From Lachnospiraceae bacterium NE2001 (GTDB lineage: Bacteria; Bacillota; Clostridia; Lachnospirales; Lachnospiraceae): a stretch of DNA of 64,000 nt. The notes below the pieces were generated by a model. The model made no database searches and had not been told where the DNA came from. It saw nothing but the letters and a program-made list of their open reading frames with translations. The stretch is from NCBI GenBank assembly GCA_900110635.1, contig FOEK01000005.1:1-64000 (forward strand), written 5' to 3'. Both the position numbers and the translations under genes were made by a program. Every line of letters begins with the position of its first letter. Positions within the stretch are counted from its first letter, which is position 1. This document shows, piece by piece, positions 1 through 64,000 of this stretch.

Positions 1-11
1 TAAGGAGAAAA

Positions 12-177
12 GGCAACAAAAATAGAGAAATAGGCGAAAATTGTTGCCGAGGGAGTAAGAAATAAGCGAAAAATAAGGAGAAAAGGCAACAAAAAATGAA
101 GAAAAAGAAAAAAATGTTGCCAAATAGTTACGTCCCTGTGGCAACATTGTCAGTAGTTACGTCCCCGTGACAACATT
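12..177. repeat. Cluster of short direct and inverted repeats at window start
   Basis: Two AT-rich hairpins share the arms GGCAACA/TGTTGCC: 12-18 with 42-48, and 85-91 with 115-121. Each is preceded by the same AAGGAGAAAAGGCAAC stretch. They are followed by two direct copies of TAGTTACGTCCC(T/C)GTG(G/A)CAACATT at about 125-148 and 153-176, and the first of these can also pair with TGTTGCC at 115-121. No coding sequence is evident. The upstream gene lies outside the window, so this may be its terminator region or a small intergenic repeat array. Confidence 0.55.
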
Positions 178-246
178 CGTTGCACATAGGCGCTATGCGT
201 GGTAAAATGTCCTTGGGGTTTATATTTACTTTATGGGGATGTGTGT

Positions 247-3200
247 ATGGGTAAGAAGAGGAAACGGCTTGCCATTTTAGTTGGGCAGGCGGATGAAAGC
301 TTTCAGAGTCGTTTTATTTCAGGTTTTACGAAGCAGGCTTTTGAGTTGGGGCGAGATGTCTGCGTTTTTTCTATGTATAAGAAGTATCAGGATACGGTGG
401 ATAGAGAAATGGGTGAGTCCAACATTTTCTCTCTGCTTAATCCTGATTTTTTTGATGGCATTTTAATAATGAAGGATACTATACAGACGGCGGGCCTGGC
501 TGAGCAGATAGAAGAACAGCTGCATAACAGCTACGACGGTCCGGTTCTTATAGTTGATCTTGACAGTAAATATTATAAATCAATCTTTATTGACTGTTAT
601 ACGCCGATTCTGAGACTTACAAATCATTTGATCGAGGATCACAGCGTTAAGGATATTGCTTTTCTAACAGGAAAGAAGAGGCACCGCCATTCGCTTCAAA
701 GACTGGCGGGCTTCAAGGAGTCTATGAAGCGTCACGGTCTTTCTGTTCCGAAAGATCGTATAATCGAGGGTGACTTCTGGTACCTCAGTGGTGAGCAGTG
801 CGTTGAGACACTTATGGCTCAGGACAAGAAGCTTCCTGAGGCGATTGTCTGTGCGAATGATCAGATGGCAATTGGCGTCTGCAAAGCATTTCATGAGAAG
901 GGTGTACGGGTTCCTGAGGATATTCTTGTTGTGGGTGCTGATTCTGTTGAAGAGGGACTCACAAGTCCAAAGATCGTTACGTCCTATAAATCCCCTGCCT
1001 TCGAGCTGGGCGGCTATGCTGTGACCGTTCTCAGGGCTATGAAGAATGGAAATGAGATTCCTGAGTTTGATACCGATGCAGAGCTTATCTATGGCGAAAC
1101 CTGCGGCTGCAACAAGATGACGGAGTCAGGCATTAATATTAGAAGAAAAGATTGGCACACTGAGATATCTGAGGAAGGCTTTGATTCTATAAATAACGTA
1201 ATCTTCGAGAATCTGATGATCCAGAACGACGTGCTGGATTATATCGGCACGGTTTATTCCTATGCCTATCAGATCAAGGGTGCCGAGAGCTTCCACCTCT
1301 GTCTTGTGAAGGAGATTCTGAATCTGGGAGAGAAGGAAGTTCGAAGAAATGATGGTTATGGAAGTGAAATGGTATACGCCATCAGGTACAGCAAGGATCA
1401 GCTGGGGGATATGGTCAGCCTGGATGAGACATTTGACCGTAAGCTTATGCTACCAGAGTTAAATGAATACAGGTCGAGGCCTAGGGCTTTCTTCTTTACA
1501 CCTGTTTTCTTTGAGGATAGATGCTATGGCTACGGTGTTGTCAGCTACGGCGATACGCCTAGAAGCTATGATGATGTATATAGAAGATGGATAAAGGCTA
1601 TATCATTTGGTTTTGAGAATCTCAGCAAGAATATGCAGGTTAAGAACCTCACGGAAGAGGTCAAGCAGGTCAAGTCCTCCAAGTTCGACAAGATTGACGC
1701 TATGTACGACAACCTGTCTCCTGAAGAGAAGAATGATTATACATTGGTAAATGATATCATAGATAATAACCTGTTTAATTATCATTTCCAGCCAATAGTA
1801 AGAGCGAAGGATGGAACTATTTTCTCCTACGAGGCACTCATGAGGTCAAAGACCGAGAGGAGGGTTTCGCCGCTTACTATTCTGAAATATGCCAGTATGC
1901 AGGACCGTTTTCCTGAGATTGAGAGTGCGACCTTTAATAACGTGCTGGATATTATAGGAAAGAGTAAAGAGAATATCGGCGATGCAAAGATATTTATAAA
2001 TAGTATCCCAGGCGTTAAGGTTGATGATCTTGAGGAGGTTACAAAGAAGCTGAAGGCTTGTCACGATAACGTGGTGGTTGAGTTGACTGAGGAGTCGGAG
2101 CTGGATGACAGCAATCTTGAAAGGCTGAAGGAGTACTTTGCAAATCTTGATATTGATGTTGCTGTTGATGATTATGGAACAGGTTATTCAAATATCAGCA
2201 ATCTGCTCAGGTATATGCCGAACTACGTTAAGATAGACAGATCACTTCTAAGCGAGATACAGGACAAGCCGCAGAAGCAGCATTTTGTTCGAGAGATAAT
2301 AGATTTTTGTCACAATAACGATATTATGGCTCTTGCTGAGGGGGTTGAAACCTCTGAGGAATTGAGTCAGGTAATCCATCTGGGCGCGGATCTGATTCAG
2401 GGCTTCTACACTGGTCGCCCGTCACCGGAGTTTGTTGGCCGTATAGATGATAAGATAATAAATGAGATAAAGACCTATTATCAGGAACGAATGGATGGCA
2501 GGGTCAAGAATGTATATATCGCTGGCAAGACGAACAGAGTTGCGCTTATCAGTCTTGCGAAGGATGGCTATTCCGATATAGTAATTGGTAAAGGCGATAT
2601 GGTCTATAACGATATAACCATTATTGGTCTCCCTTCGATGAAGACAGATATGCACCTTCGTATCGAGGCTGGTTATTCGGGTCGTATCATTCTGGAAAAT
2701 GTCTGCTTCTCCAATATCAAGAACAGGCCTTGTATCGAGCTTGGCGAAAACTCGGTTGTAACACTCCAGTTGGAAGGTACTAACGTATTGTATAATACAG
2801 GCATTATGGTTCCTGACTCTGCTGAGTTTACGTTGGAGGGCAGCGGTAGCCTGAAGATAGAACTTACAAATCAGGAGTTCTATGGTATAGGAAATGATGC
2901 GGCATCGAAGCACGGAAATATTACATTTAATAAAGATGGTAATCTGACTATTACGGCCAATGGCACAAAGGGAACATATGTGGGTTCTGGCCTTGGTGGC
3001 AGGATTGAAGTAAGTGGTGGTTCCTACAATATAGAAGGAAATACCACGGAGGGTGTTGTCTTCGGTGCTTTGTATGAGGAGTCAAATGTATCTATAGAAA
3101 AGTGCGGTATCGAGATGGACCTTTCAGGCACCAAGGTTGTGGCTGTGGGTTCTCTGGAGAAGAAGTCCAGTGTTCAGATACAGGATTGTTCCTTAAAATG

Positions 3201-3582
3201 TCTTATCGATGGGCGCGAGGTTGTTGGTATAGGAACACTTTTAGGAGAGAGTTCATTTGTCAAGGTATATAATTCGCTGGTAGATGTAAGCGTAAATGCC
3301 GATATGTGTACCGCGCTGGGTGCTTTAAAGGGTGCAACAGAGCTGGATATCAGTATGGCTTCTGTAAGAGTTACTAATGCCGGAGCAGACGCACTGGCAT
3401 TTGGTGGTAAAGAGGCAGATACCCATATATCCCTCATAGGAGTAGATACCAGAGTAAAGGTTTATAATACTACGGGTGTTGAAACCTATGCCAAGGATGA
3501 AAATATTACTATAGAGAATGGACGCTGTAAGATAGTGGTAAATGACACCGAAATAGAGCGAGAATTAATCTTTAGATTCTAA
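247..3582 (+). CDS. LacI-type sensor / EAL-domain c-di-GMP phosphodiesterase with beta-helix-like C-terminus
   Basis: This protein probably hydrolyses cyclic di-GMP in the cytoplasm in response to a ligand. Residues about 5-290 resemble the LacI/periplasmic-binding-protein type 1 fold (AILVGQADESF, CANDQMAIGV, VVGADSVEEG) and end in GETCGCN; there is no N-terminal HTH. After a middle region of about 200 residues comes an EAL domain at about 508-725. The catalytic signature looks complete: YEALMR, FINSIPG, ELTEE, VDDYGTGYSN, VKIDRS, AEGVETSEE, IQGFYTGRP. Residues about 750-1110 are Gly/Asn/Val-rich short repeats that look like a right-handed beta-helix. I chose the ATG at 247 (MGKKRKR) because GGGGA lies 7 nt upstream; a GTG at 199 would add 16 residues. 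No signal peptide or membrane segment is seen. Activity and ligand are inferred. Confidence 0.85.
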   Translation: MGKKRKRLAILVGQADESFQSRFISGFTKQAFELGRDVCVFSMYKKYQDTVDREMGESNIFSLLNPDFFDGILIMKDTIQTAGLAEQIEEQLHNSYDGPVLIVDLDSKYYKSIFIDCYTPILRLTNHLIEDHSVKDIAFLTGKKRHRHSLQRLAGFKESMKRHGLSVPKDRIIEGDFWYLSGEQCVETLMAQDKKLPEAIVCANDQMAIGVCKAFHEKGVRVPEDILVVGADSVEEGLTSPKIVTSYKSPAFELGGYAVTVLRAMKNGNEIPEFDTDAELIYGETCGCNKMTESGINIRRKDWHTEISEEGFDSINNVIFENLMIQNDVLDYIGTVYSYAYQIKGAESFHLCLVKEILNLGEKEVRRNDGYGSEMVYAIRYSKDQLGDMVSLDETFDRKLMLPELNEYRSRPRAFFFTPVFFEDRCYGYGVVSYGDTPRSYDDVYRRWIKAISFGFENLSKNMQVKNLTEEVKQVKSSKFDKIDAMYDNLSPEEKNDYTLVNDIIDNNLFNYHFQPIVRAKDGTIFSYEALMRSKTERRVSPLTILKYASMQDRFPEIESATFNNVLDIIGKSKENIGDAKIFINSIPGVKVDDLEEVTKKLKACHDNVVVELTEESELDDSNLERLKEYFANLDIDVAVDDYGTGYSNISNLLRYMPNYVKIDRSLLSEIQDKPQKQHFVREIIDFCHNNDIMALAEGVETSEELSQVIHLGADLIQGFYTGRPSPEFVGRIDDKIINEIKTYYQERMDGRVKNVYIAGKTNRVALISLAKDGYSDIVIGKGDMVYNDITIIGLPSMKTDMHLRIEAGYSGRIILENVCFSNIKNRPCIELGENSVVTLQLEGTNVLYNTGIMVPDSAEFTLEGSGSLKIELTNQEFYGIGNDAASKHGNITFNKDGNLTITANGTKGTYVGSGLGGRIEVSGGSYNIEGNTTEGVVFGALYEESNVSIEKCGIEMDLSGTKVVAVGSLEKKSSVQIQDCSLKCLIDGREVVGIGTLLGESSFVKVYNSLVDVSVNADMCTALGALKGATELDISMASVRVTNAGADALAFGGKEADTHISLIGVDTRVKVYNTTGVETYAKDENITIENGRCKIVVNDTEIERELIFRF

Positions 3583-3624
3583 GAAAAATTACAATTAAAT
3601 ACACGCTTTTTGTCAAAAGTATAC

Positions 3625-3657
3625 AAAAATGGTCATTTCGAAAAATGGCCATTTTTT
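3625..3657 (+). terminator. Intrinsic terminator after EAL gene
   Basis: AAAATGGTCATTT pairs with AAATGGCCATTTT across a short CGAA-type loop, followed by a T-run. Confidence 0.75.
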
Positions 3658-3801
3658 GTGCACATTTAACAAAAAACATCAAAAAGGCATATTTTTCGAA
3701 AAGTATAGCATTATTTGTTAACAGAGTAGCATTATGTGGAAAGATTTTGCCGATTCATAGTGATAGACTCCGACTCGAAAAATCTAAGGAGGAAAAATGA
3801 A

Positions 3802-4425
3802 ATGAAGAAAAACATTGTGAAGAGAATTGGTGTTTTATTATTAGCAGGTGTCATGGTGGCATCTTTTGTAGGATGTGGAAGTAAGGATTCAGCTTCCAAC
3901 GATGCATCAAATGTAATCGCATCTGATGGTGAGATGTTTGAGAGTGAGAACCTTGACGCTGGTCAGGTTAAGCTTCTTGGAAAGGTATACGACCTTCCAG
4001 TTGATTACTCAAAGATCAACAAGAAGTTCCAGCTCAGAGATGAGATGACTCAGCAGTTTAATGTAAAGGTTCCAGCAATGGGAACACTCGATAGCATTTA
4101 CCTTGATGTTTATAATAGAGATAATGCAAATATATTAGTTAGCCTTAAGAACACAAGAGGCGACGATGAGCTTCCAAAGAACTGCCAGATCAGTTCTATA
4201 ACAGCTCAGACAGAGTATGCTGACAAGGGTGTTATCCTTCTTCCTGGTGACATCTCAGTTGGTTCAACAGCTTATGATATAACAGGTACTTATGGCGAGC
4301 CTGATACAACAATCGATAAGGCTGACGGTTTCACATATGTATATGAGAAGGGTAACAACACATATACATTTGAGTTCAGCAGAAGCGTAGAGGGTTGCGC
4401 AAAGATCATCATCGAGTCTAAATAA
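3802..4425 (+). CDS. Small predicted lipoprotein of unknown function
   Basis: The 207-residue protein has a basic N-terminus (MKKNIVKRIG), a hydrophobic stretch and a lipobox ending SFVGCGSK, so it is probably an exported, lipid-anchored protein. The mature part starts with a Ser/Asn/Asp-rich linker. It then has a beta-rich body containing GSTAYDITGTYGEPD and NNTYTFEFS, a pattern I associate with conserved but uncharacterised Lachnospiraceae lipoproteins. The start is ATG 3802, with AAGGAGG at 3786-3792. A second ATG at 3797 is in another frame and gives only a two-codon ORF overlapping the real start. The gene is monocistronic, with terminators before and after. No function can be assigned. 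Confidence 0.8.
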   Translation: MKKNIVKRIGVLLLAGVMVASFVGCGSKDSASNDASNVIASDGEMFESENLDAGQVKLLGKVYDLPVDYSKINKKFQLRDEMTQQFNVKVPAMGTLDSIYLDVYNRDNANILVSLKNTRGDDELPKNCQISSITAQTEYADKGVILLPGDISVGSTAYDITGTYGEPDTTIDKADGFTYVYEKGNNTYTFEFSRSVEGCAKIIIESK

Positions 4426-4441
4426 TCCGTTTTAGATATAG

Positions 4442-4481
4442 AAATCACCAATTGGGAACGATTCTCAATTGGTGATTTTTT
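4442..4481 (+). terminator. Intrinsic terminator after lipoprotein gene
   Basis: AATCACCAATTG pairs with CAATTGGTGATT, followed by eight Ts. Confidence 0.9.
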
Positions 4482-4573
4482 TTATTTGTTTGAAATGTTA
4501 TAAATATGATTTGAAAAAAGTTTGAAAAAAGTTTAAAAAAAAATAAAAAAAAATAAAAAAAATTGAAAAATTA

Positions 4574-4604
4574 TGAAACCTTTTTGTGACTTGCCGGGTT
4601 CTAT
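4574..4604 (+). promoter_or_regulatory. Candidate ECF-sigma promoter upstream of vWA lipoprotein
   Basis: TGAAACC at 4574-4580 is followed after 16 nt by GGTTCTATA. This resembles the TGAAAC-N16-CGTC layout of ECF sigma promoters in Bacillota. It also lacks a good TTGACA/TATAAT pair and sits about 35 nt before the ribosome binding site. An ECF sigma gene lies just downstream of the vWA gene, making it a possible regulator. This is an inference from motif and context. Confidence 0.4.
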
Positions 4605-4638
4605 AAGTAGAAAGGCAAAAAACAAGGAGGTTTTTATT

Positions 4639-6387
4639 ATGAGAAAGATAACATTTAAGAGAACTATATCAATGATTATTGCAGCAGGACTTATGACTTC
4701 TGCATTTACAGGTTGTGGTGGATCTTATGAAGCAACAGACTCATCTTCAAGAGAAGAGTCAACAGTTGCATATACAACATCAGATGAAGCATCAGATTCA
4801 GCAACAGAGTCATCAAAGTCAAAGAGGGAAAGCGGTGCTGTTTACGAAACAACAGAAGCTGCTGCTGAGGACTGGGACAACAGTATGACACAGGATGCCT
4901 GGTATGAGGAAGAAGACGAGGATTATGGCTATGATTCCAGAGAGTATGCTCACGTATCTGAGAATGATTTCATCGCAACAAGTGTTGAGTCAACTTCAAC
5001 ATTTTCAGCTGATGTAGATACAGCTTCTTATTCTAACATCAGAAATTATCTGAACAATGGAAATACAGTTCCTGAGGATGCAGTAAGAATAGAAGAAATG
5101 ATCAATTATTTCCACTATGATTATGATGAACCAGCAAAGGGCGAGCCATTTTCAGTAAATATGGAGGTTGATACCTGTCCTTGGAACGAGGATCATCAGC
5201 TGGTTATGATCGGTCTCAAGGCTAAGGCTATCGACACATCAAAGAGAAAGCCTACACATTTTGTATTCCTTATTGATACATCAGGTTCTATGGATGAGCC
5301 AAACAAGCTTCCACTTGTTAAGACTGCTTATATAAAGCTGTTAAATGAATTAGATGAGAACGATACAGTTTCGATCGTTACTTACGCAGGCAGCGACAAG
5401 GTTGTTCTTGAAGGCGAGTGCGGAGCAAATACAGACAAGATCGCTGAAGCTATCGAGAATCTTCAGGCTTATGGCAGCACAAATGGTTCTGCTGGTATCA
5501 ATACAGCATACGATCTGGCTGAGGAATATTTCATCAAGGGCGGCAACAATCGTGTTATCCTTGCAACTGATGGCGACCTCAACGTAGGCGTAACTTCAGA
5601 GGATGGTCTTACAGAGCTGATCACAGAGAAGAAGGAATCTGGTATCTTCCTTAGCGTACTTGGTTTTGGAAATGATAATCTCAAGGACAACAAGCTTGAG
5701 GCACTTGCTGATAATGGTAACGGCAACTATGCATTTATAGACAGCGTTTACGAAGCAAAGCGTGTATTAGTAGAAGAAATGGGTTCAACACTTGAGACTG
5801 TTGCTAAGGATGTAAAGCTTCAGACAACATTTGACGAGAATGTAGTTGAGAAGTATAGACTTATCGGTTATGAGAACAGAATGATGGCAAATGAAGACTT
5901 TGATGATGATTCAGTAGATGGCGGCGAGATTGGATCAGGCCACGAGGTAACAGCACTTTATGAGATCATCCCTACAAAGAACGCTGATTCTTTTGACAAT
6001 CATATTCTTGATCTCTCTATCAGATACAAGGCTCCACAGGCTGACGAGTCTAAGCTTCTTCAGTATTCCTGCAAGTCTACAGGAAAGAGCTTTGATAATA
6101 ATGCCAGCGACAATATGCTCTGGGTTGAGTCAGTTGCAGCACTTGGTATGTTCCTTAAGGACAGCGAGTACAGCGGCGAGAGCTCAGTAGCACTGGCAAG
6201 AAATCTTGCAGAGAAGACCAGCTACAGAGATGATGCACTCAGAGTAGAGTATATGTCACTTCTTGACAAGGTTGAAGACAACTACGGCACAGCATATTCA
6301 GATTACGATGATGATTATGATGATGACTACGATTACTACGACTATGACGATAGTGAGTCAGATGTAAACGAAATCGAGGCAAATTAA
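4639..6387 (+). CDS. YfbK-like von Willebrand factor A lipoprotein
   Basis: This 582-residue lipoprotein has signal MRKITFKRT plus a hydrophobic stretch and lipobox FTGCGG, then a Ser/Thr/Glu-rich linker to about residue 105. A YfbK-type N-terminal vWA-associated region follows (about 110-190, FSADVDTASYSNIR). The vWA domain is at about 200-368 with the MIDAS motif FLIDTSGSM near residue 213 and later ATDGDLNVG. A C-terminal region typical of the family (DUF3520-like) and a very acidic Asp/Tyr tail complete it. The MIDAS motif suggests metal-dependent protein binding at the outer face of the membrane. The start is ATG 4639 after AAGGAGG at 4624-4630. The ECF sigma and its partner gene follow about 400 bp downstream, so a shared envelope role is plausible. 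The partner is unknown. Confidence 0.85.
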   Translation: MRKITFKRTISMIIAAGLMTSAFTGCGGSYEATDSSSREESTVAYTTSDEASDSATESSKSKRESGAVYETTEAAAEDWDNSMTQDAWYEEEDEDYGYDSREYAHVSENDFIATSVESTSTFSADVDTASYSNIRNYLNNGNTVPEDAVRIEEMINYFHYDYDEPAKGEPFSVNMEVDTCPWNEDHQLVMIGLKAKAIDTSKRKPTHFVFLIDTSGSMDEPNKLPLVKTAYIKLLNELDENDTVSIVTYAGSDKVVLEGECGANTDKIAEAIENLQAYGSTNGSAGINTAYDLAEEYFIKGGNNRVILATDGDLNVGVTSEDGLTELITEKKESGIFLSVLGFGNDNLKDNKLEALADNGNGNYAFIDSVYEAKRVLVEEMGSTLETVAKDVKLQTTFDENVVEKYRLIGYENRMMANEDFDDDSVDGGEIGSGHEVTALYEIIPTKNADSFDNHILDLSIRYKAPQADESKLLQYSCKSTGKSFDNNASDNMLWVESVAALGMFLKDSEYSGESSVALARNLAEKTSYRDDALRVEYMSLLDKVEDNYGTAYSDYDDDYDDDYDYYDYDDSESDVNEIEAN

Positions 6388-6390
6388 CTG

Positions 6391-6510
6391 ATATCAAACT
6401 ATAACAAAATAAACTAACAGATATCAAGCTATAACAAAATAAACTAACAGATATCAAACTATAACAAAATAAACTAACAGTTATCAAGCTATAACAAAAT
6501 AAACTAGCAT
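6391..6510. repeat. Four tandem copies of a 30-bp AT-rich unit
   Basis: Four contiguous 30-bp units start at 6391, 6421, 6451 and 6481. The unit is ATATCAA(A/G)CT ATAACAAAAT AAACTAACAG; copies differ at one to three positions. The array begins three bases after the vWA stop codon. There are no spacers, so it is not a CRISPR. An open frame on the minus strand simply translates the repeat. Confidence 0.95.
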
Positions 6511-6627
6511 GAACAGCCAAGCAAAGCAATTAAGTAACAAAACAATTAAGTAAAATATTTGCAATTAAATATTTCAATTTCAAACTAACTAACTCGGCAG
6601 GGTATCTGCCATAACTAACTCTCTCCT

Positions 6628-6655
6628 AGTGCCCACCGGAAACGGTGGGCACTTT
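6628..6655 (+). terminator. Strong GAAA-loop hairpin, probable terminator
   Basis: AGTGCCCACCG pairs perfectly with CGGTGGGCACT around a GAAA tetraloop. The following T-run is weak (TT), so this may be a terminator or a transcript-stabilising hairpin for the vWA mRNA. Confidence 0.6.
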
Positions 6656-6690
6656 ACAATAAGTGTACTACTGTTGTATCATAATACAGG

Positions 6691-6766
6691 TGCCCCAAAG
6701 CCTTCCCATTGAAGAAAAAGGCTTCCCCCTGGGGGGAAGCTGTCATCGAAGATGACTGATGAGGGG
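6691..6766. repeat. MITE-like palindromic intergenic element
   Basis: The outer arms TGCCCC and GAGGGG enclose AAGCCTT/AAGGCTT, then the hairpin GCTTCCCCC-T-GGGGGGAAGC (6721-6740) and the hairpin GTCATC-GAA-GATGAC (6742-6756), ending in CTGATGAGGGG. This layout (CTTCCCCC..GGGGGAAG followed by ..CTGATGAGGGG) matches a dispersed repeat I recognise from many clostridial genomes. It carries no coding sequence. With the 30-bp array and the GAAA hairpin it fills the 420-bp gap before the sigma gene. Confidence 0.65.
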
Positions 6767-6808
6767 TTAACAAAAATAAACCGAAGTATATAGATACATG
6801 GAGTAGAT

Positions 6809-7342
6809 ATGAGTAGTACAGTTTTCACCGTTGATGTGGACCAGGCGGTCCGGCAATACGCGGATATGGTCTACCGACTGGCTGTCTCAAATACCCGAGT
6901 TACGCAGGACGCAGAAGACGTCTTCCAGGAGGTATTTGTAAAGCTTGTGCGGTACAAGGATAAAATTGAAGACGAAGAGCATCTGAAAAACTGGCTTATC
7001 AGAGTAACCATCAACGAAGCACGTCGGATCGAGGGTAGTGGCTGGAAGAAAAATGTCAGCCTGGATACCACAGATGACGATGACGCTGAATGGACTCCGC
7101 CAGATGAAGAAACGGATACAAGTCCGGAAGATGCATTTCTAACAACAGAAAGAAACGAAAGCATTCTCGAAAAAGTAAGAGAGCTTCCTCAAAAATATAG
7201 AGAAGTAATACATCTTCATTTTTATGAGGAAATGAAGATCACAGAAATCTCCCAAATGCTTGGAGTAAATGAAGCCACAGTCAAAACGCGGCTGCGGCGA
7301 GCGAAAGACATCCTCGAAAAAACTTTGAAAGGGGGTATATAA
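6809..7342 (+). CDS. ECF-type RNA polymerase sigma factor
   Basis: A 177-residue sigma-70 family protein of extracytoplasmic-function size. Region 2 is at about residues 10-75 (YADMVYRLAVSNTR, DAEDVFQEVFVKL, NWLIRVTINEARR). An acidic linker of about 30 residues follows. Region 4 with its helix-turn-helix is at about 120-175 (LPQKYREVIHLHFYEEMKITEISQMLGV, TVKTRLRRAKDIL). GGAG lies 6 nt before ATG 6809. The next gene starts one base after the stop, so the two are almost certainly co-translated, as for sigma/anti-sigma pairs. Likely targets include this operon and the vWA lipoprotein upstream, which is an inference. Confidence 0.92.
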   Translation: MSSTVFTVDVDQAVRQYADMVYRLAVSNTRVTQDAEDVFQEVFVKLVRYKDKIEDEEHLKNWLIRVTINEARRIEGSGWKKNVSLDTTDDDDAEWTPPDEETDTSPEDAFLTTERNESILEKVRELPQKYREVIHLHFYEEMKITEISQMLGVNEATVKTRLRRAKDILEKTLKGGI

Positions 7343-7343
7343 T

Positions 7344-8606
7344 ATGTCAAGCTACAAAGAAGAACTGAATAACATACATGCCCCTGAGGATCTTATACTT
7401 AGGACTCTTTCTAGGGTTCACGAAGAGGAACAGAAGGTTCAGGCTGAGAAGGCTCAGATTATGATGAACCAGACTGAAAATGTTGAGACTCAGATGAACC
7501 AGACTGAAAATGCTCAGACAGGAATGAAAGAGGCTGATAATAAGGTTACAAGGTTTTATATAGATGAGTCTTACTCTGGACAGAGTACAGACGCAAATGA
7601 GGATTTTTACTCCCAGTATGGCACTGGCAAAAAACGTGGAAAACTGGGAAGGATAATAGTAACTTTTTCAAGTATTGTCGCTGCTGCGGTGGTGCTTATT
7701 ATAGCAATGAATGCGGGACTTTTTAGGGGTGGTTCTATGGATTCCGCTACAAGCTATGAGACAACCCAGGCTTCGAATGAAGCATCAGATATGTCTACCA
7801 GTGATTCATCTTCTGAAAGGGAGAAATCAAGTAAGACTTCCTCTGGCGCGAGGGAAGAGGCTGCTGCAGATGAAACTATGGAAAGTGCGGATGATGATAT
7901 GAATTATAGTTATGAATCTACAGAGGCTGCAACTGAGGCTTCCTATTCTGATGAGGAATGTGAGACGACAGCCGATGATAGTGCTAAGGATGAAAGACCT
8001 CAGGATGTTGCGCTGGCTGGAGGCTGGCAGGCATCTGAAAGCTCCAGAATTACAGGCGAACTAAGCGAAATATTTGATAAGGGAATAGAGAATTATACAG
8101 GTAATGAATGTACGCCAGTATTTTATCTTGGTTCACAGATAGTATCTGGAACAAATCACGCATTTCTCTGTAAAACCAAGCTTGGTGACGACCAGGATGA
8201 ATATTGGTCAATAGTATATATATATGAAGATCTGGAAGGAAATTGTACCTTTATTGAGTCATCAATTATTGATCTCGCTTTATCCTCAGAGGATACAGTT
8301 GTGCAGAAGAGTTCGGGTGATTCCTCCAATTTAATGGGTGGATGGTCTGCCTGCGAGAACTATGAAATTGATTCAGATGTTAAACCTGCCATAGATGAAG
8401 CAATTGATTCGACATGGGGGGCAGATATTGAGCCAGTGGCAATTCTCGGAAGCCAGGTGGTTGCCGGAAATGTATACGCGGTGCTCTGTCGTGAGACAAG
8501 TAACGCCAGCGATGCCCAGCCTTACTGGTGCATCCTCTACATCTACCGCGACCTGCAGAATAACGGCAGTGTGCTGAACAACGCCACCCTCAGCCTCGCA
8601 AACTAA
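7344..8606 (+). CDS. Probable membrane anti-sigma factor with two cystatin-like repeats
   Basis: The 420-residue protein starts one base after the sigma stop, with GGGGG about 7 nt upstream. Residues 1-100 are cytoplasmic, charged and contain a short duplicated MNQTENV segment. A membrane helix lies at about 102-128. The outside portion starts with about 95 Ser/Glu/Ala/Thr-rich residues, then two related domains at about 226-312 and 332-420. Both begin GGW and carry (L)GSQ(I/V)V(S/A)G, at Q265-G269 and Q371-G375, followed by a Cys strand and YW-x-I-(V/L)YIY. The Q-x-V-x-G loop plus leading Gly and later Trp is the layout of the cystatin fold. The anti-sigma role is inferred from position and topology; the cystatin assignment is by motif only. 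Confidence 0.75.
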   Translation: MSSYKEELNNIHAPEDLILRTLSRVHEEEQKVQAEKAQIMMNQTENVETQMNQTENAQTGMKEADNKVTRFYIDESYSGQSTDANEDFYSQYGTGKKRGKLGRIIVTFSSIVAAAVVLIIAMNAGLFRGGSMDSATSYETTQASNEASDMSTSDSSSEREKSSKTSSGAREEAAADETMESADDDMNYSYESTEAATEASYSDEECETTADDSAKDERPQDVALAGGWQASESSRITGELSEIFDKGIENYTGNECTPVFYLGSQIVSGTNHAFLCKTKLGDDQDEYWSIVYIYEDLEGNCTFIESSIIDLALSSEDTVVQKSSGDSSNLMGGWSACENYEIDSDVKPAIDEAIDSTWGADIEPVAILGSQVVAGNVYAVLCRETSNASDAQPYWCILYIYRDLQNNGSVLNNATLSLAN

Positions 8607-8623
8607 CAATAAAATGGTAACGT

Positions 8624-8650
8624 CAAGACAGGGGACCGTCCTCTGTCTTG
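8624..8650. repeat. Intergenic inverted repeat (CAAGACAGGGGA family)
   Basis: CAAGACAGGGGA pairs with TCCTCTGTCTTG across CCG. The same element occurs in three copies at 27814-27900. It lies only about 20 bp before the transglutaminase-like gene. Confidence 0.8.
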
Positions 8651-8669
8651 GAAATAGTGAAGGGTTAAT

Positions 8670-9920
8670 ATGGAAGATTTTAAGTATAATTTGAAGAAAT
8701 ATTCGGCGCTTATCGGGTGCGGCCTGGTGGCCTGCTTTATGATATTTGCCCTTATTGCCGGAAGAAAACAGCGTGAGGAACGTGAGCGTGAATTGGAAGA
8801 AGAATACAGGCAGGTGCAGGAGGAGCTGGAGAAGGAAACCTTCAGAACCGAGGAGGCAATCTACGAGCATCTGCTGGATTCTATGTTAAATGATGACGCG
8901 GACAACGTGTATATGAGGGTTCCGGGTACATTTAGCAAGGACGACCTGACTGAAATCGCACAAAGAATCGATCCGATGATAGGCAGGGTTGACAGGATGT
9001 CCTATACGGCTTCTACCACGCGGGAGGGTGACGGCCCAGAGGTTGAAGATTACTATGTCGGAGTCAATTATCATTATGAGTTGAGCGACGAGTACTACGT
9101 GCTTGAGAAGATACAGAATGGCAAGGAGATTCCGTCTGATAAGTCAAATGCTATCAAGCTTTGTTCTGTCTCGGAGAAGTTCCTTAGTGATAACATTTTA
9201 CCTGGGATGACTGATTATGATAAGGAGCTGGCGATTCACGATTTTATAGTTGAGAATTGTGAGTATTCCTTTAGCGATGCAAATGATATGTCGGAGTACT
9301 ATGCCTACGGTGCGCTGGTGAATAAAAAGGCGGTTTGTTCTGGTTATGCCAGGGCTACGGCACTTCTTCTGAAATGTTGTGATGTGGATGTAAATCTGAT
9401 ATCTGGCGATGCTGATGATAATACAGGTGATAGTTCTGCAGATGGTGTCAGTGATACAGATGGTCTTATTGCACCGGATGGAACTGTTGTGGATGGTCAT
9501 ATGTGGAATCAGGTGAAGATTGACGGTTTGTGGTATAACCTGGATACAACCTGGGACGACCCCATAGGAGAAACGGAGCTGAGGCATACCTATTTCAATG
9601 TGGATGACTCAATCCTTGGACTTAACCACGAGTGGGATAAGAAAGAGGCAGAGCAGTGCTCCTCAACACTCCAGAACTATTATGAGAAAAATGGCATCTT
9701 TTTTAAGACCAGTTCATCCTTCAAGGATGCACTTAGCGAGTATCTTGCGGCTGGAAATCGAGACGAGTACGAATGTGCCGTTTCATACGTCGATACCAAC
9801 GAAGAGTTTCTGTCATTTATTTTTGATTATGAAGGAATAACAAGCTACCAGGTGGCAACAAGAGGTGAGGAATCTGCTTACCAGATACTCACAATATACT
9901 TTAATCCAGAACCAGAATAA
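8670..9920 (+). CDS. Membrane-anchored transglutaminase-like protein
   Basis: The 416-residue protein has a single N-terminal membrane segment (about residues 11-30), a short Glu/Arg-rich coiled coil (33-60) and an extracellular body. The transglutaminase-core triad is visible: C223 in AVCSGYARA, H277 in GHMWNQV and D292 in LDTTWDDP. This papain-like fold in bacteria includes peptidases as well as crosslinking enzymes, so the reaction is not known. It lies 60 bp downstream of the cystatin-like anti-sigma candidate in the same orientation, with a repeat element between them. A palindromic terminator follows. Cystatins bind papain-like clefts, which makes the neighbour pair notable, but any interaction is speculative. 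Confidence 0.82.
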   Translation: MEDFKYNLKKYSALIGCGLVACFMIFALIAGRKQREERERELEEEYRQVQEELEKETFRTEEAIYEHLLDSMLNDDADNVYMRVPGTFSKDDLTEIAQRIDPMIGRVDRMSYTASTTREGDGPEVEDYYVGVNYHYELSDEYYVLEKIQNGKEIPSDKSNAIKLCSVSEKFLSDNILPGMTDYDKELAIHDFIVENCEYSFSDANDMSEYYAYGALVNKKAVCSGYARATALLLKCCDVDVNLISGDADDNTGDSSADGVSDTDGLIAPDGTVVDGHMWNQVKIDGLWYNLDTTWDDPIGETELRHTYFNVDDSILGLNHEWDKKEAEQCSSTLQNYYEKNGIFFKTSSSFKDALSEYLAAGNRDEYECAVSYVDTNEEFLSFIFDYEGITSYQVATRGEESAYQILTIYFNPEPE

Positions 9921-9956
9921 AAAGTGCAGCGGGGTCTGTCCCCGCTGCACTTTTTT
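9921..9956. terminator. Bidirectional terminator between convergent genes
   Basis: AAAAGTGCAGCGGGG pairs with CCCCGCTGCACTTTT around TCTGT. It serves the plus-strand gene ending at 9920 and the minus-strand gene ending at 9955. The GGGG-TCTGTCCCC core belongs to the same repeat family as 15531-15611 and 55766-55826. Confidence 0.88.
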
Positions 9957-11367
9957 AGTCTTCGTGAAGTGTGGTGATGTAGCTGCCGTCTGTGGCGCTG
10001 ATCAGTACACGTGCGATAGTTTGATAGTTTGAGTTTTGTGCTTCCAGCGACCAGGCTGGTGTAAGCATGTATTCGTTTGAGTTTTCGGTTGGAATAGGGA
10101 AGTAAACCAGATCTATCTTGTCGAATTCTATTTTACCATTTTCCCTCTTTATATCTTCTGATGTCAGGTTTTCTGCTGCAACCTTTGCAAAGCTTTCCAT
10201 AGCCTCGTCGAAGCTGAGGAGAGTAGCGTTATCTGTAACAGTTTCCTGGAACAGGTATTTGGTTGTAACGTCAAGTCCCATAACTCCGTCATCGTTAATG
10301 TACATTACACCAGTTGATAACTGGTCTGCATCTGAATCTATCTTCTCGGTATCCTGCATTATCTTGAGGCCATTTAACGAATCCATAACGCCTACCATAT
10401 AACCGTTACGTACAGCGCCGTCGAGATTCACTGTTTCTAGTGCTGCATCGTTGAAGAAGATAACCTCCAGTCTTTTTGGCTCCTGTCCCTCTGACATAAT
10501 AACGTCGTGCATATTGATATATGGGTCGATGGCTGCTTCCGGAATATCCAGACTCAGATCCTTTAGCAACTGCTGGGCACTGGCTGTAACCTCGTCATTA
10601 CTGAGGGTGCAGGCATTTGGTCTGTCAGACATTATCTCATCTATCTTATATGACTCCAGCTTTTGCAGATAATAATAGAAATTACCATCAGGGCAGGTGT
10701 AGTATGCCCAATCTATACTATCATCACCAACAACTTCGCCTACCTTTTTCGGATAACAGGATATTATAAGCTCGTTATAATTCTTGCTGTATGAAACCAT
10801 AAGCTGGTACTGGATGCCATTTCTTTCGCCTTCGTAAAAATGAAGAAATACGGATGGATCATCGGTATCCAGTGGTACGGAATCGGTAAAATAATTGGTC
10901 TTAACACCGTTATGATACAGAATCCATAGGCTCGTGTTGATGACGTAGCTGGAATCACCGTCGTCATATTTGAGATATTTTTTGTCATCGCTAGCGGTGA
11001 TTCTTTCTGCGGTATCTCCCAGAAGAGTTTTAACGATCGCGTCCTCATCCAGGTTGCTTTCTGAAATGGAATCAACCTTATAAACAGAGAGATTCTGTAA
11101 ATTCTTTGCGTTATAGATGACATTTACAGTTGCATTTTTACCTGCTATTTGAAATGACTTCGATGCCTCTAGTTCTGTGCCTCCCAGCATATCAGTGATG
11201 CCTTTGCCAGCGCTTTCTTCTACGGCGCTTCCGTCTTCACCTTCACTTGTCAAGCTTTCGCTGGTCTGACCGTAGTCGGTGACCTCGGTTGGAGTGCTGC
11301 CACAGCCCGACGTCATTAGCATCAGAGCCAGTGCGAGTCCAACTATCTTTTTGTGTTTCTTAAACAT
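9955..11367 (-). CDS. Predicted lipoprotein of unknown function
   Basis: This 470-residue protein begins MFKKHKKIVGLALALMLM and has a lipobox TSGCGS near residue 22, so it should be exported and lipid-anchored. A Glu/Ser/Thr-rich linker leads to a mixed alpha/beta body with repeated Asp/Tyr-rich stretches (YYTCPDGNFYYYLQ, MLTPAWSLEAQNS). I recognise no catalytic motif. AGGGGAG lies about 6 nt upstream of the ATG on the minus strand. It is monocistronic, convergent with the transglutaminase-like gene and divergent from the next cassette. The C-terminal region resembles families where a lipoprotein body is compared with two-component regulatory partners (YycH/YycI-like), but the similarity is too weak for a name. 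Confidence 0.8.
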   Translation of the reverse strand: MFKKHKKIVGLALALMLMTSGCGSTPTEVTDYGQTSESLTSEGEDGSAVEESAGKGITDMLGGTELEASKSFQIAGKNATVNVIYNAKNLQNLSVYKVDSISESNLDEDAIVKTLLGDTAERITASDDKKYLKYDDGDSSYVINTSLWILYHNGVKTNYFTDSVPLDTDDPSVFLHFYEGERNGIQYQLMVSYSKNYNELIISCYPKKVGEVVGDDSIDWAYYTCPDGNFYYYLQKLESYKIDEIMSDRPNACTLSNDEVTASAQQLLKDLSLDIPEAAIDPYINMHDVIMSEGQEPKRLEVIFFNDAALETVNLDGAVRNGYMVGVMDSLNGLKIMQDTEKIDSDADQLSTGVMYINDDGVMGLDVTTKYLFQETVTDNATLLSFDEAMESFAKVAAENLTSEDIKRENGKIEFDKIDLVYFPIPTENSNEYMLTPAWSLEAQNSNYQTIARVLISATDGSYITTLHED

Positions 11368-11500
11368 AACTGTTCTCCCCTGTTATATAATTTTACAAGA
11401 TAATACATTATAACTTAATTGTAACAAGATTGTATACACATCCACCTTATTTTTTGTTAAAATAATAAAAGTGAGTTACAAAAAATAGGAGGTGTTATTT

Positions 11501-13585
11501 TTGGGGAAGAAAAAAATGAATTATTTTTATGAAGACAATATGAAGGATATAAAGGCTGCAGCCCGTGAATTCTTCAAAAGTCAGAATCTAAAAATGAGTG
11601 ATGATACTATATCTGGTCTTGTGGATGCCATAAATGAGGCGGCCGAGGAGAAGGCCCCTGCAAATGATTATGATTCGAAATATGGCAAACCGTCAAATCT
11701 TGTTTTCTATAAGAAATATTATACATATCAGGCTTTTCTTGAGATACATCCAAAGAATGGGTTGTCCGTTGATGGGTGCTTTGCTAAAGCAATCCTTTAT
11801 ATAATGAACTGGCTTAGAGGCCGTGTTGAGGATGAGCGTCCCGATGTCTATGAGAAATATGAAGGCGTACGTTTCCTGAAGGATGATTATCCTGAGGTGG
11901 AAAAGTTCGCTGATTTTGATATTTCCAAGGTCGACAATATATATGGACTGCCGTTCCTTGATTTTGTAACGGCGTATCTTCCTGATAAGAAGGCCTGGCT
12001 TGCAACCCTTTCTGAATCCAGCAATAATTCTAGTGATCTTCCTGGAAGAGTTTATATATCCGAGTTCTTCTTATATAAAGAAGAGTCATCAGTAGCATTT
12101 GGCATCCGTCATTCCTGTCGGGAGCCGGAGACGAATCTTGAGGATGCTGGAGCAAGGAGAAATGCTTTCGTTTCCAGTATGATCGACGATGAGGACTTCG
12201 CTATTACAGAGAAGGGTATTCCAACAAGCTATGAGTTCAATAAGAAGGCAATCCATATAAATGGTAATTCTGGAACTGAGTGTGAGACTTTGCTGAATCA
12301 GCTTGTTGATTCAGAGTATAGGCAGATGCCGATTATATTTGTTCCAGAAGATTTTTATAAAGATAATCCTGAAGGTATTGATGGCCTGGCTAAGAGTCTT
12401 ATGGCCTATGCCTACGTTTTAGTGTGCGAGGGATCTGCTGGAAAGCTTTTTGGCAAGACCATGAATAATCCTGTTTTTGTTGAGAAGATTCATCAGAATC
12501 AGATCATATATTATCGTACCAGTAAAAATGCTGTCTATCCGACTACATTTTTTAAGGTGGGAGAGCGCGAGGCAGATTCTGATAAAAAGACTGATTCCTC
12601 TGGCGATATCTCTGAGTCAAGTTACACCAGAGTGAATAATGAGGGCAAGTGGCTGATCAAGGACATCAGAGAGATGGGTAAAAATGAGCCTTGCCGCAAG
12701 TACTTTGATTTCAAGGACTATTTCTTCAAGCCGTCCTGGTGGGAGATAAGCAAACAGGAGGAAGGGGAAACTCCTGAGGATTATGAGGAGATTGTTAATT
12801 CCTATAAGCTCCAGATCAGTAAGTTGGAGCAGGATATCGAGCTTCTTAATAAAGATAGTTCTCAGCTTCAAGCACGTGTTACAGAACTGGAAAGTGATAA
12901 GAAGGAACTCAATAAAGAGAATACAAGAATTAATGGTCTGCTGAATAAGGCTCAGACTGATCTGATTGATGCGACAACTGATCTTACTAGTTCAAATGAT
13001 GAACTTAAGGAAACCAAAGATGATCTGGCTGAGACGCAGAAAAAGCTTGATGGCCTGATGGGTTCTATCAAGGATATATATGAACCGTTACTTAATCTTC
13101 CTGTGCTGGATAATAGTCACAAAGAGGATATTCTTAAATGGATTGAAAAGTATTATTCTAATGAGATTATAATTCTTCCAAGTGCTGAGAAATCATTTTA
13201 CAAGGATGGAAGACCGGTGGATATGAGGAAGGTTTGCATGTATATGCATTATCTTGCTGGTTATACCAGGTATAGACAGGCTGGTGGTCCGGCACTGAAT
13301 AAGAAAGCGGCCCGGGAATATGATCCTGAAAACTATGGAACGACCATAGAGTTTTCTTCCTCTGGTGAGGGGGCTGCCAAGAGCGATAAAGAAGCATACA
13401 CAATGACCTACCAGGGAGCTGATGGTAAAACAAAGAGTGAAATAATGGATCTTCACATTAAGTCTGGTCAAGGCAGGGATGCGGGTTCCATCAGGGTTAT
13501 GCTTCATTACGATGATAAGCTGAAAAAATCGGTGGTAGGACTATTGCTTGGTGAACATCTGCCTACGGCTAGCAATCCGCACTAA
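11501..13585 (+). CDS. Coiled-coil protein of unknown function in HerA-like cassette
   Basis: A soluble protein of about 694 residues with no signal peptide or membrane segment. Residues 1-425 are an alpha/beta region I do not recognise, with a possible N-terminal helical bundle (DIKAAAREFFKSQ). Residues about 429-525 form a long coiled coil rich in Leu/Lys/Glu/Asp heptads. A C-terminal domain of about 165 residues ends VVGLLLGEHLPTASNPH. The start is probably TTG 11501 (MGKKKMNYF), because TAGGAGG at 11486-11492 is 8 nt upstream. The ATG at 11516 would be 23 nt away. It is followed 19 bp later by a zinc-ribbon gene and then a HerA-like ATPase, so the three probably work together. The function is unknown. 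Confidence 0.7.
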   Translation: MGKKKMNYFYEDNMKDIKAAAREFFKSQNLKMSDDTISGLVDAINEAAEEKAPANDYDSKYGKPSNLVFYKKYYTYQAFLEIHPKNGLSVDGCFAKAILYIMNWLRGRVEDERPDVYEKYEGVRFLKDDYPEVEKFADFDISKVDNIYGLPFLDFVTAYLPDKKAWLATLSESSNNSSDLPGRVYISEFFLYKEESSVAFGIRHSCREPETNLEDAGARRNAFVSSMIDDEDFAITEKGIPTSYEFNKKAIHINGNSGTECETLLNQLVDSEYRQMPIIFVPEDFYKDNPEGIDGLAKSLMAYAYVLVCEGSAGKLFGKTMNNPVFVEKIHQNQIIYYRTSKNAVYPTTFFKVGEREADSDKKTDSSGDISESSYTRVNNEGKWLIKDIREMGKNEPCRKYFDFKDYFFKPSWWEISKQEEGETPEDYEEIVNSYKLQISKLEQDIELLNKDSSQLQARVTELESDKKELNKENTRINGLLNKAQTDLIDATTDLTSSNDELKETKDDLAETQKKLDGLMGSIKDIYEPLLNLPVLDNSHKEDILKWIEKYYSNEIIILPSAEKSFYKDGRPVDMRKVCMYMHYLAGYTRYRQAGGPALNKKAAREYDPENYGTTIEFSSSGEGAAKSDKEAYTMTYQGADGKTKSEIMDLHIKSGQGRDAGSIRVMLHYDDKLKKSVVGLLLGEHLPTASNPH

Positions 13586-13604
13586 TAAACGTTGGGGGTT
13601 AGCT

Positions 13605-13859
13605 ATGATTAAAATACCTGAAAACTTGATAGATGTGGAGTGCCCTGACTGCGGCACTATGCATAGAATAGATATAGACAAGCAGCCTGGCCATTGCCAG
13701 ATATGTGGCCGCCTGCTGAGATATAATAAGGTTACAATGGAGATTGAGCCAGGGGCTGGGGAGGAGGCTGATATCATTCTCACACAGTATGAACAGCAGC
13801 GTCGCCGCCAGCAGTTTGGTTCTCCAAAAGATGACAAAAGATTTAATAGTAGGAGGTAA
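13605..13859 (+). CDS. Small zinc-ribbon protein
   Basis: An 84-residue protein with two Cys pairs, VECPDCG near residues 9-14 and HCQICGRLL near 30-36, which can bind one zinc. The rest is polar and ends in an Arg/Gln-rich tail. The start is ATG 13605 with GGGGG at 13594-13598. It lies 19 bp after the coiled-coil gene and 2 bp before the HerA-like gene, whose ribosome binding site overlaps its stop codon. This arrangement implies one transcript. It may be a recruitment or adaptor subunit; that is inference. Confidence 0.75.
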   Translation: MIKIPENLIDVECPDCGTMHRIDIDKQPGHCQICGRLLRYNKVTMEIEPGAGEEADIILTQYEQQRRRQQFGSPKDDKRFNSRR

Positions 13860-13861
13860 GT

Positions 13862-15526
13862 ATGTATTACGAGGGAAATGTATGGATAGGTAATAACGAT
13901 GCGGGAGAGAAGATAACACTTCTTCCAAAGATGGCAAATCGTCACGGCCTTGTAGCTGGTGCCACAGGTACTGGTAAGACTGTTACGCTTAAGGTTCTGG
14001 CTGAAAGCTTTTCAGATATGGGCGTGCCTGTATTTATGGCCGATGTGAAGGGGGATATCGCTGGAATCAGCATCCCTGGCGATGACAGCGAGAATATGCA
14101 GGAGCGTATCGCGAGATTTGGTCTTGCTGAGGCGGGTTTTGCATTTAAAGGTTATCCTGTAACTTTATGGGATATTTACGGAGAGAAGGGTGTAACACTT
14201 CGTACAACTATTTCCGAGATTGGTCCGCTGCTTCTTGCTCGTCTTATGGAGCTGAACGAGCTTCAGTCTGACATTTTATCTATAGTATTTAAGATTGCAG
14301 ACGACAACAGCCTGCTTCTTATAGATACTAAGGATCTCAAGTCCATGCTCAACTATGTGTCCGAGCATAACTCTGAGTTCGAGGCTCAGTATGGTAAAAT
14401 GAGTCCGCAGTCCATAGCTGCCATAGTACGTGCCCTTGTTTCCCTGGAGGTTGCTGGCGGCGACAAGTTCTTTGGCGAGCCTGCTGTAAATATAATGGAC
14501 TTCTTTACATTTGGCGATGCTGGAAAGGGTATGATAAATGTCCTGGATAGCTCAAGTCTTATCAACAATACCAAGCTATACTCCACGTTCCTGCTTTACC
14601 TTCTGTCCGAGCTCTTCGAGAGACTTCCTGAGGTGGGAGATATGGAGAAGCCTAAAATGGTATTCTTCTTTGATGAGGCACATTTACTATTTAAAGATGC
14701 ACCTAAGGCGCTCCTTGAAAAGATTGAGCAGGTGGTTAAGCTCATACGTTCAAAGGGTGTGGGTGTATACTTCTGCACACAGAATCCTAGAGATATTCCG
14801 GATGGTGTTCTGGCTCAGCTGGGTAACAAGATACAGCACGGACTTCGTGCATATACACCTTCCGACCAGAAGGCTGTTAAGGCTGCGGCTGAGTCATATA
14901 GAGAAAATCCTGCATTTAACACCTATGATACAATACTGAATCTTGGAACAGGAGAAGCAGTGATATCACTTCTTGGAGCGGACGGTATTCCAACTGTTGC
15001 TGAGAAGGTTTATATACTTCCTCCACAGTCAAACTTTGGCTCTATTTCAGACAGTCAGAGAGATACACTGATCAAGTCCAGCATCTGCTACAGCAAATAC
15101 ATAGAGGCTTATGATCCTGATTCGGCTTATGAGTTCCTTGAGAGACGCGGGATCGAAGAGGCTGAAGCTCTTGCAAAAGCAAAGGAAGAAGGTGAGGCTG
15201 CAAAACAGCGTGAGAAGGAAGAAAAGGAAGCTGCAAAGCAGGCTGAAAAAGAAGAGCGTGAGGCTGCTCGTGCAGCTGAAAAGGCAGAACGAGAGGCTGC
15301 CCGTAAAGCAGAAGCTGAGGCAAAGGCTGCTCAGCGTGAGAAAGAGAAGGAAGAGGCTGCAAAGAAGCGTGCTGCTAAATCTGTTGGAAATACCATTACA
15401 GGCACAGTTGGCCGTGAGGTAGGAAAGACAGTTGGCGGCAAGTTTGGAAAGTTTGGCAAGACCCTTGGCGGCAATGTAGGCGCCAGCCTGGGCCGAGGCC
15501 TGTTTTCAACACTCTTCAGCAAATAA
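13862..15526 (+). CDS. HerA/YjgR-like (DUF853) ATPase
   Basis: A 554-residue P-loop ATPase of the HerA-FtsK clan, closest in layout to E. coli YjgR. Walker A GATGTGKT is at residues 33-40 and Walker B KMVFFFDEAH near 266-276. Family signatures include MADVKGDIAG and FCTQNPRDIPD. Residues about 425-500 are an extreme Ala/Glu/Lys/Arg helix, followed by a Gly-rich tail (VGREVGKTVGGKFGKFGK) also seen in YjgR-type proteins. AGGAGG overlaps the previous stop. HerA-like proteins form hexameric DNA pumps in repair and in several defence systems, but the YjgR branch has no settled role. The cassette context with a coiled-coil and a zinc-ribbon protein is unusual to my knowledge. Confidence 0.85.
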   Translation: MYYEGNVWIGNNDAGEKITLLPKMANRHGLVAGATGTGKTVTLKVLAESFSDMGVPVFMADVKGDIAGISIPGDDSENMQERIARFGLAEAGFAFKGYPVTLWDIYGEKGVTLRTTISEIGPLLLARLMELNELQSDILSIVFKIADDNSLLLIDTKDLKSMLNYVSEHNSEFEAQYGKMSPQSIAAIVRALVSLEVAGGDKFFGEPAVNIMDFFTFGDAGKGMINVLDSSSLINNTKLYSTFLLYLLSELFERLPEVGDMEKPKMVFFFDEAHLLFKDAPKALLEKIEQVVKLIRSKGVGVYFCTQNPRDIPDGVLAQLGNKIQHGLRAYTPSDQKAVKAAAESYRENPAFNTYDTILNLGTGEAVISLLGADGIPTVAEKVYILPPQSNFGSISDSQRDTLIKSSICYSKYIEAYDPDSAYEFLERRGIEEAEALAKAKEEGEAAKQREKEEKEAAKQAEKEEREAARAAEKAEREAARKAEAEAKAAQREKEKEEAAKKRAAKSVGNTITGTVGREVGKTVGGKFGKFGKTLGGNVGASLGRGLFSTLFSK

Positions 15527-15530
15527 AAAC

Positions 15531-15611
15531 AAAATGTGCGAGTGGGGACAGACCTATGTGCAATGGGGACAGACCCCATTGCACATAGGTCTGTCCCCAC
15601 TCGCACATTTT
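15531..15611. terminator. Perfect 38-bp-arm palindrome between convergent genes
   Basis: The arms 15531-15568 and 15574-15611 are exactly complementary over 38 bp, with loop ACAGA. Each arm contains a nested GTGGGGACAGACC core. A T-rich run follows in both directions, so it can end transcription of the HerA-like gene and of the PHP gene. Its size and perfection are far beyond a normal terminator, and it is the largest member of the GGGGACAGACCCC repeat family here. Confidence 0.9.
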
Positions 15612-15615
15612 TGTT

Positions 15616-16515
15616 TTATAAGAAAATATATTCTGGTTTCATGTTCTTGAAGGTGCAATAATACTTGAAGCCGTAGCTTTTTGCAAGTTCAGCGGCAGCA
15701 TCAAAGTCGTAGCCGATATGCTTCAGGTCGTGTGCATCACTTCCAATGGTCAGTATCTCGCCGCCCATCTCCTTAAACATAGCGAGGATAAGAGAGTGTG
15801 GGTGCATATAATCCATACCGCGGTACAGGCTGCCGGAGTTGATCTCGATGCCCTTTCCGTTATCTATAATGGTGCGCAGTATTTCATTGATTATGTCCTT
15901 ATATCTGGACCAGTATTTTTCTTCAAATATAGAAGCTGTTATCTTCTGAAAATCTTCGGCTCCTGGTGCATTTGGATCAGGTCCGTACCTGAAGATATAG
16001 TCGATATGTCCATATACGTTATAATCCTGGAAATGCTGAACGTTATATAGCATCTCTTCAAAGTAAAGTCTGTACAGGCTGTCCACATTCTTAACAGTTC
16101 CGTCAGGATATACCCAGAACTCAGGATAATAAGGGTCAAATCCATCAACCACGTGAGAAGAGCAGATGACAAAATCCAGCCCCGGATGCTCCTTCGTGTA
16201 GGAGTTCAGTCGTTCACAGGTGGTTGGCATGACTCCCTGTTCCACACCGATCCTCACATCGAAAGAATCTGCATTTTCTGTCTCAGATAACTGGTTCCGA
16301 AGTTTTGACAGCGTCTCTATATAATCGTCAATTTCAAGATCGAACTTTATATTATCCGGGGTGTCTGGAAAGTCCAGGTCGTTATGATCTGTAAAGCACA
16401 GGGAGTTCATTCCCGTTGCTCTGGCCCTGGATATTATTTCATTTATATTTGTATCACAGTCTGCTGAAAACTCAGAGTGCAGATGATAATCCGGAATAGT
16501 ATAAGTACTGCTCAT
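15616..16515 (-). CDS. hisK: PHP-domain histidinol-phosphatase family protein
   Basis: This 299-residue PHP phosphoesterase contains the metal-binding motifs DYHLHSEFSAD (N-terminal), FTDHND, CSSHVVDG, YGHIDYIFRYG and the C-terminal SDAHDLKHIG. The length and order fit HisK-type histidinol phosphatases, which remove phosphate from L-histidinol phosphate in histidine synthesis. No other his gene is nearby, so the substrate is assigned by family only; related PHP proteins act on other phosphoesters. It is transcribed alone on the minus strand and convergent with the HerA cassette. Confidence 0.8.
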   Translation of the reverse strand: MSSTYTIPDYHLHSEFSADCDTNINEIISRARATGMNSLCFTDHNDLDFPDTPDNIKFDLEIDDYIETLSKLRNQLSETENADSFDVRIGVEQGVMPTTCERLNSYTKEHPGLDFVICSSHVVDGFDPYYPEFWVYPDGTVKNVDSLYRLYFEEMLYNVQHFQDYNVYGHIDYIFRYGPDPNAPGAEDFQKITASIFEEKYWSRYKDIINEILRTIIDNGKGIEINSGSLYRGMDYMHPHSLILAMFKEMGGEILTIGSDAHDLKHIGYDFDAAAELAKSYGFKYYCTFKNMKPEYIFL

Positions 16516-16750
16516 TTGGTTACCCGATTTAACCTTTCTGCTAGATTAGCAAAACAAAATTGTAAAACTATATTGTGAAATGAAATCTTCATACGTTAGT
16601 CATTTCTAACATTTGACTATTCTAACATATAAAATCTATTTCTTCTATCCCCTTTTCGTTGACATAAATTATTTACGGAAAACCTAGGGCATATTCAACA
16701 AAAGAAATAATAAAATAACTACTATATTTTAAGGTAAAATGGCAAATCAG
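16516..16750. other. AT-rich divergent intergenic region without a gene
   Basis: This is the first part of a 359-bp gap between the PHP gene and gap. It is AT-rich, holds no credible ORF and no RNA fold I recognise. It presumably includes the promoter of the minus-strand PHP gene. Confidence 0.5.
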
Positions 16751-16753
16751 TGC

Positions 16754-16782
16754 TTGAAAAAAGAAATCAAAGACGTTATTAT
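16754..16782 (+). promoter_or_regulatory. Sigma-A promoter of gap
   Basis: TTGAAA at 16754-16759, a 17-nt spacer, and TATTAT at 16777-16782. It leaves a leader of about 85 nt before gap. Confidence 0.75.
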
Positions 16783-16874
16783 ATTAGGGCAGAATGTTTA
16801 GCTGGTCTGGAAAAGTTCGTAAGGATTAGTGAGGCCGGCATTCATCAATATATTTTCTTAGGAGGATTTACAAA

Positions 16875-17912
16875 ATGGCAGTAAAAGTAGCGATTAATGG
16901 ATTTGGACGTATCGGTCGTCTTGCATTCAGACAGATGTTTGGTGCTGAGGGATATGAGGTAGTTGCTATCAACGATCTTACAAAGCCTTCAATGCTTGCA
17001 CACCTTCTGAAGTATGATACAGCACAGGGTGGATACTGTGGTAAGGTTGGTGAGAATCTTCATACAGTTACAGCTGATGATGAGGCTAACACAATCACTG
17101 TAGATGGCAAGACACTTCAGATCTATGCTAAGGCTGACGCAAACGAGCTTCCATGGGGAGAGATCGGTGTAGACGTAGTACTTGAGTGTACAGGTTTCTA
17201 CTGCTCAAAGGATAAGTCAATGGCACACATCAACGCTGGTGCTAAGAAGGTTGTTATTTCAGCTCCTGCTGGAAACGATCTTAAGACTATCGTTTTCTCA
17301 GTTAACAATGACACACTTACAGCTGATGATCAGATCATCTCTGCTGCATCATGTACAACAAACTGTCTTGCACCTATGGCTAAGGCACTTAACGACTATG
17401 CACCAATCCAGAGCGGTATCATGAGCACAATTCACGCTTACACAGGTGACCAGATGATCCTTGACGGACCACACAGAAAGGGTGACCTTAGAAGAGCAAG
17501 AGCTGGTGCTGCTAACATCGTACCTAACTCAACAGGTGCTGCAAAGGCTATCGGTCTTGTTATCCCAGAGCTTAACGGAAAGCTTATCGGATCTGCTCAG
17601 AGAGTTCCAGTTCCAACAGGTTCTACAACAATCCTTACAGCTGTAGTTAAGGGTGCTGACGTAACAGTTGATGGCATCAATGCTGCAATGAAGGCTGCTG
17701 CAAGCGAGAGCTTCGGTTACAACGAGGATCCAATCGTTTCTTCAGACGTTATCGGTATGAAGTTCGGTTCACTCTTCGATGCTACACAGACTATGGTATC
17801 TAAGATCGCTGATGACCTTTATGAGGTTCAGGTAGTATCATGGTATGACAATGAGAATTCTTACACATCACAGATGGTTAGAACAATCAAGTACTTCGCA
17901 GAGCTTGCATAA
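16875..17912 (+). CDS. gap: Type I glyceraldehyde-3-phosphate dehydrogenase
   Basis: Catalyses the NAD-dependent oxidation and phosphorylation of glyceraldehyde 3-phosphate in cytoplasmic glycolysis. The 345-residue protein begins with the NAD-binding motif INGFGRIGR and carries the active-site [12 protein letters not shown] with catalytic C160. Further matches are [19 protein letters not shown] and the C-terminal [19 protein letters not shown] lies 8-9 nt upstream of ATG 16875. It has its own promoter and a strong terminator, and is followed by pgk and tpiA as separately led genes. Codon use is very uniform (CTT, GTT, ACA, AAG), as in highly expressed genes. Confidence 0.98.
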
Positions 17913-17970
17913 TAGAGTCGATTATATAATTAGTCGAGTATTCTAGCGGCTTTTTAAGAAGACCTAAGAA

Positions 17971-18008
17971 TTGGGTCCGACTTTATATGAAGTCGGACCC
18001 ATTTTTTC
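17971..18008 (+). terminator. Intrinsic terminator after gap
   Basis: TGGGTCCGACTT pairs with AAGTCGGACCCA across ATATGA, followed by a T-run. Confidence 0.93.
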
Positions 18009-18101
18009 TTCTAAGAAATTATTAATCAGAAAATTATGTCGAGAGCTATGCTCATCGGCTATAAAATATTCAAATAATAAAAATTATTAGGAGGTAATAA
18101 A

Positions 18102-19313
18102 ATGTCACTCAATAAGAAATCAGTTGACGATATTAATGTAAAGGGACAGCGTGTCCTTGTAAGATGTGACTTCAACGTTCCACTTAAGGATGGAAAGATC
18201 ACAGATGAGAACAGACTTGTAGCAGCTCTTCCAACAATCAAGAAGCTTATCGCTGATGGTGGTAAGATCATTCTTTGCTCACACCTTGGAAAGGTTAAGA
18301 CAGAAGAGGATAAGCAGACAAAGACTCTTGCTCCAGTAGCAGTTCGTCTTTCAGAGCTCCTTGGACAGGAAGTTAAGTTTGTTGCTAACCCAGAGGTTGT
18401 TGGACCAAACGTAGTAGAAGCTGTTGAGGCTATGAACGATGGCGACGTTATCCTTCTTGAGAACACAAGATTCCGTGCTGAGGAGACAAAGAACGGTGAG
18501 GCATTCTCAAAGGATCTTGCTTCACTTGCAGACGTATTCGTAAACGATGCATTTGGTACAGCTCACAGAGCTCACTGCTCAAATGTTGGTGTTACAGAGT
18601 ATGTTGATACAGCAGTTGTTGGTTATCTTATGCAGAAGGAGATTGACTTCCTTGGTAATGCAGTAGAGAACCCAGTTCGTCCTTTCGTTGCAATCCTTGG
18701 TGGTGCTAAGGTTGCTGATAAGTTAAATGTTATCTCAAACCTTCTTGAGAAGTGCGATACACTCATCATCGGTGGTGGTATGGCTTACACATTCCTCAAG
18801 GCACAGGGTATGGAAGTTGGAAAGTCACTTGTTGATGACAGCAAGATTGATTATTGTAAGGAGATGCTTGCAAAGGCTGACTCCCTTGGCAAGAAGCTTC
18901 TTCTTCCTGTAGATACAGTAGTTGCAGACAGTTTCCCTGATCCAATCGATGGACCTATCGATGTAGAGACAGTTGATTCAGATGCTATTCCTGCAGATAA
19001 GGAAGGTCTTGATATCGGTGAGAAGACAAGAGCTCTCTTCGCTGATGCTGCTAAGACAGCTAAGACAGTTGTTTGGAACGGACCTATGGGTGTATTCGAG
19101 AACCCTACACTTGCAGCAGGTACAATTGCAGTTGCTGAGGCACTCGCTGAGACAGATGCTACAACAATCATCGGTGGTGGTGATTCAGCAGCAGCTTGTA
19201 ACCAGCTTGGATTTGGCGACAAGATGAGCCACATCTCAACAGGTGGTGGCGCTTCACTTGAGTTCCTTGAAGGTAAGGAGCTTCCTGGTGTAGCAGCAGC
19301 AAACGATAAGTAA
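18102..19313 (+). CDS. pgk: Phosphoglycerate kinase
   Basis: Transfers phosphate from 1,3-bisphosphoglycerate to ADP. The 403-residue protein shows [11 protein letters not shown], the substrate-binding [29 protein letters not shown], and the C-terminal nucleotide region WNGPMGVFE and [14 protein letters not shown] lies 6-7 nt before ATG 18102. It lies between gap and tpiA, separated from each by structured intergenic DNA, so the three are clustered but not a tight operon. Confidence 0.98.
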
Positions 19314-19417
19314 ATTTCCACGATTCATCCCGAATTACTGCGTTACTGCGCAGTCGACGTACGTCCTTGTACGCCTTCCTGCGCAGTGCCTTGTACTTCG
19401 GGCGACTCGTGAAAATT
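19313..19417. repeat. Nested long inverted repeat between pgk and tpiA
   Basis: An outer imperfect stem (19313-19334 with 19397-19417, AATTTCCACGA..CCCGAA against TTCGGG..TCGTGAAAATT) encloses a second stem ACTGCGCAG / CTGCGCAGT (19345-19353 with 19379-19387) and an inner CGTAC..GTACG hairpin. It is more GC-rich than its surroundings. It may end pgk transcription or be a dispersed intergenic element. Confidence 0.7.
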
Positions 19418-19419
19418 AT

Positions 19420-19448
19420 TTGACGCTATATAATATTGCAAGTATAAG
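19420..19448 (+). promoter_or_regulatory. Sigma-A promoter of tpiA
   Basis: TTGACG at 19420-19425, 17-nt spacer, TATAAG at 19443-19448. The start codon follows about 60 nt later. Confidence 0.7.
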
Positions 19449-19510
19449 ACAAAGTAAGTGAGTATTTGAAATATAATACAAATACGAACGTATCATATTA
19501 GGAGATAAAA

Positions 19511-20257
19511 ATGGCAAGAAAGAAGATTATCGCAGGAAACTGGAAGATGAACATGACTCCTTCACAGGCAGTTGCACTTGTTGCAGAGCTGAAGGATCTT
19601 GTTGTAAATGATGCAGTAGACGTAGTTTACTGCGTACCAGCTATCGACATCGTTCCTGTTGTTGAGGCTGTAAAGGGTACTAACGTTGAGGTTGGTGCTG
19701 AGAATATGTACTTCGAGGATAAGGGCGCTTACACAGGCGAGATCTCAGCTGAGATGCTTGTAGATGCAGGTGTTAAGTATGTTATCATCGGTCACTCAGA
19801 GAGAAGAGATTACTTCAAGGAGTGTGACTGCACACTTAATAAGAAGGTTAAGAAGGCTATCGAAGCTGGTCTTACACCAATCCTTTGCTGCGGCGAGAGC
19901 TTAGAGCAGAGAGAGATGGGCGTAACAATGGACTGGATCAGACTTCAGATCAAGTCAGATCTTCAGGGTGTTGCAGCTGATGATGTAAAGAACCTTGTTA
20001 TCGCTTACGAGCCAATCTGGGCTATTGGTACTGGTAAGACTGCTACAACTGAGCAGGCTCAGGAAGTATGTAAGGGAATCAGAGATTGTATCGCTGAGAT
20101 CTATGACGAGGCAACAGCTGAGGCAGTTCGTATTCAGTACGGCGGATCAGTTAATGCTGGAAATGCTGCTGAGCTCTTTGCACAGCCTGATATCGATGGT
20201 GGTCTTGTTGGTGGAGCTTCACTTAAGGCTGACTTCGGTAAGATCGTTAACTACTAA
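19511..20257 (+). CDS. tpiA: Triosephosphate isomerase
   Basis: Interconverts dihydroxyacetone phosphate and glyceraldehyde 3-phosphate. The 248-residue (beta/alpha)8 protein has the N-terminal AGNWKMN (catalytic Lys), IIGHSERR with H95, [11 protein letters not shown] with catalytic E167, and the phosphate-binding YGGSV and GGLVGGASL motifs. An AGGAG ribosome binding site lies just upstream. It has its own promoter and terminator. The usual gpmI/eno neighbours do not follow; a giant orphan gene does. Confidence 0.98.
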
Positions 20258-20298
20258 GATCAAAGAAACAAAATCATAAATTACTAAGATGAATAATG

Positions 20299-20331
20299 AC
20301 TGCAGTGCTTTTTCGGCACTGCAGTTTTTTG
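20299..20331 (+). terminator. Intrinsic terminator after tpiA
   Basis: ACTGCAGTGC pairs with GCACTGCAGT across a T-rich loop, followed by six Ts. Confidence 0.93.
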
Positions 20332-20379
20332 GTTTAGCTTTGAAAACCGATGGGTGACTTTCTAGCTTAACGCCGCCTG

Positions 20380-20460
20380 CCCGTACTGGCACGCATGTGC
20401 CAGCACGGCACTGCGGCTTGCTGGTCGCTTCGCTCCACAAGATTTGCGAAGCAAATCTTG
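20380..20460. repeat. GC-rich palindrome cluster upstream of giant gene
   Basis: It contains CTGGCAC-GCAT-GTGCCAG (20386-20403) and AAGATTTGC-GAA-GCAAATCTT (20439-20459), separated by a GC-rich stretch unlike the surrounding DNA. No ORF is credible here. A TATAAT at 20507-20512 downstream is a possible -10 for the giant gene, without a clear -35. Confidence 0.6.
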
Positions 20461-20553
20461 GTCTTTGTTGCGCTTTTGTTGTCTCTTTTTTGGTACACTA
20501 CGTGTATATAATGGATTACTATGTGATCTTTGAAGACTTTAAGGAGGCTTTCA

Positions 20554-23500
20554 ATGAAAGAGATAGAGGAAGAGGTAGTTGAAATTACAGAGGAAGATGC
20601 GGTGAAGTATAATCAGGCTTTTCTGAAGAATCTTATGGATAGGAAGGCTCAGGCTGACGAGGGAATAGTACATCTCAGCCCCGAGGAACAAGCTGGAATA
20701 GAGGATTCGATAAAGCTGCTCGATCACGGCTGGCCTGCAAGGGACATGCCGCTTCTTAAGCTGCTCGAGGATTATAGAAGTCAGCTGGGAGAAGATGCTA
20801 CAGAAGGTTTTCTTAATGCATATAACTCTGTCATGAATGACACACTTATTACTATTGATGACAGAAATGAGAAAATTGAAAAGATTGAAGCTGCTATAAA
20901 GAAAATTAATCCAGATGCTTTTATTCTGGAAAACATAAAGGATGCTAAGGAAAGAGAAATCTTTGAGCAGGAAGTCGGTAAAGACCTGGCTTTTGGAACG
21001 GCAACAAAGGAATATGTTCAAAAATTTAATAAATCTATGTCCACTTATATGTTGAATGCAATGACACAAGAGGACTTCTCTGAAATGCAGAACACCCAGG
21101 AATACGATGATATCTCAAATGATGAGGAGGGCTTTCTTGCAAAGGTTTATGGGGATTTTGACCCGGAGAGAAGACAACAGCATAATGCCATCGTAAATTC
21201 ATATCCGGTTCTTGCAGTTCAAGATAAAGAGGCTTTTAAAGAACTTAAGGGTAAGATGATAAATGTTGCTAATAAGCTCGATAAGGAGATAGAGAAGAAC
21301 TATCCTGGTATGGATGAGCAGTCCCAGGAATTAAGAAGGTTTGTTAGTAGTATATCATCTAAGCCTATTAGAAGAGCAGCAAATGGTTATTCTAATCATG
21401 CACTTGAGTATAAGACTCCATTTGGTCTTTCAGCGTCTCAATTTTTTGTTCATTTTGATACTGATCCGAAAAAAAGCCTGAAGAAGGATATGGCTGAGTG
21501 GAATGATAAGTATCCTGTGTTTGGACTGGTTGGTGATGCAGAAGATCAGCTTCAGAATTTTTCAGATTACTATTCTGAAAAGGATAAAAATGGTGGGATC
21601 CTCTCTCCAGAAAAGGAACAGCTCTATCGTCAGAAGATATATGATGGAATGGTTTCTATGCAGTCTAAGTTTTCCAAGATGAAATCTGCATTGGAGGATG
21701 AAGATACGCTAAAAAAGCTAGGCACATTAGGTGTTTTTCAGGAGCAGCCATTTGTAATACATCCAGTTTGCCAGAGAGGCTTAAAGGCTCTGGATTGTTC
21801 AATCGAGACGTATAAGATGGGTCTTGAGAATGGATGGTCACTTGATGACACAGCGCTTATTACAACATTTCGTATTCTTCTTATGATAAAGGAAGTTGCG
21901 GCTAGTTATGGATACATAGATAAGTTCGAGGATTTTGTAAAGAGAGATGAACCACAGTATGCAAGTGAAGCGGAGAAGGAATACGTCCTTAAGATGCGTG
22001 ATCTCTATGAAGAGATAAAGGATACGAAGCTTACATCTGCAAAGCAGAGAAATCAGTTGATCGATAGGATGAATCAGCTTGTAGATGAGGGAATAGAAAA
22101 GAGATTTTTCATTTCAGTAGATAATCGCACACTAGCAAACGGCATATATCATTATAATCAGCTGAGGGCTCAGCTGTATGACCGTAATCTTAAGATATTA
22201 ACTGGAAAGGAAAAGGCTTTCCATACTGAAAATGTAGCCCTTGTAAGTGAGGCAAGTAAGGATAAGAAAGAGATACCAGCATTTGAGAACAGGCTTGCAA
22301 ACCTAAAGGATAGAAGAGAGAGACTGTTCGGAGGCCAGGGTGTTCACTTTAAAGGTGCAGAAGAACTGTCTCTTGACGAAGTAAAAGAGGCAGCAGATAT
22401 ATATGATACACTCTTTTATTCCATCTTCTCGAGAGATGCTGTACAGGCTTACGTACTGGCAAATCCAGGGAAGGATGCTCTTGATTTCTTCAAGGTTGGA
22501 AGTATGCCTGTCAGGGACTATATCGGTGCTGAAAGAATGGCTCAGCTTTATTCCATGGAGGGTGGAGAGGCAAGGCTTAAGGCAGAGATAGTGCGCCTTG
22601 CCACAGATCCTAAAGTGCCTCTTGGTTTTACAACAGTTCGCCAGGATCCTTTAACAAAAGAGTTTAAAGAGACATCAACCTATGTGATATTTGATGTGGC
22701 AAATAAACAGAGAGCAATAGAAGAAAAGCCATATCTGAAGAATATTGATACATTTGCTAATTGGTATAAGAAAACTAGTGGTATTGATACAAAGAATTAT
22801 GATATGGACGATTGGTCGGATCTATATCAGTTAGAACTTCGAAAAACATTTGAACGTGGGTTTATTGCACCTGAGAGAATGGAGGAAAAGGCAAATCTTG
22901 CTGCCAGAGCGGATTCGGATATTCCGTCATCCCTTTCGCTTGAGTATGTAAAGAACTTCTTCGGAGCAAATCCTAAGTATGTTAAAGAGTTTGCAGGAGA
23001 TGAGCTGGGAGATAACAGCGTATATAGTGCCGAGCAGTACAAGCTTTACATGACCCCTGTGTCAGCAGGTCAGTTTTCAAATGATGAGTTTTCCATTCTG
23101 GGTTATATAGTTTCAACTGTTCCAGATGTAATCGATGGAGAAGTATATCCTGAGGTAGGAAATGAGCTTCCTAAAGAGGATAAGGTTTTACTTCAGTACG
23201 AGAAGTGGACCACTGCTCTTAAGGATGGCAATTCGTATATCGTCGATTATATGGGTCCTGCAATAAAGAGTACCAGAAATAATCTATCCGCTATGATCAG
23301 TGAGTACGAGGCGGGAACCAACAGACGCTTCCCTGAGATTCTGACTAAGGGTATCAGTAACCTCCTATGCATTATCAAGGATTCAAAGGATGCAAAGAAA
23401 ATTGACGGTCAGTTTGCCTTTAATAATCACATTTTAAATGAATTATTTGAGGCTCTGGATAAAAGACCTGATCTTAAGATTGAAATAACCAGTCGTCTTA

Positions 23501-26500
23501 CTCCTGAGGAAGTTAAGATGATAGGTGCTCTTAGAGTGATCCATGAGCATCAGGTAAACAGATGTCACGCAATTGCTCGTCTGGATGAGATTCAGGCAAA
23601 TAATATACCTATTGAAGATGCAGAAAAGGATGCTCTAATCGAAACGATAGCCCAGTTTGATATAGTAGCTGAAAAGTGGTCAGATACCGCCAGCAAAGCA
23701 AGGACCAGAGGTGAGTTTTTTAACGGATATTACGATATAGTAAGTGAAGGTAATGCTCTAAACTTTGATGGTATGACAGCCCAGCAGAAGCTTGCTGCCC
23801 AAGCGGCTAATAGAGCAAAACTGAAGAGATTTACGGATGGACTTGAATTGCCTAGCAAAGTTCTTGAGGATATCGGAAATGATAAGATCAAATCTGCTAA
23901 CGCTCCTAAAGCGGGACAGCAGATTCGTGAATTAAGAGCATATTTTGATAGTCACTTTGAGGGCTTCCTGGAAACGCGGAAAATAACAGATAGGGAGCAA
24001 AGAGGAGTATATGAAGAGGATATTACTCCTGAAATAAGTGCAGCGGCTCATAAGAATCAGAAGATTCATGAATATCATATATCTATGTTTAGGACTGAAG
24101 TACTATATAGATTTGATGAAGGTAATGTAAATAACGTCTTTGCCAGATACAACAAAATTGCTAAAGAAAAAGGCTGGCCTATACAAAAAGCAGATAAATA
24201 TATAGGTGGAGGCTTTATTACTGGAGAATATGATACTGAGCGGGGGAGAATATTTGCTGAATGCATATTCGAAGAAATCGAGAGAAATCCTTATCTTCTT
24301 GAGAGGATGCTTAATCTTACAGTGAGTATTCAAAAGATAAAGACGCCATTTGAGAAAAGTCTGGACGATAATGTCGAATATCCATTGGGCGAAACCATAA
24401 ATAAGCTTAAAGGAAAAACACAGAATCCAGATGATCTTAAGATGCTGGATAATATAAATAAGCATTTAGCAGAGAGAAAGAAAGAGGTATACGATTTTAT
24501 AGAGGGGGCTCTATCTCCAGATAAAGCAAATGCTATAGTGGAGAATACGGGTGTTATATCAATTGATCAGTATGCAGATGGACATTTCGGTAAATTGGAT
24601 GAAATGTACGAAACAAAGAATATTAGTTCTTCTGCAGAACTTGAATATGGGCTGATCAAGAATCCTGCTCTAGTAAATGAACTTAAGAATACTCCTACCA
24701 AAATGAGTGAAGAAGCTAAGGCTCAGGTGGTCGCAATAGTTAATAAGATAAAGGCAAGTGGATTTGTGGATAAGGATTCACAGATTGAGCAGCCCGTTAA
24801 AGTCTATGTTCATGACAAACTTCTTAAGTCTAAGAATGCTTTAGTGGAAGCGGTTAAGACAGGTGACATGAATAAGATCCGTCTGGCAAATGCAAAGTAT
24901 GAGGAAGATCATAAGAAAATGACTGAAATCTTCGATATGACGAGGCAGGCCTATGGAGATTCAATCTATGCACCAGGAAATGTAAGTACTCTTCGTAACA
25001 ATGATGTTCCGCCTGAATTCAGTACAGATATTCTTAATGAAAGCAGAGTAAATGGATTTTATCAGATTGCGTGCATATGTGAGAAGTTTGATATAACTCC
25101 TGAACAGTATCTGGATAATCCTGCAAAGTATGTAATAGATTATGCTCAGAAGACCATACAGGAAAAAGGCTTTGATTCGGTTAATAAGGCTCCTGGAAAA
25201 ACGGGATTCCTTTATTCTTATAATGCACTATATCAAAAGGGTAACCAAATCAGAGCCGGTGAAACGCTTGAAAAAGATATCGGCATGGAAAATCCTATCA
25301 TGATGGTTCAGAGAACTATGGACGGATATCTGCTTCAGGAGACGAACCCTGAGGTGAGAACAAATCTTGAGAGATATAAACTACTCATCGTTGAGCAGTT
25401 AGAGAATATGATTGGTATAGAGGATATCAGGGAGAAGTGCATAATTAATCTGGACAGACATAAAGGGGAGTCTCGAAATAAAAAGGTTATAAATCAGCTA
25501 AATGAGGGACTAAAGGGCGCCTTTCTAGAGGGTGGAAATATTGAGAAGTGGCATCTTCCTATAGATTATACAGATCCTGATGGAAGAGTTCTTCCAAAAC
25601 CGACCTATAAGGATATACTGGATAGAAAAGATAAATATACAGATATAATTGCAAGCTATAATCAGAATGTTAATGATCTTAAAGATATACTGAAGGCCAA
25701 CGAAAAGTTAGTTAAGCATCAGGTATATCGTGAACCTCCACTATTAGAGCAGTGTAAGCTTATCGAAGAATCCATGTTTGATTATCTGATGGCTCATCCA
25801 GAGGATGCTATGAAGCCTGAATATAAGGAGCTTGAAAAGGCAGCGATGAATGCTCATAAGGAGTTTGGGATAAAGAATCCTGCTGTTTCAACAGCGGCTG
25901 CCAAGTATAATAATTGGAAGAAGGATTTTGTGGCCGAGCATAATTCGCTTTATAGTCAGGCGAAGGAGCGGGATAATGCTGTTAATAAGGATATCGCATT
26001 ATTCAGAAAACGCGAAGACGCGGCGGGAATGAACAAGGTTATTGATTTCAGAATGAAGGAGCTTGCCAGAGAATTTCGTCTTCACAGGATCACTGAAAAT
26101 TACTTCTCGAATCGTGTGGAGAGCCTCTTAAAGCTGAAGAATGATCCGAAGGCAGAAATTGAGAAACCACCTGTATTCTTTGATCAAGCTAATCCCGAAC
26201 GCTTCAGATCAGATATGAATATCATGAGCAATAGAGTTCTGAATAAGGAGAATGAGAATTATCTAGATACATTTGAAAAATTCAAGAAGAAGATAATTAA
26301 AGAAAAAGACCTCAGTCTTACAGACGTGGATGAGATATCAAATGAAGACTGGTGGTCGATGTATGAGTCCAAGCTTATTGGCAGTGGTATCGCAGATAGA
26401 CCACTTCCTTATGGATTCAAGGAGCAGGAGATAAAGCTTGAAAATGGCAGATACGAATATAGTGGCATCATAAATGAATTCGATCTTGGAAGTAATGGAG

Positions 26501-26934
26501 AGGTTGAGAAGGTCGAAAAGGTTGCGAAGAGAAAGACATTTAGGGAGAGAAAGACAGAGCTTCGCGAGGCCCTTATGGCTGGAGAGGGAGACCTTCTGGG
26601 CTTGATAGCAAAGACCGTAGGCTCAGAGGTTTATGAACGTCTAAAGGGAAAGCTTCCTAATGGCGTTAATGAAGAGGTGTTCAGCCGAAGGATTGGCAAC
26701 AATCCAATCTTCAAGAAAGTAGTTGAACCACTCATGGATGCGTTAAATGGTAAGGCATATGAGAATGTTCGTGAGAAGACAGTTGATAACATCATTAAGA
26801 TGATCGATGATAAGAAGATTGTCACTGCCTGCGATAAGGAGCAGACGAAGGGAAATGGAGTGAAGTACATAAAGGAAGAATTCACAAAAGAAATGCAGAA
26901 TTCCATGAGGCCGAAAGCAAATGTTATGATGTGA
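20554..26934 (+). CDS. Giant (2126-residue) charged helical protein of unknown function
   Basis: A single uninterrupted 6.4-kb gene. The start is ATG 20554 (MKEIEEEVVE) with AAGGAGG 6 nt upstream; an in-frame TTG at 20530 is less likely. I see no signal peptide, membrane helix, Walker motif, nuclease motif or cell-wall anchor. The sequence is rich in Lys, Glu, Asp, Asn and Tyr, low in Cys, and looks mostly alpha-helical from end to end. Recurring segment styles occur, such as FDITPEQYLDNPAKYVID and MKELAREFRLHRITENYFS near the C-terminus. It is flanked by a palindrome cluster and by mscL with its own promoter, so it is probably monocistronic. It may be a cytoplasmic scaffold or a multi-domain effector; neither can be shown. 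Confidence 0.85.
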   Translation: MKEIEEEVVEITEEDAVKYNQAFLKNLMDRKAQADEGIVHLSPEEQAGIEDSIKLLDHGWPARDMPLLKLLEDYRSQLGEDATEGFLNAYNSVMNDTLITIDDRNEKIEKIEAAIKKINPDAFILENIKDAKEREIFEQEVGKDLAFGTATKEYVQKFNKSMSTYMLNAMTQEDFSEMQNTQEYDDISNDEEGFLAKVYGDFDPERRQQHNAIVNSYPVLAVQDKEAFKELKGKMINVANKLDKEIEKNYPGMDEQSQELRRFVSSISSKPIRRAANGYSNHALEYKTPFGLSASQFFVHFDTDPKKSLKKDMAEWNDKYPVFGLVGDAEDQLQNFSDYYSEKDKNGGILSPEKEQLYRQKIYDGMVSMQSKFSKMKSALEDEDTLKKLGTLGVFQEQPFVIHPVCQRGLKALDCSIETYKMGLENGWSLDDTALITTFRILLMIKEVAASYGYIDKFEDFVKRDEPQYASEAEKEYVLKMRDLYEEIKDTKLTSAKQRNQLIDRMNQLVDEGIEKRFFISVDNRTLANGIYHYNQLRAQLYDRNLKILTGKEKAFHTENVALVSEASKDKKEIPAFENRLANLKDRRERLFGGQGVHFKGAEELSLDEVKEAADIYDTLFYSIFSRDAVQAYVLANPGKDALDFFKVGSMPVRDYIGAERMAQLYSMEGGEARLKAEIVRLATDPKVPLGFTTVRQDPLTKEFKETSTYVIFDVANKQRAIEEKPYLKNIDTFANWYKKTSGIDTKNYDMDDWSDLYQLELRKTFERGFIAPERMEEKANLAARADSDIPSSLSLEYVKNFFGANPKYVKEFAGDELGDNSVYSAEQYKLYMTPVSAGQFSNDEFSILGYIVSTVPDVIDGEVYPEVGNELPKEDKVLLQYEKWTTALKDGNSYIVDYMGPAIKSTRNNLSAMISEYEAGTNRRFPEILTKGISNLLCIIKDSKDAKKIDGQFAFNNHILNELFEALDKRPDLKIEITSRLTPEEVKMIGALRVIHEHQVNRCHAIARLDEIQANNIPIEDAEKDALIETIAQFDIVAEKWSDTASKARTRGEFFNGYYDIVSEGNALNFDGMTAQQKLAAQAANRAKLKRFTDGLELPSKVLEDIGNDKIKSANAPKAGQQIRELRAYFDSHFEGFLETRKITDREQRGVYEEDITPEISAAAHKNQKIHEYHISMFRTEVLYRFDEGNVNNVFARYNKIAKEKGWPIQKADKYIGGGFITGEYDTERGRIFAECIFEEIERNPYLLERMLNLTVSIQKIKTPFEKSLDDNVEYPLGETINKLKGKTQNPDDLKMLDNINKHLAERKKEVYDFIEGALSPDKANAIVENTGVISIDQYADGHFGKLDEMYETKNISSSAELEYGLIKNPALVNELKNTPTKMSEEAKAQVVAIVNKIKASGFVDKDSQIEQPVKVYVHDKLLKSKNALVEAVKTGDMNKIRLANAKYEEDHKKMTEIFDMTRQAYGDSIYAPGNVSTLRNNDVPPEFSTDILNESRVNGFYQIACICEKFDITPEQYLDNPAKYVIDYAQKTIQEKGFDSVNKAPGKTGFLYSYNALYQKGNQIRAGETLEKDIGMENPIMMVQRTMDGYLLQETNPEVRTNLERYKLLIVEQLENMIGIEDIREKCIINLDRHKGESRNKKVINQLNEGLKGAFLEGGNIEKWHLPIDYTDPDGRVLPKPTYKDILDRKDKYTDIIASYNQNVNDLKDILKANEKLVKHQVYREPPLLEQCKLIEESMFDYLMAHPEDAMKPEYKELEKAAMNAHKEFGIKNPAVSTAAAKYNNWKKDFVAEHNSLYSQAKERDNAVNKDIALFRKREDAAGMNKVIDFRMKELAREFRLHRITENYFSNRVESLLKLKNDPKAEIEKPPVFFDQANPERFRSDMNIMSNRVLNKENENYLDTFEKFKKKIIKEKDLSLTDVDEISNEDWWSMYESKLIGSGIADRPLPYGFKEQEIKLENGRYEYSGIINEFDLGSNGEVEKVEKVAKRKTFRERKTELREALMAGEGDLLGLIAKTVGSEVYERLKGKLPNGVNEEVFSRRIGNNPIFKKVVEPLMDALNGKAYENVREKTVDNIIKMIDDKKIVTACDKEQTKGNGVKYIKEEFTKEMQNSMRPKANVMM

Positions 26935-26950
26935 TTAAAATAATAAATAT

Positions 26951-26979
26951 TTGCTTTTTATATCACTAATTGATATACT
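26951..26979 (+). promoter_or_regulatory. Sigma-A promoter of mscL
   Basis: TTGCTT at 26951-26956, 17-nt spacer, TATACT at 26974-26979, about 60 nt before the mscL start. Confidence 0.7.
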
Positions 26980-27040
26980 TACTGTGTTATGGGAATCTAT
27001 AACATTTCACTAAATCCAATATAGAAGGGAAGGTATTCTT

Positions 27041-27439
27041 ATGAAAAAATTTCTAGAAGAGTTTAAAGAGTTTGCCCTTAAGGGTAACGTGATGGACATG
27101 GCAATCGGTGTTATCATCGGTGGTGCATTTACAGCTATTGTTACAGCATTCACAGATGACTTTATTACTCCACTCATCAGCATCTTTGGCGGAACTGAGT
27201 TTGGTGGCAAGATTCCTCTTCCAGGACCAGAGGGAAATGCTATTCTTTGGGGAGATTTTGTATCAGCAGTAGTTAACTTCCTGATTGTTGCACTTATTTT
27301 ATTCTTGATGCTCAAGGCTATGAATAAGCTTGTGAACCTTCGCAAGAAGGAAGAGGAAGCTGAAGAGGAGAAGGAGCCAGAACCAACTAAGGAAGAGGTA
27401 CTTCTTACTGAAATCAGAGATATCCTTAAAAATAAATAA
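27041..27439 (+). CDS. mscL: Large-conductance mechanosensitive channel MscL
   Basis: Forms a homopentameric pore in the cytoplasmic membrane that opens under hypo-osmotic stress. The 132-residue protein has the N-terminal amphipathic helix KKFLEEFKEFALKGNVMDMAIGVIIGGAFTAI leading into TM1, a periplasmic loop with IFGG, TM2 (FLIVALILFLMLKAMNKL) and a charged C-terminal helix ending LTEIRDILKN, all as in the family. Length is normal. It is followed 75 bp later by secG. Confidence 0.96.
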   Translation: MKKFLEEFKEFALKGNVMDMAIGVIIGGAFTAIVTAFTDDFITPLISIFGGTEFGGKIPLPGPEGNAILWGDFVSAVVNFLIVALILFLMLKAMNKLVNLRKKEEEAEEEKEPEPTKEEVLLTEIRDILKNK

Positions 27440-27513
27440 TTTTCAAAAGCTACTTGCATTATAAAAGCTACTATGTTATTATCACTAAGTATGATTTTTT
27501 GGAGGATAAACTA

Positions 27514-27747
27514 ATGAAAATCGCACTTACTATAGCATTAATAGTTGTTGCAGTAGCACTTGCAATTATAGTTCTTAGCCAGGAAGGTAAGGAAAACGGA
27601 TTTACTGGTAGTTTTACTGGTGCTGTTGATACTTACTGGGGAAAGAACAAGAAGCATTCAAGAGAAGCTCGTATCCAGAGAGCTACAGCTATTCTTGGAG
27701 CGCTGTTCATCATTTTAGCTGCCCTGCTTAGTTCAAAGTGGGTATAA
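27514..27747 (+). CDS. secG: Preprotein translocase subunit SecG
   Basis: A 77-residue membrane protein with two hydrophobic helices (residues about 3-20 and 52-74) and between them the family segment LSQEGKENGFTGSF. It supports the SecYEG channel. The start is ATG 27514, with GGAGG about 9 nt upstream. SecG next to rnr and smpB is a very common arrangement in Bacillota, which supports the call. A terminator follows. Confidence 0.92.
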   Translation: MKIALTIALIVVAVALAIIVLSQEGKENGFTGSFTGAVDTYWGKNKKHSREARIQRATAILGALFIILAALLSSKWV

Positions 27748-27773
27748 ACAGCTAACTGGTTTATGACTTAAAG

Positions 27774-27808
27774 AGGGTGCTTACTTCTTGTAGGCACCCC
27801 TTTTTTTA
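27774..27808 (+). terminator. Intrinsic terminator after secG
   Basis: AGGGTGCTTAC pairs with GTAGGCACCCT (one bulge) followed by a run of Ts. Confidence 0.85.
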
Positions 27809-27813
27809 CAAAC

Positions 27814-27900
27814 AAGACAGGGGACGGTTCTCTGTCTTAAAAATCAGACAGAGAACCGTCCCCTGTCTTAAAAAACGGACAGAGAACCGTCCCCTGTCTT
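27814..27900. repeat. Three copies of the GGGGACGGTTCTCTGTC element
   Basis: AAGACAGGGGACGGTTCTCTGTC at 27814-27838 is followed by two inverted copies at 27845-27869 and 27876-27900. Copy 1 can pair with copy 2 or 3. They lie immediately before the rnr ribosome binding site, so they could affect rnr expression. The related copy is at 8624-8650. Confidence 0.92.
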
Positions 27901-27914
27901 TGGGAAGTATGATT

Positions 27915-30083
27915 ATGGAATATACAGATAGAGAAAATGAAATATATGAGTCCTTTCAGGAGTTAATGTCGAAGAATGATTATCGCCCCCTCAGATTTAA
28001 GGAGCTTTGCTATATGTACGAGGTGGACGATGAGGAGAAGAAGGAAGAGTTTCTTGGATTTTTAAATAAGCTGTGCGACGATGTGAAGCTTATTAAGACC
28101 AAGAATAATCGATATATGCTGCCTCCGAAGGATATGCTTACTGGTATTTATAACAGTACCCGTCGTGGTTTCGGATTTGTTACCGTTGAGGGCTTCGATG
28201 AGGATTTCTTTGTGTCAGCAAAGGACAGTGCGAATGCATTTCACGGTGATAAGGTTCTTATCTCTACAATAAAGGGTGCCAGAGGACCAAGGAAAGAGGC
28301 TCGGGTTGTAAGGGTGCTTTCGCGTAATACTACAGAGCTTATTGGCGTGTATCAGCAGTGTGATGGTTACGGCTTTGTCATTCCAAATAATAAGAAGATT
28401 GCCGATGACATATATATACCACAGCATAATGCTTCAAATGCTGTAACAGGCAGTGTTGTTATTGTTAATTTAGAGGATTTCGGAGATGAAAAGAAGTCTC
28501 CAACTGGACGTGTTTCTGAGGTTCTTGGTCATGTGGATGATCCAAGGACTGATATACTTCAGGTGGTCAGGGCTTACGGGATTCCGGTTGAGTTTCCTGA
28601 TGATGTGGAGAATCAGCTGAACCAGATACCTGACGAAGTGGCTGAAGAGGAGAAGGCTGGAAGACGTGATTTTCGTGATCTGGATACCATTACTATCGAC
28701 GGAGAAGATGCCAAGGATCTTGATGATGCCATTTCACTATCATATAAAAATGGTATCTATCACCTGGGTGTTCATATAGCAGATGTTTCTAATTACGTCC
28801 GTGAGGGTTCACCTCTTGATAAGGAGGCCCTGAAGCGCGGTACCAGCAATTATCTGGTGGACAGTGTTATCCCTATGCTTCCGCATAAGCTGTCCAACGG
28901 AATCTGTTCCCTGAATCACGACGTGGACAGGCTGACTCTTTCCTGTGTTATGGATATTGATGAGAATGGAAAGGTTGTTAATCACGAGATAGTAGAGGGT
29001 CTGATAAATGTCAATGAGCGTATGAACTATACCGATGTGGCAACCATTCTGACCGGTGAAGCTATCCATCCGGAGCTGGTGGAGGAGGATCCATCCCGTG
29101 GCTATGAGGCATTGATGAAGAGATATGATTATCTGGTCCCAATGTTCAGACTGATGCTTCAGCTGTCTGAGATCATCAGAGCTGCCAGAGAGAAGAGAGG
29201 TTCCATCGATTTCGATGTGGCTGAGACCAAGATCATCGTCAATGAAGAAGGGGTGCCGGTTGATATTCATCCTTATGACAGAAACTGTGCAACCAAGATA
29301 ATAGAAGATTTTATGCTTATGGCAAATGAGACTGTTGCCGAGGAGTATTTCTGGGCAGATATTCCATTTGAGTATAGAATTCACGAGAATCCGCTGCCTG
29401 AGAAGGTTGATATTCTCAGAGAGACTATGCGGAGCTTCAAGAAGTATTTTAAGGTTAGTCGAGACAATATACATCCTAAAGAATATCAGAAGCTTCTGGA
29501 TTCTATAAAAGGAGAGCCTTACGAGGCGCTGCTTACCAAGATGACTCTGCGTTCTATGCAGCAGGCTAGATACTCGACAGAGTGCGCTGGTCATTTTGGA
29601 CTGGCCTGCAAATATTATTGTCATTTTACTTCTCCAATAAGAAGATATCCGGATCTGCAGATTCACAGGATTATAAAGGAGAATCTTCACGGGGAGCTTA
29701 CAGGAGGTCGTGTAAGTCATTATGCCAAGCTTCTGCCTAGGGTGGCTGAGGATAACTCCATGAAGGAGCGCCGTGCTGTGGATGCAGAGCGTGATGTGGT
29801 TAAGCTGAAGCAGATTGAATATATGTCGGAGCATATTGGTGAGTTCTTTGAGGGAATTATCTCTGGATTCACCAATCAGACAATATTTGTTGAACTGCCT
29901 AATACTGTGGAGGGGGCAGTAAGGGTTGCTGATATGACCGATGATTATTATACCTATTATGAAGATAAGTTTGAAATGGTAGGAAGGACCACTGGCAAGG
30001 TGCTAAAACTGGGAGATCCTTGTCATGTTCGTCTTGTCCGCTGTGACAAGGTGGACCGTGTTATAGACTTTGAGTTTGCTTAG
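27915..30083 (+). CDS. rnr: Ribonuclease R
   Basis: A 722-residue 3'-5' exoribonuclease that degrades structured RNA and works with tmRNA in clearing non-stop mRNAs. N-terminal cold-shock/OB domains ([16 protein letters not shown]) precede the RNB domain at about residues 255-570, with the metal-binding [15 protein letters not shown] and the [12 protein letters not shown] motif. A C-terminal S1 domain ([17 protein letters not shown]) follows. ATG 27915 has GGGAAG 7 nt upstream; the ATG at 27909 is too close to that site. smpB follows within 8 bp and ssrA is further down, so the RNA quality-control genes are together. Confidence 0.95.
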
Positions 30084-30091
30084 GAGGAGAG

Positions 30092-30562
30092 ATGGCTAAA
30101 GAAAAAGGCACAAGACTTATTGCAAATAATAAAAAAGCATATCATGACTATTTTATAGATGAGACTTATGAGGCGGGGATAGAGCTTGCTGGTACTGAGG
30201 TGAAGTCCCTGAGACAGGGTAATTGCAGTATTAAAGAGTCCTATGTCTCTATTGATAATGGTCAGGTTTATATCAATAAGATGCACGTTAATCCTTATGA
30301 GAAGGGAAATATATTTAATAAGGATCCTCTTCGCAAGAGGAAGCTGCTTCTCCATAAGTATGAAATAAATAAGCTTCTGGGACGCACCAAGGATAAGGGT
30401 GTTACCATAGTTCCTCTGAAGGTATATTTTAGTGGAAGTCTCGTAAAGGTTGAAATAGGTCTTGCCCGAGGCAAGAAGCTGTATGACAAGAGACAGGATC
30501 TTGCTAAGAAGGATCAGGAGAGAGAGGCAAGAAGAGATTTCAAGGTAAGCCTGAAGGATTAG
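30092..30562 (+). CDS. smpB: SsrA-binding protein SmpB
   Basis: Binds tmRNA and mimics the anticodon arm during trans-translation of stalled ribosomes. The 156-residue protein has the family signatures [55 protein letters not shown] and the C-terminal basic tail [20 protein letters not shown] lies about 8 nt upstream, at the end of rnr. The order rnr-smpB-(membrane protein)-ssrA is consistent. Confidence 0.97.
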
Positions 30563-30603
30563 AAGTTTAGATGTCATTTGACCAGTGTACAAGAAAAATA
30601 CTC

Positions 30604-30632
30604 TTGTTTTCTTGACCTATTTGGTATATTAT
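30604..30632 (+). promoter_or_regulatory. Sigma-A promoter between smpB and downstream small gene
   Basis: TTGTTT at 30604-30609, 17-nt spacer, TATTAT at 30627-30632. It would drive the small membrane protein gene and possibly ssrA. Confidence 0.6.
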
Positions 30633-30694
30633 AAGGCGTGGTCTTTTGGAAAGACATAACAAAACTTGCAGCTACTTGAGAGGTAAGAAAGAAA

Positions 30695-31033
30695 ATGAGT
30701 CAGGAAAAAGTTGATAAGTATAAAGAGGAAAAAAAGAACCGTAAAAAGGTTATGAAGATTAACAAGGTTAAGAAGGCGCTAGTCGTACTTGTTGTCTCCC
30801 TTGGTATCGGTGCACTTATAGGTATTCCTCTTGGTAAGGGTATATATAAGTATCAGAAGAAGCAGGCTGAGAAGCATAGAACTATATCTTCTTCAGAATA
30901 TTCAGACTGGTTTGATGCTAAATGGAATCAGGATTATTACGATATCGGAGCTAACCAGGAGCTTCAGGATCTGCTTGATCAGTTTAATAGCGCAACTGCA
31001 ACTGATTCTTCATCTGCTACAGATGCAGAGTAA
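30695..31033 (+). CDS. Small single-pass membrane protein of unknown function
   Basis: A 112-residue protein. It has a strongly basic N-terminus (about 27 residues, many Lys), a membrane helix at about 28-47 (ALVVLVVSLGIGALIGIPLG), then an outward polar region rich in Lys, Asp, Gln and Ser/Thr. GAGAGG lies upstream of ATG 30695, though with a long spacing. Wedged between smpB and ssrA, it may be co-transcribed with ssrA. I do not recognise the family. Confidence 0.7.
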   Translation: MSQEKVDKYKEEKKNRKKVMKINKVKKALVVLVVSLGIGALIGIPLGKGIYKYQKKQAEKHRTISSSEYSDWFDAKWNQDYYDIGANQELQDLLDQFNSATATDSSSATDAE

Positions 31034-31060
31034 ATACATAAGCTAACTTTTGTTAAACCA

Positions 31061-31404
31061 GGGGTAGTACTGGTTTCGACGGGGGTTTAGAAATTATGGC
31101 AGCCATCCGAGGTGGGTGACCTCGTAAAAACATCTATTTAAAATAAACGCTGATAATAAGTTAGCACTCGCTGCCTAGTTGGCAGCTATCAGCCTCGCGT
31201 CGTCCGTTGCGTGAGTGTCTGGTATCGAACAGACGGAGCACTTCCTTGTCGAAGCTTGTAGACACGGGAAGATTCACAAGCTACTGAAGCCGTAAGTCTG
31301 TAAGTGGACGTATGGCGGAGGGAATGTCAAAACACTTACTGTGATGGGAGATACTGTAATGGAAGAGCTTTCGGACGCGGGTTCGATTCCCGCCTGCTCC
31401 AACA
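31061..31404 (+). ncRNA. ssrA: Transfer-messenger RNA (tmRNA)
   Basis: Rescues stalled ribosomes with SmpB. The 5' acceptor GGGGTAG pairs with CTGCTCC near 31394-31400, and the T-arm GCGGGTTCGATTCCCGC is intact. The conserved 5' TGGTTTCGACGGGGG is present. The tag frame at 31149-31178 reads GCT GAT AAT AAG TTA GCA CTC GCT GCC TAG, i.e. ADNKLALAA, which ends in the usual protease-recognised LAA. The 3' end is CTCCAACA, so CCA is not fully encoded. It is a one-piece tmRNA followed by a terminator. Confidence 0.97.
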
Positions 31405-31431
31405 AAAAACCGCTTCTAGCGGTTTTTTTTT
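31404..31431 (+). terminator. Intrinsic terminator of ssrA
   Basis: AAAAAACCGC pairs with GCGGTTTTTT across TTCTA, with extra Ts. Confidence 0.95.
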
Positions 31432-31434
31432 GTT

Positions 31435-31616
31435 GGGGCAGGCGAGGAATCGAACGTGAGGACCTCGATTCGAAGAATCGAGAGAATGACCCGGTGGGTC
31501 ATTCGAGTCCGAACAAGGCCTGAAAGGCGGCTGAGCCGCCGGTGGGATTCCCGCCTGCTCCATAAAAATGACACCCGTAAGGGTGTTATTTTTATGGAGT
31601 GGGCGAGGAATCGAAT
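31435..31616. repeat. Palindrome stack containing duplicated ssrA 3'-end sequence
   Basis: GATTCCCGCCTGCTCCA at 31385-31401 (ssrA 3' end) recurs exactly at 31546-31562, and near-inverted copies lie at 31435-31455 and 31594-31616. Between them are hairpins CTCGATT/AATCGAG (31464-31482), GAATGACCC/GGGTCATTC (31484-31504) and GGCGGC/GCCGCC (31526-31540), all enclosed by a closing stem 31435-31450 with 31546-31561. A terminator-like ACACCC-GTAA-GGGTGT hairpin follows at about 31562-31594. This looks like an attachment-site scar or a mobile palindromic element; a structured RNA is also possible. No protein is encoded. Confidence 0.75.
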
Positions 31617-31630
31617 ATTTTTATGTTTTG

Positions 31631-31639
31631 TGTTATAAT
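31631..31639 (+). promoter_or_regulatory. Extended -10 promoter immediately before yprB-like gene
   Basis: TGTTATAAT (TG-N-TATAAT) at 31631-31639. The predicted transcription start, about 7 nt later, coincides with the A of the ATG at 31646, so the mRNA may be leaderless. Confidence 0.55.
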
Positions 31640-31645
31640 GCTGCT

Positions 31646-32680
31646 ATGGAAAAAATAGTTGAAAATGTTTCGAGTGAAAAAATAAAAGATTTCGACCTGA
31701 TCCCCAGGTTTTTCGAGGGTAAACGCGTCTGTATGTTTGATATCGAGACCACAGGTCTGTCCCCCGAGTATTCATTTACTTATATCATAGGAGTGAATCT
31801 ATTCGTGGATGGCCAGTGGCAGATAATCCAGCTCTTTAATGATGACGGAAAGTCTGAGCCGGAGATGATAGAAACCTTTGGTAAAATGATACAGGGATAT
31901 GACGTACTCGTTGAGTTTAATGGCGACCGTTTTGATATTCCGTATATTCAGAAGCGAATACATATGATAAAGCGGAAACTTGGAATCTCTATAAAGGATC
32001 CCTTTGCTGATATTATCTCATTTGATCTGATGAAATGTATCAAACCGTATAAATATGCGCTGGGGCTTCCAAATATAAAGCAGAAGACTATAGAGAAATA
32101 CCTTGGTATAGACCGTGTTGATATGTATAACGGTGGTCAGCTGATAGATGTTTATCTTGAATATCTTTCTATGAAGAGTGAAAGAAACAAGGAACTGGTG
32201 CTCAGGCATAATCGTGATGATATGGAAGGTATGCTCTATCTTGGAGCAGTTCTGGGTATAGATGCCATTTCAAAGGGATTCCTTGGGGATATTCGATATA
32301 ACGTGAGTAATAACGAGGACAGTCTGGTGCTGGATGTAAATGCAATGCTGGATTATTGCCTCATCAAGCCAATCTTTACCAGTGTTGAGGGCAGCAGTAT
32401 TGAGGCGGAAGGAAACAGGCTGAGACTGAAGCTTCCTATATATGTGGGTTCTCTAAAGTACTATTACGGAACGAAGGAGTCGGATGGCTTTGAGGTGAAA
32501 GATGGCTATTTTGTGCCGTCCTTCGTTGATTATAAAGGTAAATGTTCTGTTTATCGGGAAATGGCCAGGGCAAAATCTGGTTTTATAATGCTGGATGATT
32601 CATTTCTTGGTAATGAACAGTTAATTTATGACTACATTTCTCATGCGATTTGTGCTATAATGCATAGTACATTAAGGTGA
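31646..32680 (+). CDS. YprB-like RNase H-fold 3'-5' exonuclease
   Basis: A 344-residue protein with a DEDD-type exonuclease domain at about residues 25-200. The visible acidic motifs are CMFDIETTGLSP, VEFNGDRFDIPY and, towards the end of the domain, HNRDDMEGM. This matches the ribonuclease H-like YprB family of Bacillota, whose substrate is not established. The C-terminal ~140 residues are a family-specific extension. ATG 31646 has no ribosome binding site upstream and lies 7 nt after an extended -10. The gene follows the palindrome stack. Confidence 0.82.
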   Translation: MEKIVENVSSEKIKDFDLIPRFFEGKRVCMFDIETTGLSPEYSFTYIIGVNLFVDGQWQIIQLFNDDGKSEPEMIETFGKMIQGYDVLVEFNGDRFDIPYIQKRIHMIKRKLGISIKDPFADIISFDLMKCIKPYKYALGLPNIKQKTIEKYLGIDRVDMYNGGQLIDVYLEYLSMKSERNKELVLRHNRDDMEGMLYLGAVLGIDAISKGFLGDIRYNVSNNEDSLVLDVNAMLDYCLIKPIFTSVEGSSIEAEGNRLRLKLPIYVGSLKYYYGTKESDGFEVKDGYFVPSFVDYKGKCSVYREMARAKSGFIMLDDSFLGNEQLIYDYISHAICAIMHSTLR

Positions 32681-32755
32681 TATTTGCTAAGATTTTATTG
32701 TTTATATTACTCTTGATGATGGAAAAAATGTGGTATAAAACCTAGAAATTAAGTG

Positions 32756-32783
32756 TTGAAAGTAACATAAAATATGTTATAAT
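32756..32783 (+). promoter_or_regulatory. Sigma-A promoter of divIVA-like gene
   Basis: TTGAAA at 32756-32761, 16-nt spacer, TATAAT at 32778-32783, with TG one base before the -10. Confidence 0.78.
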
Positions 32784-32839
32784 CAATATGTGCGTTTAGT
32801 GCGGACTAGGTATATTATTTTTTGGAGGGTGATACAACT

Positions 32840-33403
32840 ATGATGCAACCTATGGACATTAAGACACAGAACTTCGGAAAGGGCCTTTTTGGATACAAAA
32901 AGACTGACGTTGATCAGTACGTCGATACTGTATATAGAGCTTATGATGAGCTTTTTACAGAGAATAAGAAGTTAAGGGATGAGAATGATAGATTAAAGAA
33001 AGCTATCGAAGAGAGTAATGTAAAGATCTTCGAGCTTGAGAACCAGTTGAATGGAAAAGATTCAGGAAGCTCTGATAAGAAAGAAGAAAAGAAAGCTGAA
33101 GCAAAGAAAGACGATGACATCAAGGTAGAAGAGGCAAAGCCAGAAGTAAAGGATGATCCATTTGAAGATCCATTTACAGATACATCAAGTAGTTCTGGCA
33201 AGATAAAGATGGCTAGCAGCGAGAAGAAAGAAGAGAAGAAGGATGATTCCGCTACATCTAAGTTCTTCCAGCAGTCAAATGATGATGTCTTCGGTGATGG
33301 CGACGATGTATTCGTTGGTGAGATTGAAGAGGCTAGAAAGCCAAACAAGGTTATGATCGGCGACGGCGAGGACGAAGGTTCAGACGATTTCGAGTTCCTG
33401 TAA
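32840..33403 (+). CDS. DivIVA-domain protein
   Basis: A 187-residue cytoplasmic protein. The N-terminal DivIVA/GpsB-type motif (IKTQNFGKGLFGYKKTDVDQYVDTVY) is followed by a coiled coil at about residues 40-75. A long, acidic, disordered Lys/Glu/Asp-rich tail completes it. DivIVA proteins bind curved membrane and recruit division or polar-growth factors. I start at ATG 32840, with GGAGGG at 32824-32829. Its own promoter lies upstream and a terminator downstream. The tail is longer and more charged than in classical DivIVA. Confidence 0.83.
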   Translation: MMQPMDIKTQNFGKGLFGYKKTDVDQYVDTVYRAYDELFTENKKLRDENDRLKKAIEESNVKIFELENQLNGKDSGSSDKKEEKKAEAKKDDDIKVEEAKPEVKDDPFEDPFTDTSSSSGKIKMASSEKKEEKKDDSATSKFFQQSNDDVFGDGDDVFVGEIEEARKPNKVMIGDGEDEGSDDFEFL

Positions 33404-33426
33404 ACCGATATATTATTTTGAGAAGT

Positions 33427-33478
33427 GTGAGTGCTGCAAGGGTGCTGAAAGGTACGTTGTAGCACTCTTTGTTTTGTA
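33427..33478 (+). terminator. Intrinsic terminator after divIVA-like gene
   Basis: GAGTGCT pairs with AGCACTC around a long internal region that may fold further, followed by TTTGTTTTG. Confidence 0.7.
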
Positions 33479-33537
33479 GAATATTTTATTAGCAATCGAG
33501 AAACGTCCCCATTTGTCGGGGGGGGTGAGGATAATAT

Positions 33538-34134
33538 ATGATAGCATATGTGGTAGGAAAACTTGAGGAGATTAACTCTGGCAGCATAGTTGTTGAGACT
33601 GGCGGCGTGGGCTATGAAATCCTTACATATAGTGATGTTATAAAGCGTCTCCCGCCTCTTCATAGTGACGTGAAGATTATTACATATATGGAGGTCAAGG
33701 AGGATGATATACGTCTCTTTGGCTTTTTGACGGGATATGAGAAGTCACTTTTTAAACAGCTTATTTCCGTAAATGGAGTGGGCCCTAAAGGTGCGCTTTC
33801 TATTCTGGATGAGCTTGGTCCTGATAATCTCTGTGCATCTATTATGGCAAATGATTATAAGGCAATAAGCAAGTCAAATGGAATTGGCCCCAAGACTGCT
33901 CAGAAGATCATACTCGAACTTCGTGACAAGATCAGCCTGGAGGGTACGATCTTTGAAAGCGTTTCGGCCGACACAGATAATGATTCGTCAAGTGCCGCTG
34001 TATCTGATGCGGCTCAGGCTCTTTGTGCTCTTGGCTATTCCAATACAGCTGCGCTTAAAGCAATCAGGAAGGTAGAAGGCGCTGAAAACATGTCAACTGA
34101 AGAGCTGATAGTAGCAGCCCTGAAATATATATAG
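33538..34134 (+). CDS. ruvA: Holliday junction branch migration protein RuvA
   Basis: A 198-residue DNA-binding subunit that holds Holliday junctions for RuvB. The N-terminal OB fold (MIAYVVGKLEEINSGSIVVE..GVGYEI) precedes two helix-hairpin-helix motifs (SVNGVGPKGALSIL and SKSNGIGPKTAQKIILELRDK). A C-terminal domain III contacts RuvB. A G-rich ribosome binding region precedes ATG 33538. ruvB follows after 22 bp. The RuvC-type resolvase is not in the window. Confidence 0.97.
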   Translation: MIAYVVGKLEEINSGSIVVETGGVGYEILTYSDVIKRLPPLHSDVKIITYMEVKEDDIRLFGFLTGYEKSLFKQLISVNGVGPKGALSILDELGPDNLCASIMANDYKAISKSNGIGPKTAQKIILELRDKISLEGTIFESVSADTDNDSSSAAVSDAAQALCALGYSNTAALKAIRKVEGAENMSTEELIVAALKYI

Positions 34135-34156
34135 TTTCTTTTAAGTGAAGAGTGAA

Positions 34157-35158
34157 ATGAAAGATAGAATAATAACAACTGAGGTTAGAGCGGAGGAAGA
34201 TACTCTGGAGAAGAGTCTTCGTCCTCGTTCTCTAAATGAATATATAGGACAGGATAAGGTTAAGAAGAATCTGCAGGTTTTTATTGAGGCTGCAAAGAAG
34301 CGTAAGGAGCCTCTGGATCATGTGCTTCTCTATGGCCCTCCAGGACTTGGTAAGACAACCCTTGCTACCATTGTTGCTGAAGAGATGGGGGTAAACATAA
34401 AGATCACCTCTGGTCCGGCTATAGAAAAACCAGGTGAACTTGCTGCTATTCTTAGTCAGCTGTCGCCAAACGATGTGCTCTTTATCGATGAGGTGCATCG
34501 ACTTAGCAAGCAGGTGGAAGAGGTTCTTTATCCTGCGATGGAGGACTTCGTTATTGATATAATAATAGGTAAAGGCGAACAGTCCAAATCTATAAGACTG
34601 GATCTGCCAAAGTTTACCCTGATAGGTGCCACAACAAGAGCTGGTATGCTTTCAGCACCACTTCGTGACAGATTTGGAGTTGTTAACAGACTTGATCTGT
34701 ATTCAGTTGTGGATCTAATGAGTATAGTTATCCGATCGGCAAAGGTTTTAGGCATAGAAGTTGATGATGAAGGTGCTCTTGAGATAGCAAAGAGATCACG
34801 AGGTACACCTCGTCTGGCTAACAGGCTTCTTAAGCGTGTCAGGGATTTTGCAGAGGTTGAACATCAGGGCAAAATTGATTATAATGTGGCTAAAAGTGCT
34901 CTGGATAAGCTGGATGTGGACAGCTTTGGTCTTGATGATACAGACAGAAATATACTGCTGACAATTATCAAGAATTTTGGTGGCGGCCCTGTTGGACTTG
35001 ATGTTCTTGCTGCTGCAATAGGTGAGGATTCAGGAACCATTGAGGATGTATATGAGCCATATCTTATAAAGAATGGACTTATCAATCGTACACCTAGAGG
35101 ACGTGTTGTTACAGAAAAGGCTTACAAGCATTTGAAGCTGGATTATCTATTATCCTAG
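34157..35158 (+). CDS. ruvB: Holliday junction branch migration helicase RuvB
   Basis: A 333-residue AAA+ motor of the RuvAB complex. Walker A is [10 protein letters not shown] (G60-T67), Walker [10 protein letters not shown], sensor 1 IGATTRAG, the arginine-finger region APLRDRFG, and the C-terminal winged helix includes [12 protein letters not shown] and TPRGRVVT. I chose ATG 34157 ([10 protein letters not shown]); a GTG at 34145 would add four residues, and neither has a strong ribosome binding site, so coupling to ruvA is likely. Confidence 0.97.
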
Positions 35159-35216
35159 ATGACCAGGACGATTACGTAGATTTATAACAAACATATTTAT
35201 GATAAAGAGGTGTGAG

Positions 35217-35621
35217 ATGGGACAGAAGAAGACAGACATTCCAGTTGTTATCAATAATAAGGTATATACACTTAGCGGCTTTGAGGGTGAAGAATATCTT
35301 CAGAATATTGCTACCTATATTAATGGTAAGATAGCAGAGTGTAAAACCTCCGAGGAATACAGGAGAATGAATATTGAGTACCAGGGAGTTCTCCTCGCAC
35401 TGAATATAGCTGATGACTATTTCAAGGCAAAGGCAAAGGCAGATGAGGCTGCCGGCGATAATAGTGATAAGGAACAGCAGCTTTACGAACTGAGGCACGA
35501 GGTTATTGAGTCTCAGATTAAGCACGAGGCTGCGCTTAAGCTTGTTGAGGAGTACAAGGAGCAGGTGAATGTACTCCAGAAGAAGCTTGTTCAGCTTGAG
35601 GCTGAAAGAGAAAAGAAATAA
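35217..35621 (+). CDS. zapA: Cell division protein ZapA
   Basis: A 134-residue FtsZ-associated protein. The N-terminal ZapA head (VVINNKVYTLSGFEGEEYLQNIATYIN) is followed by a long C-terminal coiled coil (about residues 60-134). It crosslinks FtsZ filaments at the division site. AAGAGG lies 6 nt before ATG 35217. It is followed 18 bp later by a U32 peptidase gene, a common pairing in Bacillota. Confidence 0.88.
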   Translation: MGQKKTDIPVVINNKVYTLSGFEGEEYLQNIATYINGKIAECKTSEEYRRMNIEYQGVLLALNIADDYFKAKAKADEAAGDNSDKEQQLYELRHEVIESQIKHEAALKLVEEYKEQVNVLQKKLVQLEAEREKK

Positions 35622-35639
35622 TAGAAAGACGATTGTAAT

Positions 35640-38012
35640 ATGTTAAGAAGACCAGAAATACTTGCCCCGTGTGGTAATATGTCATCCCTTAAGGCGGCCA
35701 TCGCCGCCGGTGCGGATGCCTGTTATCTAGCGGGGACTTCTTTTGGAGCGAGAGCTTATGCAGATAATTTTACTTCTGATGAACTGCTTCTCGCCATAGA
35801 AGAAGCACATCTTCATAACGTAAAGGTTTATCTTACCTGTAATACCCTTGTAAAGAACAGTGAGCTTGGTTCTGTGGTGGAAATGCTGGCTCCTCTTTAC
35901 GAGGCTGGTCTTGATGCGGTCCTGATTCAGGATCTTGGTATAGTGAAGCTGGTTCGGGAAACATTTCCAGGACTTGAGATACATACCAGCACACAGATGA
36001 ATATTCTCACTCCGGCAGGTATGAGTCTTGCAAAGGAGATGGGCGCCACAAGAGTAGTGGCTGCAAGGGAAATGACACTGGGAGAGATAAGGCTTTTAAA
36101 AGAGTCCTCTGACCTTGAACTGGAGGTCTTTGTCCACGGAGCTATGTGTCTATGCTACAGTGGCCGCTGTCTGATGAGCTCCATGCTTGGAGGAAGAAGC
36201 GGCAACAGAGGACGCTGTGCTCAGCCCTGCAGACAGAAATATAATGGAAAATATCTTATGTCTATGAGGGACCTGTCATCCTTAAAGGCAGTGCCTGATC
36301 TGATCAAAGCTGGTGTAGATTCTCTTAAGATAGAAGGCAGAATGAAGAATGAATACTACACAGCTGCAACGGTTGATGCCTATAAGACGCTTCGGGATGC
36401 TTATATAGATGGGAGATATAGCGAAGAACTGGCAGTAAAGTATGAGGAGAGACTTCTTGATATCTTTAACAGAGGCGGATTTTCCACAGGGTATTTTTAT
36501 AGAGACCGTCTTGTTGATGATAAATGGGACGCAGAACTGATAGACAGCAGTATGCCTGGGCGCCGTGGCGTAAAGGTTGGCTCTGTTCGTAAGATAGCAG
36601 GCGGAAAGATATCATTTCCAGCTGATAAGGATATAGATTCCGGTGACGAACTGCTGATAGATGTGGAAGAACCTATATCTATCACATCGAACGTAAGTGT
36701 AAAACGTGGTGAGATGGTAACCCTTAAGGCTCCGGAGACAAGACGAATATCTCGGGGTGCAGCACTTTATAGAACCCGCTCCAGGACTCTGACAGAGTAT
36801 TATGAGAAGCTGATCAATAGAGATAATAAGCTTGAGATAACTGGCAGCGTTTCTGCAGTCTGTGGGGAGAGACTGACTCTAAAGCTTAGATACGGTGATA
36901 TTTCAGTAATTGAGCGAGGCGGCGTCGTGGAGGCATCCACCAACAGACCTACCAATAAGGAAACTATAAAAAACAAGATATCACAGCTGGGAAACACGGA
37001 TTTTAAGCTGATCAACCTGGAATCTAAAGTGGATTCAAATGTATTTGTCAGGATTGGTGATATCAGCGAGCTAAGAAGAAGAGCTGCGGAGAATCTTCGG
37101 GAAGCTATAGCAGGTAGATATAAGCGAGATAAGAATAATATAAAAAGAAGCGCGGCCTTTGACAGTCTTAAGTACGATTCGCAAGACCAAAGAAAGAATA
37201 CGCTATTTATCAATAATAACAGGTTCTATAGCTTTGCTTATCCTGAACAGCTGAAGGCGTTTTTAAATAATTATCCTCTGGAGCTTACGGCGATTTCCGG
37301 GTATGTTTATATAGCTCTTGATCTTGGTCTTGGAGGTTATGATAAGAAAACCCTCAGAAGCCTATTGGGCATATTAAATGATATAAAAACGAATATTCAT
37401 TTAAATGTCAGGACTCTGCTGGCACTTCCATATATTAACAGGGGAGAGTACAGCATAACAAACGATTACGGAGATATAATAGGAAAGATAGATGGTCTCT
37501 ATATCAGGAACATAGATGACCTTGCGGTTTGTAAGAATGGCTTCCTTGATAAAGATTTTATTATAGCCTCTTCTTTATATACCTATAATGATATGGCAGC
37601 TGCAGAGATTAATGATCTGCTTAGTGATCATACTGGACCAGTGATCTATGAGACATCTCTGGAGCTTACCTATAAAGAAGCTATGGATATAGAATATAGA
37701 GCGGATCATATTACTATGTATTATGGGAAGCTTCCGCTTATGGTGACCTCTGGTCTCAGGGATACGACTCAGGATCTGAAGGATGAGAGACGTCATCATT
37801 ATAATGTGGTAAATGCCAGAGGACTCAGCTACAACGTTGTATTTACTGATTATCCCCTGAGTCTCGTGAATCTGCCACAGTCTGATCTTGTAAAAAAATA
37901 CTATGCCTTCACAGATGAGACGCCGGAGGAGGTGCTGGACGTGATAAGTGATTCTCCAGCTTATATAAAGAATAGAAGATATACTGAAGGACATTCGGCA
38001 AAAGGAATATAG
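35640..38012 (+). CDS. U32 family peptidase / RlhA-like protein with DUF3656
   Basis: A 790-residue cytoplasmic protein. The N-terminal U32 domain at about residues 1-330 shows RPEILAPCGNMSSLKAAI, HTSTQMNI, the central VHGAMCLCYSGRCLMSS and GNRGRCAQPCRQKY cysteine motifs, and SLKIEGRMKNEYY. It is followed by a DUF3656-type region and a C-terminal part. E. coli RlhA, the same architecture, is needed for C2501 hydroxylation of 23S rRNA, so an RNA-modification role is as likely as proteolysis. It ends one base before the SEDS gene and is preceded by zapA. Confidence 0.88.
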   Translation: MLRRPEILAPCGNMSSLKAAIAAGADACYLAGTSFGARAYADNFTSDELLLAIEEAHLHNVKVYLTCNTLVKNSELGSVVEMLAPLYEAGLDAVLIQDLGIVKLVRETFPGLEIHTSTQMNILTPAGMSLAKEMGATRVVAAREMTLGEIRLLKESSDLELEVFVHGAMCLCYSGRCLMSSMLGGRSGNRGRCAQPCRQKYNGKYLMSMRDLSSLKAVPDLIKAGVDSLKIEGRMKNEYYTAATVDAYKTLRDAYIDGRYSEELAVKYEERLLDIFNRGGFSTGYFYRDRLVDDKWDAELIDSSMPGRRGVKVGSVRKIAGGKISFPADKDIDSGDELLIDVEEPISITSNVSVKRGEMVTLKAPETRRISRGAALYRTRSRTLTEYYEKLINRDNKLEITGSVSAVCGERLTLKLRYGDISVIERGGVVEASTNRPTNKETIKNKISQLGNTDFKLINLESKVDSNVFVRIGDISELRRRAAENLREAIAGRYKRDKNNIKRSAAFDSLKYDSQDQRKNTLFINNNRFYSFAYPEQLKAFLNNYPLELTAISGYVYIALDLGLGGYDKKTLRSLLGILNDIKTNIHLNVRTLLALPYINRGEYSITNDYGDIIGKIDGLYIRNIDDLAVCKNGFLDKDFIIASSLYTYNDMAAAEINDLLSDHTGPVIYETSLELTYKEAMDIEYRADHITMYYGKLPLMVTSGLRDTTQDLKDERRHHYNVVNARGLSYNVVFTDYPLSLVNLPQSDLVKKYYAFTDETPEEVLDVISDSPAYIKNRRYTEGHSAKGI

Positions 38013-38013
38013 C

Positions 38014-39480
38014 ATGGCAAATCTTATATGTCAGACATCTAAATATCTGGTGCTTATCTTTATGGCATTATATACCATCAAATGCTATACCTATTTCACA
38101 GCTAAGGATAGGGATAAGAGAAACAGTAATCTGAACAAACAGATATTCTATATCTTTATGATTCATTTTCTGTGTCACATTCAGCTCTTTATCAATAAAG
38201 AGGATGCTACTGTAATGCTATATTACGTGGTGGAGATTCTTATAGCCATCCTGTACATAGTGCTCTTTAGAGTGTTCTATAAGAATTCATCGAAGCTTAT
38301 GACCAACAATGTTGCATTCCTTATGCTGATCGGTTATACGGTTCTTCTGAGGCTTAATTCCAAGCTGGCGGTAAGGCAGTTTATCCTGGCCAGTATCGGA
38401 CTTGCGGTTACTATTTTTATTCCATTTATCCTGGGCAAGTTCAGGAATCTGAAAAACTGGTACATCCTCTTTGGTATACTTGGTATCGTTTTGCTGCTAT
38501 CTGTATTCCTGCCGGGTATAGGAAAAGAGGTAAATGGATCACGTAACTGGATCAATCTGGGATTTATCTCCCTGCAGCCTATGGAGTTTGTGAAGATCAT
38601 ATTTATCTTCTTTGTGGCCAGCTCTCTGGTGAAACTGTCGACGCTGAAAGAACTTGTTATAAATGCTGCAATATCTGCTGGTTTTATGCTGGTGCTGGTG
38701 CTGGAGAAGGACTTTGGAGCGGTTATGCTGTTCTACGTTGTGTATTTCTCTATGGTATACCTGGCAACTTCCAGACCTATATTCCCGATACTGGGAATCA
38801 TACTGATGGTGGCGGCCTGTGCTCTGGGATATATGCTCTTTAAGGATACCCTGTTTGCGCATATTGTTGTCAGGTTACACGCCTGGCAGGATCCCTTCGC
38901 ATATCAGCAGACGGAGGGCTATCAGGTTACGGAATCCCTCTTTGCCATAGGTACTGGAGGTTTTGCTGGAACTGGTCTGGGGAATGGCATGCCTTACCTG
39001 ATCCCGGTAGCAGAGAGTGATTTTATCTTCTCCGCAATATGCGAGGAACTGGGAGTAGTATTTGGCCTTGCGCTTATACTCATATACCTCAGCAGCTTCA
39101 TAGCTATGCAGAATATAGCAATGAAATGTAAACAGCCCTTCTATAAGTATGTGACCTTCGGAATAGCTATCAGCTATATATTCCAGGTGTTCCTCAATAT
39201 AGGTGGTGCCATAAAGTTCATTCCTTCCACGGGTGTTACACTGCCCCTTATCAGCTACGGAATGAGCAGCGTGTTTAGTACACTTATCTGTTTTGCCATA
39301 GTGCAATACGTATATATATTAGTTAGTAAAGAGGCTGATGATTTTGAAAAAGAAAGAGAAAGAATCGCGTACGCCGAGGCAGGGGGAAAGACCAGAAGAG
39401 TCACCCAGAATGTCTCCGGAAATGAAGGCATTTCTCGAGAAAGAACGCGAAAAGGTAAAGAAAAATCAATTAAAGAATAA
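38014..39480 (+). CDS. SEDS family peptidoglycan polymerase (FtsW/RodA)
   Basis: A 488-residue multi-pass membrane protein. About 10-11 hydrophobic helices are visible. SEDS signatures include NGSRNWINLGFISLQPMEFVKI, LEKDFGAVMLFYVVYFSM, the AWQDPFAYQQTEGYQVTESLFAIGTGGFAGTGLGNG loop and FIPSTGVTLPLISYGMSS. It polymerises lipid II glycan with its partner transpeptidase. It starts one base after the U32 gene. The C-terminal ~48 residues, very basic and polar, overlap the next gene in another frame. The FtsW-versus-RodA role cannot be decided from sequence. Confidence 0.92.
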   Translation: MANLICQTSKYLVLIFMALYTIKCYTYFTAKDRDKRNSNLNKQIFYIFMIHFLCHIQLFINKEDATVMLYYVVEILIAILYIVLFRVFYKNSSKLMTNNVAFLMLIGYTVLLRLNSKLAVRQFILASIGLAVTIFIPFILGKFRNLKNWYILFGILGIVLLLSVFLPGIGKEVNGSRNWINLGFISLQPMEFVKIIFIFFVASSLVKLSTLKELVINAAISAGFMLVLVLEKDFGAVMLFYVVYFSMVYLATSRPIFPILGIILMVAACALGYMLFKDTLFAHIVVRLHAWQDPFAYQQTEGYQVTESLFAIGTGGFAGTGLGNGMPYLIPVAESDFIFSAICEELGVVFGLALILIYLSSFIAMQNIAMKCKQPFYKYVTFGIAISYIFQVFLNIGGAIKFIPSTGVTLPLISYGMSSVFSTLICFAIVQYVYILVSKEADDFEKERERIAYAEAGGKTRRVTQNVSGNEGISRERTRKGKEKSIKE

Positions 39481-40891
39481 ACCGCTTGTGCTGATGACCT
39501 ATATGTTCGTTCTCATCTTCATCGGAATGTTTGGCTATCTGATATATTTTATGGTGAAGGATGACACGGAGCAGGTGGTGGCCAATACCTCCAATAAGAG
39601 GCAGGACAGCTTCGAGAAGTTTGTTATCCGCGGAGATATCATTACCAGTGATGGAGTGGTGCTGGCTACTACAAATGTGGACGAAGAGGGCAATGAGACC
39701 AGATATTATCCTTATGGCAGTCTTTTTGCTCACACTGTTGGCTACGATTCCTATGGACGTTCGGGTATCGAGCTTTCTGAGAATTTTGACCTTATGAGGT
39801 CCCATGTAAATATAGTCAGCAAGGTGGGAAATGATCTGGGAAGCGACAAGAATCCGGGAGATACTGTTGTGACTTCTCTGGACTATAATCTCCAGCAGAC
39901 GGCGGCAGATGCTCTTGGAGGAGCTAAGGGTGCTGTTATTGTTCTTGAGGCATCAACCGGACGTATACTTGTTATGTACTCAAATCCGACATTTGATCCC
40001 AATGATATAGATAATGTCTGGGCTGATGTGCACAGCGAGGAGGGCAGTACCAGTACTGTATTGCTTAACAGGGCGACTCAGGGACTGTATGCTCCTGGTT
40101 CCACATTTAAGATCATAACTCTTATGGAGTATATGAAGGAACATCCGGATTACGAGAACTATCGTCATACCTGCTATGGTTCGGATATATTTAACAGCGT
40201 ATCTATCAGATGCAGTAACAGTACGGCACACGGCGAGCTGGATCTCAGTGGGACTCTGGCTCACAGCTGTAATACCAGTGTGGCAAACATTGGCTGTAAT
40301 GAGCTGGATATTGACTCTCTCAGGTCAACTGCTGAAAAGCTGCTTTACAATAGTGAGCTTCCTTATGACGGTGAGTATTCCAGGTCTCAGTTCAAGCTTT
40401 CTGGAGAAAGCAATATATCTGAGATTCCTCAGACGGTTATTGGCCAGGGGGATACGCTTATAACACCGCTCCATAATGCACTTATTATGCAGGCCATCGC
40501 CAATGGCGGTGTTCTGATGAAGCCTTATATAGTGGATGGTATAGAAAATGCTGACGGTGTTCCCCTTTCTAAGAATAAGTCCAAGTCCTGTGGCTCGATA
40601 ATTGAGCCTGAGGTGACTCGTGAGATAATCCCTATGCTGCAGCAGGTTGTTACGGATGGGACTGCCTCTCAGTATCTTGGCGGAAAGCCTTACACAGTGG
40701 CTGGAAAGACGGGAACTGCAGAGTACGACAACAACGGAAACTGTAATTCATGGTTTGTAGGTTTTTCTGATGTGGATGATCCCGATATCGTTATAAGCGT
40801 TATTGTGGAGGATTACACCACCAACCAGACTTCTGGAACCTATGTAGCCTCCAAGGTCTTTGATGCCTACTACAATAACACCAACCAATAA
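39338..40891 (+). CDS. Penicillin-binding protein 2-type D,D-transpeptidase
   Basis: A 517-residue monofunctional class B PBP, the transpeptidase partner of the SEDS protein upstream. A basic cytoplasmic tail of about 48 residues leads to a membrane helix (about 49-70). Active-site motifs in the periplasmic domain are PGSTFK (SxxK), HSCNTS (SxN) and GKTGTAEY (KTG). The start at ATG 39338, with GAGG 3-4 nt upstream, overlaps the SEDS gene by 143 nt in a different frame; TTG 39344 has better spacing. Later ATGs at 39410 and 39422 would shorten only the basic tail. A terminator follows. Confidence 0.92.
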   Translation: MILKKKEKESRTPRQGERPEESPRMSPEMKAFLEKEREKVKKNQLKNKPLVLMTYMFVLIFIGMFGYLIYFMVKDDTEQVVANTSNKRQDSFEKFVIRGDIITSDGVVLATTNVDEEGNETRYYPYGSLFAHTVGYDSYGRSGIELSENFDLMRSHVNIVSKVGNDLGSDKNPGDTVVTSLDYNLQQTAADALGGAKGAVIVLEASTGRILVMYSNPTFDPNDIDNVWADVHSEEGSTSTVLLNRATQGLYAPGSTFKIITLMEYMKEHPDYENYRHTCYGSDIFNSVSIRCSNSTAHGELDLSGTLAHSCNTSVANIGCNELDIDSLRSTAEKLLYNSELPYDGEYSRSQFKLSGESNISEIPQTVIGQGDTLITPLHNALIMQAIANGGVLMKPYIVDGIENADGVPLSKNKSKSCGSIIEPEVTREIIPMLQQVVTDGTASQYLGGKPYTVAGKTGTAEYDNNGNCNSWFVGFSDVDDPDIVISVIVEDYTTNQTSGTYVASKVFDAYYNNTNQ

Positions 40892-40900
40892 AAAACAATA

Positions 40901-40960
40901 AGTAACCAGTTTTGAGTTTCACATTTAAATGTAAAACTTAAAACTGGTTACTTTGATTTT
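40901..40960 (+). terminator. Long hairpin terminator after PBP gene
   Basis: AGTAACCAGTTTTGAGTTT pairs with AAACTTAAAACTGGTTACT (40901-40919 with 40934-40952, one mismatch), followed by TTGATTTT. Confidence 0.85.
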
Positions 40961-40986
40961 GTTATAAAGTTAGTGATTTTGTCACC

Positions 40987-41015
40987 TTGTTTATATCGTA
41001 CAATTGATGTATAAT
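40987..41015 (+). promoter_or_regulatory. Sigma-A promoter of NUDIX-sortase operon
   Basis: TTGTTT at 40987-40992, 17-nt spacer, TATAAT at 41010-41015. The leader contains a GCGGTCA/TGACCGC hairpin at about 41027-41049. Confidence 0.8.
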
Positions 41016-41083
41016 CGACTGTAAGCGCGGTCATCCGTTAATTGACCGCAGGGTTTCACACCAGAGAATAGGAGGGATTGCAC

Positions 41084-41533
41084 ATGGTCGAAGCAATTAG
41101 TTGTGGTGGTGTGGTTATCTTTCGAGGAAAGATACTTCTTTTATATAAGAACTATAAGAATCGTTACGAAGGCTGGGTTCTTCCAAAGGGCACTGTCGAG
41201 GAGGGTGAGGAGCATCACGAAACTGCCATCCGAGAAGTGAAGGAGGAAACTGGTGCAGATGCAACGATCATCAAATATATAGGCAAGAGCAGTTATACCT
41301 TCTCCACATATAATGATGTGGTCAGCAAGGATGTTCACTGGTTCCTTATGATGGGTGAAAGCTTTTACAGCAAGCCTCAGAAAGAGGAATACTTTTGCGA
41401 TTCTGGTTATTACAAATATCACGAAGCATATCATTTGCTTAAATTCCCAAATGAGAAGCAGATTCTGGAAAATGCATATAGCGAATATCTGGCTCTCAAG
41501 AAGGCTAAGCTTTGGGGAACGAAGAGGTACTAG
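41084..41533 (+). CDS. NUDIX hydrolase
   Basis: A 149-residue NUDIX fold. The catalytic box is complete: G36-x5-E42-x7-R50-EVKEETG, i.e. PKGTVEEGEEHHETAIREVKEETGA. The substrate, a nucleoside diphosphate-linked compound, is not predictable, though the size suits Ap4A- or NDP-sugar-type hydrolases. ATG 41084 has TAGGAGGG at 41070-41076. The sortase gene starts 2 bp after the stop and its ribosome binding site lies in the end of this gene, so they are one operon. Confidence 0.9.
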   Translation: MVEAISCGGVVIFRGKILLLYKNYKNRYEGWVLPKGTVEEGEEHHETAIREVKEETGADATIIKYIGKSSYTFSTYNDVVSKDVHWFLMMGESFYSKPQKEEYFCDSGYYKYHEAYHLLKFPNEKQILENAYSEYLALKKAKLWGTKRY

Positions 41534-41535
41534 TC

Positions 41536-42861
41536 GTGGCATATAATCCTGAGGAAATTGAAGAAATACTGAAGCGTTATAGCTCGGGTTCCAGCTCGTC
41601 TGGTTCATCTGATGAGTTTAAAACTTCGCCAGAGCCTCCAGTAAAAGAAACGGTAAAGCCAGAGCCTCCGGTCAGAAAGACGGTTGAGAGATGGGAGGCT
41701 GTCGAAGAGCCTGTAAAGAAGGAACCTAAGATCAGACTTAAGGGTTCTTCTAATCAGAAGCCGGATTATTCGGATCCTCTGTTTGACGAAGATATCCCGG
41801 TAGCACCCAGACGTGAGACCATATCTGATACGCTTAAGCCTGAATCGGTTCTGAGAAGAGGCAGTGTTCCTGATAAAACGCAGACGGCTGGTACATCATC
41901 AGTTAGTTTGCAGTCTAAGGATAAACTGAAGTCGGATAGACCGGCTGATAAATATGAGCAGGCCGAAGAGATTGACAGACGTATCTCCAGGGCTGAGATA
42001 ATGAAGAAGAAGGATTCTGCCAGTGCCCAGAAGGCAGCGGCAGAGAGACAGAAGAAGAGGAGACGCAAGACTATAATCCTCAATACGCTGCTGGTTATCT
42101 TTATTCTTATCTTCCTTGGATCGGGTACATATCTGGGGCTTTATTTCTATAAGATAAAAACGGCAGAGAATACATTTGACGATGTAAAGAAGCTTATCAA
42201 GGAGGATTCTTCCAAGAATCCTGAAACGGGTGAAAAGACGGATACGGATTATACCTCTTACGAGACCATAGAGGGTAAGCTTGTTCAGGCTAAGTATGCT
42301 GATGTATACGAGCGTAATCCTGAATTTATAGGCTGGCTCACGATACCTGATACAAATGTTGATTATCCTGTAATGTATACTCCGAAGGAGGAGCAGAAGT
42401 ATCTGCATCTTGATTTCGACGGTGAGTACAGCTCATCGGGAACACTCTTTGCGGCTGCAGGCGCCAACCCTGTTAAGAACAAGGATAACACTATAATATA
42501 TGGACACAATATGAAGGCTGGTACTATGTTCCATACACTTCTTGATTATGAGAAGGAAGATTTCTATGCGGCTCATAAGACATTTACCTTCAATACTATC
42601 TATGAAGATGGCAACTATGAGGTCATCGCCGCCTTCAGAACAAAGATAGATGAGAATGATGATAATACCTTTAAGTATTATGAGTTCTTTACTGCGGATT
42701 CTGAAGCAGAGTTCAATGCCTACGTTGAGAAGGCAAAGTCACTTACACCATATAATATCACAGAAACAGCTACCTACGGTGACGCCCTTCTTACACTTTC
42801 AACCTGTGCCTATCATACAAATGAAGGCAGGTATGTAGTGGTTGCGAAGAAAGTGAAATAA
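41536..42861 (+). CDS. Class B-type sortase with long N-terminal extension
   Basis: A 441-residue membrane cysteine transpeptidase. Residues 1-175 are Pro/Ser/Lys/Glu-rich and look disordered and cytoplasmic. A membrane helix lies at about 176-205, and the sortase domain follows. The catalytic triad is H324 (YGHNM), C424 (TLSTC) and R432 (GRYVVVA). Sortase B usually attaches NPQTN- or NPxTx-type substrates. No sortase substrate is encoded next to it. GTG 41536 is preferred because AAGAGG lies 7-8 nt upstream inside the NUDIX gene. Confidence 0.9.
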   Translation: MAYNPEEIEEILKRYSSGSSSSGSSDEFKTSPEPPVKETVKPEPPVRKTVERWEAVEEPVKKEPKIRLKGSSNQKPDYSDPLFDEDIPVAPRRETISDTLKPESVLRRGSVPDKTQTAGTSSVSLQSKDKLKSDRPADKYEQAEEIDRRISRAEIMKKKDSASAQKAAAERQKKRRRKTIILNTLLVIFILIFLGSGTYLGLYFYKIKTAENTFDDVKKLIKEDSSKNPETGEKTDTDYTSYETIEGKLVQAKYADVYERNPEFIGWLTIPDTNVDYPVMYTPKEEQKYLHLDFDGEYSSSGTLFAAAGANPVKNKDNTIIYGHNMKAGTMFHTLLDYEKEDFYAAHKTFTFNTIYEDGNYEVIAAFRTKIDENDDNTFKYYEFFTADSEAEFNAYVEKAKSLTPYNITETATYGDALLTLSTCAYHTNEGRYVVVAKKVK

Positions 42862-42889
42862 AAAATATTTTAAAAATAAAAAAATTAAC

Positions 42890-42918
42890 TTGCATTAGTT
42901 TACAGAATCTGTTATTAT
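42890..42918 (+). promoter_or_regulatory. Sigma-A promoter of rpmB
   Basis: TTGCAT at 42890-42895, 17-nt spacer, TATTAT at 42913-42918. Confidence 0.75.
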
Positions 42919-42984
42919 ACCAAATGTTGCGGGTTTGGAGACTATATTCAAACTCAGTTTCATAGTTAAAGGAGGTGCCAAGGG

Positions 42985-43170
42985 ATGGCTAAGTGCTTTT
43001 ACTGCGATAAGTCAGTTCATTTTGGAAACAATGTGAGCCACTCACATAGAAGATCAAATAGAATAATGAAGTCTAATATCAAGAGAGTCAAGGCAAAGGT
43101 CGATGGTTCTCCTAAGACTATCTATGTTTGTACAAAGTGCCTTAGATCAGGTAAGGTTGAGCGTGCGTAA
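42985..43170 (+). CDS. rpmB: 50S ribosomal protein L28, zinc-binding form
   Basis: A 61-residue ribosomal protein. Family motifs are FGNNVSHSHRRSNR and VYVCTKCLRSGKVERA-like C-terminus. It keeps two Cys pairs (CFYC near residue 4 and CTKC near 51), so it is the zinc-ribbon (C+) version. AAAGGAGG lies about 10 nt upstream. It is monocistronic between its own promoter and terminator. Confidence 0.97.
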   Translation: MAKCFYCDKSVHFGNNVSHSHRRSNRIMKSNIKRVKAKVDGSPKTIYVCTKCLRSGKVERA

Positions 43171-43215
43171 GCCTCGACGCTTTTTGTAAGCATAGCTTAT
43201 TTGAAATTGATTTTA

Positions 43216-43249
43216 AGACCAGTTATACGTTCAGTATAGCTGGTTTTTT
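43216..43249 (+). terminator. Intrinsic terminator after rpmB
   Basis: AAGACCAGTTATAC pairs with GTATAGCTGGTTTT (one wobble) followed by Ts. Confidence 0.9.
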
Positions 43250-43362
43250 ATTTGCCTATTTCCTTAGATTTTTGTATAATACCGTTTATAAGTGTCTGCA
43301 AAGCAGACAGATGAGGTGTTTTCAAAAATAAGTGAAGGATCATAATAGAGAGGAGGTTTCAT

Positions 43363-43719
43363 ATGTCTAAGCTAATGGAAAATGAAAATGGTGATATATA
43401 TATAGATAATGAAGTGATCGCCCAGTTTGCTGGACACGCTGCCCTTGATTGCTTTGGAATCGTTGGAATGGCAAGTCTCAGCGTTAAGGACGGACTGGCA
43501 AAGCTTCTTAAGGGTGATAATGTTAGTCGTGGCGTCAGCGTTAAGATAGATGATGAGGGACTGGATATTAACTTCCATATCATCATTGCTTATGGTGTAA
43601 ACATAAGGACCGTGGTTGAGAATCTTATAAGTACTGTAAAGTACCAGATAGAGGATTATACCAGCATGAAGGTGAATAAAATAAATGTATACGTAGAAGG
43701 GGTCAGAGTCATAGACTAG
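43363..43719 (+). CDS. Asp23/Gls24 family protein (YloU-like)
   Basis: A 118-residue cytoplasmic protein of the alkaline-shock family. The family core GDIYIDNEVIAQFAGHAALDCFGIVGM and IIIAYGVNIRTVVENLISTVKYQIE are present. It sits directly upstream of a DAK2-domain FakA-like gene, the conserved yloU-yloV arrangement of Bacillota. GAGAGGAGG lies 7-8 nt before ATG 43363. The molecular role is not established; related proteins affect envelope homeostasis. Confidence 0.9.
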   Translation: MSKLMENENGDIYIDNEVIAQFAGHAALDCFGIVGMASLSVKDGLAKLLKGDNVSRGVSVKIDDEGLDINFHIIIAYGVNIRTVVENLISTVKYQIEDYTSMKVNKINVYVEGVRVID

Positions 43720-43752
43720 ACGCCTGCTTTGTATGTCTGGAGGAAAAGACAA

Positions 43753-45483
43753 ATGTTAGTTAAGGATATTAGTGCAAATTTCGTAAGAGAAGTATTTATT
43801 TCCGGGGCTAATAATATTAGTAATAAAAAAGAGTTTATTAATGAACTGAATGTATTTCCTGTACCTGATGGCGATACAGGAACCAATATGACTCTTACTA
43901 TAATGTCAGCTGTTGCTGAATTAAAGAGTCTGGATAAGCCAAATATCAATTCCCTTACTAAGGCCATATCAGGTGGCTCCCTTAGAGGAGCAAGAGGTAA
44001 TTCAGGTGTTATCCTGTCCCAGCTGCTTCGTGGCTTCTGTAAGGATATTAAAGATAAAAATGAGATAACCCTTGAGGTTATTGCATCGGCATTTGCTCAT
44101 GCAACAGAAACTGCTTATAAGGCAGTTATGAAGCCTAAAGAAGGAACAATCCTTACTGTAGCAAGAGCTATGGCAGAGAAGGCTGCTGAACTGCTCTCTA
44201 CTGAGGATGATATAATCCCTTATCTTGAAAAGATCGTGGAAGCGGGTGATGAGGCGCTTGCTGGAACACCTGAGCTTCTTCCTGTACTTAAAGAGGCCGG
44301 GGTTGTGGATTCTGGTGGACAGGGTCTTATGGAGATAATGAGAGGTCTGCTTCTTGGTCTTAAAGGACAGCCGGTTGCGCTTGAAGGAGATGCTGTTCCT
44401 TCTGGTCCGGCAAGAGGTGCTGGTCTTCTGGAAGAAATCCCTACTGCAAAGGGAAGCAGCAGGGATGATATTTCTACTGCAGATATAAAGTTTGGTTATT
44501 GTACAGAGTTCATAGTTCTTCTTGAAAAAGAGCTGTCTGATGATGAGATAGAAAAGATAAAGAAGTTCCTGCTTTCCATCGGTGATTCTCTTGTATGTGT
44601 TGCTGATGAGGATGTGCTTAAGATACACGTTCATACAAATCATCCTGGTCAGGCTTTTGAGAAGGGTCTTGAGTATGGCCAGCTGACACGTTGCAAGGTT
44701 GATAATATGCGCGAGGAGCATAATGAGAGAATATCCTTTGCTATTCCTTATGAGAAAGAAGAGACTAAGGGACATGAAGAAAAGGGACATGAAGAAAAAG
44801 AACCTGAAGTAAAGGAACCTCCTAAGAAGTATGGCTTTGTGGCTGTATCAGCAGGAGAGGGTCTCTCTACTATATTTGAGGAGATTGGCGTAGACTACGT
44901 GATCCATGGTGGTCAGACCATGAATCCTAGCACGGATGATATCATTTCAGCCATAAGCAAGGTAAATGCTGAAAATGTATATATTCTGCCGAATAATAAG
45001 AACATAGTGCTTGCTGCAAATCAGGCAGCAGATATAACTGAGGATAAGAAGGTGTATGTAGTTACTACCAGCTCCATACCTCAGGGCATAGGCGCAATGC
45101 TCAGCTTTAATGAAGCACTGGAGCCTGAAGAAAACCTTGAAGGTATGAAGGAGGCAATCCTCGGCATCAAGACCGGAGAGGTTACATTTGCAGTACGTGA
45201 TACTTCGGTTGAGGGAAAAGAAATCCATAAGAACAATATTATGGGTATATCAGATAATGGTATAGATACTGTTGGTACTGAGGTTGTTGATGTTACCAAG
45301 CAGCTGATCGAGACTCTTGTCGATGAGGACAGCGGTCTTATCAGTCTCTACTATGGCGAGGATGTAACAAAGGAAGAGGCTGAGGAACTGGCAGATTTTC
45401 TTGGTGAGAAATATGAGGATCTGGATATAGATCTTCGTTATGGCGGTCAGCCAATATATTATTATATCTTATCTGTTGAGTAG
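43753..45483 (+). CDS. DAK2-domain protein, FakA/YloV-like fatty acid kinase subunit
   Basis: A 576-residue protein. The N-terminal DAK2 domain (to about residue 200) contains NVFPVPDGDTGTNM, LRGARGNSGVILSQL and DSGGQGLMEIM, which bind ADP and metal. A middle FakA-type domain and C-terminal domain follow. In Bacillota FakA, with a FakB carrier, phosphorylates exogenous fatty acids. A short direct repeat, KGHEEKGHEEKE, sits near residue 340 as an inserted linker. ATG 43753 has GGAGG at 43739-43743. recG follows 3 bp later. Confidence 0.88.
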   Translation: MLVKDISANFVREVFISGANNISNKKEFINELNVFPVPDGDTGTNMTLTIMSAVAELKSLDKPNINSLTKAISGGSLRGARGNSGVILSQLLRGFCKDIKDKNEITLEVIASAFAHATETAYKAVMKPKEGTILTVARAMAEKAAELLSTEDDIIPYLEKIVEAGDEALAGTPELLPVLKEAGVVDSGGQGLMEIMRGLLLGLKGQPVALEGDAVPSGPARGAGLLEEIPTAKGSSRDDISTADIKFGYCTEFIVLLEKELSDDEIEKIKKFLLSIGDSLVCVADEDVLKIHVHTNHPGQAFEKGLEYGQLTRCKVDNMREEHNERISFAIPYEKEETKGHEEKGHEEKEPEVKEPPKKYGFVAVSAGEGLSTIFEEIGVDYVIHGGQTMNPSTDDIISAISKVNAENVYILPNNKNIVLAANQAADITEDKKVYVVTTSSIPQGIGAMLSFNEALEPEENLEGMKEAILGIKTGEVTFAVRDTSVEGKEIHKNNIMGISDNGIDTVGTEVVDVTKQLIETLVDEDSGLISLYYGEDVTKEEAEELADFLGEKYEDLDIDLRYGGQPIYYYILSVE

Positions 45484-45486
45484 ACT

Positions 45487-47457
45487 ATGAGATTAGATGA
45501 TGACATACAAAATATAAGGGGGATAGGTGAGAAGACTGCCAAACAGTTTGAGAGGCTTGGAATCTCCACTGTTGGCGACCTTATCACCTATTATCCCAGA
45601 ACCTATAAAAAGTACAGTGAGCCTGTCTCTGTTTCGGAAGTTAATGAGGGAGACAGGGTTGCTGTTTTTTGCAAGGTGGTGACTTATGTTGAGGAGAGAC
45701 GTGGGCGTAGATATACCATTACGTCTCTTTCTGCGTCTGACTCCACCGGCAGCATTCGTATGGTCTGGTTCAATAAGCCCTATCTTAAATCCCAGTTCCA
45801 TAAAGGAGAGATGTACATATTCTATGGCACCATCAAAATAAAGGGTGCTGTCAGGGTTATGGAAATGCCTGAGTTCTTCACGCAGTTTAACTATCAGAAG
45901 ATGCTCAGTACACTTCAGCCTATTTATCCTCTTAAAAGCGGTATAACCAATAATTCCATTACCAGAGCCATAGAGCAGGTAAAGGATCTGGTTCTCGCGC
46001 TCCCTGACTCACTTCCGTCAAATGTTATAGAAGAACACGGCCTTATGAGCAGAGGCGAGGCGGTGTGGTGGATACATTTCCCTGATGATGAAGAGGGGCT
46101 TAAGTCTGCCCTGAAGAGGATTGCTCTTGATGAGTTTTTAGAATTTCTGATAAATGTCAGAAGGCTTAAGGAGAAAACAGTAGTAGAGAGTAATCATCAC
46201 CAGATTACTGAGGAGGCCAGGGTTAAGAGAGATGGCTTTATAGCTGGACTGCCATTTTCTCTTACAGAAGGACAGAAGGCGGCTGTGGAGGATATAACCC
46301 GTGATATGCAGTCTGACTATATGATGAGCAGGCTTATTCAGGGAGATGTTGGCTCAGGTAAGACAGTGGTTGCTGTAATAGCGCTTCTGATGAATGCCAT
46401 ATCCGGATATCAGGGTGCCCTTATGGTTCCTACTGAGGTTCTGGCTATGCAGCATTTTGAGGATATCTCTAAAATGCTTAAACCATATAAGCTTAAGGTT
46501 CGTCTTCTTACTGGCTCTATGACTGCTAAGGATAAGAGGGGCGTATATGAGGAACTGAGAACGGGTGAATGTGACGTAGTGATAGGAACTCACGCTATCA
46601 TACAGGATGCTACGGAGTTTAAGGATCTTGGTCTTGTTATCACTGATGAACAGCACCGCTTTGGGGTGAAGCAGCGGGAGAGGCTCGCTGAAAAGGGAAA
46701 TACTCCGAATGTTCTTGTGATGAGTGCCACACCGATTCCCAGAACCCTTGCTATCATTTTATATGCAGATATGGATATATCAGTTATCAAGGATATGCCG
46801 GCTGACAGAAAGAGTATATATAACTGTGTGGTTGGAACGGAGTACAGACCGTCGGCATATAAGTTTATCCGGGAGCGGGTTTCGGCTGGAGAACAGGTCT
46901 ATGTCATCTGTCCTATGGTTGAGGAGAGTGAGACAGTAGATGCTGAAAATGTTATAAACTACAGCGAGGATCTCCAGGAGAAGTTGGGGGATGGCGTAAG
47001 GGTTTCGTACTTACACGGCAAGATGAAGGAATCTGAGAAACATCAGATACTGGAAAGCTTTGTAAAGAAAGAAATAGATGTGCTTGTGTCCACTACAGTT
47101 ATAGAGGTGGGTATCAATAATCCGAATGCTACGGTTATGATGATCGAAAATGCGGAGCGGTTTGGACTGGCCCAGCTGCATCAGCTGAGGGGACGAGTTG
47201 GCAGGGGCTCTCTTCAGAGCTACTGCATATTTATAAATGTAAAGAAGAGTGAGGAGTCTATGGAGCGGCTCAAGGTGCTGGAGGAATCCAATGATGGTTT
47301 CTTTATTGCGTCTGAAGACTTAAGACTTCGAGGACCTGGAGACTTCTTTGGCATAAGACAGAGTGGAGATATGAACTTTAAGGTGGCAGATATCTATAAG
47401 CACGCTGATATGCTGAGACTTGCTCAGGATCTGTCACTAACTATAGATAATATATAA
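45487..47457 (+). CDS. recG: ATP-dependent DNA helicase RecG
   Basis: A 656-residue superfamily 2 helicase that reverses stalled forks and migrates branched DNA. The N-terminal wedge/OB region precedes Walker A GDVGSGKT (about residues 287-294), motif II TDEQHRFG, the VMSATPIPRTLA motif, and the C-terminal motifs STTVIEVGINNPNA and LHQLRGRVGRG. It is the usual yloU-yloV-recG order. The next gene, a GH5 enzyme, begins 14 bp downstream and so may share the transcript. Confidence 0.97.
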   Translation: MRLDDDIQNIRGIGEKTAKQFERLGISTVGDLITYYPRTYKKYSEPVSVSEVNEGDRVAVFCKVVTYVEERRGRRYTITSLSASDSTGSIRMVWFNKPYLKSQFHKGEMYIFYGTIKIKGAVRVMEMPEFFTQFNYQKMLSTLQPIYPLKSGITNNSITRAIEQVKDLVLALPDSLPSNVIEEHGLMSRGEAVWWIHFPDDEEGLKSALKRIALDEFLEFLINVRRLKEKTVVESNHHQITEEARVKRDGFIAGLPFSLTEGQKAAVEDITRDMQSDYMMSRLIQGDVGSGKTVVAVIALLMNAISGYQGALMVPTEVLAMQHFEDISKMLKPYKLKVRLLTGSMTAKDKRGVYEELRTGECDVVIGTHAIIQDATEFKDLGLVITDEQHRFGVKQRERLAEKGNTPNVLVMSATPIPRTLAIILYADMDISVIKDMPADRKSIYNCVVGTEYRPSAYKFIRERVSAGEQVYVICPMVEESETVDAENVINYSEDLQEKLGDGVRVSYLHGKMKESEKHQILESFVKKEIDVLVSTTVIEVGINNPNATVMMIENAERFGLAQLHQLRGRVGRGSLQSYCIFINVKKSEESMERLKVLEESNDGFFIASEDLRLRGPGDFFGIRQSGDMNFKVADIYKHADMLRLAQDLSLTIDNI

Positions 47458-47471
47458 AGGAGCTTAGAGTT

Positions 47472-49067
47472 TTGAAAGAGAAAAAGAATCTGCTGATCAT
47501 TATAGGAGTTATGGCTATTATTATACTTGCTATGGCAATATATATTGTGTTCAGCAAGAGCAAGGAAGATAGCGGTAAGTCCTTCTCGGAGAATACAACT
47601 GAAGCTGTAACGGAGGCTGATACTGAAGAGGTAAAAGAGACAGAGGCTGCTTCTGAGGAGAGTGCTGATAAAACTGAGGCTGAAGATGAAGAAGATAGCA
47701 TTGAGAAGGAGGCTTCTGATTCCAAAGAAAATGACAAAAAACTGGCCTGTTCTGTGACGGTATCGGATGATGGAAACTGGCAGGATGGTGATAAGTTTGT
47801 ATATCAGTACAAGATTAGAATAGATAATAAATCAAAAGAAGACGTATCTGACTGGAAGGTTGTCATCTCCGGATTTAAAGGTGGAGAGATTGGAGATAAC
47901 TGGAATGGCACATATAAAATATCTGGTGATAATCTGACAATTACTTCTGTTGATTATAATGAGACAATTCCTCAGGGCGGTAATATAGAGATGGGATTAC
48001 AGGTGAAGTATAAGAATAGTTCTGATACTGAGAAGGCTGCAACTCTTTATGTTGGTGGTGAAGAGTATACAGAGCTTAAGGAGGAACCGACAACTCAGTC
48101 AGCAGAGGAGAAGGCTGAGTCTAAGAAGGAAAAGATAGAACCTGAATCAGGTACGCCTCTTGAAAATCACGGCAAGCTTTCTATAGATGGAACTGATGTG
48201 GTTGATAAGGATGGTAAGCCATATCAGCTTAAGGGTGTCAGCACCCACGGTCTTGCCTGGTTCCCAGAGTATGTTAATAAAGATTCATTTCAGACTCTTC
48301 GCGATGACTGGGGAGCAAATCTTATAAGGCTTGCAATGTATACAGGTGAGTCTGGCGGATATTGTCAGGACGGCGATAAGTCAAAACTGAAGGGATTGGT
48401 TGACGACGGAGTAGAGTATGCTACAGAACTTGGTATGTATGTCATAATTGACTGGCACATACTCAGCGACAATAATCCTTCTATTAATCAGGATGAAGCA
48501 GTAGCATTTTTTGATGAAATGTCAGCGAAGTATGTTGATTATGATAATGTGCTCTATGAGATATGTAATGAACCAAATGGTTCTACCTCCTGGAGCGATG
48601 TTAAGGAATATGCAGAAGCCATAATTCCGGTGATCAGAGCAAATGACAAGGATGCCATAATTATAGTTGGTACACCTACCTGGTCACAGGATGTTGATCT
48701 TGCAGCAGAGGATCCTATTAAAGGGCAGGATAATATAGCATATACAACTCATTTCTATGCGGCAACTCATAAGGACAATATCAGAAACAAAGTAAAGACT
48801 GCACATGATAAGGGACTCTGTGTATTCATTTCAGAGTTCAGCATATGTGATGCTTCTGGAAACGGAGCCATTGACTATGATTCTGCTGAAGACTGGTTTG
48901 ATCTGATAGATGAGTATAATCTGTCTTATGCTGGCTGGAGTCTGTGTAATAAGAATGAGACCTCAGCGCTTATTGATTCGGGATGCTCCAAGACTTCTGG
49001 ATGGTCAGATGATGATCTGAGTGATGCAGGAAAATGGCTGAAGAATCAGATTGAGACCGATGACTGA
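47472..49067 (+). CDS. GH5 endoglucanase with membrane anchor and CBM-like domain
   Basis: A 531-residue beta-1,4-glucanase. A hydrophobic N-terminal helix (about 7-28) anchors it outside. A Glu/Ser/Thr linker leads to a CBM2-like carbohydrate-binding domain (about residues 93-200, with conserved Trp positions such as GNWQDGDKF, DWKV and NWNG). The GH5 catalytic domain is at about 235-520. The acid/base is E367 in EICNEPNG and the nucleophile E455 in FISEFS; the family motif LKGVSTHGLAWFP is present. It starts at TTG 47472 with AAGGAG 9 nt upstream. Its place directly after recG is unusual for a polysaccharide gene. Confidence 0.9.
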   Translation: MKEKKNLLIIIGVMAIIILAMAIYIVFSKSKEDSGKSFSENTTEAVTEADTEEVKETEAASEESADKTEAEDEEDSIEKEASDSKENDKKLACSVTVSDDGNWQDGDKFVYQYKIRIDNKSKEDVSDWKVVISGFKGGEIGDNWNGTYKISGDNLTITSVDYNETIPQGGNIEMGLQVKYKNSSDTEKAATLYVGGEEYTELKEEPTTQSAEEKAESKKEKIEPESGTPLENHGKLSIDGTDVVDKDGKPYQLKGVSTHGLAWFPEYVNKDSFQTLRDDWGANLIRLAMYTGESGGYCQDGDKSKLKGLVDDGVEYATELGMYVIIDWHILSDNNPSINQDEAVAFFDEMSAKYVDYDNVLYEICNEPNGSTSWSDVKEYAEAIIPVIRANDKDAIIIVGTPTWSQDVDLAAEDPIKGQDNIAYTTHFYAATHKDNIRNKVKTAHDKGLCVFISEFSICDASGNGAIDYDSAEDWFDLIDEYNLSYAGWSLCNKNETSALIDSGCSKTSGWSDDDLSDAGKWLKNQIETDD

Positions 49068-49107
49068 TCTTTAGACCGCTAGGTTTTGTACTTTTTTAAT
49101 AAATATG

Positions 49108-49136
49108 TTGTTCTATTACACATTATATGGTATATT
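49108..49136 (+). promoter_or_regulatory. Sigma-A promoter just before rsmD
   Basis: TTGTTC at 49108-49113, 17-nt spacer, TATATT at 49131-49136. Transcription would begin about 2 nt before the rsmD ATG at 49145, leaving almost no leader. Confidence 0.5.
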
Positions 49137-49144
49137 GGGATATT

Positions 49145-49696
49145 ATGAGAGTTATAGCGGGTACAAGAAGAAGTCTTCCTCTTAAAACTTTGGAGGGAGA
49201 TAATACAAGACCTACAGCAGACAAGTATAAGGAAACCTTATTCAACTGTCTTCAGATGGAGGTTCCTGGAAGCCTGTTTCTTGATGGCTTTTCAGGAAGT
49301 GGTTCTATTGGTATAGAGGCACTTTCCCGTGGCGCAAAGCGTGCTGTCCTTGTGGAGAACAATAAGGATGCCTACGAGATAATCCGTCAGAATATACATT
49401 TTACCAAGTTTGAGAATGAGGCAGAGCTTGTAAGATCTGATGTTGTAAGTTATCTTAGGAAGCTCGGTCGTATAGATTTTGATATTCTTTTCTTTGATCC
49501 ACCTTATGGCAAGGGTCTGGAGAGAGAAGTGCTGGAGATCCTTGCTACGAAGGAGTTTCTGAATCCTGACTTTACTATAGTTGTGGAATCGAAGCTGGAT
49601 GAGGATTTTGATTTTCTAAACAATACGAAGTTTAAGATATATAAGACAAAAAATTATAAAACAAATAAACATATCTTTATTTGTGGGAGAGACTAA
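49145..49696 (+). CDS. rsmD: 16S rRNA (guanine(966)-N2)-methyltransferase RsmD
   Basis: A 183-residue SAM-dependent methyltransferase. The family start MRVIAGTRRSLPLKTLEG, the SAM motif LDGFSGSGSIGIEALSRGA, and the catalytic FFDPPYGKG are present. It methylates G966 of 16S rRNA. I use ATG 49145 because the family begins MRVIAG; an in-frame start at 49127 would lie inside the promoter. coaD follows 3 bp later, a common rsmD-coaD operon. Confidence 0.95.
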   Translation: MRVIAGTRRSLPLKTLEGDNTRPTADKYKETLFNCLQMEVPGSLFLDGFSGSGSIGIEALSRGAKRAVLVENNKDAYEIIRQNIHFTKFENEAELVRSDVVSYLRKLGRIDFDILFFDPPYGKGLEREVLEILATKEFLNPDFTIVVESKLDEDFDFLNNTKFKIYKTKNYKTNKHIFICGRD

Positions 49697-49699
49697 ATA

Positions 49700-50227
49700 A
49701 TGAGTACAGTGATTTACCCAGGGAGCTTTGATCCGGTTACCCTGGGACATATAGATGTAATAACCAGAGCAGCGCAGATTTTTGATAAGGTGATTGTTTG
49801 TATACTAAACAATTCAACTAAAAAATCTCCGTTGTTTTCTCAAGATGAACGTGCTAATATGTTAAATGAGGTTATAGCCGACTATCCTAACGTAGTAGTT
49901 GAGTGCTATGACGGCCTATTGGTTGATTTTGCCAGGATGAATGACGTCAACATATTGATAAGAGGTCTGAGAGAGGAATCGGACTTTGCCTGTGAGTTCA
50001 AGATGGCTCAGGGCAATAGATCTGTGGCTATGGAGATGGAGACACTCTTTATGCCAACAGATCCTAAATATTCATTTGTCAGCTCCAGTATGGCGAAGGA
50101 ATATGCAAGTTATGGTATGTCGCTTCACGACTTTGTTCCAAAGACAGTTGAGAAGAGATTATATGACAAGCTGTGGATTAAGAAAGATTCTGAATCTGAT
50201 ATATCGAACGAAAGTATAAGTTATTAA
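49700..50227 (+). CDS. coaD: Phosphopantetheine adenylyltransferase
   Basis: Joins ATP and 4'-phosphopantetheine to dephospho-CoA in coenzyme A synthesis. The 175-residue nucleotidyltransferase has the HxGH-type motif YPGSFDPVTLGHIDVI, the GLLVDFA and LIRGLREESDFACEF regions, and the FVSSSMAKEYA signature. Length is normal with a short extra C-terminal tail. It is in an operon with rsmD. Confidence 0.97.
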   Translation: MSTVIYPGSFDPVTLGHIDVITRAAQIFDKVIVCILNNSTKKSPLFSQDERANMLNEVIADYPNVVVECYDGLLVDFARMNDVNILIRGLREESDFACEFKMAQGNRSVAMEMETLFMPTDPKYSFVSSSMAKEYASYGMSLHDFVPKTVEKRLYDKLWIKKDSESDISNESISY

Positions 50228-50243
50228 CAGGAGGATACTTAAA

Positions 50244-51002
50244 ATGGGTAAAAAGGGTGTTGAAGAAATGATCGAAGAGATCGAGGCATTTGTTGAAGGA
50301 TGTAAGTTCCAGCCTCTATCATCTAATAAGATTGTTGTTCCAAAAGATGAGCTTGAGCGTATGCTTAGCGAACTGAAGCTTAAACTCCCTAGTGAGATTG
50401 AAAGATGTAAGAAGATTATGCGTAATAAAGAGGCTATACTTGCTTCTGCCAGAACACGTTCAGATGCTATAATATCCGAGTCTGTTAATGAAGCTAACCG
50501 TCTTGTTGAGCAGAGCCATATCACAGAGCTGGCAAATGCCCGTGCTAATGAGATAATGGAGTCTGCAAGAGAAGAGGCTGACAGAATACTTACAGAAGCT
50601 AAGACTGAGGCTACTGAGGTTAGAATGGGTGCTATGATGTATACTAAAGAGAAGGTATCTAACATCAAGCAGTTTATGGAAGCACAGCTTGAAGCTGAGA
50701 ACGAGAATTACAAGAATCTTATCGATAGTCTTGAATCTGGAATCTTTACACTGGATAACAACCTCTCAGAGGTTGAGACCAGCATCAATCTGATAAATGG
50801 TACTCCTGAAGCTGCACTTTATGGTGATGGATATGCTGACAGCGGTTTGAGCTATCAGGATACACAGAGTTATCCAGGACAGCCTTCATCGCAGCCAGGA
50901 CCTATGTCTTCAGGTTCCGATATGGATGATGACGACGACTACGACGATGATGATTATGATGATGACGACTACGATGATGACGATGATTTCTTAGATGACT
51001 AA
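50244..51002 (+). CDS. Coiled-coil protein with acidic tail, unknown function
   Basis: A 252-residue cytoplasmic protein. A conserved-looking N-terminus (VEEMIEEIEAFVEGCKFQPLSSNKIVVPKDELERML) leads to a long coiled coil rich in Ala/Glu/Arg (about residues 60-180), reminiscent of DivIVA- or ATP synthase b-type helices. A tail of Asp/Tyr ends the protein. AGGAGG lies 9 nt before ATG 50244. It is 16 bp after coaD, an arrangement I have the impression recurs in Lachnospiraceae. A scaffolding role near division or the membrane is possible but unproven. Confidence 0.75.
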   Translation: MGKKGVEEMIEEIEAFVEGCKFQPLSSNKIVVPKDELERMLSELKLKLPSEIERCKKIMRNKEAILASARTRSDAIISESVNEANRLVEQSHITELANARANEIMESAREEADRILTEAKTEATEVRMGAMMYTKEKVSNIKQFMEAQLEAENENYKNLIDSLESGIFTLDNNLSEVETSINLINGTPEAALYGDGYADSGLSYQDTQSYPGQPSSQPGPMSSGSDMDDDDDYDDDDYDDDDYDDDDDFLDD

Positions 51003-51008
51003 AATGTA

Positions 51009-51046
51009 ACGGGGACGGTTCGAAGAACCGTCCCCGTATTTTTTTA
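51009..51046. terminator. Bidirectional terminator with GGGGACGGTTC core
   Basis: ACGGGGACGGTTC pairs perfectly with GAACCGTCCCCGT around GAA (51009-51037), followed by Ts. It separates the convergent genes ending at 51002 and 51044 and belongs to the same repeat family as 27814-27900. Confidence 0.92.
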
Positions 51047-52273
51047 GTTTACTTTACGGACGCTGCTTGTTAACTCGCTGTGCAGTCGGATGTTCAGGTT
51101 GTCGTAGATCAGCTGGTTATATAGATCGGTTGCCAGCTTGTCGATTTCCCACATTCTTTGTCCGATTTTCGTAGTAGGTTTATAGTTTGACTTTTTGTTG
51201 ATAACGAAAAGGTCGGTGCTTTCTGATACACTCTTCAGGAGTGATGATTTCTTTTCGTTAAATGCTAGAAGATTTATGTATCTTGCATAGCCATTTTCGT
51301 AGGCTATAGTTCTATCTTCAGTTAGTATTCCCAAAACAAGATGCAGGAGTACGCGGCTTACACGGCTCATGGTTATGTTCTTAGTCTTGAGAAAGTCTGC
51401 CAGTTCTATATATTTGATCGGAAGAGGTGCCTTACGAAGCCGGTTGAGAAGTTCCGGAGTCATATCCATAATGGCTTCAAGATTTGCAATCTCATGAGGC
51501 AGGTTCCTGTCGTAAATAAGTCTGGAAGCGATGAACGGAGTGAGCCAGGTTATATCGACCATAGGTTTTGAAAAATATTCCTCATAAGGCTTTACACATA
51601 CCTTTGGTATATAAGGCCTGATGCTGGTGTTGTTCATTATTGCGTTTCGTATAGCGGTTGCACTGGCATAGTTTCCGGTCAGTTCCTCCGAATTATATCC
51701 GCTGTCACATCTCTCTATCATTATTGGCTGTAAATGACTCTTTTGCTTTATTAGAGCGCTGAGATAGGAGATGGCCAGGATGTTATTAGGCTTGGAGATA
51801 ATGCTGCCCACGCTGTTTCCCAGAATCTTCTTTATTGCGCGTTCGCTGGCTGCTGGATAGGATATACCCTTTGACATATATTCGTTCAGATATGTCTTGT
51901 ATTCCTCTGGTTCATTTGCCAGTATTTCAGCAACCTCAAAAAAGAGATTTAATTCCATATCTTCAACGCCAAATGCCATGTAGTCTACCTTTTTCATGGA
52001 ACTAAGCATGGCAACAGCTCCGTTGGCAAAGTCTCTGGCACTGCCTGTTGCGTATATGACAGGAAGCTCGAATACCACATCTACGCCGCCTCTTACGGCA
52101 GCCTCAGCTCGGGTATACTTATCTGCCATAGCGGGAGATCCCTGCTGTATGAAATTACCACTCATCAGAGCGATAACTCCCTCGGAATCAGTTTGTTTCA
52201 AGGCTTGTTTTACGAGATACTTATGACCATTATGATACGGATTATACTCGGCGATTATTCCTATATTTGACAT
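51044..52273 (-). CDS. tmcAL: tRNA(Met) cytidine acetate ligase TmcAL (YlbM family)
   Basis: A 409-residue nucleotidyltransferase that acetylates the wobble cytidine of elongator tRNA-Met using acetate and ATP. The N-terminal motif GIIAEYNPYHNGH matches the HIGH-type ATP-binding site, with GNFIQQGSPA, KYTRAEAAVRGGVDVV, ELPVIYATGSA and FGVE downstream. I use the ATG at 52273 (MSNIGIIAEYN), with GGGGG about 6 nt upstream, rather than the ATG at 52285. It is single on the minus strand and divergent from recA. Confidence 0.94.
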   Translation of the reverse strand: MSNIGIIAEYNPYHNGHKYLVKQALKQTDSEGVIALMSGNFIQQGSPAMADKYTRAEAAVRGGVDVVFELPVIYATGSARDFANGAVAMLSSMKKVDYMAFGVEDMELNLFFEVAEILANEPEEYKTYLNEYMSKGISYPAASERAIKKILGNSVGSIISKPNNILAISYLSALIKQKSHLQPIMIERCDSGYNSEELTGNYASATAIRNAIMNNTSIRPYIPKVCVKPYEEYFSKPMVDITWLTPFIASRLIYDRNLPHEIANLEAIMDMTPELLNRLRKAPLPIKYIELADFLKTKNITMSRVSRVLLHLVLGILTEDRTIAYENGYARYINLLAFNEKKSSLLKSVSESTDLFVINKKSNYKPTTKIGQRMWEIDKLATDLYNQLIYDNLNIRLHSELTSSVRKVN

Positions 52274-52348
52274 TGCGACCCCCATAGATTATTAACCTTA
52301 AATAGTTATCTGACCACTAAGATAAGAATAGCATTTTTAGAGTCATTA

Positions 52349-52357
52349 TGCTATACT
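52349..52357 (+). promoter_or_regulatory. Extended -10 promoter of recA
   Basis: TGCTATACT (TG-N-TATACT) at 52349-52357, about 50 nt before the start. I do not see a clear CGAACN4GTTCG LexA box around it. Confidence 0.55.
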
Positions 52358-52407
52358 AACTTTGTTTGTTCGAATAATATGCCATTCTTTTTTTGAAAGG
52401 AGATAAT

Positions 52408-53436
52408 ATGCAAAATGAAGATAAGCTCAAGGCTCTGGATGCAGCCTTGGCGCAGATAGAAAAACAGTTTGGTAAAGGCTCAGTTATGAAGCTGGGCGAT
52501 AATGCAAGCAGTATGAATGTTGAGGCAGTTCCTACTGGTTCCCTCAGCCTTGATATAGCTCTTGGTATCGGTGGTATGCCTAGAGGACGTATTATTGAGA
52601 TATATGGACCTGAGTCAAGTGGTAAGACCACAGTTGCACTTCATGTTGTAGCTGAGGTTCAGAAGCGTGGCGGTATTGCTGGTTTCATCGATGCAGAGCA
52701 TGCATTGGATCCAGTGTATGCCAAGAATATTGGTGTTGATATTGACAATCTTTATATCTCTCAGCCGGATAGTGGTGAGCAGGCTCTTGAAATAACTGAG
52801 ACCATGGTTAGATCTGGAGCTATGGATGTGCTGGTTATCGACTCAGTTGCAGCTCTTGTTCCAAAGGCTGAGATTGATGGTGAAATGGGTGACAGCCACG
52901 TAGGTCTTCATGCAAGACTTATGTCCCAGGCTCTTAGAAAGCTTACGGCTGTAATCAGCAAGACAAATTGTGTAGTTATATTTATCAACCAGCTTCGTGA
53001 GAAGGTTGGTGTTATGTTTGGTAACCCAGAGACTACTACTGGTGGTCGTGCTCTTAAGTTCTACGCATCTGTAAGAATGGATGTAAGACGTGTTGAGACA
53101 ATTAAGACTGGCGGAGACGGCGTTGGTAACAGAACAAAGGTAACTATTGTTAAGAACAAGGTGGCTCCTCCATTTAAGAAGGCTGAGTTTGATATTATGT
53201 TCGGCGAAGGCATCTCAAAGGAAGGAGATGTTCTTGATCTGGCTACAGCATGTGATGTGGTTAGCAAGTCAGGTGCTTGGTATGCATATCTGGGAGAGAA
53301 GATTGGTCAGGGCCGTGAAAATGCCAAGATGTATCTCAAGGAGAATCCTGATGTTATGCAGGAGATTGAGGAAAAGGTTCGCGAGCATTACTTTAATAAT
53401 GATGAGGAAACTCCAGCTGAGGATGGCGACGAGTAA
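52408..53436 (+). CDS. recA: Recombinase RecA
   Basis: The strand-exchange and SOS co-protease protein. The 342-residue sequence has the N-terminal helix region, Walker A GPESSGKT (67-74), [10 protein letters not shown], the L1/L2 DNA-binding loops, [29 protein letters not shown], and a short acidic C-terminal tail. ATG 52408 has AAAGGAG 5 nt upstream. recX follows 6 bp later. Confidence 0.99.
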
Positions 53437-53442
53437 TAAGCT

Positions 53443-54060
53443 ATGAATACAGTAAGAGCCAGGAAAAAAGGCCAGCAGTATAAGCTGTATGTAAATGATA
53501 TCTATATCGGTCCTGTATTTAAGGGCGACTTCGAAAAGGTTGGGATGTCTGTTCCCGACAGTGAGGACTATGTTATAACATTTGACACTGATAGAGAGGT
53601 AACTGAGTTAAATGATATAATATACGAGAGAGCATATCAGAAGGCAATCGGATATCTTGCAACGGCTGAATACTCGGCGGGTATTATTAGAAATAAGCTC
53701 TATATGAAGGGCTATTCCGAGGAGGTTGTGGATATAGTTATTGAGATTCTTTATGAATCTAATTATCTTGATGACGGCCGCTTTGTGGAAGCGTACACCA
53801 GAAGCTATATTAAAACTAAGAGCAGAGCGCTTATTGAACGGGAAATATGTGACAGAGGCGTTGATGCTACCAAGTATCGTGATGTTATGGACAACGTATA
53901 TTCGGATGAAGGCATAACAGACGAGGATGTTATTAACAATCTTCTTGCAAAAAAATATGATAAAGACAGCTTTGGTGATATGAAGGTAAAGAGGAGAGCC
54001 ATCTCGTATTTATCGAGGCATGGTTTCACCTATGATATGATTAACAATTACTTGACATAA
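53443..54060 (+). CDS. recX: RecA regulator RecX
   Basis: A 205-residue modulator of RecA filaments, made of helical triplet repeats. Characteristic pieces are YERAYQKAIGYLATAEYSAGIIRNKLYMKGYSEEVVDIVIEILYESNYLDDGRFVEAYTRSYI and KVKRRAISYLSRHGFTYDMINNYL. It starts 6 bp after recA and ends just ahead of a promoter for rny. Sequence conservation in this family is low, but the order and motifs make the call secure. Confidence 0.92.
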   Translation: MNTVRARKKGQQYKLYVNDIYIGPVFKGDFEKVGMSVPDSEDYVITFDTDREVTELNDIIYERAYQKAIGYLATAEYSAGIIRNKLYMKGYSEEVVDIVIEILYESNYLDDGRFVEAYTRSYIKTKSRALIEREICDRGVDATKYRDVMDNVYSDEGITDEDVINNLLAKKYDKDSFGDMKVKRRAISYLSRHGFTYDMINNYLT

Positions 54061-54080
54061 TATCCGATTAAGTATAAACT
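54052..54080 (+). promoter_or_regulatory. Sigma-A promoter of rny
   Basis: TTGACA at 54052-54057, with TAAACT at 54075-54080 after 17 nt or TATAAA at 54073-54078 after 15 nt. It overlaps the end of recX. Confidence 0.65.
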
Positions 54081-54153
54081 AGTAAAGTGTGTTTTTACAC
54101 ATTGTCATGTAGTTTTTAAAACTACGTTACATTTGCACATTACATTTTAATAA

Positions 54154-54166
54154 AGGAGGTACTCCT
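54154..54166 (+). promoter_or_regulatory. Palindromic Shine-Dalgarno of rny
   Basis: AGGAG at 54154-54158 can pair with CTCCT at 54162-54166 across GTA, directly before ATG 54167. The leader also holds the palindrome GTAGTTTTTAAAACTAC. The Shine-Dalgarno could be hidden in this hairpin, suggesting translational control of rny. Confidence 0.5.
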
Positions 54167-55720
54167 ATGCCTACTCTAGGTTGGGTAATCATCATAGTAG
54201 CTGCCTTTATCATAGCTTTGATCATTGGATACTTTGCGGGTATTGCTTATCGTAAGAATATCGCTGAAGCAAAGATTGGAAAAGCTGAGGATAAAGCTAA
54301 AGACATTATAGATGATGCACTTAAGACTGCTGAGTCAAAGAAGAGAGATATTCTCCTGACTGCTAAGGAAGAGGCCCTTAAGACCAAGAATGATATTGAA
54401 AAAGAGGTTAAGGACCGCAGATCAGAGATTCAGCATATGGAGAAGAGAGTTCTTCAGAGAGAGGAAAACCTGGACAAGAAGAGCGATACCTTGGAGAGAA
54501 GAGAACAGTCTCTTTCTGCTAAGGAAGCAAATCTTGCTAAGAAGGTAGCCGATGTTGAAGAACTATCTACAAAAAGGCAGCAGGAACTTGAGAGAATCTC
54601 AGGACTTACCTCTGAACAAGCTAAGGATTATTTGCTTAAAACCGTAGAAGATGATGTAAAGCATGAAACCGCAATGATGATTAAGGAGCTGGAAACCAGA
54701 GCCAAGGAAGAAGCTGATAAGAGAGCTAAGGAATACGTTGTAGGCGCAATTCAGAAATGCGCTGCAGATGTTGTTTCAGAGTCAACAGTTTCACTGGTAC
54801 AGCTGCCAAATGATGAAATGAAGGGACGTATCATCGGACGTGAGGGTCGAAACATTCGTACACTTGAGACTCTTACGGGAGTTGATCTCATAATTGACGA
54901 TACGCCTGAAGCAGTAGTTTTATCAAGCTTTGATGCAGTTAGACGTGAAGTTGCACGTGTTGCACTGGAGAAGCTTATTGTAGATGGTCGTATACATCCT
55001 GCCAGAATCGAAGAAATGGTCGAGAAGGCACAGAAGGAAGTAGAGACCAAGATGAGAGAAGAAGGAGAGGCAGCAGCACTGGATGTTGGAGTGCATGGTC
55101 TGCATCCTGAACTTATTAAACTTCTTGGACGTCTTAAGTATAGAACAAGCTATGGCCAGAATGTATTAAAGCATTCTGTTGAAGTTGCTTATCTAAGTGG
55201 ACTTCTCGCTGGTGAGCTTGGCGAGGACGTTAAGCTTGCAAAGAGAGCCGGACTTCTTCATGATATCGGTAAATCTATCGATCGTGAGATGGAAGGTTCA
55301 CATGTCAGCATAGGTGTTGACTTATGTAAAAAATATAAAGAAAATCATGTTGTTATTAATGCGGTTGCTTCACACCATGGCGATTGTGAGGCAGAATCAA
55401 TCATCGCTTGTATCGTTCAGGCTGCTGATGCTATTTCAGCTGCAAGACCAGGTGCAAGAAGAGAGACCATTGAGACATATACCACAAGACTTACAAAGCT
55501 TGAGGATATTGCCAACGGTTTCGACGGAGTAGAGAGATCCTTTGCTATTCAGGCTGGTAGAGAGATTAGAGTTGCTGTTGTTCCAGAAAAGATTAGTGAT
55601 GCGGATATGGTACTTCTGGCTAGAAATATTTCCAAGCAGATTGAAGATGAGCTTGAATATCCTGGACAGATCAAGGTTAGCCTTATTCGTGAATCAAGAG
55701 TAACTGATTACGCAAAGTAA
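54167..55720 (+). CDS. rny: Ribonuclease Y
   Basis: A 517-residue membrane-anchored endoribonuclease, the main mRNA-decay initiator in many Bacillota. One N-terminal membrane helix (about residues 5-27) and a long Lys/Glu coiled coil (to about 190) precede the KH domain ([15 protein letters not shown]). The HD domain follows with the catalytic [10 protein letters not shown] and VASHHGD motifs. Its own promoter and a terminator flank it. Length and layout are normal. Confidence 0.98.
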
Positions 55721-55726
55721 ACGGAC

Positions 55727-55760
55727 CACCTGCTTCTCTTAACGGGAAGCAGGTGTTTTT
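55727..55760 (+). terminator. Intrinsic terminator after rny
   Basis: CACCTGCTTC pairs with GAAGCAGGTG around a TCTTAACGG loop, followed by five Ts. Confidence 0.93.
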
Positions 55761-55765
55761 ATTTG

Positions 55766-55826
55766 GTGCAGTGGGGACAGACCCCTCTTGCACCGTTAGG
55801 TGCAAGGGGGTCTGTCCCTGCTGCAC
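55766..55826. repeat. GGGGACAGACCCC-family inverted repeat
   Basis: An imperfect long hairpin: GTGCAGTGGGGACAGACCCC..TTGCACC pairs with GGTGCAAGGGGGTCTGTCCC..CTGCAC. It lies right after the rny terminator and 18 bp before the NUDIX start, as at 27814-27900 before rnr. Confidence 0.88.
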
Positions 55827-55843
55827 TTTGGAAAGGAAAGAGA

Positions 55844-56461
55844 ATGAAATTATTAAATAGAGAGTTAAAGTATAGTGCTCACAGGGTTAAGGTTTACGAG
55901 GATACTATTGAGAAGCCGACTGGAGAAAAGGTTTATTATGATTTTGTGGAAAATCGTAATGGCTCGGGTGTGCTCCTGGTTGATAATACCGGTAAACTAC
56001 TTTTTGTTAAGCAGTATCGTAACAGTATCAATGATATGGATGTTGAGATACCTGCTGGCTGTGCGGAATTAAATGATAATGTAAGTCTGCTAAATAATCC
56101 TGAGAATGTATTAGATGAGCTGTCTGAAAAAGCTTACAGCAGGTCGGACTTTGAATCTCCAGAGAATCCATTTTATAGATGCGCTATAAGAGAGGCGGAG
56201 GAGGAGACAGGGCTCATTCCTACAAAGCTAGAGTTTGTCAGCTATATCTTGGCTGCGGCTGGGCTTTTCAGCGAGCGTACCGCAGTATATATTGGTACGG
56301 ATCTGATAGAAGGAAAGATGTCCAGAGATCCGGATGAATATATAGATATTATCCGTCTTACACCGGAGGAGGCTATGGATTATATAGCAAAGGGTCTTAT
56401 CACTGATAGTAAAACTATAATAGCAATTCAGCATTTTGTAATAAATGCAAAGAATATTTAA
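55844..56461 (+). CDS. NUDIX hydrolase, ADP-ribose pyrophosphatase-like
   Basis: A 205-residue NUDIX protein. The N-terminal strand and KQYRNSINDMDVEIPAGCAE segment resemble ADP-ribose pyrophosphatases, which cleave ADP-ribose to AMP and ribose 5-phosphate. The NUDIX box is split: AGCAE is separated from CAIREAEEETGL by about 38 extra residues (NVSLLNNPENVLDELSEKAY...). ATG 55844 has AGGAAAG upstream. It is a single gene; the next gene has its own promoter. The substrate is uncertain. Confidence 0.82.
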   Translation: MKLLNRELKYSAHRVKVYEDTIEKPTGEKVYYDFVENRNGSGVLLVDNTGKLLFVKQYRNSINDMDVEIPAGCAELNDNVSLLNNPENVLDELSEKAYSRSDFESPENPFYRCAIREAEEETGLIPTKLEFVSYILAAAGLFSERTAVYIGTDLIEGKMSRDPDEYIDIIRLTPEEAMDYIAKGLITDSKTIIAIQHFVINAKNI

Positions 56462-56613
56462 CATATATTATGTCAAGATTTTCGGTAGTATGAGAAAAAA
56501 TTTGAAAAATCATTTCCACAAGATATAGTATGTAAACCAAATCGCCTATTCTTTATATTGCGAAAATGCCTTATTTTTAGGGCTTTGTAAGCTATTTACA
56601 TAAAAATTTTTTG

Positions 56614-56642
56614 TTGATTTTATGTTAATTTACAACTATACT
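56614..56642 (+). promoter_or_regulatory. Sigma-A promoter of xerD
   Basis: TTGATT at 56614-56619, 17-nt spacer, TATACT at 56637-56642. The rest of the 56462-56688 gap is AT-rich with nothing else recognised. Confidence 0.7.
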
Positions 56643-56715
56643 AATACCACTAGCCTTTTGTAACATTTATGAACTAATTGTTACAACATTGAAGGACAAC
56701 AGTGTTAGAAAGTGT

Positions 56716-57609
56716 ATGGTGGGAAAAGTATTGGAACGCGAGATTGATAATTACATACAATATCTTGTTGATGTAAAGAAGAGCAGTTTAAACACTGTTC
56801 AGTCATATAGACGTGATCTTGTTAAGATGATGGATTACCTCGCAGCGAATGGCGTTAGTGAAGTTCAGGATGTTAATACAACCTTGCTTCGCTCGTATGT
56901 TCTTGATATGGAGAATCAAAAGAAGAGCTCTGCAACGGTATCCAGAAGTATTGCAAGTATCAGGTCGTTTTTTATTTATCTGCTTGAAAGAGGTCTCGTA
57001 AAGGGGAATCCAACTGAGGGACTGAAACCTCCTAAGGTTGAGAAAAAGGCGCCGGAGACGCTTACTATTGAAGAAGTAAATCTTCTGCTGGATCAGCCAT
57101 CAGGCGATACACCAAAAGAGATTAGAGATAAGGCAATGCTGGAGCTTCTATATGCTACAGGCCTGAGGGTTTCCGAACTCATTTCACTAAAAGTATCTGA
57201 TGTGAATCTGTCACTTAATTATATAGAGTGTCACGACAGAACAAAGAGCAGAATTATTCCTATTGAAAATGCAGCAAAGCATGCGCTAAATAAATATATT
57301 ACAGATATCAGGCCAAGCATGTGTTCTGATTCAGAGTATCTCTTTACAAATGTAAAGGGTGAAATGATGTCTAGACAGGGATTCTGGAAGGTTCTCAAGT
57401 CTTATGCAAAAAAGGCTGGAATAAATAAGGATATCACACCGCATATGATCAGGCATTCTTTTGCAACACATATGGTGATAAATGGAGCTGATCTCGCTAG
57501 TCTTCAGGAGATGCTGGGACATTCTGATATTTCAACAACACAGATTTACCTTAAGGTTAAGCCAAGTAAACTTAAAGAGGTTTATGACAAGGCTCATCCG
57601 AGAGCATAA
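56716..57609 (+). CDS. xerD: Site-specific tyrosine recombinase XerD
   Basis: A 297-residue tyrosine recombinase that resolves chromosome dimers at dif. The N-terminal SAM-like DNA-binding domain (IDNYIQYLVDVKKSSLNTVQSYRRDL) is followed by the catalytic domain. R151 is in ATGLRVSEL, H243 and R246 in PHMIRHSF, H269 in LGHSDI, and nucleophile Y278 in QIYLKV. Length fits chromosomal XerD rather than phage integrases. ATG 56716 has only a weak ribosome binding site; a TTG at 56689 would add nine residues. Confidence 0.92.
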   Translation: MVGKVLEREIDNYIQYLVDVKKSSLNTVQSYRRDLVKMMDYLAANGVSEVQDVNTTLLRSYVLDMENQKKSSATVSRSIASIRSFFIYLLERGLVKGNPTEGLKPPKVEKKAPETLTIEEVNLLLDQPSGDTPKEIRDKAMLELLYATGLRVSELISLKVSDVNLSLNYIECHDRTKSRIIPIENAAKHALNKYITDIRPSMCSDSEYLFTNVKGEMMSRQGFWKVLKSYAKKAGINKDITPHMIRHSFATHMVINGADLASLQEMLGHSDISTTQIYLKVKPSKLKEVYDKAHPRA

Positions 57610-57670
57610 CTTAATACGATATTGACAAGGTTCCTTATGGAATCTTACATCGATATATGTGGGGAAAGAG

Positions 57671-57710
57671 AAGGAGTTAAAGAGGGTGAGACTGGTTTAA
57701 CTCCTTTTCG
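57671..57710 (+). terminator. Hairpin between xerD and aroC
   Basis: AAGGAGTTAAA pairs with TTTAACTCCTT (57671-57681 with 57696-57706), followed by TTCGCTTT. It could end xerD transcription or act as a leader hairpin for aroC. Confidence 0.6.
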
Positions 57711-57741
57711 CTTTGTAAGATTAAAAGACAGGAGAATATTT

Positions 57742-58818
57742 ATGTCTGGTTCAACATATGGAAATATATATAAAGTAACAACCTGGGGGGAATCCCATGG
57801 AGCAGGAATAGGCGCTGTAGTTGATGGTTGCCCTGCAGGACTTGAGATAAATGAAGACTTTATCCAAAGCTTTCTTGATAGACGCAAGCCGGGACAGTCT
57901 AAGTTTACGACTCAGAGAAGTGAGGCGGACAGAGTTCGCATAATGTCAGGCGTCTTTGAAGGAAAGACCCTCGGTACACCAATCTCTCTTGTTATAGAAA
58001 ATACATCTCAGATTTCTAAAGACTATTCTAATATACAGAATGTTTATCGACCAGGTCACGCTGACTATGGCTTTGATGCAAAGTATGGCTTTAGAGATTA
58101 TCGTGGTGGTGGTCGTTCCTCCGGAAGGGAAACTGCTGGAAGAGTAGCAGCTGGAGCCATAGCTATCAAGGCTCTTTCTGAAATGGGTATTGAGATAATG
58201 GCCTATGTTAAGCAAATAGGTGATATAGCTATTGATTATAATAATTTTGATAAAGAAGAGATTCATAGAAACAGTTTGTGTATGCCGGATTCTAATGCAG
58301 CTGAAAAGGCAGCAGCTTATCTGGAAGAGCTTATTCAGAGCAAGGACTCCAGTGGCGCTTTGGTTGAGTGCGTGGTAACTGGTGTTCCGGCCGGTATTGG
58401 CGAACCAGTTTTTGATAAGCTTGATGCACGTCTTGCAGGGGCAATCATGTCCATCGGAGCTGTGAAGGGCGTAGAGATAGGAGACGGCTTTGCTGTCGTG
58501 AATAAGAAGGGTTCAGAAAACAATGATCCTTTCTATACTGAAAATGGTGTTATAAGTAAAAAGACAAATCATTCGGGTGGTATTCTTGGTGGAATATCAG
58601 ATGGTTCGGATATTGTCCTTAGAGCAGCATTTAAACCAACTCCTTCTATCTATCAGAAACAATCTACTGTAAATAGTGATATGGAAAACTGTGATATAGA
58701 GATAGTTGGTCGTCACGATCCTATAATAGCACCACGTGCTGTTGTGGTGGTTGAATCAATGGTGGCACTTTCGCTTTTCGACCTCATACTTATCAATAGA
58801 ACATCAAGATTATTTTAG
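57742..58818 (+). CDS. aroC: Chorismate synthase
   Basis: Makes chorismate from 5-enolpyruvylshikimate 3-phosphate with reduced FMN, the last shikimate-pathway step. The 358-residue protein has the signatures WGESHGAGIGAVVDG, RRKPGQSKFTTQRSE, RPGHADYGFDAKYGFRDYRGGGRSSGRETAGRVAAGA and the C-terminal HDPIIAPRAVVVVE. AGGAGA lies about 7 nt before ATG 57742. The bifunctional aroE-aroK gene is 0.6 kb downstream, so three shikimate activities are close together, separated by rpsO. Confidence 0.98.
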   Translation: MSGSTYGNIYKVTTWGESHGAGIGAVVDGCPAGLEINEDFIQSFLDRRKPGQSKFTTQRSEADRVRIMSGVFEGKTLGTPISLVIENTSQISKDYSNIQNVYRPGHADYGFDAKYGFRDYRGGGRSSGRETAGRVAAGAIAIKALSEMGIEIMAYVKQIGDIAIDYNNFDKEEIHRNSLCMPDSNAAEKAAAYLEELIQSKDSSGALVECVVTGVPAGIGEPVFDKLDARLAGAIMSIGAVKGVEIGDGFAVVNKKGSENNDPFYTENGVISKKTNHSGGILGGISDGSDIVLRAAFKPTPSIYQKQSTVNSDMENCDIEIVGRHDPIIAPRAVVVVESMVALSLFDLILINRTSRLF

Positions 58819-58821
58819 TTC

Positions 58822-58850
58822 TTGACAGCTAAAGGGTTTTACTGTATCAT
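58822..58850 (+). promoter_or_regulatory. Sigma-A promoter of rpsO
   Basis: TTGACA at 58822-58827, 17-nt spacer, TATCAT at 58845-58850. Transcription would begin about 80 nt before rpsO. Confidence 0.85.
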
Positions 58851-58866
58851 ACCTATGTTTTTAACC

Positions 58867-58907
58867 CGTACTGAGTTTTTGGAGAACTCCGACCAGGACT
58901 CGGTATG
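58867..58907 (+). promoter_or_regulatory. rpsO 5' leader structure (probable S15 autoregulatory RNA)
   Basis: CGTACTGAGT (58867-58876) pairs over 10 bp, with G-T wobbles, with ACTCGGTATG (58898-58907), enclosing a smaller GGAG/CTCC hairpin. S15 mRNA leaders in Bacillota are known to bind S15 and repress translation, and this stem lies in the leader between promoter and ribosome binding site. The class of leader is inferred. Confidence 0.55.
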
Positions 58908-58938
58908 AGGCGAATTATAATATTAGGAGGTAGTAACA

Positions 58939-59205
58939 ATGATTACTAAAGAGCAGAAGGCTGAGATTTCAGCAAAGTACGGAAATGGTGCTAATGATAC
59001 AGGTTCACCAGAGGTACAGATCGCAATCCTTACAGCAAGAATCAATGACCTGAATGAGCATTTCAAGAATCATCCAAATGATTTTCATTCAAGAAGAGGT
59101 CTGCTTAAGATGGTTGGTCAGAGAAGAAACCTTCTCGCATACCTTAAGAGTAAGGATATTGCTAGATACAGAGCAATTATTGAGAAGCTCGGTCTCAGAA
59201 AATAA
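58939..59205 (+). CDS. rpsO: 30S ribosomal protein S15
   Basis: An 88-residue primary 16S rRNA-binding protein. Family motifs are [48 protein letters not shown] and [19 protein letters not shown] lies 9-10 nt upstream. It has its own promoter, structured leader and terminator. pnp, its frequent neighbour, is found 1.7 kb downstream with aroE-aroK inserted between. Confidence 0.99.
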
Positions 59206-59222
59206 TCGTAGATCAAAGACAG

Positions 59223-59254
59223 AAAAGCACACGAGACATTGTGTGCTTTTTTTG
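59223..59254 (+). terminator. Intrinsic terminator after rpsO
   Basis: AAAGCACAC pairs with GTGTGCTTT around GAGACATT, followed by Ts. Confidence 0.95.
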
Positions 59255-59330
59255 TTATAATACCAACTGTTCGGCATTATAGTGCATAACTTTAGTAAGA
59301 AGTAAACACTATATAAGAATTTATGGTATA

Positions 59331-59370
59331 AGAAGTAATATAAAAGAAGTAATATAAAAGAAGTAATGAT
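59331..59370. repeat. 14-bp tandem repeat upstream of aroE-aroK
   Basis: AGAAGTAATATAAA at 59331-59344 and 59345-59358, and a third partial copy from 59359. It occupies the expected promoter and leader of the aroE-aroK gene; AAAGGAATT at 59371 onward serves as the ribosome binding site. Confidence 0.9.
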
Positions 59371-59385
59371 AAAAGGAATTATGCA

Positions 59386-60744
59386 ATGAGAGAAATAAAT
59401 GGCAAAACAGAAACCTTAGGCGTGATCGGCAATCCAATAGAGCACACCCTGTCCCCCGTGATTCATAATACTCTATGTGAGTTACTAGGGATAAATGCTG
59501 TCTATGTACCGATTCATGTAGAACAGGATATAGATACTGCAATAAAGGGTCTTTATGCATCTGGAATCAAGAGACTCAATGTAACGGTTCCATACAAGAA
59601 GGATGTTATGAATAGTCTGGTGGAGATCGATGAACTGGCTGAAGAGATAGGTGCGGTTAATACCCTTGTTCCTTTTGCTGGTGGTTTTAAAGGCTATAAT
59701 ACAGATATGCCTGGTCTGAAGCGCGCGCTGGAATCAAAGGGTGTTAAGCTTGAGGGAAAGAAAGCTATTCTCATTGGTGCTGGTGGAGCAGCCAGAGCTG
59801 TGTGTCTTATGCTCATAAAATCTGGAGTTTCTTCTATATATATTTTAAACAGGAGTATAGAAAAGGCTCAGGAGATAGTAGAAAATCTTGGCACGAAGTA
59901 TACAAATACTAGTCTTTGTGCGCTTTCTCTTGGCGATTATAAGAATATACCAGAAGATAAATATATAATGTTTCAGTGTACTTCTGTTGGTCTGAAGCCA
60001 GAAGACAAGCTTCTTATAAATGATGATGCTTTCTACGGTATGGCTGAATATGGTTATGACCTGATCTATAATCCTGCTGTAACTCCATTTATTTCAAAAT
60101 TATCCAGTCTGGGTATAAAAAATGACAACGGACTTACTATGCTATTATACCAGGGGATAATTGCCTATGAAATGTGGTTCGGCGTAAAGGTCACACATAA
60201 AATAGCAGATATAGTTTACTCAGAGCTTTGCAAGAAGCTGTATGGTGGAAATATAGTTCTTATTGGATATATGGGTTCTGGAAAAACCAGCGTTGGCAAA
60301 GCTCTGGCTAAGAAAAAGGGCATGAAATATATAGATCTTGATGAATATATTGTCCAGAAAGAGGGCAGATCCATTAATGATATCTTTGAGACAGAACGGG
60401 AGGAATATTTCAGGAACCTTGAGTCGGAATGCATCCGTGAGTTAAGTCTTATATCTAATACAGTGGTAGCTACTGGTGGCGGTGCTGTTATAAGAAAAGA
60501 AAACAGGGATAATCTTGGAAAGCTCGGAACTGTTGTTTATCTTAAGGCTGACACAGATACAATAGTTGCCCGTGTCAAGGGAGATGAGTCAAGACCTCTT
60601 CTTAAGTCTGAATCAGAGGAGGAACTTAGAAAGAAGGTCAGCAGCATGCTGGATAAAAGAGGTCCTTATTATGAAATGTTTGCGGACCAGGTGATCTATA
60701 CTGATCGTCTGACCCCTGATGAAATAGCAGAGATATTTGACTAA
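59386..60744 (+). CDS. Bifunctional shikimate dehydrogenase / shikimate kinase
   Basis: A 452-residue fusion. The N-terminal AroE part (1-275) has VIGNPIEHTLSPVIHN, the catalytic Lys in NVTVPYKK, YNTDMPGL and the NADP-binding GAGGAARAV. The C-terminal AroK part (about 285-452) has Walker A GYMGSGKTS (G294-T301), DLDEYIVQ, the ATGGGAVIRKE loop and SRPLLK. It therefore reduces dehydroshikimate and phosphorylates shikimate in one protein, steps four and five of the shikimate pathway. There is no frameshift between the domains. Separate genes are the common state, and fusions occur in some Clostridia. Confidence 0.96.
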   Translation: MREINGKTETLGVIGNPIEHTLSPVIHNTLCELLGINAVYVPIHVEQDIDTAIKGLYASGIKRLNVTVPYKKDVMNSLVEIDELAEEIGAVNTLVPFAGGFKGYNTDMPGLKRALESKGVKLEGKKAILIGAGGAARAVCLMLIKSGVSSIYILNRSIEKAQEIVENLGTKYTNTSLCALSLGDYKNIPEDKYIMFQCTSVGLKPEDKLLINDDAFYGMAEYGYDLIYNPAVTPFISKLSSLGIKNDNGLTMLLYQGIIAYEMWFGVKVTHKIADIVYSELCKKLYGGNIVLIGYMGSGKTSVGKALAKKKGMKYIDLDEYIVQKEGRSINDIFETEREEYFRNLESECIRELSLISNTVVATGGGAVIRKENRDNLGKLGTVVYLKADTDTIVARVKGDESRPLLKSESEEELRKKVSSMLDKRGPYYEMFADQVIYTDRLTPDEIAEIFD

Positions 60745-60794
60745 TTATATTGTTAGATGGTTTTGCTTCATAATAAATATGATAATAAAACTGG

Positions 60795-60823
60795 TTGAAT
60801 GCCGGTCGATATTATGGTAAACT
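60795..60823 (+). promoter_or_regulatory. Candidate promoter of pnp
   Basis: TTGAAT at 60795-60800, 17-nt spacer, TAAACT at 60818-60823. The leader of about 150 nt contains several hairpins, including CGTAT..ATACG at about 60939-60963, just upstream of the ribosome binding site. pnp leaders in other bacteria are processed for autocontrol. Confidence 0.55.
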
Positions 60824-60976
60824 TTTAAGGATTATGCGAGGTGAAGGGAGACTGTTTTTATTCCCAAGCCGAGACCACTGAAAAGATGTGAATATAGAGA
60901 TAAATTGTATTCAGGTTTTTTCAGTTGTTTCGGACCCTCGTATGATCAAGAGAAAAAAATACGAAGGAGAAAAAAC

Positions 60977-63064
60977 ATGTTCAAAAAGTATGAAATGGAA
61001 CTTGCTGGCAAGACTCTTCGAGTTGATGTTGACAGAGTCGGCAAGCAGGCAAATGGCGCAGTACTCATTCACTATGGTGATACAGTAGTGCTTTCAACAG
61101 CTACGGCTTCTAAGGAGCCAAGAGATGGAATCGACTTCTTCCCACTCTCAGTAGAGTATAACGAGAAGATGTACGCAGTTGGTAAGATTCCTGGTGGTTT
61201 CAACAAGAGAGAGGGCAAGGCATCTGAGAATGCCGTTCTTACATGTCGTGTAATCGACCGTCCTATGCGTCCTCTGTTCCCAAAGGATTTTAGAAATGAT
61301 GTAACACTTGAGAGCTTAGTTCTCTCAGTTGATCCAGATTGCAGACCTGAGCTTACAGCTATGCTTGGTTCAGCTATTGCAACATCTATATCAGATATTC
61401 CATTTGACGGACCTTGTGCTACAACTCAGGTTGGTATGATCAATGATCATCTTATCTTCAACCCAAGTGCTGCTCAGCTTGCTGTATCAGATCTTAACCT
61501 TACAGTTGCTTCAACAAAGTATAAGGTTATTATGATCGAGGCTGGTGCTAATCAGGTTCCTGAGGAGAAGATGCTTGAGGCTATCTTCGAGGCACACAGA
61601 GTTAACCAGAAGGTTATTGAGTTTATCGATAAGATCGTAGAAGAGTGCGGAAAGCCTAAGTTTGAATATAAGAGCTATGCAGTTCCTGAAGAGCTCTTTG
61701 AAGATATTAAGACAGTTATTCCTCCAGAAGTTATGGAAGAGGCTGTATTTACAGATGATAAGCAGACAAGAGAGAAGAACATTGATGCATTCAAGGATCA
61801 GCTCAAGGAAAGATATGCCGACAATGAAGAGTGGCTCAGCTTCCTTGGTGATGCTCTCTATCAGTATCAGAAGAAGACAGTACGTAAGATGATTCTGAAG
61901 GATCACAAGCGTCCAGATGGTCGTGCACTTGATCAGATCAGACCACTTGCGGCTGAGGTTGACATAATTCCTAGAGTTCATGGTTCAGCTATGTTCACCA
62001 GAGGACAGACACAGATCTGTGATATCGTAACACTTGCACCTCTTTCAGAGTCTCAGAAGATTGATGGCCTCGATGATTTTGTTACAGAGAAGAGATATAT
62101 GCATCACTATAACTTCCCTTCATATTCTGTAGGTGAGACAAAGGTATCTCGTGGTCCTGGACGTCGTGAGATTGGACACGGAGCTCTTGCTGAGAGAGCA
62201 CTTACTCCAGTTCTTCCATCCAAAGAGGATTTCCCTTATGCAATCCGTGCCGTATCTGAGACATTTGAATCAAATGGTTCAACATCCATGGGTTCAACCT
62301 GTGCATCATGTATGTCACTTATGGCTGCTGGTGTACCTCTTAAGGCTCCTGTAGCTGGTATCAGCTGTGGTCTTGTAACAGGCGATACAGATGATGATTT
62401 CGTTCTTCTTACAGATATCCAGGGCCTTGAGGACTTCTTCGGAGATATGGACTTTAAGGTAGCAGGTACTAAGGAAGGTATCACAGCAATCCAGATGGAT
62501 ATTAAGATCCACGGTCTTACAGATGAGATCATTAAGGGTGCTATCGCTCGTACAAGAGAAGCTCGTTTCTTCATTCTTGATGAGTGTATGCTGAAGGCTA
62601 TCCCAGCTCCACGTGAGACTGTAAATGAGTATGCTCCAAAGATCGTATCTATGCAGATCGACCCAGAGAAGATTGGTGATGTTATCGGTCAGAAGGGTAA
62701 GATGATCAACCAGATCATTGAGGAAAATGATGTTAAGATCGATATCGATGATGAGGGTATGGTATCAGTTTGTGGTATCAACCAGGATGGTATCGACAAC
62801 GCTATAAAGACAATCAAGCTTATCGTAGAGCCAATTGAGATTGGCAGAACCTACGAGGGTGAGGTTGTAAGAATCATGCCATTTGGCGCATTTGTTCAGA
62901 TCACACCTATCAAGGACGGAATGATCCACATCTCAAAGCTTGCTAAGGAAAGAGTTGAGAAGGTTGAGGATGTTGTAAACATCGGTGACAAAGTTCGTGT
63001 TAAGGTTCTTGGTATCGAGATGGGTAAGGTTAGTCTTTCACTTAAGGATGCTGATCCAGAATAA
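60977..63064 (+). CDS. pnp: Polynucleotide phosphorylase
   Basis: A 695-residue phosphorolytic 3'-5' exoribonuclease. It has two RNase PH-type domains (first with FFPLSVEYNEKMYAVGKIPGGFNKREGK, second with GHGALAERALTPVLP and the catalytic SNGSTSMGS and DIQGLEDFFGDMDFKVAGT), then a KH domain (GDVIGQKGKMINQI) and an S1 domain (GEVVRIMPFGAFVQI). ATG 60977 (MFKKYEMELAG) has AAGGAG at 60964-60969. It has its own leader. It belongs to the RNA-decay set here with RNase Y and RNase R. Confidence 0.98.
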   Translation: MFKKYEMELAGKTLRVDVDRVGKQANGAVLIHYGDTVVLSTATASKEPRDGIDFFPLSVEYNEKMYAVGKIPGGFNKREGKASENAVLTCRVIDRPMRPLFPKDFRNDVTLESLVLSVDPDCRPELTAMLGSAIATSISDIPFDGPCATTQVGMINDHLIFNPSAAQLAVSDLNLTVASTKYKVIMIEAGANQVPEEKMLEAIFEAHRVNQKVIEFIDKIVEECGKPKFEYKSYAVPEELFEDIKTVIPPEVMEEAVFTDDKQTREKNIDAFKDQLKERYADNEEWLSFLGDALYQYQKKTVRKMILKDHKRPDGRALDQIRPLAAEVDIIPRVHGSAMFTRGQTQICDIVTLAPLSESQKIDGLDDFVTEKRYMHHYNFPSYSVGETKVSRGPGRREIGHGALAERALTPVLPSKEDFPYAIRAVSETFESNGSTSMGSTCASCMSLMAAGVPLKAPVAGISCGLVTGDTDDDFVLLTDIQGLEDFFGDMDFKVAGTKEGITAIQMDIKIHGLTDEIIKGAIARTREARFFILDECMLKAIPAPRETVNEYAPKIVSMQIDPEKIGDVIGQKGKMINQIIEENDVKIDIDDEGMVSVCGINQDGIDNAIKTIKLIVEPIEIGRTYEGEVVRIMPFGAFVQITPIKDGMIHISKLAKERVEKVEDVVNIGDKVRVKVLGIEMGKVSLSLKDADPE

Positions 63065-63124
63065 ATAGAACATTTAAATGTATTTTAGGGGAACTATATA
63101 AAGACTTTGGAGGATATTATTAAT

Positions 63125-64000
63125 ATGCAGTATGGTTTTTTTGATGATATTAATAAGGAATATGTAATAACTAGACCTGATACTCCAGCACCATGGGCGA
63201 ACTATCTTGGTTCGCCTGAATATGGCGCTATTATATCTAACAATGCCGGCGGCTACAGCTTTGTTAAGTCTGGTGCCAATGGACGTGTACTTAGATATGT
63301 ATTTAACAGCTTCGATCAGCCTGGACGTTATATCTATTTAAGAGATAATGAGACAGGAGAGTTCTGGTCGAATTCCTGGATGCCTGTTGGTAAGTCTCTT
63401 GATACATTTAAGAGCGAGGTTAGACATGGTACTGCATATACAGTTATCAAGTCTGACTATGAAGGTATCCATACAGAGGCTTCATATTATGTTCCTCTTA
63501 ACAAAACATACGAGGTTTGGAGTGTAGAGGTTACCAATACTTCTGATAAGGCTAGAGACCTCACACTTACTGGTTTTGCTGAGTTTACTAATGAAGGAAA
63601 CTATGAGCAGGATCAGGTTAATCTTCAGTATACACTGTTTATTACTCGTACCTATTTTATGGGCAACCGTATTAAGCAGATAATAAATGAAAATGTTGTA
63701 AATTCCAGTGTTAATGGAAGTAAGGCAGCTTGCAGATTCCTTGGACTTGCAGGTGGAGATATATCTTCATACTGTGGTGATAAGGAAGCTTTCCTTGGTT
63801 CTTATCGTAACTATTCTAATCCTATTGGAGTTGAGTCAGGTGACCTTGGTGGCGGACTTAATTATAACTCTAATAGCTGTGGCGCTCTTTCATCCAAGCT
63901 TACACTTGCTCCTGGCGAGTCTAAGACTATATGCTTTATCGTTGGACAGAAGAACGACGAAGAGTGTGAGGAGATAATTGCAGGATACGCAGATGCTAAG
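63125..64000 (+). CDS. GH94 cellobiose-phosphorylase-like protein, 3' end cut by window
   Basis: The frame is open from ATG 63125 to the window end (292 codons, no stop), so the gene is partial. The start MQYGFFDDINKEYVITRPDTPAPWANYLGSPEYGAIISNNAGGYSF is typical of GH94 phosphorylases. Later pieces such as RYIYLRDNETGEFWS, YYVPLNKTYEVWSVEVTN and TGFAEFTNEGNY are the N-terminal beta-sandwich of these enzymes. The family cleaves cellobiose or cello-oligosaccharides with phosphate to glucose 1-phosphate. GGAGG lies 11 nt upstream, a long spacing. The catalytic domain is outside the window, so the exact substrate cannot be set. Confidence 0.9.
   Translation, partial: MQYGFFDDINKEYVITRPDTPAPWANYLGSPEYGAIISNNAGGYSFVKSGANGRVLRYVFNSFDQPGRYIYLRDNETGEFWSNSWMPVGKSLDTFKSEVRHGTAYTVIKSDYEGIHTEASYYVPLNKTYEVWSVEVTNTSDKARDLTLTGFAEFTNEGNYEQDQVNLQYTLFITRTYFMGNRIKQIINENVVNSSVNGSKAACRFLGLAGGDISSYCGDKEAFLGSYRNYSNPIGVESGDLGGGLNYNSNSCGALSSKLTLAPGESKTICFIVGQKNDEECEEIIAGYADAK

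Follow-up and report, generated by a model that had tools for sequence, protein, structure and literature searches.

In the RsiV/SigV system of Bacillus subtilis, the anti-sigma factor itself acts as the receptor: it plugs the active site of an enzyme, and this binding leads to site-1 cleavage by signal peptidase, according to the part of the account available (PMC5014341). Stefins have been reported from bacteria, Clostridia included, as rare and patchily distributed inhibitors that may defend bacteria in their hosts, and the available portion of that survey describes them without a sigma or anti-sigma factor (Kordis and Turk 2009, PMC2784779).

The locus described here lies in a window of 64,000 nt (the whole stretch of DNA analysed) from Lachnospiraceae bacterium NE2001 (assembly GCA_900110635.1, contig FOEK01000005.1, positions 1-64,000 of the forward strand). 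It resembles RsiV/SigV in pairing an ECF sigma factor with a membrane anti-sigma-like protein, P0001, whose outer part looks like an inhibitor and may likewise fill an active site; RsiV, as presented in the available part of the work, differs in binding lysozyme through another domain, whereas P0001 bears tandem cystatin-like domains (PMC5014341). With the bacterial stefins it would share membership of the cystatin superfamily and occurrence in Clostridia (PMC2784779, available portion). Bacterial stefins being already known, what appears new is a cystatin-like part on the outside of an RsiV-like inhibitor-domain anti-sigma factor; among the papers listed by our search of the open-access literature, none described a cystatin/anti-sigma fusion or a linkage of cystatins to sigma genes. 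We tentatively propose, at somewhat less than an even chance, that the locus is an RsiV-like ECF sigma/anti-sigma switch whose cystatin wedge would fit a papain-like (C1) protease; the ligand and the signalling in this proposal we infer.

Layout of the sigma and anti-sigma genes

The ECF sigma factor gene (P0003, 177 aa) occupies positions 6809..7342 on the + strand and matches Sigma70_r2 (4.5e-10) and Sigma70_r4_2 (1.5e-15) in Pfam, along with the NCBIfam sigma70-ECF model TIGR02937 at 1.2e-27, which exceeds the cut-off of that model. The gene of P0001 (420 aa, 7344..8606, + strand) starts 1 nt past the sigma stop. In its product, about 100 residues precede one hydrophobic segment, and a linker connects this to the tandem of outer domains. 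The hydrophobic segment is predicted to span the membrane at residues ~104-122 (7653..7709, + strand; Kyte-Doolittle window mean 2.77), and the N-terminus would be cytosolic and the cystatin-like half outside. A gene directly behind an ECF sigma gene, a single transmembrane segment and a presumably cytosolic N-terminus are the features of an ECF anti-sigma factor, and the arrangement of the two genes is kept in 14 orthologous pairs.

P0001 has no Pfam match over the cut-off (AEP1 alone appears, E 0.069) and no known anti-sigma domain by profile, and it returned no match in NCBIfam or among PDB sequences. The outer domain of RsiV is DUF3298/DUF4163, and P0001 lacks a Pfam match to it. Judged from gene order and sequence, P0001 is probably the anti-sigma factor of the adjoining ECF sigma factor.

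A gene for a YfbK-like VWA lipoprotein (4573..6387, + strand; Pfam YfbK_C 9.3e-43, vWF_A 3.9e-39, VWA 2.2e-17) forms the upstream member of a VWA-sigma-anti-sigma neighbourhood. A VWA homologue lies 5' of the orthologous sigma gene in eight of the 13 fetched orthologous loci (L080, L082, L085-L090). The ECF-type promoter pattern GAAAC-N15-18-CGT has two matches in the whole window and none ahead of the operon, which counts against the proposed switch; a comparison of the sequence upstream of the operon in the window and in 12 relatives' loci gave two sporadic matches (L084, L088) and none in common.

Cystatin-like character of the outer domains

The first-pass annotation had assigned a cystatin layout to the outer part of P0001, and profile, predicted fold and wedge motif all bear this out. 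Domain 1 (residues 224-306; 8013..8261, + strand) was recognised by profile match and predicted fold, and domain 2 (residues 330-413; 8331..8582, + strand) by profile match, a single-domain model and Foldseek. The translation holds the motifs where they had been placed: GGW at residues 226 and 332, one per domain, and, in the first hairpin of each domain, QIVSG at residues 265-269 (8136..8150, + strand) and QVVAG at 371-375 (8454..8468, + strand). The later YW that had been counted toward the same layout is indeed present at 287-288 and 394-395, but the model places it in a beta strand (286-295 in domain 1) and not in the second hairpin. That hairpin is represented by a DLxGN element, of which L297 and G299 are conserved in alignment A3, although conservation ranks from A3 are partly circular because its relatives were retrieved by QVVAG-like patterns. 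The elements of a cystatin wedge, namely an N-terminal glycine (G226, G332), the QxVxG hairpin and the DLxGN hairpin, are thus present. The PW dipeptide, a feature of animal cystatins, is absent from both domains.

A less biased view of motif conservation is offered by 66 domains in 33 proteins that were collected by searches with P0001, the motif not being a criterion. Conservation is highest in five columns: the motif glycine (62 domains), an asparagine two positions later (61), and a helix alanine, the N-terminal glycine and the motif glutamine (60 each). Strict QxVxG occurs in 53 of the 66 domains, and 30 of the 33 proteins have it in at least one domain. Since the two repeats and their relatives make up one profile, the repeats of P0001 exceed chance.

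Matches to the cystatin families are lacking for P0001 itself and present among its relatives. Even with the E limit raised to 10, the two-domain part of P0001 gave no Pfam match, which counts against the wedge reading, and neither domain passes the cut-off of PF00031 or PF16845. Nine relatives scored singly against these two models also stayed below the cut-off, six touching one or both and three neither. At an E limit of 10, 15 of 24 two-domain relative rows matched SQAPI (best 2.4e-06) and 11 Cystatin (best 0.0014); with 69 relative rows and E up to 0.01, Cystatin was matched by 29 (best 1.1e-07) and SQAPI by 23. A profile of the 24 rows, searched with the same limit of 10 against the sequences of the PDB, returned nine matches, all of them cystatins, with a best E of 0.047. 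The Pfam Cystatin model matched none of 150 genomes of the family, a silence that is not evidence of absence because 14 control genomes were equally silent.

The predicted structures agree with the profiles. AlphaFold2 modelled the domain pair with a pLDDT of 89.0 and a pTM of 0.84 and domain 2 alone with 88.3 and 0.78, and the predicted fold, one strand, a helix and four further strands, is cystatin-like. For the pair, Foldseek gave three PDB matches with E no higher than 0.001, to a phytocystatin, to fetuin-B and to potato multicystatin, and their TM-scores were below 0.4. The top ten PDB matches of domain 2 were all cystatins, stefins or fetuin-B (best E 0.0027; query TM-scores 0.48-0.59), none of them at E 0.001 or better, which again counts against the wedge reading. 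Phytocystatins, tick cystatins and stefins (PDB 3ima, 3lh4, 7pk4, 2w9p, 6i1m) thus resemble the P0001 domain in predicted fold and, by profile, in the QxVxG stretch; they differ from it in sequence, with 15-21% identity by Foldseek, and inhibition by P0001 is putative. Several weak results all point one way, and on these models and profiles the outer domains very likely adopt a cystatin-superfamily fold.

Exchange of the outer domains and linkage to sigma genes

At E 1e-40, an orthologue of the sigma factor is found in 13 of 61 genomes of the genus. We compared 14 orthologous anti-sigma proteins, that of the window and 13 others, L092 having been added despite its weaker sigma match. All share a common N-terminus, whereas their C-termini differ: the outer part is a cystatin pair in five, belongs to two other kinds in five and three, and is cut by a contig end in one. 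On the sigma tree, the cystatin label requires two changes, and a single gain is seen in 23% of bootstrap trees. Such a constant inside and exchangeable outside would fit an outer part that acts as a sensor. Within the five cystatin-bearing orthologues, QxVxG is present in domain 2 of all five and in domain 1 of three; its loss or alteration in domain 1 of L081 and L084 speaks against a wedge.

The cystatin-like domain occurs widely in bacteria of the gut and rumen, most of them Clostridia by record title, with at least 407 confirmed stretches. The scan of titled genomes by QVVAG-like patterns kept the best 80 of these at least 407 stretches; among viral contigs there was one pattern match and no relative. 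Classification of 87 proteins gave 66 lipoprotein-like ones, 12 with an N-terminal signal or transmembrane segment, four with neither and five with anti-sigma topology, these last being only the five orthologues.

To describe the neighbourhoods, we counted sigma frames in six-frame translations around 103 distinct cystatin frames, which belong to 101 loci; the P0001 searches supplied 31 of these loci and the titled-genome scan 70. A sigma frame lies within 2.5 kb in 26 of the 101 loci, amounting to 28 frames, 27 of them on the same strand; L119 and L147 each contribute one sigma gene counted in two frames, and the opposite-strand frame of L175 is weak and may be spurious. Four of the 26 loci are orthologues of the window's operon. 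The outer flanks of the 101 loci, 665 kb in total, hold one sigma match. From the 111 Sigma70_r4_2 matches in ten genomes of the genus, obtained with a detector that differs from ours, about 1.6 would be expected in the inner flanks. Exact odds mean little because the loci are related and 70 of them were picked by their likeness to partly sigma-linked rows; the contrast between inner and outer flanks of the same loci stands. In the remaining 75 loci, a sigma gene is missing from the 2.5 kb on either side, in part because of contig ends, and these loci count against the wedge reading. A count on longest open reading frames, which misses sigma genes lying under longer spurious frames, found 16, all of them within 2 kb.

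The 16 linked sigma proteins that were compared fall into four groups with at most 39% identity between groups: the window's orthologues; L095, L103, L119, L125, L152, L153, L158 and L159; L108, L169 and L197; and L187. Gene order varies, with sigma, anti-sigma and lipoprotein genes following one another in L095, L103 and L125, and the lipoprotein gene preceding the other two in L119, L152 and L153. DUF4367 is matched on the anti-sigma protein over the cut-off in L108 and L119 and just under it in L103 and L152, is not seen in L095, and matches weakly on the L119 lipoprotein itself. Among 155 immediate neighbours outside the orthologous operons, Sigma70_r2, present in eight, heads the listed Pfam families.

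These distributions bear on what the outer domains do. They might, on one account, be surface protease shields that play no signalling part when attached to the anti-sigma protein. The preponderance of lipoprotein-like proteins is what this would predict, and defensive inhibitors have been proposed for bacteria (Kordis and Turk, PMC2784779, available portion). We regard it as improbable, given that the lipoproteins are repeatedly linked to sigma genes of several groups and that the domain is fused to an anti-sigma protein. A stronger competitor, which we nonetheless consider unlikely, keeps the cystatin fold but has it sense something that is not a protease, such as a peptide, a glycan or the cell wall; the cystatin pair would then be one among several exchangeable outer modules of this anti-sigma family. 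The replacement of the cystatin pair by non-cystatin domains among orthologues is in its favour, as are the altered domain 1 motifs of two orthologues and the DUF4367 matches on some anti-sigma proteins beside cystatin lipoproteins and on the L119 lipoprotein. It is opposed by the hairpin-tip motif: in the set assembled without regard to the motif, this ranks with the most conserved positions, and a mere scaffold would have no need of it.

We retain the protease wedge as the preferred reading of P0001. In its extension to gut Clostridia at large, ECF sigma switches would use cystatin wedges on the outside as sensors or co-sensors, receptors for a papain-like protease and thus the cysteine-protease counterpart of the RsiV-lysozyme receptor; the wedge would be either fused to the anti-sigma factor or borne by a lipoprotein whose gene shares an operon with a sigma gene of one of several groups. 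This extension is conceivable but rather doubtful, with about one chance in three.

Candidate partners and the proposed switch

The gene behind P0001 (P0002, 416 aa, 8670..9920, + strand) encodes a transglutaminase-like (TG) protein, matching Transglut_core at 1.1e-13. The earlier description of a membrane-anchored protein with the triad C223/H277/D292 was confirmed: the three residues stand in CSGYARA, DGHMW and NLDTTWDD, behind one N-terminal hydrophobic segment. The first-pass annotation had gone further and suggested that P0001 and P0002 form an inhibitor-enzyme or sensor pair, a proposal that we consider very improbable. The two genes lie on the same strand, 63 nt apart, with no + strand terminator-like site listed between 8606 and 8670, the triad is intact, and a TG homologue (E 1e-20) exists somewhere in all five genomes that carry the cystatin-bearing anti-sigma protein. 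But such homologues are found in 53 of the 61 genomes of the genus, among them 48 of the 56 non-carriers. The co-occurrence that the pairing would lead one to expect is missing from the neighbourhoods: the TG gene is absent from the fetched 13 kb in all four other carriers and from the fetched flanks of all 101 cystatin loci, and transglutaminase is absent from the neighbour families listed (25 of 101 and 25 of 99 families). In the one-contig carrier G153 the homologue lies 838 kb away, and in the remaining three it is on other contigs. On gene content and position, the TG-like protein was rejected as the cystatin partner.

The surroundings of the TG gene suggest how it came to lie there. In the window, it converges on the lipoprotein gene LP470 (9955..11367, - strand; DUF6034 7.7e-08), with a terminator-like hairpin between them (9919..9955; 16-pair stem, scored on the - strand), and a HerA-like gene follows at 13862-15526, other genes lying between LP470 and it. 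In G153 and G156, the TG gene sits behind maf and is convergent to LP470, with a HerA-like ATPase gene further on; in L220 and L221, the LP470 homologue adjoins the TG homologue and not the anti-sigma gene. Because the order TG, LP470, HerA-like is the same in the window, G153 and G156, a block has probably moved. The adjacency of TG and anti-sigma genes is most simply an accident of that move, and an assembly join error at their border would look the same. The TG-like gene is probably a bystander, a chance neighbour outside the sigma switch.

Papain-like proteases are available in the same genomes. Peptidase_C1 is matched once in each of the five carriers, the open frame around the match being 550-572 aa long, and the protease of the window's genome, encoded elsewhere, combines C1 and Lectin_like behind a hydrophobic N-terminus. 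Across the genus, C1 is matched in 57 of 61 genomes, 21 of 21 with the cystatin domain and 36 of 40 without it. An association of C1 with the domain was thus uninformative, and the near-universal presence of C1 signifies opportunity rather than association. C1 genes occur in the flanks of only two of the 101 loci, which, like the C1 matches in genomes that lack the domain, counts against the wedge reading. In L109, the gene of a C1 protease that has Lectin_like and choline-binding repeats lies ~30 bp upstream of the gene of a cystatin-like protein, in the same orientation, and the cystatin-like protein has choline-binding repeats as well; in L185, the C1 gene is on the opposite strand at a distance of 1.5 kb. 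As a papain link, L109 is one suggestive case. Staphostatins are bacterial inhibitors encoded beside a papain-like protease; they share this adjacency with L109 and differ in having another fold and in not being known to come with a sigma factor.

The switch might accordingly monitor proteolysis on the cell's own surface, with the single C1 protease of the genome as ligand and its level setting the switch. The single match in each carrier would suit such an arrangement, and so would the C1 and Lectin_like make-up of the window genome's protease, which resembles that of the L109 protease beside its cystatin protein. We think it quite improbable, in view of the C1 matches in most genomes of the genus that lack the domain and of the anti-sigma neighbourhoods, where a C1 gene was found next to the anti-sigma gene in none of the five carriers.

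The preferred reading, a cystatin wedge on an anti-sigma factor, leaves the origin of the protease wider. Building on the computed anatomy, predicted fold, motif conservation, linkage and exchange, we infer the sigma binding, orientation, ligand, cleavage and regulon of such a switch. By way of its N-terminus, P0001 would retain the sigma factor at the membrane, and its wedge would dock in the cleft of a surface papain-like cysteine protease, either the cell's own C1 enzyme or a foreign one. Docking would open the anti-sigma protein to stepwise cleavage, and the sigma factor would be freed. The cystatin lipoproteins encoded beside other sigma genes may be shields or co-sensors of similar responses.

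If this proposal is true, RsiV would be no one-off, and inhibitor domains serving as enzyme receptors would be a general design of bacterial surface sensing, directed here at cysteine proteases. Bacterial cystatins, for which a defensive function has been proposed (PMC2784779, available portion), would then gain a second role.

Gene order around the transglutaminase-like gene

The transglutaminase-like gene, the lipoprotein gene LP470 and a HerA-like gene stand downstream of the anti-sigma gene in the window (8670-15526). In two relatives of the same genus (genomes G153 and G156), the same three genes stand downstream of maf instead, indicating that the interval 8606-8670 is likely a rearrangement junction.

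On the other side, the interval between the YfbK-like VWA lipoprotein gene and the sigma gene harbors a 30-bp unit in tandem (6381-6506; 4.2 copies, 93% matches). Further upstream, positions 199-3582 encode a large protein that combines LacI-type sugar-binding and EAL domains. In G153 (locus L081), the gene immediately before the sigma gene encodes a protein whose N-terminus resembles that of this large protein.

Exchanged outer domain of the anti-sigma proteins

At loci L085-L087, L089 and L090, the anti-sigma C-termini display another outer domain of ~100 residues in place of the tandem cystatin-like pair. This domain appears to begin with YSxYLGxDL, and a Pfam scan of L085, L086 and L090 gave no family over its cut-off.

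Cystatin-like proteins at other loci

At L119 (3120-5569), a cystatin lipoprotein, a sigma factor and an anti-sigma protein are encoded by consecutive genes. The sigma gene is divided between two frames; this copy may be broken, or the split may stem from a sequencing error. Proteins of L100, L103, L173 and L192 carry four cystatin-like domains, which fall into two pairs, suggesting that they arose by duplication of the pair.

At L109 (5118-9069), a C1 protease gene is followed immediately by a gene for a cystatin-like protein. The protease combines a Lectin_like domain with choline-binding repeats, which are also present on the cystatin-like protein; the two genes may form a protease-inhibitor operon.
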